Assembly (NCBI GenBank): GCA_947166565.1
Contig: CAMVEL010000022.1
Coordinates: 1 to 32,376, forward strand
Source: an uncultured Erysipelotrichaceae bacterium
Lineage (GTDB): Bacteria; Bacillota_I; Bacilli_A; RFN20; CAG-826
Direction: 5' to 3'
Length of the DNA: 32,376 nt
Position 1 is the first letter of the stretch; every line of letters begins with the position of its first letter. The notes beneath the pieces were generated by a model. It saw only the letters and a program-made list of their open reading frames with translations, was not told the origin of the DNA and made no database searches. A program made the translations under genes and the position numbers. This document shows positions 1 to 32,376 of this stretch, in pieces.

Positions 1-16
1 AGGATGCTATCCTTTT
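1..16 (+). terminator. Possible terminator remnant at the window edge
   Basis: AGGAT and ATCCT pair around a 3-nt loop and are followed by TTTT. The stem may continue upstream of the window, so this could be the end of a terminator for a gene not shown. The visible stem is only 5 bp, so the call is weak. Confidence 0.3.
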
Positions 17-31
17 ACGGAGGTAAAACAA

Positions 32-718
32 TTGTCGAGGCTCAAGGAATACAAAACCCATGTCCAAGATAGGAAAGCCTTCGCGATCTTCCTTGAGGAA
101 AACGAAGGCGGTTTAAACGTTTTTAAGCATATGGGTCGCCTAATTCCAGAAGGGATTCGTTCCTTTTATCTTTCCTCGAAGCTTGGGGAACATAATAAAA
201 AAGACCTCCCTCTTATCAAGCAATATGAGGAGTTCCTTAAGAAACTCAAGGAGCATAACCTCAAGGTGAAACGGATTGAGGAAGCGATGTCTTCCTTCGA
301 TGTTTTGGCCTTGCTCCATAACCCCCGCAAATACGTTACGGAAGAAAGGAGGGAGGCCCTTACCGAAGCCCTCGAGGATTTGCTTCCCCTTTCCTATAAG
401 GAAGACGAAAGGACTCTATCCTTCATCCATTACGTCAAGATCATCCGCGACAATCTCGATGACCTAATCCTCCAAAAAGAGATCCTCGATGGATTCAAAG
501 AAAACCTAAAAAGCATTCAAAATCATAAAGGATATTGCGATAAACATTTCGTCGAGAAGGCCAAGACCAAGGAATTGATCCTTCAAACCATGGTACAATG
601 CCTTAACGAAGAATATTACGATTTCGGGAAGGTGTTTCCCGCGGAAGAGGCCATCAAGCTCCATAACATGGTCTTCCTCTCCGATCATCCGGAATTCGTA
701 ATCCCCGAGGAAGATTAA
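32..718 (+). CDS. Hypothetical protein, 228 aa
   Basis: I do not recognise this family. It begins with TTG rather than ATG; the choice rests on a perfect GGAGGT ribosome site at 19-24 with a 7-nt spacer, and no nearby ATG has a comparable site. The protein is charged, apparently all-helical and cytosolic, with no signal peptide or membrane segment. Residues about 60-90 and 145-180 are Lys/Glu-rich and could form coiled coils. Three Cys residues are scattered without a metal-binding pattern. The gene ends 16 bp before the flavin reductase-like gene, in the same direction, so co-transcription is likely. No function is proposed. Confidence 0.8.
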   Translation: MSRLKEYKTHVQDRKAFAIFLEENEGGLNVFKHMGRLIPEGIRSFYLSSKLGEHNKKDLPLIKQYEEFLKKLKEHNLKVKRIEEAMSSFDVLALLHNPRKYVTEERREALTEALEDLLPLSYKEDERTLSFIHYVKIIRDNLDDLILQKEILDGFKENLKSIQNHKGYCDKHFVEKAKTKELILQTMVQCLNEEYYDFGKVFPAEEAIKLHNMVFLSDHPEFVIPEED

Positions 719-734
719 GAGAAAGGGCATGGAT

Positions 735-1220
735 ATGACTGCGAAAGAACTTAAACTTAAACCGTTTACTCTGTTCGATGAGGATTGGGCCTTACTTACC
801 GCGGGCAAAGTTGATAATCATAACTCCATGACGATATCCTGGGGAGAAATAGGGACCTTATGGCATTATGATGTCGTCACGGTTTATGTCAAGCCCTTGA
901 GGTACACCCATGATTTCATGGAGGGGAATGACCTTTTCGTTGTTTCCTTCTTCGATGAGAGTTTCCGTAAAGCCTTGTCCCTCATGGGCTCAAAATCCGG
1001 TCGGGATATAAATAAGGACAAAGAGAGCCATCTTACCCCAACCGCCTATAAGGACACGACGATCTATAAGGAAGCAAAACTGTCCTTAATCTGCAAAAAG
1101 ATCTATCAAAACGACTTGGTTTTGGAGAATATGCCTGAAGAAGAAAGAAGGCGTTATTACGAAAAAGAAGCACCCCATACCATGTATATTGGAGAAATCT
1201 TGGAAGTTATTGAGCAATAA
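735..1220 (+). CDS. Flavin reductase-like, FMN-binding domain protein
   Basis: 161-aa soluble protein of the flavin reductase-like (split beta-barrel, FMN-binding) superfamily. The N-terminal segment NSMTISWGEIGTLW is the recognisable family feature, followed by a region (VKPLRYTHDFMEGNDLFVVSFF) that in relatives lines the flavin site. Such proteins in anaerobes are thought to bind FMN and move electrons, but the physiological partner is usually unknown. I prefer ATG 735 over ATG 729: the AAAGGG ribosome site at 722-727 sits 7 nt from the former but only 1 nt from the latter. It lies in a co-directional run with the FNT channel and MTA/SAH nucleosidase. Substrate cannot be read from the sequence. 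Confidence 0.85.
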   Translation: MTAKELKLKPFTLFDEDWALLTAGKVDNHNSMTISWGEIGTLWHYDVVTVYVKPLRYTHDFMEGNDLFVVSFFDESFRKALSLMGSKSGRDINKDKESHLTPTAYKDTTIYKEAKLSLICKKIYQNDLVLENMPEEERRRYYEKEAPHTMYIGEILEVIEQ

Positions 1221-1268
1221 TTTGAAATCTTCCTTGCAAAAGAAAAAACACACGATAACCTATTGCAC

Positions 1269-1982
1269 ATGATTAAGAATCTATTGTTGACATTCCTTAA
1301 AGGAATCCTTGCTGGACTAGCTATCGGATTAGGGGGATTCATCTTTGTCTTGATGAGTTTTCTTATCCCTGGAGAATTAGGCAAGGCCCTGGGTTCCGCG
1401 CTTTTCGCGGTTGGACTATTTCTAGTTTGCACGTTCTCGTTGTCTTTATATACCGGAAAGATCGGCCTTATTTTCGAAAAGAAGCAAAGCGCGGAATTCT
1501 ATATCGGACTCCCAATAATGTTAATTGGGAACGCCATCGGGGCCTTCGGACTAGGCTACCTCGCTTATTTTGCCTTCAAGGACCTCTCCATCATGGAAAC
1601 CGCGGTCAAGGTTGCCAATGTTAGGCTTTCCTTCAATTCCTTTGACGATTACCTTTCCTGCATCCTCAAATCCTTCCTTTGCGGAACCTGCGTCTATCTC
1701 GCGGTCAAATGCTTTAACCTCAACCGTTTGAAGCCGGTTGGCATTTTCCTTCTCGTCTTCTTCGTCTTCCTATTCGTTTACTGCGGTTTCCAGCACTGCA
1801 TCGCGAACATGTTCTATTTTGGTTTTGCCAATAAGGTATATGGAGCGACCTTCATCGATTTGGCCTTATGCATCCTTTTCAATAGCTTTGGCCCAATCAT
1901 CGGGGTCATGCTTTTCAAACTGGTGGAAAAGGCCAAGGATAATTCGAAACCCATAAAAGATGACGCCCCTAAGGAGGAATGA
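1269..1982 (+). CDS. Formate/nitrite transporter (FNT) family channel
   Basis: About 237-aa integral membrane protein with six hydrophobic segments, typical of pentameric FNT channels for formate, nitrite or hydrosulfide. Helix 1 carries the Gly-rich GILAGLAIGLGGF pattern; helix 2 leads into LYTGKIGLIF; FQHCIANMFYF matches the second FNT signature, including the conserved His of the central pore. The C-terminal tail is short and charged. In a fermenter, formate export is the natural guess, but the anion cannot be decided. The start is uncertain: TTG 1263 and ATG 1269 are in frame and neither has a clear ribosome site. The stop TGA overlaps an ATG at 1979, so translation may be coupled to the next gene. 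Confidence 0.9.
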   Translation: MIKNLLLTFLKGILAGLAIGLGGFIFVLMSFLIPGELGKALGSALFAVGLFLVCTFSLSLYTGKIGLIFEKKQSAEFYIGLPIMLIGNAIGAFGLGYLAYFAFKDLSIMETAVKVANVRLSFNSFDDYLSCILKSFLCGTCVYLAVKCFNLNRLKPVGIFLLVFFVFLFVYCGFQHCIANMFYFGFANKVYGATFIDLALCILFNSFGPIIGVMLFKLVEKAKDNSKPIKDDAPKEE

Positions 1983-1987
1983 ATCTA

Positions 1988-2692
1988 ATGGAAAAAGAAA
2001 GAATCGGGATAATCGGGGCGATGGATGCCGAAGTGGATTTGATCAAACGTGATTGCGACATCGAAAACACTTCCAAAGTCGCCGCGATGGAATTCGTCGA
2101 AGGAAGCCTTAACGGCAAGGAAGTCGTCATCGTTAAATGCGGCATGGGTAAGGTAAACGCCGGCATTTGCGCATCCACCCTCATCAGGGATTTCCATTGC
2201 ACGAAGATAATTAACACAGGCGTCGCGGGCTCTCTTGATGGAAGAATGGAAATCGGGGACATCGTCATCTCAACCGATGCCGTCCAACATGATTTCGACG
2301 TCGAGGTCATCGGCTTCAAAAAAGGCGAAATCCCATATACTGGTCTATTCGCCTTCAAGGCCGATCCCTTGTTGATCGAAAAAGCCAAGGAAGCCACGAA
2401 AGAAGTGGCCCCCAACATCAATATCTTCGAAGGAAGGGTGTGTTCTGGCGACCAATTCATCTTTAACAAAGCCCAAAAGGATTTGATCGTCGCTAGTTTC
2501 AATGGGCTATGCTGTGAAATGGAAGGCGCCGCGATCGCCCATACCTGTTATTTGTTTGGCGTTCCCTTCGTCATCATCAGAGCCATCTCCGACAAACCCG
2601 ATGGAGAAGGGGCCGAGGACTTCAATCAATTCGCGTCGAAAATGGCGGTGGTCTCCGAGAATATCGTCAAATCGATGCTGAAAAGAATTTAG
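1988..2692 (+). CDS. mtnN: 5'-methylthioadenosine/S-adenosylhomocysteine nucleosidase
   Basis: About 234-aa cytosolic hydrolase (MTAN/Pfs) that removes adenine from methylthioadenosine and S-adenosylhomocysteine, part of methyl-cycle recycling. The N-terminal IGIIGAMDAEV aligns with the family start and keeps the catalytic Glu. CCEMEGAAIAHTC supplies the second active-site Glu and AISDKPDGEG the catalytic Asp. Length is normal. ATG 1988 is chosen over ATG 1979 because AAGGAGG at 1971-1977 is 10 nt from the former and 1 nt from the latter. Its stop lies 1 bp from the stop of the convergent aldo/keto reductase, leaving no intergenic room for a terminator. Confidence 0.96.
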   Translation: MEKERIGIIGAMDAEVDLIKRDCDIENTSKVAAMEFVEGSLNGKEVVIVKCGMGKVNAGICASTLIRDFHCTKIINTGVAGSLDGRMEIGDIVISTDAVQHDFDVEVIGFKKGEIPYTGLFAFKADPLLIEKAKEATKEVAPNINIFEGRVCSGDQFIFNKAQKDLIVASFNGLCCEMEGAAIAHTCYLFGVPFVIIRAISDKPDGEGAEDFNQFASKMAVVSENIVKSMLKRI

Positions 2693-2693
2693 T

Positions 2694-3623
2694 TTATTTG
2701 TTTAGGGATAATTCGTCCAAAGCAGCCATCGTTTCCTCTGGTAAAACGATCTTCGTGGCTTCCATGTTTTCCTTTAGCCTAATAGGAGATGTCGAACCGA
2801 TGACCGGAACTATTTTGAGTTTCTTATTGCATAAATAGGCAATGGTCAAAGAGGGAATAGGGATATTGAGTTCCTTCGAAATGCCTTCAAGGGTTTTGAG
2901 CCTTTCGATATTCTCTTCGCTTTGATAGGCTCTAATCGCTGCCTTATCGACGTTTTTCGTATCGAAATTATCCGAGGAATTGACCCTTCCCGTAAGGTAA
3001 CCCCTCGCCAAGGGGGAATACGAATAAATCGGATAACCGCGTTCTTCGAAGATCTTTAGTTCCTCGGGTTTTCCCGTTAAGGAGACGCAGCCATCGCTTC
3101 CTCCCCAAGGGTCTTGGACCCAGGGAAGAAGGGTGAGGTTATCGCTAACGGCAACTGGCCCAACTAGATCGTAGAGTTTCGCTATTCTTTCGGCTTGGGA
3201 AACCCTCTTCGCGGTGAAATTAGAGAACCCGTATGCCTTTATTTTGCCCTTTTTGATGTATTCGTTAAGTATTTGGATAAGCAAGCGGAGATTGCATCCA
3301 CTGTCGTCACGGTGAAGGAGATAGAGGTCGATATAACCGATATTGAGGGTCGCTAAGGATTTTTCAAGATCTTTGATGAGGCACTTTTCGTTAACCCTTG
3401 AAAATGGATAAGGAAGGCACCCTTTGCTGATGACGTAATAATCTTCTCTATTTCCGTGGGTCCTGATGTATTCACCTAGGACCTTCTCGGATTTTCCATA
3501 GCCTCTAGCCGTATCGAAGACATTGATTCCGATTTGCCGACAGGCATCGAGGATTTGAGTTACGTCCTTTCCTTTTTTGAAGGGTTTGCTATCGCAGCCT
3601 AAGGCAATCTTGCTAAGTTCCAT
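2694..3623 (-). CDS. Aldo/keto reductase
   Basis: About 309-aa cytosolic NAD(P)H-dependent oxidoreductase of the aldo/keto reductase TIM-barrel family. The catalytic tetrad is visible: Asp and Tyr in FDTARGYGKSE, Lys in YVISKG, and His in YLLHRDD. SNFTAKRV and the C-terminal PVIGSTSPIRLKEN contribute the cofactor-binding loops. The substrate is unknown; the family reduces sugars, aldehydes and ketones. The start is set at ATG 3623 because GGAGGA lies 10 nt upstream of it, inside the seven codons that would extend the frame to ATG 3644. It is divergent from nadK with about 50 bp between starts; TATAAT on the minus strand at 3654-3649 may be its -10. Confidence 0.93.
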   Translation of the reverse strand: MELSKIALGCDSKPFKKGKDVTQILDACRQIGINVFDTARGYGKSEKVLGEYIRTHGNREDYYVISKGCLPYPFSRVNEKCLIKDLEKSLATLNIGYIDLYLLHRDDSGCNLRLLIQILNEYIKKGKIKAYGFSNFTAKRVSQAERIAKLYDLVGPVAVSDNLTLLPWVQDPWGGSDGCVSLTGKPEELKIFEERGYPIYSYSPLARGYLTGRVNSSDNFDTKNVDKAAIRAYQSEENIERLKTLEGISKELNIPIPSLTIAYLCNKKLKIVPVIGSTSPIRLKENMEATKIVLPEETMAALDELSLNK

Positions 3624-3674
3624 ATCGATTATGTCCTCCGTCATCTAAATTATACGGCAATAAGGAGAAAAAAC

Positions 3675-4472
3675 ATGTTGAACTCTTTCCTCTTTCCTAT
3701 GAAGATTAAAGCCATGAGAGCCTTTTTGTTTTTGAATACCAACACCGAGCAGAAGAAGGAGAAGTGCCGCAAGGCCATCGATTCTCTCCCACCCTCCTTC
3801 GAACTTTTCGCCCGCGATTTCATCGTCTCCCAGCTTGATTCCCCAAGATTGAAAGTTGAAGACGGAGGCAATTACGATTTGATAATCTCCATCGGAGGAG
3901 ATGGCACGCTGCTTAGCGCTTCCTCCATGGCTTATGAAATGGATGTCCCAATCCTAGGTATAAACGCCGGGCATCGCGGCAAGCTCTGCGCGATTCATTA
4001 TGACGACGACCTCTCCGTTTTGGACCCAGATAAATTCAAAATCTCACCCCGTTTCGGGCTTATTTTCAACAAAAACAATCCCCGTTTCGCCTTAAATGAT
4101 GTGGTCTTCGTTTCGGAAACGCGGGCTAGAAGCGTGAAACTAACGATCCATCTAGGCGATAAGGTCGTGGATTTCCAAGGCGACGGCCTAATCGTCGCTT
4201 CCCCAACCGGTTCGACCGCCTATTCGGCATCCTTGGGAGGACCGATTCTTGAGGAAGAGGCCCATTGCTTCGTCATCACCCCAATCGCCCCGATAGACGC
4301 CTTCATTCATCCCGAAGTCGTCATAAACCGTAAACTCGTCATCTCCCCCCGTCATCCGGGCAAGACCCGTTCGGCCATTTGCTATGACGGAAAAGACCTC
4401 GGTTCTTTCTCCGAGGATATCGAGGTTTGCCTATCGGATAGACCTCTAAAATTGGTAACTGGAATCCGCTGA
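3675..4472 (+). CDS. nadK: NAD kinase
   Basis: 265-aa cytosolic ATP-NAD kinase making NADP from NAD. The GGDG motif (residues 74-77) in SIGGDGTLLSAS, the LNDVVF segment and the GSTAYSASLGGP loop identify the family. AAGGAG at 3662-3667 with 7-nt spacing supports ATG 3675. One odd point: the loop after GINAG reads HRGKLCAI, where most NAD kinases have a Gly-x-Leu-Gly-Phe-Leu type sequence. A terminator begins at the stop codon, so it is transcribed separately from the hydrogenase operon, although its product supplies the NADP used by NfnAB. Confidence 0.95.
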   Translation: MLNSFLFPMKIKAMRAFLFLNTNTEQKKEKCRKAIDSLPPSFELFARDFIVSQLDSPRLKVEDGGNYDLIISIGGDGTLLSASSMAYEMDVPILGINAGHRGKLCAIHYDDDLSVLDPDKFKISPRFGLIFNKNNPRFALNDVVFVSETRARSVKLTIHLGDKVVDFQGDGLIVASPTGSTAYSASLGGPILEEEAHCFVITPIAPIDAFIHPEVVINRKLVISPRHPGKTRSAICYDGKDLGSFSEDIEVCLSDRPLKLVTGIR

Positions 4473-4504
4473 TTTCCGCTCCTAAAAAATCGGCGCGGTT
4501 TTTT
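4466..4504 (+). terminator. Rho-independent terminator after nadK
   Basis: CCGC plus TGATTT pair with AAATCG plus GCGG (one G-U pair and a 2-nt bulge), followed by six T. The 5' arm overlaps the nadK stop codon. Confidence 0.7.
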
Positions 4505-4528
4505 AATGTTAATGTATCTTAACTGCGC

Positions 4529-4555
4529 TCGCGTGCGCTACACTATTACACGCGA
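4529..4555 (+). promoter_or_regulatory. Inverted repeat in the hyd operon promoter/leader
   Basis: TCGCGTG and CACGCGA are perfect 7-bp arms separated by 13 nt that include candidate -10 sequences (TACACT, TATTAC). It lies just upstream of the hydrogenase operon ribosome site (AGGAGGT, 4566-4572). It could be a protein operator or a leader hairpin. It is not a Rex-type TTGTTAA box. No convincing -35 was found. Confidence 0.45.
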
Positions 4556-4579
4556 TTGTATCTAGAGGAGGTTTTTCAG

Positions 4580-5062
4580 ATGCACATTCGTCCAGAAGCC
4601 AGAAAGACGGTCCTGGAAATAGTTGACCGTTACAAGGATGAACCATCGCCCCTAATGTTGATCCTCTCGGATTGCCAAAAGGAATTTGGTTATATCCCCC
4701 TCGAAGTTCAGGAAGTGATCTCCGAGGCCACAGGTGTTCCGACTGCCGAGATTTACGGCGTCGTCACCTTCTACAATTTCTTCACATTGGAGCCAAAGGG
4801 CAAATACGTCATCGGCGTCTGCACCGGCACCGCTTGCTATGTCAAGGGCAGCCAGAACGTCAGCGACAAGATCGGCGAATTGCTCAAGATCAAGCCAGGT
4901 GAGACCACCAAAGACGGTCTATTCTCGCTTGATAACGTCCGTTGCTTAGGCGCCTGCGGTATCGCCCCGGCCGTCTCCATCAACGGCAAGGTTTACCCAA
5001 AGGTCCAACTCAGCCAGGTCGATAAGATCCTCGATGAGTACCGCAAGAAGGAGGAAGCCTAA
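4580..5062 (+). CDS. hydC: NuoE-like [2Fe-2S] subunit of bifurcating [FeFe]-hydrogenase (HydC/HndA type)
   Basis: 160-aa soluble subunit of the thioredoxin-like [2Fe-2S] (NuoE, 24 kDa) family. The four cluster Cys lie in CTGTACYVKG and CLGACGIAP. In HydABC complexes this subunit carries electrons between the NADH/FMN site and the rest of the complex. ATG 4580 is chosen because AGGAGGT lies 7 nt upstream; a longer TTG frame from 4556 would place this ribosome site inside the coding region. It ends 2 bp before the NuoF-like gene, so the three subunits form one operon in C-B-A order. Confidence 0.94.
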   Translation: MHIRPEARKTVLEIVDRYKDEPSPLMLILSDCQKEFGYIPLEVQEVISEATGVPTAEIYGVVTFYNFFTLEPKGKYVIGVCTGTACYVKGSQNVSDKIGELLKIKPGETTKDGLFSLDNVRCLGACGIAPAVSINGKVYPKVQLSQVDKILDEYRKKEEA

Positions 5063-5064
5063 TC

Positions 5065-6945
5065 ATGACTAAAGAAGAAGCGATCCGCACCTTGGAGGAA
5101 CTCGGTTCCGCCCAATGTAGCTGCGCCAAGAAACTCGAAGACAAGTTCTCCGGAAAAGACGGCAAACGCCATATCGTCATCTGCGGCGGTACGGGCTGTA
5201 TGTCCTCCAATTCCAAAGACATCATGCATAGGTTCGAAGAACTTATCGCCGAAAAGGGCCTTCAGGATAAGGTTACCGTCAACCTCGTCGGTTGCTTCGG
5301 TTTCTGCTCCAAAGGACCGTTCGTCAAGATTTTCCCGGAAGACACCCTTTATACCGAAGTCAAGGTCGCCGATGCCGAACGCATCATCGAAGAAGACATC
5401 ATCGGCGGCAAGATCGTCGAAGGACTCCTCTACGTCGATCCGGCTACAAAAGAGAAGGTCACCCGTCAGGATGACATCAACTTCTATAAGAAACAAATGC
5501 GTATCGCCCTTTATGGCTGCGGCACCATCAACCCCGAGGATTTGGACGAATCCCTCGGTTATGGCGGCTATGAAGCCCTAAAGCGCGCCCTCTCCATGAC
5601 CCCAGAACAGGTTATCGAAGAGGTTCTTGCCTCCGGTCTTCGCGGACGTGGCGGCGCTGGATTCCCAACCGGCACCAAATGGAAATTCGCCGCGGCCCAG
5701 AAATCGGAAGAGAAATACATCATCTGCAACGGTGACGAAGGCGACCCAGGAGCCTTCATGGACCGTTCCATTCTCGAAGGCAACCCCGTCGCCGTCATCG
5801 AAGGTATGGCTATTGCCGCCTATGCGATCGGCGCCCATCAGGGTTACTTCTATATTCGTGCCGAATACCCAATCGCCTGCGAACGTATCAAAATCGCGAT
5901 CCGCGAACTAACTGAACGCGGTCTTCTCGGCGATAACATCCTCGGTACCGGCTTCAGCTTCAGAGTCGGCCTCCGCTATGGCGCTGGCGCCTTCGTCTGC
6001 GGCGAGGAAACGGCCTTGCTCAACTCCATCGAGGGCAAACGCGGTATGCCGCGTCCGAAGCCGCCTTTCCCGGCGGTCTCCGGTCTATTCGGCAAGCCAA
6101 CCGTTATCAACAACGTCGAAACCCTTGCCTCCCTTCCATATATCTTCCGCGTCGGCGCCGCCGAATATGCGAAGATCGGAACCGAGAACTCCAAGGGCAC
6201 CAAGGTCTTCGCTCTTGGCGGAAAAGTCAATAACGTCGGCCTTGTCGAGGTTCCTATGGGAACCACCCTCCGCACCCTTATCTATGATATCGGTGGAGGT
6301 ATCCCCAACGGCAAAGAATTCCTTGCCATCCAAACCGGCGGTCCTTCCGGCGGCTGCCTTACCAAGGATGAACTCGATGTCGCCATCGATTATCAATCCC
6401 TCCAAAAGGCCGGTTCGATGATGGGCTCAGGCGGAGCCATCGTCATGGACGAAGACAACTGTATGGTCGACGTCGCGAAGTTCTATATGGAATTCATCCG
6501 CGACGAATCCTGCGGTAAGTGCACCCCATGCCGTATCGGCACCAAGCGCCTCCTTGAGATCCTCACCAAGATCACCCAAGGACGCGGTGAGATGAGCGAT
6601 CTCGATGACCTCGAAACCCTCGCCTCGGCAACCGCTGCCGGCGCTCTCTGCGGACTTGGACAGACCGCGGCCAACCCGATTCTCTCCACCCTCCGCAAAT
6701 TCCGCCCGGTCTATGAAAGGCACATCCTCGAGAAGAAGTGCGATGCCGGCGTCTGCAAAGACCTCATCTCCTTCGTCATCAATCCCGACAAGTGCAAGAA
6801 GTGCTCTATGTGCGCTCGCAACTGCCCAGTCGACGCGATCCATGGTGAAGTCGGGAAAGTCCCGTATGTCATCGACACCAAGAAGTGCATTAAGTGCGGC
6901 ACCTGCGTCACGGTTTGCAAATTCGGCGCCGTCTCCAAGGAGTAA
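5065..6945 (+). CDS. hydB: NuoF-like NADH/FMN subunit of bifurcating [FeFe]-hydrogenase (HydB/HndC type)
   Basis: 626-aa flavoprotein subunit. In order: an N-terminal thioredoxin-like [2Fe-2S] domain (CGGTGC and VGCFGFC, residues about 35-125); the NuoF core with the FMN/NADH Gly-rich loop RGRGGAGFPTGTKW; an SLBB-like segment; the NuoF [4Fe-4S] motif ESCGKCTPCRIG with a later Cys in ALCGLG; and a C-terminal 2x[4Fe-4S] ferredoxin domain (CKKCSMCARNC and CIKCGTCVTVC). This architecture is standard for HydB of trimeric bifurcating hydrogenases, where FMN is the bifurcation site. AAGGAGG at 5048-5054 lies 10 nt before the start. The gene is richer in C-ending codons than its neighbours, as expected for high expression. 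Confidence 0.95.
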   Translation: MTKEEAIRTLEELGSAQCSCAKKLEDKFSGKDGKRHIVICGGTGCMSSNSKDIMHRFEELIAEKGLQDKVTVNLVGCFGFCSKGPFVKIFPEDTLYTEVKVADAERIIEEDIIGGKIVEGLLYVDPATKEKVTRQDDINFYKKQMRIALYGCGTINPEDLDESLGYGGYEALKRALSMTPEQVIEEVLASGLRGRGGAGFPTGTKWKFAAAQKSEEKYIICNGDEGDPGAFMDRSILEGNPVAVIEGMAIAAYAIGAHQGYFYIRAEYPIACERIKIAIRELTERGLLGDNILGTGFSFRVGLRYGAGAFVCGEETALLNSIEGKRGMPRPKPPFPAVSGLFGKPTVINNVETLASLPYIFRVGAAEYAKIGTENSKGTKVFALGGKVNNVGLVEVPMGTTLRTLIYDIGGGIPNGKEFLAIQTGGPSGGCLTKDELDVAIDYQSLQKAGSMMGSGGAIVMDEDNCMVDVAKFYMEFIRDESCGKCTPCRIGTKRLLEILTKITQGRGEMSDLDDLETLASATAAGALCGLGQTAANPILSTLRKFRPVYERHILEKKCDAGVCKDLISFVINPDKCKKCSMCARNCPVDAIHGEVGKVPYVIDTKKCIKCGTCVTVCKFGAVSKE

Positions 6946-6950
6946 GAACA

Positions 6951-8732
6951 ATGGCGAACAAAGTTACTATCTATATTGAGAATCAGCCATATCAGGTTGA
7001 TGCTGGCCTTACGATTCTCGAGGCCGCGAAAAGCTGCGGCTACCACATCCCCTCCCTTTGCAACTGGCGTGACCATGAATGCTCTTTGGCTTCCTGCCGC
7101 GTCTGCTTGGTCAAGGTGGAAGGCGCTAGGGGACTTGTCCCTTCCTGCGCCTATGAAGTTGCCGATGGCATGAAGATCTCCATCGCCGATCAAAAGGCGA
7201 CCGATGCTAGACGCACCTCCGTCGAGCTTCTTCTCTCCAACCATTCCTTCAATTGCCAATCCTGCAAAAAGAACGGCAAATGCGAACTTCTCAACGTCGC
7301 CCGCGACGTCGGCGCCCGCCCAGACAAATATATGGGCGAGAAGACCGAGACCACGCTTGACTTTTTGACCCCGGCCATCGTCAGGGACACCAGCAAGTGC
7401 ATCCTCTGCGGTCGTTGCATCGAGGCCTGCAAAAAGGCCCAAGGCATCGGAATCCTCGGTTTCGAAAACCGTGGCTTCTCCACGATCGTCGCCCCAACCC
7501 AAAACCGTTCCTTCTCCAAGGTTCCATGCATCCAGTGCGGTCAATGCACCCTCGTTTGCCCAACAGGCGCCTTGATGGAACACAACAACATCGATGAGCT
7601 TGACGCCGCTTTCCGCGCTGGAAAGCACGTTGTCTGCTTCGCCGCCCCGGCCGTCCGTTCCGCGATCGCTGAGGAATTCGGCTGCAAGATCGGCACCAAC
7701 GGCACCAAGCGTCTCGCCGCGGCCCTCCGCCGCGTCGGCTTCGAGAAGGTCTTCGACATGAATTTCTCCGCCGACCTCACCATTATGGAAGAGGCCCACG
7801 AATTCATCGAACGCTTCTCCAAGGGCGGCAAGATGCCGATGATCACTTCCTGCTCCCCGGGATGGATCAACTTCATCGAGCTCTATTTCCCTGAATTGCT
7901 CCCCCATGTTTCCACCTGCAAATCCCCACAACAGATGTTCGGCGCTATCCTAAAGAGCTACTACGCCGAAAAGATGGGCTGGGACAAGAAGGACATCTAT
8001 GTCGTTTCCTTCATTCCTTGCACCGCGAAGAAATATGAGGTCCAACGCGAACAATTCGTTGACAAAGACGGTATCCGCGACGTCGATTTGGCCCTCACCA
8101 CCCGTGAGCTTGGCGATCTCGTCAGACGTGCCGGTATCATCTGGAACCGCCTCCCCGAAGAGGAATTCGACCACGATATCGTCGGTGAGAACACCGGCGC
8201 GGGCGTCATCTTCGGCGTCACCGGTGGCGTCATGGAAGCCGCGGTTCGTACCGCCTACAACATGCTTACCGGTGAAGAGATGGAACCGATCGACCTCCTC
8301 CCGGTCCGTGGATTCGAGGCCGTTAGGGAAGCGACCCTTGATATCAAGGGCACCAAGGTCCGCATCGCCGTCACCTCTGGCATGATCAACGCCAGAAAGC
8401 TCCTTGAGCAAATCAAGGATGGCACCTCCCAATATGACTTCATCGAGGTCATGGGCTGCCCCGGCGGCTGCATCAATGGCGGTGGACAACCATACGTCTT
8501 CCCATCCATGCTTCCAAACGAAGACCCCGACATCTGGTATACCTATCGTGCCAAACGTGCCGCGGTCCTCTATGAGGAAGATAAGAACAAGCCTCTCCGC
8601 CGTTCTCATCTCAACCCCGACATCAAGAAACTCTATGAGGATTATCTTGGTGAGCCGGGCAGTGAGCTCGCCGAGGAATTGCTCCATACCTCCTATAACG
8701 CCAAAAGGGAACAATATCCTGACGTTGACTAA
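6951..8732 (+). CDS. hydA: Catalytic [FeFe]-hydrogenase subunit (HydA/HndD type)
   Basis: 593-aa H2-forming subunit. In order: NuoG-like [2Fe-2S] (Cys in SLCNWRDHECSLASCRVC); His-Cys [4Fe-4S] (HSFNCQSCKKNGKC); two ferredoxin clusters (CILCGRCIEAC, CIQCGQCTLVC); then the H-cluster domain. L1 is TSCSPGW (C301, S302), L2 is IPCTAKKYE (C357), L3 is GCPGGCINGGGQP (C503, C507), and the small-subunit-like tail ends in LLHTSY. By spacing, S302 falls where the first H-cluster Cys ligand sits in well-studied enzymes; this may be a subfamily trait. Start ATG 6951 has AAGGAG at 6938-6943, overlapping the hydB stop. Maturases HydEFG are not in the window. Confidence 0.96.
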   Translation: MANKVTIYIENQPYQVDAGLTILEAAKSCGYHIPSLCNWRDHECSLASCRVCLVKVEGARGLVPSCAYEVADGMKISIADQKATDARRTSVELLLSNHSFNCQSCKKNGKCELLNVARDVGARPDKYMGEKTETTLDFLTPAIVRDTSKCILCGRCIEACKKAQGIGILGFENRGFSTIVAPTQNRSFSKVPCIQCGQCTLVCPTGALMEHNNIDELDAAFRAGKHVVCFAAPAVRSAIAEEFGCKIGTNGTKRLAAALRRVGFEKVFDMNFSADLTIMEEAHEFIERFSKGGKMPMITSCSPGWINFIELYFPELLPHVSTCKSPQQMFGAILKSYYAEKMGWDKKDIYVVSFIPCTAKKYEVQREQFVDKDGIRDVDLALTTRELGDLVRRAGIIWNRLPEEEFDHDIVGENTGAGVIFGVTGGVMEAAVRTAYNMLTGEEMEPIDLLPVRGFEAVREATLDIKGTKVRIAVTSGMINARKLLEQIKDGTSQYDFIEVMGCPGGCINGGGQPYVFPSMLPNEDPDIWYTYRAKRAAVLYEEDKNKPLRRSHLNPDIKKLYEDYLGEPGSELAEELLHTSYNAKREQYPDVD

Positions 8733-8751
8733 ACCTTCCTAGGTTAATCAA

Positions 8752-8779
8752 AAGCCCTTCGCGATGAAGGGCTTTTTTT
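8752..8779 (+). terminator. Rho-independent terminator of the hyd operon
   Basis: AAGCCCTTC pairs with GAAGGGCTT across a 5-nt loop, followed by a T run. A strong 9-bp stem. It lies between convergent units, 12 bp before the ABC permease stop codon. Confidence 0.93.
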
Positions 8780-8790
8780 CTTGTTCGTTA

Positions 8791-9549
8791 TTATTTGGAT
8801 AGCTTCCTTTTCACTAGGTAGGAAGCCAAATCGACGAGGAGGATGATCGTTATGGCGATTAAGGCAAGGGCGAATATCGGGGTTAGGTCGCTTGGGTCGC
8901 CGTTTCTGAACATGCGGATATAACCGCCGATTCCGGGGTTCGTATCCCCTGAGATGATCTCCGCCATAATCTCGGTTTTGAAGGAAAGGGCAAAGCTATT
9001 GACCATTCCCAGGATTACGAATGGAAGGGCTAGGGGGAGCTCTATCCTGATGGCTCTTTTCCATTTTGGGGTCCCATCGAGCCTCGCCGCGTTTATAAGC
9101 TGTTCATCGACCGCGTTAAAACCGGCGACCACCGATTCATAGAGAATCGGGAAAGCAAGGAGGGTAACGATGTAAATAGGGGCGATGGAAGAACCGGATA
9201 AAAGGATGAAGAGGAAGACAAACGCCGCGGTTGGGGCGCTTTTTAAGACGATCATCAAGGGCTTTAATACCTTTTGGAGAGGTTTTATTTCTCCTGCTAA
9301 AGATCCTAGGGCCAAAGCCGCGACAAAGGATATTCCAAATCCTTCCAAGGTCCTTAGCAAACTTAAGCCGATGCTTTTATAGGTGAAGGAGTCACCTAAA
9401 AGCCTCCCTGTTTCGCCAAAAACTTGGAAGGGCGAAGGAAAAACAAGGTTCCCTTGCCCTAAGGAAAAGGAAATGACGAGCCAAAGGACGAATACGAGGA
9501 TTAGTCCTATGGTATAAAGGAATGGATTACTTGTAATAAACCTCTTCAT
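8791..9549 (-). CDS. ABC transporter permease (SsuC/TauC-like)
   Basis: About 252-aa membrane protein with some six transmembrane segments and the ATPase-coupling EAA loop (EQLINAARLDGTPKWKRAIRIELP region), placing it in the nitrate/sulfonate/taurine/thiamine-precursor permease group. Its start overlaps the end of the substrate-binding lipoprotein gene by 23 bp, so the two are translationally coupled. TTG 9552 is an alternative start one codon earlier; neither has a good ribosome site, which fits coupling. No ATPase gene follows, because the operon runs into the hydrogenase terminator. The ATPase must be encoded elsewhere or shared. Substrate not predictable. Confidence 0.9.
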   Translation of the reverse strand: MKRFITSNPFLYTIGLILVFVLWLVISFSLGQGNLVFPSPFQVFGETGRLLGDSFTYKSIGLSLLRTLEGFGISFVAALALGSLAGEIKPLQKVLKPLMIVLKSAPTAAFVFLFILLSGSSIAPIYIVTLLAFPILYESVVAGFNAVDEQLINAARLDGTPKWKRAIRIELPLALPFVILGMVNSFALSFKTEIMAEIISGDTNPGIGGYIRMFRNGDPSDLTPIFALALIAITIILLVDLASYLVKRKLSK

Positions 9550-10486
9550 CAATCTCGTTTATGCCAAATAGCTTGGCGAATTCCTTGATGGAATCTTTGT
9601 TTTCGTTAGCTTTCTTATAGCCTAAGCCCATGCGGTTATTCTCTTTGGCCATCGTTTCCACTAAGGCCACGGGGGCGCTGAATTTGCTTTGGGCAAGGGT
9701 CTTATCGGATTCGGATTTGAAATAATCATCGAGGATGGAAGGAGAGGCTAAGAAGGCCTTTACGTCTTGTTCGAGGGAGGACAAGAAGGGATCCGCCTTA
9801 TCTTTGCTTAAGGAAGAAGAGACGAAGACCGAGGCTTGGGTGATTTCCTTACCGCCGGATTTCCTGGAGAATTCTTCTTGAATGGAAGAATATTGGTAGG
9901 CCTTTTCGTTTTTTCCTAAAGCGTTATGGAGGGCGGGTTCGGCCATAAGGACATAATCGACGGAGGTATTGTCGTCGGTCATGTTCTTCCCGCTAATTAG
10001 GCAGGAGGCGGCATCGCTAGCGGCATTGACATAATGGACATTCGTTAGGCCCATGTCTCCATAAATGTATTGGAAAAGCTTATCGGGGACGTTATTCTGC
10101 TGGAAAAGAACAACATAATCATCCTTATCGAGCGTCTTATTTTCGTCATTGCCGCTTCCTGCGAGGAAGAAATTACCGAAAGTCAATGTAGCCGCGATTT
10201 TATAGGGAGCGGCTTTCTTGGTGATGGCGTTTAGTCCGGCATTTGTTGGAGCGATGATAACGTCTTTCCCGCTATTCTCACTGAAATAGGCGACAACGTT
10301 CGCAGGATCTGCGTTGATTTCGCATTTATCTTTGAGGACATGACGGAACAAAGCGACGGAAGGGGCTCCTGCAGGGGAAGCGATGTTAACATCCAAAACG
10401 TAGGAAGAAGGGGTAGACGCCCCGTTGCTCCCGCAGGAAGCGAGGATAAGCGCGGATAGGAATGCTGGGATTAATGTTTTTTTCAT
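9527..10486 (-). CDS. ABC transporter substrate-binding lipoprotein
   Basis: 319-aa secreted lipoprotein. A Lys-Lys N-terminus and hydrophobic stretch end in LILASC, a lipobox with Cys18 as the lipid-anchored residue, followed by a Ser/Gly/Thr linker. The body resembles the NMT1/SsuA-type periplasmic-binding fold (VNIASPAGAPSVALF near the N-terminus, IIAPTNAGLNAI, VDYVLMAEPAL), in line with the SsuC-type permease that follows. AAGGAG lies 9 nt before ATG 10486. It is divergent from a Crp-like regulator, and a TGTGA-type operator lies in the shared 82-bp region, so that regulator probably controls it. The ligand is unknown. Confidence 0.9.
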   Translation of the reverse strand: MKKTLIPAFLSALILASCGSNGASTPSSYVLDVNIASPAGAPSVALFRHVLKDKCEINADPANVVAYFSENSGKDVIIAPTNAGLNAITKKAAPYKIAATLTFGNFFLAGSGNDENKTLDKDDYVVLFQQNNVPDKLFQYIYGDMGLTNVHYVNAASDAASCLISGKNMTDDNTSVDYVLMAEPALHNALGKNEKAYQYSSIQEEFSRKSGGKEITQASVFVSSSLSKDKADPFLSSLEQDVKAFLASPSILDDYFKSESDKTLAQSKFSAPVALVETMAKENNRMGLGYKKANENKDSIKEFAKLFGINEIDEEVYYK

Positions 10487-10517
10487 TTTAAATGGCTCCT
10501 TAAATATATTTAAGCCC

Positions 10518-10545
10518 TTGAAATATATAGACCTTCATATATGAT
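10518..10545 (+). promoter_or_regulatory. Promoter of the Crp-like regulator gene
   Basis: TTGAAA (10518-10523), a 16-nt spacer and TATGAT (10540-10545) form a good sigma-A promoter. The predicted start site, near 10552, is inside the palindromic operator. On the opposite strand TATAAT (10550-10545) is a likely -10 for the ABC lipoprotein gene, so the two promoters are back to back. Confidence 0.65.
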
Positions 10546-10549
10546 TATA

Positions 10550-10565
10550 TGTGATTTGAATCACA
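10550..10565. promoter_or_regulatory. Crp-type operator palindrome TGTGA-N6-TCACA
   Basis: TGTGATTTGAATCACA has 7-bp perfect arms around TG and matches the classical CRP consensus core. It overlaps the predicted start site of the regulator gene and lies between -10 and -35 of the divergent ABC gene, a position expected for repression of both. The adjacent protein has Arg-Glu-Thr...Ser-Arg in its recognition helix, like E. coli CRP. Confidence 0.8.
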
Positions 10566-10568
10566 CTT

Positions 10569-11150
10569 ATGGAATTGTTGTCGCTTCTTAATGAAAAGGA
10601 AAAAGCCTTAGGCGAAGTCCTGAAGTTTGAAAAAGGAGAAAACCTATTCGCTGAAGGGGACAGATGCAAAGGAATCTATTTTTTGATACATGGGTCGCTT
10701 AAAATCGTTTCCTATACCCTTGAGGGAAACGAAATAATCTATCGGCTTTTGGATGGTTCTGGCCTATTTGGCCATAATCTTATTTTCTCCAAAGAACCTT
10801 TTTACCGTGGCTCGGTCATCGCTAATAGCGGGGGCGAATTGCTTTATTTTTCCAAGGAGAATCTTCTTAAGCTATTTCAAGGCAACGTCATTTTCCTAGA
10901 AGAATACCTCAAAGCCCAAAGTGAAGCGGTGAAATCGATGAATGCCCAAATAAAAATCTTGTCGATGCCTTCCGCTTCTGAACGCCTTTATTATTTCCTT
11001 TCGCTAAATAACGGGGCTTTCACCTATTCATCGATTTCTTCTTTCGCCTCCATCTTATTCCTTCAACGTGAGACTCTATCGCGCCTTCTTCATAAGGAGG
11101 CTAAAGAAAAACGCATTATCATCAAAGGGAAGAGGATAATGCGTTCTTAG
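10569..11150 (+). CDS. Crp/Fnr-family transcriptional regulator
   Basis: 193-aa DNA-binding regulator. Residues about 10-110 form a cyclic-nucleotide-binding-like beta roll (FEKGENLFAEGDRCKGIYFLIHGSLK is typical). A dimerisation helix follows, then a short winged HTH ending at residue 193 with recognition helix LQRETLSRLLHKE. The cAMP-pocket Gly-Glu is replaced by Gly-His and the Arg context differs, so cAMP is probably not the ligand; no FNR-type Cys cluster is seen. ATG 10569 has no Shine-Dalgarno sequence: the operator ends 3 nt upstream and the promoter predicts a leader of only about 15 nt. Probable roles are autoregulation and control of the divergent ABC genes. Confidence 0.92.
   Translation: MELLSLLNEKEKALGEVLKFEKGENLFAEGDRCKGIYFLIHGSLKIVSYTLEGNEIIYRLLDGSGLFGHNLIFSKEPFYRGSVIANSGGELLYFSKENLLKLFQGNVIFLEEYLKAQSEAVKSMNAQIKILSMPSASERLYYFLSLNNGAFTYSSISSFASILFLQRETLSRLLHKEAKEKRIIIKGKRIMRS
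11110..11145 (-). terminator. Terminator of ackA-nrnA, inside the 3' end of the Crp-like gene
   Basis: AACGCATTATC and GATAATGCGTT form a perfect 11-bp stem with a 14-nt loop. Read on the minus strand the stem is followed by TTTTTCTTT, a good terminator for the nrnA operon. On the plus strand the downstream sequence is a weaker T-rich stretch that could serve the regulator gene. It lies wholly within the coding sequence of the opposite gene. Confidence 0.75.
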
Positions 11151-11152
11151 TT

Positions 11153-12181
11153 TTAGGCTGGGTTATCGGCGATATATTGGTCAAGGTCGTTGATGAAGGC
11201 CTCGAGTTCACTTAGATCGTTGATTCTTGCCCCGGATGCCAAATCATGGCCTCCACCGCCCCATTTGTTCGCAAGGGGAGCGATGTTCAGACGTTTGCTG
11301 CGGATGGAAATCCTCCAGCAGTAATCTTTTGGATTCGGGTCTTCTGTAATGGAACACCAGATTTCAACCCCCTCGATATTTGAAAAGGTGTTGACGTGTT
11401 CCTTTCCAAGTTCAGGGGTGATTTGGAGTTCTTCCTGCACAGAGGAAGGCAAGCAATAATAAGCGACCCCATGCGGAGAAACTTTGAAGTTAGAAAGGAC
11501 ATAGGAAAGCGAACGGAGGCTTCCGATGGTCTTTTCATACATCGTTAGGTAGGTCGTCCTTAAGTCAAAACCGGTGGAAAGAAGGAGCTCCGCGATTTGG
11601 AAGGTATGGATGGAGGTGGAGGAGAACATGAACCTTCCCGAATCCCCAACGATGCCGATATAGAGCCATCTTGCCGTTTCCTTGCTCACTTTCTTCCCTT
11701 TCCAAGAGAATAGGAAGGCGGCGAGGATTTCGGCAGCCGCGGCTTTATCGAGGTCACAAACAGTAAGTTCAGGAGTAGTAATCTCCGCTTTGCAAGGATG
11801 ATGGTCCATCTTAATGACGGTTTTGGCCAAGGCAAAGTTCGGATTGGCGATTCTATCCGCATCGCCAACATCAAGGACGATGGAAAGGAAATCCATCTCT
11901 TTGAGAGCGGCTTCGCTTATTTTCTCAGCTTCAGGGAAGATCCTTGGGGTGAAGGTCGGGTGGTTATCGCCGACAAAATGGATTTCCTTATCGGGGAAAT
12001 TGTCGCGAAGGAATTGGACCATGCCAAATTGACAGCCAAGGGCATCGAAATCCGGTTTAAGATGGCGGAAAACGATTACCGTTTTGGCGTTTTCTATGGC
12101 CTTTTGCATGGCCAAGAAGGAATTCTTATGGGTTTTGGCGAAGACTTCGACTTCGCTGGGCAATTTGTTAAATGCGCCCAT
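11153..12181 (-). CDS. nrnA: DHH/DHHA1 phosphoesterase, NrnA-like (oligoribonuclease / pAp phosphatase)
   Basis: 342-aa cytosolic metal-dependent phosphoesterase that in relatives degrades nanoRNA and dephosphorylates pAp. The DHH domain shows RHLKPDFDALG (metal-binding Asp pair), LDVGDADR and the name-giving DHHP; GIVGDSGRFMF supplies another metal Asp. The C-terminal DHHA1 domain ends in KWGGGGHDLASGA, the substrate-binding Gly-rich loop. Length fits NrnA. The gene overlaps the end of ackA by 14 bp, with AGAGGA as ribosome site, so it is co-transcribed behind acetate kinase. Its stop lies 2 bp from that of the Crp-like gene, and its terminator is inside that gene. Confidence 0.93.
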   Translation of the reverse strand: MGAFNKLPSEVEVFAKTHKNSFLAMQKAIENAKTVIVFRHLKPDFDALGCQFGMVQFLRDNFPDKEIHFVGDNHPTFTPRIFPEAEKISEAALKEMDFLSIVLDVGDADRIANPNFALAKTVIKMDHHPCKAEITTPELTVCDLDKAAAAEILAAFLFSWKGKKVSKETARWLYIGIVGDSGRFMFSSTSIHTFQIAELLLSTGFDLRTTYLTMYEKTIGSLRSLSYVLSNFKVSPHGVAYYCLPSSVQEELQITPELGKEHVNTFSNIEGVEIWCSITEDPNPKDYCWRISIRSKRLNIAPLANKWGGGGHDLASGARINDLSELEAFINDLDQYIADNPA

Positions 12182-13361
12182 CGACGATCCTCTTGTAGCA
12201 GTCTCTCGCGATCATGACTTCTTCATCGGTTGGGATGATGGCGACTTTGATTTTGCTTTCTGGCAAGGAAATGAGAGCTTCTTTGCCGCGAATCTTGGAA
12301 TTCAACTCGTAATCGATCTTCAAGCCAAGGGCCTCTTCGACATCCTTAAGGATGAGTTCACGGTAATAGGCGCTGTTTTCACCGATGCCCGCGGAGAAGA
12401 TGATAAGGTCGGCTCCGCCAAGACGGACATAATAGGAACCGATGTAATCGGCGACCCTTCTCGCGAATAGTTTGCTGGCGATCTGGGCCTGTTTATTTCC
12501 GCTCTTATCCGCGTCTTCGACGTCACGGGTATCGTTAGAGACTCCGGAAACTCCAAGGAACCCGGATTTCTTATTGAAGATATCGTAAAGTTCATGGACG
12601 TCTTTGCCGGTGCAGGTCGCTAAATAATCCATGACGGAAGGATCCATATCGCCGGTGCGGGTGCCCATCATGACCCCACCTAACGGGGTAAGACCCATGG
12701 AGGTCGCAACGCATTTTCCATCTTTTATCGCCGCAAGGGAAGAACCAGAACCGATGTGGCAGGAGATGATGCGCTTGGCCCCGTAATTCTTTTCGCCAAG
12801 GATCGCCAAATAGTTATGGCTGGTTCCGTGGGCGCCATAACGCCTGCAATCGTATTTGACAGAATATTCATATGGGATTGGGAAGAGATAATCCTCTTCT
12901 TCCATGGTCTGATGGAAGGCAGTATCGAAGACCGCGATCGCCGGAACGTTCGGAAGGGCCTTCTTGAAGGCGCGGAAGCCAAGAAGGTGGGCTTGCGCGT
13001 GAAGAGGATCAAGAGGAGTGAGAATATCGATCTTATGCTCGGTGTCTGAATCGAACTCCGCGGATTTGGAGAAGTACTTACCGCCTTGGACGACGCGGTG
13101 ACCGACGCATTCGATTTCGTCTAACGAGGCGACGACGCCGAATTTGACGAGGGCTTCAAGAAGAAGGGCGACGGCTTTGGTGTGGTCGAGGATCGGAAGG
13201 GTCTCGACGTGCTTTTCTCCGTTGAATTTTAGGATGAAGGCCGCGTCTTCATGACCGATTTTATCGGCCATTCCCGAGCAGATCTCCTTTTCTTCTGGCA
13301 TTTGGTAGAGTTTGTATTTGAGTGAACTGCTGCCGGCGTTCACGGCCATGACTTTTGGCAT
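12168..13361 (-). CDS. ackA: Acetate kinase
   Basis: 397-aa cytosolic enzyme converting acetyl phosphate and ADP to acetate and ATP, the main substrate-level phosphorylation step of acetate fermentation. Family signatures are clear: VNAGSSSLKYKLY at the N-terminus, the FDTAFHQTM active-site region, RRYGAHGTSH, HIGSGSSLAAIKDG, the catalytic-Arg segment MGTRTGDMDPSV, and IIFSAGIGENS. Length is normal. AAAGGA lies in the leader about 9-14 nt before ATG 13361, within AGAAAGGA, which is perfectly complementary to the anti-SD motif of the predicted sRNA near 14.1 kb. No phosphotransacetylase gene is in the window. Confidence 0.98.
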   Translation of the reverse strand: MPKVMAVNAGSSSLKYKLYQMPEEKEICSGMADKIGHEDAAFILKFNGEKHVETLPILDHTKAVALLLEALVKFGVVASLDEIECVGHRVVQGGKYFSKSAEFDSDTEHKIDILTPLDPLHAQAHLLGFRAFKKALPNVPAIAVFDTAFHQTMEEEDYLFPIPYEYSVKYDCRRYGAHGTSHNYLAILGEKNYGAKRIISCHIGSGSSLAAIKDGKCVATSMGLTPLGGVMMGTRTGDMDPSVMDYLATCTGKDVHELYDIFNKKSGFLGVSGVSNDTRDVEDADKSGNKQAQIASKLFARRVADYIGSYYVRLGGADLIIFSAGIGENSAYYRELILKDVEEALGLKIDYELNSKIRGKEALISLPESKIKVAIIPTDEEVMIARDCYKRIVDGRI

Positions 13362-13437
13362 AAGAAAATTTCCTTTCTATTTCTTTCGGCTAGATTCTAT
13401 CATTCTCCTTCGCGTTTTTCTTCTATTTTCTTCCTTC

Positions 13438-13452
13438 TTTCCATTATGGAAA
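13438..13452. promoter_or_regulatory. 15-bp palindrome at the TetR-type regulator promoter
   Basis: TTTCCAT, one central T, ATGGAAA: a perfect 7+1+7 palindrome covering the -35 position (TTATGG, 13444-13449) of a promoter whose -10 is TATAAT at 13467-13472 (17-nt spacer). This is a plausible autoregulatory operator for the downstream TetR-type gene. It also lies about 75 bp upstream of ackA on the other strand. Confidence 0.55.
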
Positions 13453-13493
13453 AACCCAAGGCGATGTATAATTAGCTCATAAGGACAAAAACG

Positions 13494-13979
13494 ATGGGCA
13501 TCAACTCCGAACTAGGCCATGACGAATACCTTCTCCATTGCCTTTCGGCCGCCTATATCGATTTGCTGTCGAAAAAAGACAAGAACGATATCGGGGCCAG
13601 GGAGATCGCCAAGAAGGCGGGAGTCAGCAAAAGTTCTTTCTATCGCTTATTCGGAAACTCGAATTACCGTGAGAAGCTCATCCTTTTCCATTTAGCCTTC
13701 CTTTTCGAAAAAGGCGAATATAAAGGTAACAACGTATCTTCTTCCATCAAGGGATTCGTGGATTTCTTCTACAAAAACAAAACGACGATCACCCCGATTA
13801 TTCAACAAGAAGAGGGGTACCTGCTATCGTTTATCGTTTCCTTAAGCGAAAAAGAACATACCGCCTTCATCCTCCCTAGCCTTTATCCGACGCTAAGGAA
13901 AACGATCCTCGAACATCCGGAAATCGATGAAGTCGAGGCTTTGAAATTGGTCAAAAAGACCCTCAAGGAAAAACTTTAA
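13494..13979 (+). CDS. TetR/AcrR-type transcriptional regulator
   Basis: 161-aa regulator with an N-terminal TetR helix-turn-helix: IGAREIAKKAGVSKSSFYRLFGN (residues about 33-55) contains the typical three-helix pattern ending in the recognition helix with Ser-Phe-Tyr. The remaining roughly 100 residues are a short, divergent ligand/dimerisation domain; the protein is smaller than usual for TetR (about 190-200 aa). AAGGA at 13481-13485 lies 8 nt before ATG 13494. A palindrome at its own promoter suggests autoregulation. It sits between ackA (divergent) and nfnAB (downstream), either of which could be a target, but nothing proves it. Confidence 0.85.
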   Translation: MGINSELGHDEYLLHCLSAAYIDLLSKKDKNDIGAREIAKKAGVSKSSFYRLFGNSNYREKLILFHLAFLFEKGEYKGNNVSSSIKGFVDFFYKNKTTITPIIQQEEGYLLSFIVSLSEKEHTAFILPSLYPTLRKTILEHPEIDEVEALKLVKKTLKEKL

Positions 13980-14007
13980 AAAGAAGTTATTTTTGGAAAC
14001 TAACCTA

Positions 14008-14036
14008 TTGAAAAGGGCCTGTTGTTGGCCTATAAT
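14008..14036 (+). promoter_or_regulatory. Strong sigma-A promoter of the predicted sRNA
   Basis: TTGAAA (14008-14013), an exact 17-nt spacer and TATAAT (14031-14036). This is among the best promoters in the window, yet no protein-coding frame follows on the plus strand before a terminator about 100 nt downstream. Confidence 0.8.
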
Positions 14037-14049
14037 GAAAGCGCTTTCA
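14036..14049. promoter_or_regulatory. Perfect cre-like operator (CcpA/LacI type)
   Basis: TGAAAGCGCTTTCA is a perfect 14-bp palindrome matching the catabolite-responsive element consensus TGWAANCGNTNWCA at every position. It starts at the last base of the -10 box and covers the transcription start, a location expected for repression. No ccpA gene is in the window. Confidence 0.75.
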
Positions 14050-14136
14050 AAAAGAAACCTCCTTTCTTGCCTCCATCGGTATTCGACATTAAGCCCTGTT
14101 GATGTCCTTCCTCCTTTCTGCCGATGGAGGTTTTTT
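14043..14136 (+). ncRNA. Predicted small regulatory RNA, about 94 nt, cre-controlled
   Basis: From the predicted start near 14043 the transcript has a single-stranded 5' part carrying CCTCCTTTCT (14058-14067); a terminator whose 10-bp stem is CCTCCATCGG (14070-14079) with CCGATGGAGG (14121-14130), followed by six T; and, within its large loop, an 8-bp hairpin (14085-14092 with 14099-14106) and a second unpaired CCTCCTTTCT (14110-14119). Both repeats are complementary to the GAAAGGAGG Shine-Dalgarno sequence, a hallmark of Gram-positive regulatory RNAs that block ribosome sites. Promoter, operator and terminator all point to the plus strand. I cannot match it to a named family; an unrecognised leader element of nfnAB is the alternative. 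Confidence 0.65.
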
Positions 14137-14153
14137 GTTGCTTTTGATTGAAA

Positions 14154-14186
14154 TTTACTTCTTAAAAACAAGTAAAGCCGTATAAT
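14154..14186. promoter_or_regulatory. nfnAB promoter region with inverted repeat
   Basis: TTTACTT (14154-14160) and AAGTAAA (14170-14176) form a perfect 7-bp inverted repeat with 9-nt spacing, ending 4 nt before TATAAT (14181-14186), the likely -10 of nfnAB. The repeat covers the -35 region, where no good hexamer is seen, so an activator or repressor site is plausible. Confidence 0.5.
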
Positions 14187-14214
14187 TCACCCGAAGGAAA
14201 AAAAGGAATTACCT

Positions 14215-15072
14215 ATGTATCGCATTGAGAAAAGAGACGTCCTTAACGAAACCGTGACCTCTTTATGGGTCGAGGCCCCTTTGGTGGCTAGAAAAGGGGA
14301 AGCCGGTCAATTCATCATCTTACGCGTCGATGAAGAAGGGGAACGCATCCCTTTGACCATCGCGGGAACCGATAGGGAAAAAGGACTTGTTCGCATTATC
14401 TTCCAAGTTGTTGGAGCCACCACCATGAAACTTAACGCCTTAAAAGAAGGCGACTTTATCCATGACTTCGTTGGTCCTTTAGGAAAACCAAGCGATCTTG
14501 AGGGTTTAAAGAAAGTAGCCGTAATCGGAGGAGGAGTCGGCTGTGCAATCGCTTTGCCCGTAGCCAAAAAACTCCACGATTTAGGCGCAAACGTCGTCTC
14601 GATTGTCGGCTTCCGCAACAAGGATATCCTCATCCTCGAAGATGAATTCAAGGAAGTCTCCGATAAACTTATCGTCACCACCGACGATGGTTCTTATGGA
14701 GAAAAGGGCAATGTGACCATTCCTTTGAGGAAAATGCTAGAAAACGGTGAGAAATTCGACCGCATCATTGCGATCGGACCCCTTATCATGATGAAGTTCG
14801 TCTCCTTAACCGCCAAGGAATTCAATATCCCCGTTGTCGTTTCCATGAACCCGATTATGATCGATGGAACCGGAATGTGTGGAGGATGCCGTTTAACCTT
14901 ATGCCAAGATGGCAGGCGTGTTACCAAATTCGCCTGTGTCGATGGCCCGGAATTCGATGGATATGAAGTCGATTTCGATGAGGCCATGAGCAGAAATAGG
15001 ATGTATATGGATTTCGAAAAGCATGCCTATGAAGAAACCTGCAATTTGTTAAGGAAGGGAGGAGAAAACTGA
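14215..15072 (+). CDS. nfnA: NADH-dependent ferredoxin:NADP+ oxidoreductase, small subunit
   Basis: 285-aa FAD/NAD-binding flavoprotein. The ferredoxin-reductase-like N-terminus has a FAD region (GQFIILRVDEEGERIPLTIAG); the NAD domain has VAVIGGGVGCAIALPVAKKL; the C-terminal [2Fe-2S] site is GMCGGCRLTLC plus FACVDGPEFDG. With NfnB it forms the bifurcating Nfn complex that links NADH, reduced ferredoxin and NADPH in anaerobes. A GAAGGAAAAAAAGGAA region precedes ATG 14215. The stop TGA overlaps the next start in TGATG. PyrK-type dihydroorotate dehydrogenase subunits are similar, but the pairing with nfnB decides the call. Confidence 0.94.
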   Translation: MYRIEKRDVLNETVTSLWVEAPLVARKGEAGQFIILRVDEEGERIPLTIAGTDREKGLVRIIFQVVGATTMKLNALKEGDFIHDFVGPLGKPSDLEGLKKVAVIGGGVGCAIALPVAKKLHDLGANVVSIVGFRNKDILILEDEFKEVSDKLIVTTDDGSYGEKGNVTIPLRKMLENGEKFDRIIAIGPLIMMKFVSLTAKEFNIPVVVSMNPIMIDGTGMCGGCRLTLCQDGRRVTKFACVDGPEFDGYEVDFDEAMSRNRMYMDFEKHAYEETCNLLRKGGEN

Positions 15073-16484
15073 TGGCTAACGTCACAAAAAGAAATGAAAT
15101 GCCGACCCTTTCGCCAAAAGTCCGCGCCAAATGCTTTGAAGAAGTAGCCAAAGGCTATGATGAAGAAACGGCCTTCAACGAAGCCTCCCGCTGTCTTTCT
15201 TGCCCTACTGCCCCATGCATTTCCGGTTGCCCGGTCAACATCGATATCCGCGGATTCATTAAGAAGATGAAGGAAAAAGATATCGAGGGGGCATATGAGG
15301 TTATCTCCAAATCATCTTCGCTTCCCGCTATCTGCGGAAGGGTTTGCCCACAGGAAAGCCAATGCGAAAGCAAATGCACGTTAGGGTATAAGTTTGAGCC
15401 AGTCGCAATAGGCCGCATAGAACGTTTCGTTGCCGATTATCATGCCGCCAATTCCAAAAAAGAAGTGACCCCTGTAGTTAAAAACGGGAAGAAAGTCGCT
15501 ATCATCGGTTCTGGGCCATCGGGTTTGACCTGCGCCGGAGACCTTGCCAAAAAAGGTTATGAAGTAACGGTTTTCGAAGCCTTACATGAACTTGGCGGCG
15601 TCCTTCTTTATGGAATCCCTGAGTTCCGCCTTCCTAAATCGGTTGTCAAAGGCGAGACTGAAAAGCTTAGGGCCATGGGCGTCGATTTCCAAACTAACGT
15701 CGTCATTGGAAAAACGTTGACAATCCAGGAATTGTTCGAAGATGGCTATAAAGCCGTCTATGTCGCTTCCGGTGCTGGTCTTCCCAATTTCATGGGCATT
15801 CCAGGAGAGGAGCTTCGCGGCGTATATTCCGCAAACGAATTCCTTACCCGTTGCAACCTCATGAAGGCCTATCGTGAAGTCAATGACACTCCCATCATGA
15901 AAGGTGGGAAAGTCGCGGTCGTCGGAGGCGGAAACGTCGCAATGGATGCCGCTAGAACCGCCCTTCGCTTAGGCGCCGAAAAGGTTTACATCATCTATCG
16001 CCGCTCCATGGAGGAGCTTCCAGCCAGGAAGGAAGAAGTGGAACACGCGATTGAGGAAGGCATCGAATTCCGCTTTCTCAATAATCCCGTAGAGATACTT
16101 GGCTATAGTAATTTGGATAACCCTCGCGACCCTAAAAACGGAACCGTTAAGGGGATGCGTGTCATCAAAATGGAACTTGGGGAACCCGACGAAAAAGGTC
16201 GCAGACGTCCAATCGAGATTCCAAATTCCGAATATGAGATGGACCTTGATACGGTCATTATGGCTATCGGAACCTCGCCTAACCCCCTTATCAAATCGAC
16301 CACCCCGGGCTTGGAGGTCTCCAAACGGGGCGGCATCGTAATCGATGAAAACGGCATGAGCAGCATCGAAGGCGTCTTCGCTGGAGGCGATGCCGTAACA
16401 GGCGCAGCCACCGTCATCTCCGCTATGGGCGCTGGCAAGCTTGCCGCTAGGGGAATCGACGATTACCTTTCCAAGAAAGAATAA
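15072..16484 (+). CDS. nfnB: NADH-dependent ferredoxin:NADP+ oxidoreductase, large subunit (GltD-like)
   Basis: 470-aa cytosolic flavoprotein. The N-terminal domain (residues about 35-110) has Cys for two [4Fe-4S] clusters (CLSCPTAPCISGCPVNIDI, then CGRVCPQESQCESKC). The FAD Rossmann fold follows (IIGSGPSGLTCAGDL), then the NADPH Rossmann fold (VVGGGNVAMDAARTALRLG) and the C-terminal FAD segment GVFAGGDAVTGAATVISAMGAG. Alone it could be called a glutamate synthase small chain, but no large chain is present and nfnA directly precedes it with a 1-bp overlap. A GGGAGG ribosome site lies inside the end of nfnA. A terminator follows 7 bp after the stop codon. Confidence 0.95.
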   Translation: MANVTKRNEMPTLSPKVRAKCFEEVAKGYDEETAFNEASRCLSCPTAPCISGCPVNIDIRGFIKKMKEKDIEGAYEVISKSSSLPAICGRVCPQESQCESKCTLGYKFEPVAIGRIERFVADYHAANSKKEVTPVVKNGKKVAIIGSGPSGLTCAGDLAKKGYEVTVFEALHELGGVLLYGIPEFRLPKSVVKGETEKLRAMGVDFQTNVVIGKTLTIQELFEDGYKAVYVASGAGLPNFMGIPGEELRGVYSANEFLTRCNLMKAYREVNDTPIMKGGKVAVVGGGNVAMDAARTALRLGAEKVYIIYRRSMEELPARKEEVEHAIEEGIEFRFLNNPVEILGYSNLDNPRDPKNGTVKGMRVIKMELGEPDEKGRRRPIEIPNSEYEMDLDTVIMAIGTSPNPLIKSTTPGLEVSKRGGIVIDENGMSSIEGVFAGGDAVTGAATVISAMGAGKLAARGIDDYLSKKE

Positions 16485-16490
16485 GCCATT

Positions 16491-16533
16491 AAACCTCCAG
16501 TATAGGTTAATCCCTTAGATTGCTGGAGGTTTT
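16491..16533 (+). terminator. Rho-independent terminator of nfnAB
   Basis: AAACCTCCAG pairs with CTGGAGGTTT over 10 bp across a 22-nt loop, and T residues follow the stem. Confidence 0.8.
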
Positions 16534-16562
16534 CATTTATCATATTCCCGTGAGGTGAGACT

Positions 16563-17774
16563 ATGATCGTTCCAAACAAAAGAAGCTTTCTCTTAACCCT
16601 TTCGGTTTTCCTCCTTTCCTGCGGGTCGGCTTCTTCGTCTACGAGCAGCAAAAAACCGATCGTCTATGAAGACCTGGATTATTGGTATGAGGAAGAGAAC
16701 CTTAACGATTATCCTGGAAGCGACAAGACCAAGGTAGATCCTGAGGACGTCGTTTTGCCTCCTTATTCCATCCATACAAAGGTTCAGGAAGCCTATCTTC
16801 TTTCGGGCATCACCACGGTGCAGGATTTCGCTAGAGGAAATAAGGAATTATCCAAGCCAAACCCAATCGTTCTCCAAGCAGAAACAGAAAAAGAGGGGAC
16901 CCATTACTTCGAAATCTCCAAATATGAGGATTTTTCGGTTTCCGAGCATTTCGCTTTCGATTCCTCTCAAGCGGAAATCTACAACTTGGAAATCGGCACG
17001 AAATACTATTATCGTTATTCTTTGGAATACGCGAATTTGAAGAACGCGGAAACCTTTACCTTTACCACCGCGGATAACGCCCCAAGGAATCTCGACATCG
17101 ATGGCATAACTAACGTCAGGGATATCGGAGGCTATCCTTCCAAATTGGGTGGCAAGATTCGCCAAGGCCTTTTCTATCGCGGGGGGAGACTCAATAAATC
17201 CACTCGCGAAGAAGTGGAGATTCAAATTACCGAGAAAGGCCGCGAAGAACTCGTGGATAGATTAGGGGTCAAAGAGGAAATCGACCTCCGCATGGATGAA
17301 TCGTGCACCTCCGAACAGACCGAATACGGCCAAATGAAAGACGGTTTGATCGAAGGCCTTCATTACAACCGTTTCCCCATCGATTGGCATATCTCCAACC
17401 AGATGTTAGGCGCTACCGACGTCATCTCGAGGATCTTTACTTTCCTTGGGGATACTTCCCATTATCCCGTTTATATTCATTGCAACATCGGAACCGATAG
17501 GACCGGATTGATTTGTTTCCTTTTGGAAAGCCTTCTAGGCTTACCATACGAAAATGTTTTCCGCGATTATCTTTTCTCCAATTTCGGGGATATCGAAGAC
17601 AATCCCCGCGATTACAAAAAGCTAACCTCGGCTTATTACATGGTCCTGATTTCCGAAGATGGGGACAACATGCACCAGAAGACTTACAATTACCTTCTTT
17701 CCTGCGGCGTGAGTGAGGAAAGCCTTGATAATATCGTCGATTTATTCATCGAACCCCCTGCAAAAATCGATTAA
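16563..17774 (+). CDS. Surface lipoprotein tyrosine phosphatase (HCx5R type)
   Basis: 403-aa predicted lipoprotein: a basic N-terminus and hydrophobic stretch end in FLLSC with Cys20 as the lipid-anchored residue, then a Ser-rich linker. An N-terminal region with beta-sandwich character (residues about 80-180) precedes a tyrosine/serine phosphatase domain of the bacterial LipA/Y_phosphatase3 kind. That domain opens with GITNVRDIGGY and carries the P-loop HCNIGTDRTG with Cys307 and Arg313. It should act outside the membrane, on phosphorylated proteins or small phosphate esters. GAGGTGA precedes ATG 16563. It is flanked by the nfn terminator and the glgB promoter, so it is probably monocistronic. 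Confidence 0.9.
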   Translation: MIVPNKRSFLLTLSVFLLSCGSASSSTSSKKPIVYEDLDYWYEEENLNDYPGSDKTKVDPEDVVLPPYSIHTKVQEAYLLSGITTVQDFARGNKELSKPNPIVLQAETEKEGTHYFEISKYEDFSVSEHFAFDSSQAEIYNLEIGTKYYYRYSLEYANLKNAETFTFTTADNAPRNLDIDGITNVRDIGGYPSKLGGKIRQGLFYRGGRLNKSTREEVEIQITEKGREELVDRLGVKEEIDLRMDESCTSEQTEYGQMKDGLIEGLHYNRFPIDWHISNQMLGATDVISRIFTFLGDTSHYPVYIHCNIGTDRTGLICFLLESLLGLPYENVFRDYLFSNFGDIEDNPRDYKKLTSAYYMVLISEDGDNMHQKTYNYLLSCGVSEESLDNIVDLFIEPPAKID

Positions 17775-17812
17775 GTGATTTATTCACTTATAGGTGTTTT
17801 GGGGTGTATAAT
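17772..17812 (+). promoter_or_regulatory. glgB promoter with overlapping inverted repeat
   Basis: TAAGTGA (17772-17778) and TCACTTA (17784-17790) are perfect 7-bp arms 5 nt apart. The right arm forms the -35 (TTCACT, 17783-17788) for the -10 TATAAT at 17807-17812 (18-nt spacer). The left arm overlaps the stop codon of the upstream phosphatase gene. No T run follows, so it looks like an operator rather than a terminator. Confidence 0.55.
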
Positions 17813-17859
17813 AAACCTAAATAAAACAAACGAGTTTTTCAAAACGGAAAGGAAAATCT

Positions 17860-19830
17860 ATGGCGTTTGGTATCTTACATGATTACCTCATGGGTCAATC
17901 GATTAATGCCTATGAGTATTTCGGCTGCCATTTCGGCGTGAAGGAAATCGAAGAAGAGGAGACTTATAAGGATAAGGCAGGCAAGACCCGCCGCCGCAAG
18001 GTGAAAAAGGAAGTCAAAGGCGCGTATTTCCGTCTTTATGCCCCTATGGCGGAAGATGTCTCCGTCATCGGCGAATTCAATGGCTGGGATGTCCGCACCC
18101 ACAAACTTGCCAAAATCGATCCCTGCGGAGCCTGGGAGGTTTTCATCCCCGGCATCACCGACTATCAATCCTACAAATATCATTTCCGTAACGCCAAAGG
18201 CGAATACGTCGATAAAGCCGACCCCTTTGCCTTCTATAGTGAATTCCGTCCACAGACCTGCTCTAGATGTTATGACATCGAAGGCTTCCCTTGGATGGAT
18301 GGCGATTGGCTTGCCGGGCGCACCCGCAATTTCGATAAGCCTATGTCCATCTATGAGATGCATCTAGGCTCATGGAAAGGAAAAATCTACGATAGGTATC
18401 CTTCCTATGAGGAAGTCGCGGATTATTTGATCCCCTATCTCCAGGAAACCGGTTATACCCACGTCGAGATCATGCCGATCACCCAATATCCATTCGATGG
18501 ATCTTGGGGATATCAGGCTACCGGATTCTTCTCCGTCGATTCCCGCTATGGCAATCCCAAACAACTCATGAGCTTCGTCGATAGGCTCCATCGCGCAGGA
18601 TTCGGCGTCATCCTCGACTTCGCCCCCGTCCATTTCGCGACCGATTCCTATGCCCTTAGGGAATTCGATGGCACCTGCTTATTCGAATACAGCGACCCCG
18701 CCCATACGATTTCGCCTTGGGGAAGCGCCCAATTTGACCTAGGCAAAGACCCGGTCAGAAGCTTCCTGATGTCCGCGATGAACTATTTCCTCACCTATTT
18801 CCATTTCGATGGCATCCGCGTCGACGCGGTCAGCAACATCGTCTTCTGGGACGGCAACAAAGCCAAGGGTGAGAACACCGGGGCCACCGAATTCATCCGC
18901 CGTCTCAATGGCAAAATCCATTACGCCCATCCAAGCGTCATGATGATCGCGGAAGACTCCACCGATTTCTCAAAAGTCACCGCCCCCGTCGAATACGGCG
19001 GACTCGGTTTCGACTATAAGTGGGACCTCGGCTGGATGAACGATACCTTGAAGTACTATAGCAAGGACCCGGTATACAAGAAGTACGAGCATAACAAACT
19101 CACTTTCTCGATGGCCTATTTCTATTCCGATAATTTCCTTCTTCCCCTTAGCCACGACGAAGTCGTCCATGGAAAAGGCACGATTATCAATAAGATGTGG
19201 GGCAATTACGACCAGAAGTTCGATTTGCTACGCAACCTCTATACATATCAATACGCTCACCCGGGCAAGAAGCTCAACTTCATGGGCAACGAACTCGCTT
19301 CCTTCGATGAATGGAACGAGAACAAATCCCTCCCATGGGAACTCCTCTCCTACCCGAAGCATGACTCCGTCAAACGCATGATCCGCGACCTTAACCGCAT
19401 CTACGCGGCCGAGCCCGCCATGCATTTCGAGGAGCATAACCCATCCCATTTCGCCTGGCTTATGGTCGACAATGCCGATCAAAGCGTCTTCGCCTTCGAA
19501 AGGGAAGTCGGCGATTCCGACCTCATCTTCGTCTTCAACATGACCCCAAATTATTATGAGAGGTATTGCATCGGTACCCGTCACGAAGGCATCTATGACG
19601 AAATCTTCAATTCCGATAAGGATGTCTATGGCGGTTGGAACCAATACAATGGTCTCCCCGCGACCTCTTGGCCAGAAGAAGGACCGGAAGGCCGTCCGCA
19701 CCATATGGACATCAAACTAGGCGCCTTCTGCGCTTGCATCTTCAAACGTCGCATCGAAAAAGCCCCAGAGGTGAAGGAAGCCCCCAAGGAAAAGAAGGCC
19801 CCGGCAAAGAAAGCCAAAGCCAAGAAATAA
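17860..19830 (+). CDS. glgB: 1,4-alpha-glucan branching enzyme
   Basis: 656-aa GH13 enzyme that makes alpha-1,6 branches in glycogen. A CBM48-type N-terminal domain (APMAEDVSVIGEFNGWD) precedes the catalytic barrel. Catalytic residues are Asp322 (nucleophile, GIRVDAVSN), Glu365 (acid/base, MIAEDSTDF) and Asp433 (LSHDEVVHGKG). Two oddities: a highly charged Lys/Arg/Glu insert at residues about 29-50 within the start of CBM48, and a Lys/Ala/Pro-rich basic tail over the last 28 residues. No other glycogen gene is nearby. AAAGGA precedes ATG 17860; a terminator follows. Its own promoter overlaps an inverted repeat. Confidence 0.96.
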   Translation: MAFGILHDYLMGQSINAYEYFGCHFGVKEIEEEETYKDKAGKTRRRKVKKEVKGAYFRLYAPMAEDVSVIGEFNGWDVRTHKLAKIDPCGAWEVFIPGITDYQSYKYHFRNAKGEYVDKADPFAFYSEFRPQTCSRCYDIEGFPWMDGDWLAGRTRNFDKPMSIYEMHLGSWKGKIYDRYPSYEEVADYLIPYLQETGYTHVEIMPITQYPFDGSWGYQATGFFSVDSRYGNPKQLMSFVDRLHRAGFGVILDFAPVHFATDSYALREFDGTCLFEYSDPAHTISPWGSAQFDLGKDPVRSFLMSAMNYFLTYFHFDGIRVDAVSNIVFWDGNKAKGENTGATEFIRRLNGKIHYAHPSVMMIAEDSTDFSKVTAPVEYGGLGFDYKWDLGWMNDTLKYYSKDPVYKKYEHNKLTFSMAYFYSDNFLLPLSHDEVVHGKGTIINKMWGNYDQKFDLLRNLYTYQYAHPGKKLNFMGNELASFDEWNENKSLPWELLSYPKHDSVKRMIRDLNRIYAAEPAMHFEEHNPSHFAWLMVDNADQSVFAFEREVGDSDLIFVFNMTPNYYERYCIGTRHEGIYDEIFNSDKDVYGGWNQYNGLPATSWPEEGPEGRPHHMDIKLGAFCACIFKRRIEKAPEVKEAPKEKKAPAKKAKAKK

Positions 19831-19845
19831 GCGACCCATGCATTT

Positions 19846-19875
19846 AAAAAGCTCATCTTCGCGGATGAGCTTTTT
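19846..19875. terminator. Bidirectional terminator between glgB and the Na/Pi cotransporter
   Basis: AAAAAGCTCATC pairs with GATGAGCTTTTT (12 bp) around a 6-nt loop. A and T runs on both sides make it functional for both convergent genes. Confidence 0.92.
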
Positions 19876-19890
19876 GTTATGGATTCTCTA

Positions 19891-21570
19891 TTAGTTTCTT
19901 CCTTGGCGGCTATATCCTTTTCCCCTATATGTGGTCTCTTCGTCTCCAGTTGGGTTAACGATGGAATAACCGATGTTCGTAAGGTGGTCCGCGACCCTTT
20001 CTAGTTCAGAAAGGAAAGTGGAATGGAAGGGGGAAAGCTGAGTGTTGCATAGATTGGCTTTGATACGGTTGAAATGGGCGTCGCTAAGACGGGTCTTCAT
20101 TTCGTCGGTCTTAGCTTCCAAGGCATGGAGCTTTTCCAAATCGGCGGTCTTCTTCAAGGCGAAGACCCTCGCGGAAAGGTTGAACATCTCCTCGATGATT
20201 TTCTCCATCTCGTTGAATTCGGCTTTCGCGGTTTCGGAGAAAGCGAGCTCCTCCGATTTCATCTTGGTCGCGCTTTTGAGGAAATTGCACGCGTGGTCGC
20301 CGATACGCTCGATATCGTTGATGACATGGTAATAGGAACCGATCTTTCTTTCTTCGCGAAGCTCCGCATTCGCGGAAAGGCGGATCATGTAATCGCTGAG
20401 GGCGTTATTGATGTAGTCGATTTGGTCCTCTCTTTCCTCTAATTCCCTGGACTTCGAGAAATCCTGATCGACCATTATGTGGTAACCAATGAAGAAATTG
20501 ACCTTTGCCAAATTGAACATGTTCTCAATTTCTAATTTTACCTGCATCGCGGCAAGAGCTGGGGTGGCAAGGAGGTTATCATCGATATAACGGAGGGCCT
20601 TCCTCTTTCTTTCCTCGTCCTTATCGCGGATGACTTTGGTGGAGAATTTCTCAATCAAACGGAAGAAAGGCAACGCGACGATGGCAAAGGCCACGTTATA
20701 GATGACGGTAAAGATCGCAAGAAGCAAACCGACGTCTTCCGTTGGGAAGGTATTAAGCCAATTGAATAAGGGGGCGGAAACTATCCAAACGACGATGGTG
20801 ACGATGAGGGCGAAGATACTACGGGTGAATACGGCCGCGAAGGTGACCCGCTTTGCCGCGACGTTTGATTTTAACGCGGCGATAATCGTTGGCATAATCG
20901 CTCCGACGGTAGCCCCGATTACGAGGTAGAATCCGCTGCTAAGCAAAGCTGGGTTGGCGGCGACCATGACGATAACGATACCATTCGTCGCCGAAGAGCT
21001 TTGGGTGATCGCGGTGAGGATAACGCCAAGAAGAAGCAATAGAAGTGGGAAATTGATCGCGGAAAGCATCTGCACCAAGGCGTTGCGGATATCCGCTTGC
21101 TTAAAGGCCGCGCTCATGGCCTCAAGCCCAAAGAAGAGAATGCCGAAGCCGATAAGGATTTCGCCAAAAGCCTTTAAGGAAGGCGAACGGAAGAAGCCAA
21201 GGACGAAGCCGATGAAGGCCACGGCCATGAGGAAGGTCGAGAAGGAGAAGGTCGATAAGGAGACCAATACGCCGGTGACGGTCGTGCCGATATAGGCTCC
21301 GACCAAAACGGAGAAGCCCTGAATAAAGGACATGACTCCCGCCCCAAGGAAACCTACGACCATGACGCTGGTCGCAGAAGAACTTTGGATGATCGCGGTA
21401 GTACCGGTTCCGATTGCAATCGAGGCAAGGCGGTTGTCCTTTATCTTCCTAAAAAGAGTCTTGATGCGGTGCCCCGCGCTTTTCTTGAGCCCGGAGGACA
21501 TCATGCTCATCCCAGTGACGAAGACGACTAGGCCGACGAGAAGCTTAATGATAGTGGTGGCGATTTCCAT
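19891..21570 (-). CDS. Na+/phosphate cotransporter with C-terminal PhoU-like domain
   Basis: 559-aa membrane protein. The N-terminal part (about residues 1-310) has two inverted Na/Pi repeats, each with the signature QSSSAT (IIQSSSATSVMVVGF and ITQSSSATNGIVIVM), and roughly eight to nine transmembrane segments. The C-terminal 220 residues are helical and PhoU-like, with DIERIGDHACNF and ELERVADHLTNIGY as the metal-binding E-R-x-x-D-H repeats. It imports phosphate using Na+, with the PhoU-like domain as probable regulator. No clear ribosome site precedes ATG 21570. Upstream are an 18-bp palindrome and the terminator of the lipid kinase gene, so it has its own promoter. Confidence 0.94.
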   Translation of the reverse strand: MEIATTIIKLLVGLVVFVTGMSMMSSGLKKSAGHRIKTLFRKIKDNRLASIAIGTGTTAIIQSSSATSVMVVGFLGAGVMSFIQGFSVLVGAYIGTTVTGVLVSLSTFSFSTFLMAVAFIGFVLGFFRSPSLKAFGEILIGFGILFFGLEAMSAAFKQADIRNALVQMLSAINFPLLLLLLGVILTAITQSSSATNGIVIVMVAANPALLSSGFYLVIGATVGAIMPTIIAALKSNVAAKRVTFAAVFTRSIFALIVTIVVWIVSAPLFNWLNTFPTEDVGLLLAIFTVIYNVAFAIVALPFFRLIEKFSTKVIRDKDEERKRKALRYIDDNLLATPALAAMQVKLEIENMFNLAKVNFFIGYHIMVDQDFSKSRELEEREDQIDYINNALSDYMIRLSANAELREERKIGSYYHVINDIERIGDHACNFLKSATKMKSEELAFSETAKAEFNEMEKIIEEMFNLSARVFALKKTADLEKLHALEAKTDEMKTRLSDAHFNRIKANLCNTQLSPFHSTFLSELERVADHLTNIGYSIVNPTGDEETTYRGKGYSRQGRN

Positions 21571-21601
21571 AAGATGATTCTATTTTAACCATTCGGAAAG
21601 G

Positions 21602-21619
21602 ATATTTATAGATAAATAT
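21602..21619. promoter_or_regulatory. 18-bp palindrome upstream of the Na/Pi cotransporter gene
   Basis: ATATTTAT, AG, ATAAATAT: 8-bp perfect arms, 32 bp before the start codon (minus strand). It overlaps a TATAAA on the minus strand that may be a -10 with a poor TTTTTC -35 at 17 nt. It is AT-only, so some of the symmetry may be chance. Confidence 0.4.
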
Positions 21620-21627
21620 TTTGGTAA

Positions 21628-21652
21628 GAAAAACGGCCCATAACGAGCCGTT
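21628..21652 (-). terminator. Terminator of the lipid kinase gene
   Basis: On the minus strand AACGGC pairs with GCCGTT across a 9-nt loop and is followed by a T run. It lies about 20 bp after the stop codon. Confidence 0.85.
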
Positions 21653-21670
21653 AATCGGATTCTCCTTATA

Positions 21671-22522
21671 TTAGGCTAGATAGGCCTTATATGTGGTGAC
21701 TTCTGGGACGACCTCACCATCGATTTGGAGACCGCACGGCTGATCGAAGGTGACCTCGACGCATTTGCCTTGCTGGAAATAGGCCCATTTCTTTCCGACG
21801 TGTTTTCCTTTTTGGATGCCCGGGAAAGCAAGAAGGGTCCTGATCCTGCCCTTTTTGTTGATGCAGACGAAGGTCAAGGAATCGGAATTCCTCTTCTGGT
21901 CTGGGGCAATCTTCATGCCGCCGCCATAATAACGGCCGTTCATGCAGGAAGCTAACCAAACGCCTTCGAAGGTAAGGGGTTCCCCGCCATCGATTGTAAC
22001 GGTGGCCTTGCGAGGAATGAACGGTCCAAGAAGGAGGCTGATGGAAATCTTGCTGTAATTGATGTCGGTTTCGCCGGCTTTGAGTTTTTCTTCGGCGACG
22101 ACGCAGCATTCGCCATCGACACCGAATCCGATGCCGTTGATGAAGCGATAGGTTTTGCCCTTAACCTCAACGCGGGGGAGACCGACGAGGAAATTGTTGA
22201 TTCTATAAAGGTTATTGACCGGCTCGACGTATTCCTTGATGTCATTAAGGAAGTCGTTCCCGGTTCCGGCCGCATAAAGATAGACGGGAACGCTTGGGAT
22301 TTCCTCAATATGGTTAATGAAATAGTTGAGGGTTCCGTCTCCTCCAAGAATGGCGAGTTCGTCCCCTTCCTTCAACCCCTTGCAGAATTCGTTAAGTTCG
22401 ATGGAGGCACTATCGGTGCAATTGACTTCGAATCCGGCGCCTTGAAGTGCGGCGGCCGCTTCTTGGGCGCTTTCCGTTCCTTTTCCGCCATCGGCATGAG
22501 GGTTATAGAGCAAATGGAGCAT
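21671..22522 (-). CDS. Diacylglycerol kinase-like lipid kinase (DagK/YegS family)
   Basis: About 283-aa cytosolic or membrane-associated kinase. The N-terminal nucleotide domain has LLYNPHADGGKG, ILGGDGTLNYFIN and AAGTGNDF, the classic motifs of the diacylglycerol kinase catalytic fold; the C-terminal beta-sandwich ends in the LQIDGEVVP segment typical of YegS/DgkB proteins. It probably phosphorylates diacylglycerol or another lipid in membrane turnover. ATG 22522 is chosen because AAAGGA lies 9 nt upstream; the longer GTG frame from 22540 would put that site inside the gene. It is divergent from the low-molecular-weight phosphatase gene. Confidence 0.93.
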   Translation of the reverse strand: MLHLLYNPHADGGKGTESAQEAAAALQGAGFEVNCTDSASIELNEFCKGLKEGDELAILGGDGTLNYFINHIEEIPSVPVYLYAAGTGNDFLNDIKEYVEPVNNLYRINNFLVGLPRVEVKGKTYRFINGIGFGVDGECCVVAEEKLKAGETDINYSKISISLLLGPFIPRKATVTIDGGEPLTFEGVWLASCMNGRYYGGGMKIAPDQKRNSDSLTFVCINKKGRIRTLLAFPGIQKGKHVGKKWAYFQQGKCVEVTFDQPCGLQIDGEVVPEVTTYKAYLA

Positions 22523-22612
22523 GATGATTTTTCCTTTCACTTAGGTTAATGCTAGCTTGATATTAAACCTCCCGAGGAAGTTTTTCATCTAATTTTTCCC
22601 CTTTCGTCCAAA

Positions 22613-22641
22613 TTGACGGAAAAATAGCCCTGTTTTATCCT
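22613..22641 (+). promoter_or_regulatory. Promoter of the LMW phosphatase gene
   Basis: TTGACG (22613-22618), a 17-nt spacer and TATCCT (22636-22641). The ribosome site AAGGAG follows directly, so the leader is very short. Confidence 0.6.
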
Positions 22642-22659
22642 TTGAAAAGGAGAAAGCTA

Positions 22660-23112
22660 ATGGAAAAGAAACGGGTTTTGTTCCTCTGTCACGGCAATAT
22701 ATGCCGTTCTGCCGCCGCGGAAGCGATTTTTTCTTATCTTGCAAAGCAAAAAGGTCTTTCCCACTTATTTGAAATCGATTCCGCGGGTGTTTCCGATGAG
22801 GAAGAAGGAAACACCATGTATTTCCCGATGAAAGGCGAACTTAGCCTACGCGGAATCCCAATCCCTCCCCATAGGGCAAGAGAAGTCACAAGGGGTGACA
22901 TGGAATACTTCGACATAATCCTATATATGGATGAATCGAATAAGAGGCTTTTGACATACGCGGGTCTATTCAATAACAAATGCAGGAAGATGACCTTCCT
23001 TAATCCTGAATTTTCGGAAATCGAGGACCCTTGGTATACAAGGCGCTTCAAAAAGGTCGTCGATGAATTGCTTGTTTGCTGCAAGTCCCTTTTAGATTAC
23101 CTGATGTATTAG
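22660..23112 (+). CDS. Low-molecular-weight protein-tyrosine phosphatase
   Basis: 150-aa cytosolic phosphatase. The P-loop LCHGNICRSA (Cys10, Arg16) is near the N-terminus as the family requires; His replaces the more common Leu or Met after the catalytic Cys. The general-acid Asp is in EIEDPWYTRRF near the C-terminus (DP motif). It probably removes phosphate from tyrosine or arginine in proteins; which one cannot be told from the sequence. ATG 22660 is preferred over an upstream in-frame TTG (22642) because AAGGAG lies between them with proper spacing. It may be co-transcribed with the DUF362 gene 61 bp downstream, although TATAAAAT in that gap could be a separate -10. Confidence 0.93.
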   Translation: MEKKRVLFLCHGNICRSAAAEAIFSYLAKQKGLSHLFEIDSAGVSDEEEGNTMYFPMKGELSLRGIPIPPHRAREVTRGDMEYFDIILYMDESNKRLLTYAGLFNNKCRKMTFLNPEFSEIEDPWYTRRFKKVVDELLVCCKSLLDYLMY

Positions 23113-23173
23113 TTTTACTTACCCCCTAAGCCTATTTAATATAAAATCCTAGATTAGGAAAAGGAGTTTTACC

Positions 23174-24049
23174 ATGAGCAAATCCAGAGTTTATTTTACC
23201 GAATCACTCGATAATCTGGCCCCGTTACGGTTGTTGGAGGCCTTAGGAAAGAAGCTCGAAGGCAAAATCCTTGCGAAAGTCCATTCCGGCGAAGAAGGGA
23301 ATCAGAATTTCCTTAAGCCCGATTTCTGGCTTCCGACCATCAAGGAACTTAACGCCACGGTCGGCGAATGCAATACCGCTTACGAAGGAAGCCGCGACAC
23401 CAGCGACAAACATATCCAATTGTTGAAGAAACATGGTTGGATCAATACCGATTTCCCCTTTGATTTGATGGATGAAGAAGGGCCTGACATGGTTTTGCCA
23501 ATTGGCTTAGAAGGTCATCTAGGCGTCGATTATGTTGGCAAGAACCTCGCCAAATACGATTCCATCATTGTCCTTTCCCATTTCAAGGGCCATCCAATGG
23601 GTGGATACGGAGGTGCCTTAAAACAGCTTTCCATTGGCTTTGCTTCGAGCTTTGGCAAAGCCCATATCCATTGCGCGGGCGATACCGATCATTCCAAAAT
23701 CTGGACGGCCCCCCATGATGATTTCCTCGAATCGATGGCCGAAGCCGCCTACTGCATCAATAATCTATACAAGGGAAAGGCGATATATATCAACGCGATG
23801 ATCAACCTTTCCGTCGATTGCGATTGCTGCTCGGTGGCCGAAGATCCCTGCATGAAGGATATCGGAATCCTTATCTCCGATGACCCCGTCGCAATCGATA
23901 GGGCTTGCATCGATTTGGTTAAGAATAGCAGCGATCCCGGGAAGGCCCATTTCCTTGAAAGGGTCAATTCCAGAAACGGCGAACACACGATTGACCATGC
24001 CGCGAAACTTGGCGTGGGCAATCAGGATTACGAGCTCATTCGCATCTAA
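23174..24049 (+). CDS. DUF362 family protein
   Basis: 291-aa cytosolic protein of the DUF362 family, whose members are often annotated as Fe-S proteins of unknown function in anaerobes. Typical segments are VLSHFKGHPMGGYGGALKQLSIGFAS, the Cys-rich VDCDCCSVAEDPCMKDIGIL and DDPVAIDRACIDLV. The Cys group could bind metal. It lacks the ferredoxin-like 2x[4Fe-4S] domain that many longer members carry. AAGGAG at 23161-23166 fits ATG 23174. No partner gene indicates its role; a 740-bp stretch with a structured RNA follows it. Confidence 0.9.
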   Translation: MSKSRVYFTESLDNLAPLRLLEALGKKLEGKILAKVHSGEEGNQNFLKPDFWLPTIKELNATVGECNTAYEGSRDTSDKHIQLLKKHGWINTDFPFDLMDEEGPDMVLPIGLEGHLGVDYVGKNLAKYDSIIVLSHFKGHPMGGYGGALKQLSIGFASSFGKAHIHCAGDTDHSKIWTAPHDDFLESMAEAAYCINNLYKGKAIYINAMINLSVDCDCCSVAEDPCMKDIGILISDDPVAIDRACIDLVKNSSDPGKAHFLERVNSRNGEHTIDHAAKLGVGNQDYELIRI

Positions 24050-24116
24050 AATTAAATAATTTTTCCCCTTTTGCAAAAATTTTTCATTTTCGTGAGCCAA
24101 AATTGGATTTTTTTCA

Positions 24117-24771
24117 CTATTAGTTAGTAGAGGCGAAAAAAAGTAGTCTCTCCGTTCCAGGGTTCGGGTAAGCCCATCTAACAGTTGGGAAAAAGCTGGT
24201 GAGGTAACTCAGGAATATCCTTATAAGTCGATTGACAAAAAAGCCGAAAAACGGATGACGTTTATCGACGAAAAAGACTACCGTTTCCCGGGAATGGTGG
24301 TTATCCTGGCACCCTCGGGCCGAGGGGAAGAGCTTGCGCAGCCATCTTTGGCGATCAAGAAGATTGATATCGGGCCACGATTCGGACTCGTGTGATCCTC
24401 TTTGTTGCAAGGCAAAGTGGGAGCCGCACTCCTTGACAGCCTCATCGTGATTTGATTGAAATCAGACCACGGACTGAAAATCCAGTGTTGGTCCTCCTTT
24501 GTTGAAAACAAGCGATACCAACTCGCCGATCCACGTCGTTGCTGATATGTGATGCTTATGAAGCCGAGCACTAAGTCAGCAAAAATCAAATGTCCCTCGG
24601 GCGGAGGGCAAATGCCTGTTAGCCTATCTGGGCGAGCAGGAAAAATCGCCACTCGAATCTCGTACGGTCAGCCGCAGGACCCAAACTTGCGGCCCAACCC
24701 CTGCCTATTGGTGAACTTTAGGTGGGGGTTCGCTTTATTTAAAGCCATGCATGGCGTAAAATACTAAATAG
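24117..24771 (+). ncRNA. Large structured non-coding RNA, about 655 nt (ROOL/OLE/GOLLD-like size class)
   Basis: No protein-like frame exists here. The ends pair: CTATT (24117-24121) plus TAGTA (24125-24129) with TACTAAATAG (24762-24771), then GAGGCGAA (24130-24137) with TTCGCTTT (24729-24736). Inside are many local helices, such as TTGCTGA/TCAGCAA (24539-24579 region), CCCTCG/CGAGGG, GGCGA/TCGCC, CCGCA/TGCGG, and a 12-bp stem AACCCCTGCCTA with TAGGTGGGGGTT. G-U pairs in several helices would be A-C mismatches on the other strand, so the plus strand is transcribed. It is not RNase P RNA, tmRNA, 6S, rRNA or a group II intron by their core motifs. Size and habitat suggest ROOL, which I cannot confirm. 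Confidence 0.75.
24744..24755. repeat. 12-bp perfect palindrome near the 3' end of the large RNA
   Basis: GCCATGCATGGC, preceded by GCTTTATTTAAAGC. It can form a small hairpin within the large RNA, between the 3' arms of its two closing helices, or act as an operator before TAAAAT at 24757-24762, ahead of the DUF2804 gene. Confidence 0.45.
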
Positions 24772-24791
24772 GAGAAGAACATTTTAGCCCC

Positions 24792-25817
24792 ATGCAGAAG
24801 AACCACTTGATGAACGAAGGCCCCTTGTTGAACGAAAAAGGGAATTTGACTGAACCAGGTTACGCTTTTTCTCTTGTCAAAGAATATTCGCGTTCGGCCA
24901 TCAAAGCCCCGAAATGGCGGATAAAGGAATGGGATTATTACTACATCGGCAACGACGATTATGGTCTTGCCCTAACGATCGCGGATAACGGCTACATGTC
25001 GATGGCTTCGATTTCCTTGCTCGATTTCAAATCTAGAAAAGAAGAGACCCTCTCGAAAATCGGCCTCTTCCCTATGGGCAAGCTGAATTTGCCCTCCTCT
25101 TCCAAATCTGGGGAAAGCAAAATCGAGGGCAATGGTTTCGATTTCTCCTTTACCAACGACGGGAAAACCCGTCATCTTCTTTGCCATATCAAGGGATTCG
25201 GAAAGAAGAAGGAGACCTTTAGGGCGGACATCCTCCTTGAAGAAACCACTAACGATAGCCTTGTGATTGCAACCCCTTTTAGGAAGAAGGCCCATTTCTA
25301 TTACAACCAAAAGATTAATTGCCTTAGAGCCCATGGATATGCAAAACACGGGGATAAAACCTATGATTTCAATTCTTCGTTTGGGGTCCTCGATTGGGGA
25401 AGAGGGGTTTGGACTTATCGGAACACCTGGTATTGGTCTTCCCTTTCGTCGATGTATAACGGCCATTTGATTGGTTGGAATCTCGGATACGGTTTTGGCG
25501 ATACCTCCGCCGCCAGCGAGAACATCTTCTATCTTGATGGCAAGGCCTTCAAATTAGGGGATGTGAAAATGGAAATACCCTTTACCAAGAATGGCGATGA
25601 TTACCTTTCCGCTTGGCGCTTCCATTCCTCGAACGGGGATATCAATATAACCTTTAATCCGATAATCAATCGTCACACGGACACGAATCTCCTTATCCTA
25701 AGGAGCAATCAACATCAGGTGTTTGGCCTGTTCTCTGGTACCATTCTTCTCGATGGAACCCCATTCCAATTCGAAAACGTTATGGGCTTCGCGGAAAAAG
25801 TCTATAACAAGTGGTGA
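24792..25817 (+). CDS. DUF2804 family protein
   Basis: 341-aa soluble protein of the DUF2804 family, function unknown. The N-terminus NEGPLLNEKGNLTEPGYAFSLVKEY and the central LDWGRGVWTYRNTWYWSS...GWNLGYGFGDTSAASENIFY are diagnostic. It is rich in aromatic residues and beta strands, resembling carbohydrate- or lipid-binding folds; that is impression only. ATG 24792 fits the conserved N-terminus, but the nearest purine-rich site (AGGAG, 24770-24774) is 17 nt away and overlaps the 3' strand of the large RNA. Its stop codon touches the stop of the GH2 gene on the other strand with no gap. Confidence 0.9.
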   Translation: MQKNHLMNEGPLLNEKGNLTEPGYAFSLVKEYSRSAIKAPKWRIKEWDYYYIGNDDYGLALTIADNGYMSMASISLLDFKSRKEETLSKIGLFPMGKLNLPSSSKSGESKIEGNGFDFSFTNDGKTRHLLCHIKGFGKKKETFRADILLEETTNDSLVIATPFRKKAHFYYNQKINCLRAHGYAKHGDKTYDFNSSFGVLDWGRGVWTYRNTWYWSSLSSMYNGHLIGWNLGYGFGDTSAASENIFYLDGKAFKLGDVKMEIPFTKNGDDYLSAWRFHSSNGDINITFNPIINRHTDTNLLILRSNQHQVFGLFSGTILLDGTPFQFENVMGFAEKVYNKW

Positions 25818-28127
25818 TTATCTAACGAGAATCTCTCTTTCTAGACTATCGTCGGGGAAGGAGATTTTTATTTTGGCGATCGTTGGTTTCTTAACCGGAA
25901 GGCTCCTAACGAAAATTGCGCTTGATCCCCCAACAAGAGAGAAGTTTTCGGGCCCAAGGAGAGCGATTGGCCCGGAAAGCTCTACTTTGCAAACATCGAA
26001 TGAATAGAAGGACTGCATCCCGTATTCGTTCCGCTTAATGATGGAGACGCGCTTCGCGTCATAGCTATCCCCGTTAACAAGCTCTTCGGGGGCCTTGACT
26101 TCATAATGGAAACGATGACTGGTTCCAATTGTCTTCTCGACCATCATCTTGCCATCCTTATACCCTCGGATTGAGAAGAAATCGGCCCGATTCACACTAC
26201 CCATGTATTTGTTATAGAGATTTTGGAGGTCAGGCATCCTTAGATGGTGCTTTGCCAAAATGCGCAATCCCGTGGCCTTTTCCCTTAAGGATAACCCACT
26301 TAATCCGCCTGTCGCGGAGAAGGAATTCAAGGCCTTGGTCAAGAAGGCCTTTTCCTTGTTGTTGAAGGAAGGTTCATCAAAGGTGTCCCCAATGAAATCA
26401 TCGATCCAAATCGGGGCATGGGGGAGATTTGGATAATCTTTCCTATTAGGCAAGAACCTACCGATGAAAACGTCGTTTTTATATAGATCGACATAATCCA
26501 TGTTGGTAAAAACCACGAATGGTTTCAATAGCGATTCGTCCTCATCCCCCTTATCTAGGGCGCTGCAAACTTCCAAGAAAGGTTCCTTTTTCAGCGTTCC
26601 ATAGAAGAAGGCAGCGTATTTAGGGTTACGGAAGATATCGTAAACGCCGTGGTAGCAGATGCGGTCACCGGAGCCAAATTCGACGTGGGTGTTGTAATCG
26701 AAGGCACACCAAGAGAGCTCTCCGCAAAGGTCATCATAGCCGAATGCGTCGTCTGCGACCCTCGCATGTCTAAGCGCATGGGTTATGCGCCTTTCGACGT
26801 TATCGAAGGGCTTTGTTGGATACAGGTGTCCATTATTTTCGGTGACGAGCTTTGGTTTCCCCTTTGCCGTGGGATATGTTTTCGGGGCATCGAGGCCATG
26901 GAGAAGGTCATGCTCGGAGAAATCGTTAAAGGCGAATATGTCCTCAAGGAGTTCACTGTCTTTGAAATTCCTGACGCCCAATGATTTGCGGAAGGGATCA
27001 AGTTCATGATGGACGGCCTTAATGCGGGAATATAAATCGTTATCGTCTCCAGATTCATCGATTCGCAAACCATAGGCGATAAGGCAAGGGTGATGACGTT
27101 CCTTTACGATCAATCTACGCGCGAAATCAACGCAGTTATCGCGCCATTCCTTTTCCTTTCCGATATGCTGCCATCCGGGGATTTCGTCGATTAGGAGCAA
27201 ACCGAGCCTGTCACATTCATCAAGGAAGGATTCGTCATCCGCGTAATGTGAAGTGCGGACCACGTTGATTCCAGAGTCCTTTAATATCCTAGCATCCTCG
27301 ATATTGAGGGAATCGCTAGAAGCCATGCCTATATATGGATAGGACTGATGGCGGTTAAGACCTATCAATTTGGTTTTCATACCATTGATGAAGAAGCCTT
27401 CTTCCTTCCATTCGATATCGCGGAAGCCAAGAAGCCTAGTGTAAACATGTTCGCCTAATGTGGCCTTTAGGGTATAGAGCTTTGGGTTATCGATATCCCA
27501 TGGGACGATTCCTTCGACTTTGAAATCGGGATTAAGGCTTTCGGCAATCTTCTTTTGCCCATCGAAAAGCTCGAAAACGGTATCGGATTTCGATGGTCTT
27601 CCTCCATAAGTGACCTTCAAGGAGAGCCTTCCATTCCTGGTAGCAAGAGGATAAATGTCCTTGATATAGGAGAAGGAATAGGAATCGAGATAGGCCTTGC
27701 GATAGATTCCTCCGAAAGTGAGGTAATCGACGATATGACCAAAAGGTGGGATTAACGGGTCTTCGGAAGAATCTACGACGACGACTAGGCGGTTACCGGT
27801 TTTCTTAATGGAGTCGCTTACATCGATTTCGATAGGGAAGAACCCAGAGATGAATTCGCCTAGTTCCTTGCCGTTAAGATAGAAGGTGGCCTTAAGCATA
27901 ATGCCATCAAAATGGAGCATCTTAATGGGCAAGGACGGGTTTTTGTCATCGAATTCCAAGAAATAGGTGAATAGGCCTTGGTAGGTCGATTCATCGAAAT
28001 CATGGTAAGGCAAGGCCTTGACGTTATGCGGTAAATCGATGATCGCTGCATCTTTTGGGGTGGATTCGAGATATGAAGGATCGTAGCCTTCCTTGAATCT
28101 CCAGGAAAAATTGATTGGTTGTCTCAT
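25818..28127 (-). CDS. Glycoside hydrolase family 2 (beta-galactosidase/beta-glucuronidase-like)
   Basis: 769-aa cytosolic glycosidase (no signal peptide). Residues about 1-180 form the sugar-binding jelly roll (NFSWRFKEG, LHFDGIMLKATFYLNGKELGEF); an immunoglobulin-like domain follows; then the TIM barrel with GLNRHQSYPYIG. The acid/base is Glu358 in YGLRIDESGDD and the nucleophile Glu430 in LVTENNGHLYPTK. The residue before the acid/base is Asp357, where GH2 enzymes nearly always have Asn. C-terminal beta domains complete it. Substrate is uncertain: galactoside or another beta-glycoside. ATG 28127 has no ribosome site; TAAAAT at 28142-28137 predicts a nearly leaderless mRNA. Confidence 0.92.
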   Translation of the reverse strand: MRQPINFSWRFKEGYDPSYLESTPKDAAIIDLPHNVKALPYHDFDESTYQGLFTYFLEFDDKNPSLPIKMLHFDGIMLKATFYLNGKELGEFISGFFPIEIDVSDSIKKTGNRLVVVVDSSEDPLIPPFGHIVDYLTFGGIYRKAYLDSYSFSYIKDIYPLATRNGRLSLKVTYGGRPSKSDTVFELFDGQKKIAESLNPDFKVEGIVPWDIDNPKLYTLKATLGEHVYTRLLGFRDIEWKEEGFFINGMKTKLIGLNRHQSYPYIGMASSDSLNIEDARILKDSGINVVRTSHYADDESFLDECDRLGLLLIDEIPGWQHIGKEKEWRDNCVDFARRLIVKERHHPCLIAYGLRIDESGDDNDLYSRIKAVHHELDPFRKSLGVRNFKDSELLEDIFAFNDFSEHDLLHGLDAPKTYPTAKGKPKLVTENNGHLYPTKPFDNVERRITHALRHARVADDAFGYDDLCGELSWCAFDYNTHVEFGSGDRICYHGVYDIFRNPKYAAFFYGTLKKEPFLEVCSALDKGDEDESLLKPFVVFTNMDYVDLYKNDVFIGRFLPNRKDYPNLPHAPIWIDDFIGDTFDEPSFNNKEKAFLTKALNSFSATGGLSGLSLREKATGLRILAKHHLRMPDLQNLYNKYMGSVNRADFFSIRGYKDGKMMVEKTIGTSHRFHYEVKAPEELVNGDSYDAKRVSIIKRNEYGMQSFYSFDVCKVELSGPIALLGPENFSLVGGSSAIFVRSLPVKKPTIAKIKISFPDDSLEREILVR
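25830..25874 (+). terminator. Terminator of the DUF2804 gene, inside the 3' end of the GH2 gene
   Basis: AATCTCTCTTTC (25830-25841) pairs with GGGAAGGAGATT (25855-25866), with G-U pairs and one mismatch, followed by TTTATTTT. The G-U pairs favour plus-strand function. It lies fully within GH2 coding sequence. Confidence 0.6.
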
Positions 28128-28194
28128 AGCGAGGCTATTTTACCCTTGTTTGGGGGTTTAAGAATAAGAAAAGATTCTTCCCCTTCGCCAAGTG

Positions 28195-28223
28195 TTGAGA
28201 GAGGACTTACTTTAAAGTAAAAT
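28195..28223 (+). promoter_or_regulatory. Promoter of the purine operon with palindromic operator
   Basis: TTGAGA (28195-28200), a 17-nt spacer and TAAAAT (28218-28223). The perfect 14-bp palindrome TTACTTTAAAGTAA (28207-28220) runs into the -10 box, a typical repressor position. The leader to the start codon is under 20 nt, so a purine riboswitch is excluded. Confidence 0.7.
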
Positions 28224-28246
28224 ACCGCCGTCGAAGGTTAGATGAT

Positions 28247-29743
28247 ATGTCAGTGAAAAACGTGTTAACCAACTTGGGTTCCGGAATCAAGGAAGTTTTC
28301 TCCGGAAAGGCCGAAAAAGACAATCTTTTTGCCCTTAACGGGAGGACCCCATTAAAAAGCGCGCTTCCCTTTGGGCTCCAACATGTTCTAGCGATGTTCG
28401 CCGCGAATATCGCTCCGATGATCATCGTCTTCGCCGCCATCGGCGTCATGAACGATAGCGGAATGGCCGTCTATTCAATGCTAGGCGCCCTATTTATGGC
28501 GGGACTAGGAACTGGCATCCAGCTTCTTATTGGGGCAAGGCTCCCTATCGTCATTGGCACCAGTTTTACTTTCGTCCCTATCTTTATCACCATCGGATTA
28601 AGCGCGGGTGGTGGAGAAGCGGGATATTACACCATTTTGGGTTCGATAATCGTCGGAAGCGGTTTTGCAACCGTCTTTTCCTTGTTCTATAAGTGGTGGG
28701 GCAAGCTCATCAAACCGATTGTCCCAGCGATTGTTGTTCTTGGAATCGGTCTATCGCTTTTAGCAAGCGGCGCGAACCAATTCTTCGGTGGAAGCCAAAT
28801 CATCGGAAACGTTATTTCAAGTGGAGAAACAGGTACGGGGGTTCCTTATTTTGCGTATATCCTTGTCGCTTTGGCTACACTAATCTCCGCGATAGTCTGG
28901 TATATAGCGATGCCCGGCGTATGGAAAAACATCAACATCGTCATTGGCATCCTTGTTGGCTATGCGATTTCTTGCTGCATCCCCGGAATGGTAAATTTCT
29001 CTGGCATGGCCATCGATACCAATAACCTCGTTGGCCCCCATGGCGTTTTCACCTATCCCCATTTCATTGATTTCACCAAGCTGCGCTTCGAACTCGTCCC
29101 TTGCATCCTCACTTCGGTTTGCTTCATCGTCGCGATAATTGAGGCAATCGGCGATACCATCGCCTTATCCCATTCCGGCTTAGACCGCGAACCTACCCCC
29201 AGAGAATTAGGCGGCGCGGTTGTTTTCGATGGATTCAATAGCCTTCTTGGTTCGGTATTCGGGGCTTTCCCCTTAACGACGTTCGCCCAAAACGTCGGCA
29301 TCGTTTCCCAAACGAAGGTCGTCAATCGTTTCACGATATTCCTTGGGGCGATGTTCTTGGTCATCACCTCTTTCTTCCCCCCTATCGCCAATTTCATCTA
29401 TTCGATCCCGGATGTTGTCATTGGAGGCACGATGGTCATTCTATTCGGCAACATCATGGTCGTTGGAATGAAGTCCATCTCCGAGCAAGGCTGGAGCGAT
29501 AAGAATATCCTCATCGTCGCCTTAAGCGTCTGCCTTGGTTTTGGCGTCACGATTGCCACCGTCTCAGTTCCCACGGGACTCGCTTCCAGCGTATCCCTCT
29601 TCTCTAGCTTAGGGATTGGCTGGCTTGGTGATTTGTTGTCCAATAACGTCCTCAACATGTTCCTTATCGCGATTATCCTTTCATTTGTCTTGCCGGATTC
29701 GATGAGGCTATTCAAAAGCAAAGAAAAGAAGGACGGAGAATAA
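28247..29743 (+). CDS. NCS2-family uracil/xanthine-type nucleobase permease
   Basis: 498-aa polytopic membrane protein (about 12-14 segments) of the nucleobase:cation symporter-2 family. Recognisable stretches are LPFGLQHVLAMFAANIAP near the N-terminus, VIGTSFTFVPIFI, and the family-typical SVFGAFPLTTFAQNVGIVSQTKV. It imports a purine or uracil with H+ or Na+. The guanine deaminase 2 bp downstream argues for xanthine or guanine as substrate. AAGGTT precedes ATG 28247. First gene of a three-gene operon driven by a promoter with a palindromic operator. Confidence 0.94.
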   Translation: MSVKNVLTNLGSGIKEVFSGKAEKDNLFALNGRTPLKSALPFGLQHVLAMFAANIAPMIIVFAAIGVMNDSGMAVYSMLGALFMAGLGTGIQLLIGARLPIVIGTSFTFVPIFITIGLSAGGGEAGYYTILGSIIVGSGFATVFSLFYKWWGKLIKPIVPAIVVLGIGLSLLASGANQFFGGSQIIGNVISSGETGTGVPYFAYILVALATLISAIVWYIAMPGVWKNINIVIGILVGYAISCCIPGMVNFSGMAIDTNNLVGPHGVFTYPHFIDFTKLRFELVPCILTSVCFIVAIIEAIGDTIALSHSGLDREPTPRELGGAVVFDGFNSLLGSVFGAFPLTTFAQNVGIVSQTKVVNRFTIFLGAMFLVITSFFPPIANFIYSIPDVVIGGTMVILFGNIMVVGMKSISEQGWSDKNILIVALSVCLGFGVTIATVSVPTGLASSVSLFSSLGIGWLGDLLSNNVLNMFLIAIILSFVLPDSMRLFKSKEKKDGE

Positions 29744-29745
29744 AC

Positions 29746-30996
29746 ATGAACGTCATCAAAGGGAACCTCGTTTTTTCCAAAAGCATCAACGAATTAGTCA
29801 TCAGGGAAAACGCCTACATCGCTTACGACGATAAGGGGATAGAAGGGATTTACGATTTCCTCCCCTCTCATTTAAAAGATGCCAACCTTACGGATTATGG
29901 AAATGCCTTGATCCTACCTTCCTTTTGCGATATGCATCTCCACGCCCCTCAATATCCTATGCTAGGCATGGGCATGGATTTGCCGCTCATCGATTGGCTG
30001 AATACATACACCTTTCCAACCGAAGCCCATTTTGCGGATAAAGAAGTGGCAAGAAGGGTCTATTCGGTTTTGGCTAAGGAACTTATAAAAAAAGGAACGA
30101 CCCGTGTAGCGATGTTTTCCTCTTTGCATACCGATGCCACCATCATCTTGATGGAAGAGTTAGAGAAAGCGGGAGTAGTCGGGTATGTCGGTAAGGTCAA
30201 CATGGATCGCAATGGCGGGGTCAACCTTCAAGAGACGACGGAGGAATCGATCAACGAAACCATCCGCTTCATTAAGGAAAGCAAGAAGTTCAAACACCTT
30301 AAACCGATTATCACCCCACGCTTTACCCCATCTTGCACTAACGAATTGATGGAAGCATTAGGGAAAATCGCCAAGGATTACGATTTGCCAATCCAATCCC
30401 ATCTTTCCGAAAACGTCGGGGAAATCGCCTGGGTCAAGGAACTTCATCCAGATACCACGAATTATTATGAATCGTATGAGAAATACGGTTTATGGAATAG
30501 CCGCACCTTGATGGCCCATTGCGTCCATAGCAATGAGAAGGAACTCTCAGCCATTAAGGATGCCGGAGTCGCGGTTGTTCATTGCCCTTCATCCAATGAG
30601 AACCTAACCTCAGGATACGCACGAGTCCGCAAAATGCTTGACATGGGTATCACGGTTTATTTGGGAAGCGACATCGCCGGGGGCGACCATCTCTCGATGT
30701 TCGATAACGTCGCCGCGGCCATAAGGGCCTCTAAAGCCAGAATGAAGATGGATGAAGATAATACCCCCTTCCTTAACGTTGAGGAGGCTTTCTATTTGGC
30801 AACGACCGCCCCGGCCTCTTTCTTTGGCGATAAGACATTCGAGAAAGGCGCGCCACTCCACGCCATTGTCTTAACTGACGACAATCTCCCAACCGTAAGG
30901 AAACTTTCGGTTAAGGAACGCTTCGAAAGAGCCATATACCGCCAAGAAGAAAATGCGATTAAAGCCGTTTATAGTGAGAACAAACGGGTGCTTTGA
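29746..30996 (+). CDS. guaD: Guanine deaminase
   Basis: 416-aa cytosolic amidohydrolase converting guanine to xanthine and ammonia. Metal ligands and family motifs are in order: FCDMHLHAPQYPMLGMGMD (HxH), PIQSHLSENVGEIAWV, LMAHCVHSNEKE, VVHCPSSNENLTSG and VYLGSDIAGGDHLSMF (catalytic Asp). The HAPQYP segment is specific to guanine deaminases within the chlorohydrolase group. GGAG lies just upstream, at the end of the permease gene. With the permease it forms a purine salvage or catabolism unit; no xanthine dehydrogenase is in the window, so xanthine probably enters salvage. Confidence 0.95.
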   Translation: MNVIKGNLVFSKSINELVIRENAYIAYDDKGIEGIYDFLPSHLKDANLTDYGNALILPSFCDMHLHAPQYPMLGMGMDLPLIDWLNTYTFPTEAHFADKEVARRVYSVLAKELIKKGTTRVAMFSSLHTDATIILMEELEKAGVVGYVGKVNMDRNGGVNLQETTEESINETIRFIKESKKFKHLKPIITPRFTPSCTNELMEALGKIAKDYDLPIQSHLSENVGEIAWVKELHPDTTNYYESYEKYGLWNSRTLMAHCVHSNEKELSAIKDAGVAVVHCPSSNENLTSGYARVRKMLDMGITVYLGSDIAGGDHLSMFDNVAAAIRASKARMKMDEDNTPFLNVEEAFYLATTAPASFFGDKTFEKGAPLHAIVLTDDNLPTVRKLSVKERFERAIYRQEENAIKAVYSENKRVL

Positions 30997-31559
30997 TGGA
31001 TAACGTCCTTAGTTTTGCTAGCAGAGAAGAATTCCGCGCTTGGCTAGATGAGCATTCCGAAAGCGAGGATGAATGTTGGCTTGAGGCGAAAAGGATCGCC
31101 CCGAAAGAAGGGTCTTTTGTCTATCTTGACGCCGTCGAGGAAGCCATTTGCTTTGGCTGGATCGATAGCTGGGTCAAGAAAGAAGGCGAGAGGGTCTTCC
31201 AACGTTTTTCCAAAAGGAAGAAGGGGAGCCACTGGACCGAGCTTAACAAGGAAAGGGCCAGACGTCTATTGAAACTTGGTTTGATGGACCCTAGGGGAAA
31301 GGCCGTATTGCCGCCCCTAGGCCCTAGGAGCTTCAAGATGGACGAAGAATTAATCGCCGAATTGAAAAAGGCTAGAGCATACAAAACATTCAAAGCCTTC
31401 CCGCCCCTATATCAAAGGGTTAGGACCTATAACGTGGTTTTCTACCGCAACATAGACCCCAAGGCCTATGAGAATGCCCTCTCCCATTTGATCAAGGAGA
31501 CGAAGAAAGGGAAAATGTTTGGCAATTGGAACGATTATGGACGGCTGTTAGATTACTAA
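30996..31559 (+). CDS. YdeI/OmpD-associated family protein
   Basis: 187-aa cytosolic protein of the YdeI (OmpD-associated) family, sometimes called bacteriocin-protection protein, without a firmly known biochemical role. Diagnostic segments are DEHSESEDECWLEAKR, YLDAVEEAICFGWIDSWVKK, RFSKRKKGSHWTELNKERARRLL and the helical C-terminal part. ATG 30996 overlaps the guaD stop in TGATG, giving translational coupling; an in-frame TTG one codon earlier is possible. It rides at the end of the purine operon, which may be coincidence. No terminator is evident after it. Confidence 0.9.
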   Translation: MDNVLSFASREEFRAWLDEHSESEDECWLEAKRIAPKEGSFVYLDAVEEAICFGWIDSWVKKEGERVFQRFSKRKKGSHWTELNKERARRLLKLGLMDPRGKAVLPPLGPRSFKMDEELIAELKKARAYKTFKAFPPLYQRVRTYNVVFYRNIDPKAYENALSHLIKETKKGKMFGNWNDYGRLLDY

Positions 31560-31599
31560 AATCTTCCGATTACCCCTATAAACAAAAACCTAGACAAGT

Positions 31600-31605
31600 T
31601 ATAAT
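31600..31605 (+). promoter_or_regulatory. Likely -10 box of the rubrerythrin promoter
   Basis: TATAAT within AGTTATAATTATCC. The surrounding TTATAATTAT resembles part of a PerR box (TTATAATNATTATAA) but the right half is missing, so PerR control is only a guess. No good -35 is seen. Confidence 0.45.
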
Positions 31606-31632
31606 TATCCTACCGAAAGGAAATAAAAAAAT

Positions 31633-32172
31633 ATGGAACTCAAAGGATCCAAAACCGAACAATGCCTCATGCAGGCTTTTGCTGGTGAAAGCCAAGCAAG
31701 AAACAAATACACCTACTACGCCTCCAAGGCCAAGAAGGAAGGTTACGAGCAAATCGCCGCTCTCTTCCTTGAAACCGCCGATAACGAGAAGGAACACGCC
31801 AAACTCTGGTTCAAATACCTCCATAATGGCGAAGTCCCATCAACCGAGATGAACCTTCTCGACGCCGCTAATGGCGAAAACGACGAATGGACCGATATGT
31901 ATCCATCCTTCGCCAAAATCGCGGAAGAGGAAGGCTTTAAGGAAATCGCCGCCAAATTCAGGATGGTCGGAGAAATCGAAAAACATCACGAGGAGAGATA
32001 TCGCAAATTGCTCGATTCCGTCAAAGGCGGAGTCGTCTTCGTCGGAGATGACCTCGCGGTTTGGAAATGCCGCAACTGCGGACATATCGTCGTTGGTAAA
32101 TACGCTCCGAAGATCTGCCCGGTTTGCAACCACCCGCAATCCTATTTCGAGCTAAGCGTCGCTAACTATTAA
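31633..32172 (+). CDS. rbr: Rubrerythrin
   Basis: 179-aa cytosolic peroxidase that reduces H2O2 in anaerobes. The ferritin-like four-helix domain has both diiron motif helices ([11 protein letters not shown] with [13 protein letters not shown], and [12 protein letters not shown] with [11 protein letters not shown]). The C-terminal rubredoxin domain has [12 protein letters not shown] and [16 protein letters not shown], giving the FeCys4 site. Domain order and length are those of classical rubrerythrin. GAAAGGAAAT precedes ATG 31633. Monocistronic, with a TATAAT upstream and a strong terminator downstream. C-ending codons suggest good expression. Confidence 0.97.
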
Positions 32173-32188
32173 TTCCTAATGCAAAGTT

Positions 32189-32215
32189 AAAAGGGAGCTC
32201 AAATCGCTCCCTTTT
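32189..32215. terminator. Rubrerythrin terminator
   Basis: AAAAGGGAGC pairs with GCTCCCTTTT (10 bp, 7-nt loop); symmetrical A and T runs allow function on both strands. Confidence 0.9.
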
Positions 32216-32227
32216 ATTGTATGAGAC

Positions 32228-32356
32228 GATACATAGTATCGGCGAGTGAAAACTCCCCGATAGTCGGGGAGTTCGGTTGGGCTTAAAGCTTTGCGGAATC
32301 CGTAAAAGGCTCCTATCATGGTGGGGCGGACCAACGCACCATCTGAAAGGAGCCAA
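32228..32356 (+). promoter_or_regulatory. Structured leader candidate with ribosome-site hairpin
   Basis: Three hairpins in a row: CGATAC/GTATCG (32228-32242); a perfect 10-bp stem AACTCCCCGA/TCGGGGAGTT (32251-32273), which competes with GAGT-GAAA-ACTC; and GGCTCCT (32308-32314) with AGGAGCC (32348-32354) plus ATGGTG/CACCAT inside. The last 3' arm contains the ribosome site of the ATG at 32357, so it could switch translation off. On the minus strand the same stem is followed by TTTT and could be a terminator. No known riboswitch class was recognised. Confidence 0.45.
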
Positions 32357-32376
32357 ATGTCGAATTCATCCGACAA
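32357..32376 (+). CDS. Start of a gene cut by the window edge
   Basis: ATG 32357 follows GAAAGGAGCCAA (AAAGGAG at 32346-32352, 4-nt spacer) and reads Met-Ser-Asn-Ser-Ser-Asp before the window ends. Too short to identify. A 66-codon open frame on the minus strand (32176-32376) overlaps the hairpins and looks like chance. Confidence 0.4.

Follow-up and report, generated by a model that had tools for sequence, protein, structure and literature searches.

ROOL (Rumen-Originating, Ornate, Large), GOLLD and OLE are large RNAs whose functions are still poorly understood (PMC12286853). Ligilactobacillus salivarius produces an abundant long non-coding RNA of 520 nt, which was present in 34 of 45 strains and whose deletion gave no definite function; the excerpt of that report contains no link to competence (PMC5643018). 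In the pneumococcus, the list of the ComX regulon includes the non-coding RNAs srf-01 and srf-29, both of unknown function. They are described as small; one group of transcripts overlaps an IS element and was considered unlikely to have a function, the other overlaps the gene cbpD (PMC6560143).

The locus described here lies in a window of 32,376 nt (the whole stretch of DNA that was analysed) from an uncultured Erysipelotrichaceae bacterium, which is probably a rumen bacterium. The gap between the DUF362 and DUF2804 genes (24050-24791, 742 bp) was read on both strands, and it is very probable that positions 24129-24745 of the plus strand form a structured, non-coding RNA, whose start, end and transcription itself we infer from the sequence. 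A homologue of the RNA is found in a second species of the same genus (G025; the genome of the window is G000). The RNA and its two neighbours are arranged as follows:
23174 to 24049, plus strand: upstream gene, DUF362 (PF04015)
24129 to 24745, plus strand: predicted large structured non-coding RNA of about 617 nt, with both ends predicted (fold z-score, divergence, frames unconserved)
24792 to 25817, plus strand: downstream gene, DUF2804 (PF10974)
As the best explanation, we propose a stand-alone structured non-coding RNA of about 617 nt, which would be induced in competence and act in trans (probability about 0.5). A trans-acting RNA of the competent state would be the simplest reading, and the promoter suggests when such an RNA is made.

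The RNA shares with ROOL (RF03087), OLE and GOLLD a similar size, an elaborate predicted fold and an unknown function. An earlier note on this DNA had interpreted it as a ROOL-type RNA or an unnamed relative. The large structured RNA on the plus strand was borne out, while the ROOL type was not, and kinship with ROOL, OLE or GOLLD was not demonstrable. The Rfam covariance scan gave no match to RF03087, either at the gathering threshold in the window or at E <= 10, and the same tool detected ROOL at 130.4 bits in the Ligilactobacillus salivarius megaplasmid pMP118. OLE, GOLLD and raiA also had no Rfam 15 match at gathering or at E <= 10, with a positive control that covered ROOL only. At the gathering threshold, no Rfam family was found in the whole window or in the homologue of the second species (L018). 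Weak hits to SAM_V, HLE and rli47 (24040-24800, E <= 10) were all far below gathering and implausible, the best being SAM_V with 19.2 bits against a gathering threshold of 41 (E 2.1). A ROOL RNA assembles into a homo-oligomeric cage, is prophage-encoded and often lies near tRNA islands; the 32-kb window contains 0 tRNA genes, and none of the ten window proteins scanned is phage-like. Unlike ROOL, the 617-nt RNA has no covariance-model match and no tRNA gene in its window, and it stands behind a competence-type promoter. The long non-coding RNA of L. salivarius is encoded on the megaplasmid, in a stretch that matches ROOL, whereas the 617-nt RNA does not match it.

When the gap was compared with its own genome by blastn, 14 further matches were obtained, all of which fall inside 24069-24151 and none of which belongs to the RNA body. 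The aligned matches consist of TGAGCC, 18 bases and CTATTAGTTAGTAG, and in many of them a Shine-Dalgarno sequence comes immediately after. At the RNA the two elements are:
24093 to 24098, plus strand: -35-like TGAGCC; of the 20 aligned sites of the genome, 19 have it at this spacing of 18 nt to the box
24117 to 24130, plus strand: com box CTATTAGTTAGTAG, predicted -10 / start region, with repeated copies in the genome
This competence-type promoter is absent from the earlier note. Searching the genome with up to two mismatches to CTATTAGTTAGTAGNGG returned 19 sites versus 1 for the reversed control, and these together with one further site (C39 peptidase) make up the 20 aligned sites. The fixed spacing of TGAGCC is kept at the site of the RNA, and the single exception is recA. 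Exact copies of CTATTAGTTAGTAG number 12 in the genome of the window, 13 in the second species and 3 in another species of the genus (G006), with none in the other 28 of the 31 genus genomes.

The genes behind the box include RecA (PF00154), DprA (PF02481), a ComEA-like protein (SLBB plus helix-hairpin-helix) followed by comEC, and a DEAD/DEAH helicase, which we take to be ComFA-like. The box differs by one change each at recA and dprA, and by two at the helicase. ComEC was recognized by PF03772 (24.9 bits, cut-off 23), while DprA and ComEA are below the NCBIfam cut-offs. The remaining units contain an OrfB/TnpB gene, a C39 peptidase, an ABC transporter, and uncharacterised or small proteins. 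If a total of 12 competence operon heads in 1700 genes is assumed, the chance of at least four among 20 sites is about 7e-6. Besides, 9 of 25 further genus species have CTATA or CTATT no farther than 45 nt from comEA (mean of 2.4 in shuffles, of which 0 of 1000 reach 9), compared with 1 of 25 for an upstream control segment, and this enrichment points to a related element in some of these species. Six IMG/VR contigs match the box alone, which was taken as chance.

As to membership in the competence regulon of the species, the RNA carries the box with the fixed -35 spacing that is common to the com genes, and we are largely confident that it lies behind a competence promoter. Since the box TGAGCC-N18-CTATTAGTTAGTAG is common to competence genes, a late-competence transcript is the most likely identity of the RNA. 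It could be argued that the box instead drives some other regulon, of stress or social behaviour, to which recA, dprA and the com genes would belong, given that most of the 20 units are uncharacterised or encode small peptides, a C39 peptidase or an ABC transporter, and that none of the three sigma-like proteins in the genome (RpoD among them) was matched to the box. We give little credence to this view, because comEA-comEC, dprA, recA and the ComFA-like helicase together form the late-competence signature, which is known from streptococci. Like srf-01 and srf-29 of Streptococcus pneumoniae, the RNA is non-coding and would be part of a competence regulon (here by its predicted promoter); unlike them, it is about 617 nt long and strongly folded, has a different promoter sequence and comes from another bacterial class. 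For this group of uncultured bacteria, the box is a candidate competence promoter, and our literature search found no description of such a promoter there.

Between the RNA and DUF2804, two further features concern the 3' end:
24696 to 24730, plus strand: terminator-like hairpin AACCCCTGCCTA...TAGGTGGGGGTT, then CGCTTTATTT (pair probabilities 0.68-1.0)
24757 to 24762, plus strand: -10-like TAAAAT, candidate own promoter of DUF2804, judged from sequence only
The hairpin has a local z-score of -2.69 (4 of 200 shuffles as low), and its tail is T-poor. A terminator pattern scan marked an overlapping stem (24710-24734), which is weak evidence, as 3 sites were found in 1.1 kb versus 1.3 expected. 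In the sigma-70 pattern scan of 23900-25000, no promoter was found.

The main rival explanation is that the competence promoter captured DUF2804, so that the 617 nt would be a long 5' leader of this gene with the last hairpin controlling read-through. The RNA is on the same strand and ends 46 nt before DUF2804, its attenuator-like hairpin is just upstream, and no sigma-70 promoter pattern occurs between the hairpin and the gene. A comparable ambiguous case is pneumococcal srf-29 before cbpD (PMC6560143). We consider the leader unlikely, since DUF2804 is present in 25 of the 31 genus genomes but the RNA in only 2, and since 617 nt is large for a leader. Moreover, 24 further DUF2804 loci were collected, 22 of them usable, and a box-like sequence up to 300 nt from the DUF2804 start is absent from all 22, while exact TATAAT lies within 80 nt of the gene in 4. 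In the genome G021, the order LMWP-DUF362-DUF2804-GH2 is collinear, with 114 nt between DUF362 and DUF2804 and the RNA absent. We favour an RNA with its own ends, which would have been inserted between DUF362 and DUF2804 in the ancestor of the two species that carry it.

For such a stand-alone RNA, the following course may be proposed. When the cell enters competence for natural transformation, transcription would begin near 24129 from TGAGCC-N18-CTATTAGTTAGTAG, the promoter common to comEA-comEC, recA, dprA and further genes, which a sigma factor or an activator specific to competence would recognize. The transcript would stop near 24745 at the hairpin before DUF2804, and the RNA would then work in trans, alone or with a protein; its task might be to handle DNA, or to dampen translation or its own regulon. 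If the RNA is switched on together with the genes for DNA uptake, its function could be sought in a defined cell state.

The plus strand of 24129-24745 has a predicted folding energy of -219.9 kcal/mol (z -4.29; 0 of 200 shuffles as low), and the homologue in the second species reaches z -4.07 (0 of 200), compared with z -2.04 for the reverse complement (2 of 100 shuffles as low). As background, z was computed with 20 shuffles apiece for 72 windows of 617 nt taken from both strands, two of which overlap the RNA; the lowest value was -2.96 and the median -1.41. With looser ends (24110-24780), z is -3.39 on the plus strand and -2.19 on the minus strand. The many local stems seen by the earlier reader reappear in the predicted fold, together with long-range closing helices (P 0.74-0.99). 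The elements discussed below are:
24152 to 24169, plus strand: 5' arms of the predicted long-range closing helices, CCGU (24152-24155) and GGGUUCGGGU (24160-24169), in both MFE and centroid
24227 to 24269, plus strand: variable hairpin, with the basal stem kept and the apical part changing
24651 to 24667, plus strand: 3' arms of the predicted long-range closing helices, ACUCGAAUCU and ACGG, in both MFE and centroid

It had also been proposed that two closing helices join the ends of the RNA. Long-range pairing of this kind is predicted, but with other closing pairs. The 5' arm of the first helix (24117-24129 with 24762-24771) is the promoter box CTATTAGTTAGTAG, which is present before other genes too; this helix, whose first three pairs have P of about 0.98 on paper, is probably an artefact of the promoter box and not part of the RNA. 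The second (24130-24137 with 24729-24736) is weak or dependent on the boundaries, with pair probabilities of 0.03-0.15 (24129-24745), at most 0.06 (24105-24790) and 0.14-0.73 (24124-24760), and a rival 5' hairpin competes with it. Better closing pairs are 24152-24155 with 24664-24667 (P 0.94-0.98) and 24160-24169 with 24651-24660 (P 0.74-0.99), both arms of which are identical in the second species.

Between the two species, the RNA differs by 22 substitutions in 614 aligned sites. The segment 24228-24260 of the variable hairpin holds 10 of the 22 and a 3-nt deletion; two basal pairs are altered on one side and still paired. The RNAalifold consensus has 205 pairs, of which 0 show a double compensatory change, in an alignment of only two sequences about 96% identical. 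The changes break 6 MFE pairs versus 9.15 at random (P 0.076), and 11 of the 22 fall at paired bases versus 14.95 at random (P 0.045), a slight avoidance.

In the six flanking genes, 303 synonymous changes were counted at about 1563 sites (pS 0.194, pN 0.014), with a low pS of 0.068 in the gene at 21671-22540. The RNA changes far less than these synonymous sites (22/614 vs 303/1563; Fisher P 6e-25), as it does when only the two genes next to it are used for the comparison (73/397; P 7e-15). Four short intergenic stretches have 2/100, 10/99, 2/59 and 0/19 changes (14/277 together), and the RNA is not clearly below them (P 0.36), which weakens the argument for selection. Outside the variable hairpin (24228-24260) the comparison is 12/584 versus 14/277 (P 0.03), and it was picked post hoc. 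Because short intergenic stretches hold promoters and terminators, we still read the low change over 617 nt as constraint, with a weaker case than the synonymous comparison alone implies, and take the low divergence as a hint that the RNA matters.

The earlier statement that the gap contains no plausible protein was confirmed: in the second species, both long ORFs of the minus strand are interrupted. A 72-aa plus-strand ORF has only non-synonymous changes between the two species. If a small protein were encoded here, for instance by the 46-aa frame at 24255-24395, the RNA fold would be incidental. This frame is open over 47 codons in the second species, where a 3-nt indel stays in frame, but it carries two amino-acid replacements (K to N, V to A) against zero synonymous changes, no Shine-Dalgarno sequence was seen upstream of it and it has no Pfam or NCBIfam match. 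Fold and conservation also reach well past the frame, and we judge a protein-coding explanation to be extremely improbable.

The RNA was found in 2 of 31 genus genomes, many of which are incomplete, and in 2 of 279 order genomes (the same two species), though comEA is present in 27 genus genomes. By blastn of the 279 order genomes, 26 others had short matches (E 4e-4 to 0.05). A model of 24308-24651 (R1), run against the 279 order genomes and 392 phylum genomes, gave only a weak match in G376 beyond the two species (18.5 bits, E 4e-4 per genome), which covers 90 nt while the model has 347 positions. Against 224 family genomes, a model of 24530-24750 (R2) gave only a weak match in G266 (13.8 bits) beyond the two. 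All three model runs used stricter filters, and the two models together span 24308-24750. No strong further relative appeared in blastn against phage and plasmid collections, or in viral contigs searched with a 19-mer and a 20-mer.

This patchy presence would also fit a structured RNA that is unconnected to competence, borne by a mobile element and placed behind the box by chance. A TnpB/OrfB gene likewise stands behind the box, and a patch in the RNA that is similar to the 3' end of tRNA-Asp resembles an integrase att core. Yet there is no integrase among the ten window proteins scanned, the box and the RNA are conserved together in the second species and the gene order is kept in G021, so that we find a mobile origin of this kind quite unlikely.

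The patch belongs to a pair of tRNA-like segments:
24469 to 24488, plus strand: resembles the tRNA-Phe(GAA) anticodon arm, with 95% identity over 20 nt and a score of 31
24653 to 24673, plus strand: resembles tRNA-Asp positions 56-76, the 3' half with T-arm and acceptor, in 20/21 nt
Both are identical in the second species, and the tRNA-Asp patch overlaps the closing helices. The fair figures are the own-genome E values, 0.046 for tRNA-Asp and 1.95 for tRNA-Phe. Both scores together were reached in 0 of 4000 shuffles and 0 of 1744 natural pieces, a joint figure that is biased because the 23 tRNA sequences used came largely from loci fetched for matching the RNA; a best patch score of at least 31 occurred in 3 of the shuffles and 1 natural piece. 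These patches could be chance or mimicry. A bolder form of the stand-alone reading, which we regard as tentative and rather doubtful, is that natural competence would here have a large ornate RNA of its own, the first of its kind: an RNA machine of more than 600 nt, induced in competence and possibly a mimic of tRNA parts, that acts on translation or incoming DNA as long as transformation can take place.

Antisense pairing to the mRNAs of the regulon was considered and set aside. In a duplex screen of unpaired RNA segments against 18 starts (100 shuffles each, multiple tests), 2 starts reached 0 of 100 shuffles (the comEA site L151, and L158), with no general signal.

Several other observations concern the box and its surroundings. 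The sigma-like proteins besides RpoD are one of 226 aa encoded beside rpoD (G000:C2:86700, L203) and one of 196 aa (G000:C20:25162, L204), both candidate readers of the box. A repeated element of about 250 nt follows the box at G000:C4:12849, C9:22852, C9:40325 and C2:120266 (L124, L126, L164 and L163) and in G025 (L116, L119, L133); it has a GC-rich hairpin (CCGCGC...GCGCGG, by eye) and then usually a GTG-start frame for a small cationic peptide, and it may yield a small RNA, a bacteriocin-like peptide, or the two together. The TnpB/OrfB-type gene is behind the box in both species (L157 at G000:C34:9856, with PF01385 and PF07282, and L139 in G025). A C39-peptidase membrane protein (L053, G000:C2:77857) and an ABC transporter (L152, G000:C10:4945) behind the box suggest peptide export in the competent state. 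The three exact boxes of G006 (L117, L120, L123) have a different upstream region and other genes downstream, and one of these genes resembles, by eye, an antitoxin of the RelB/DinJ type.
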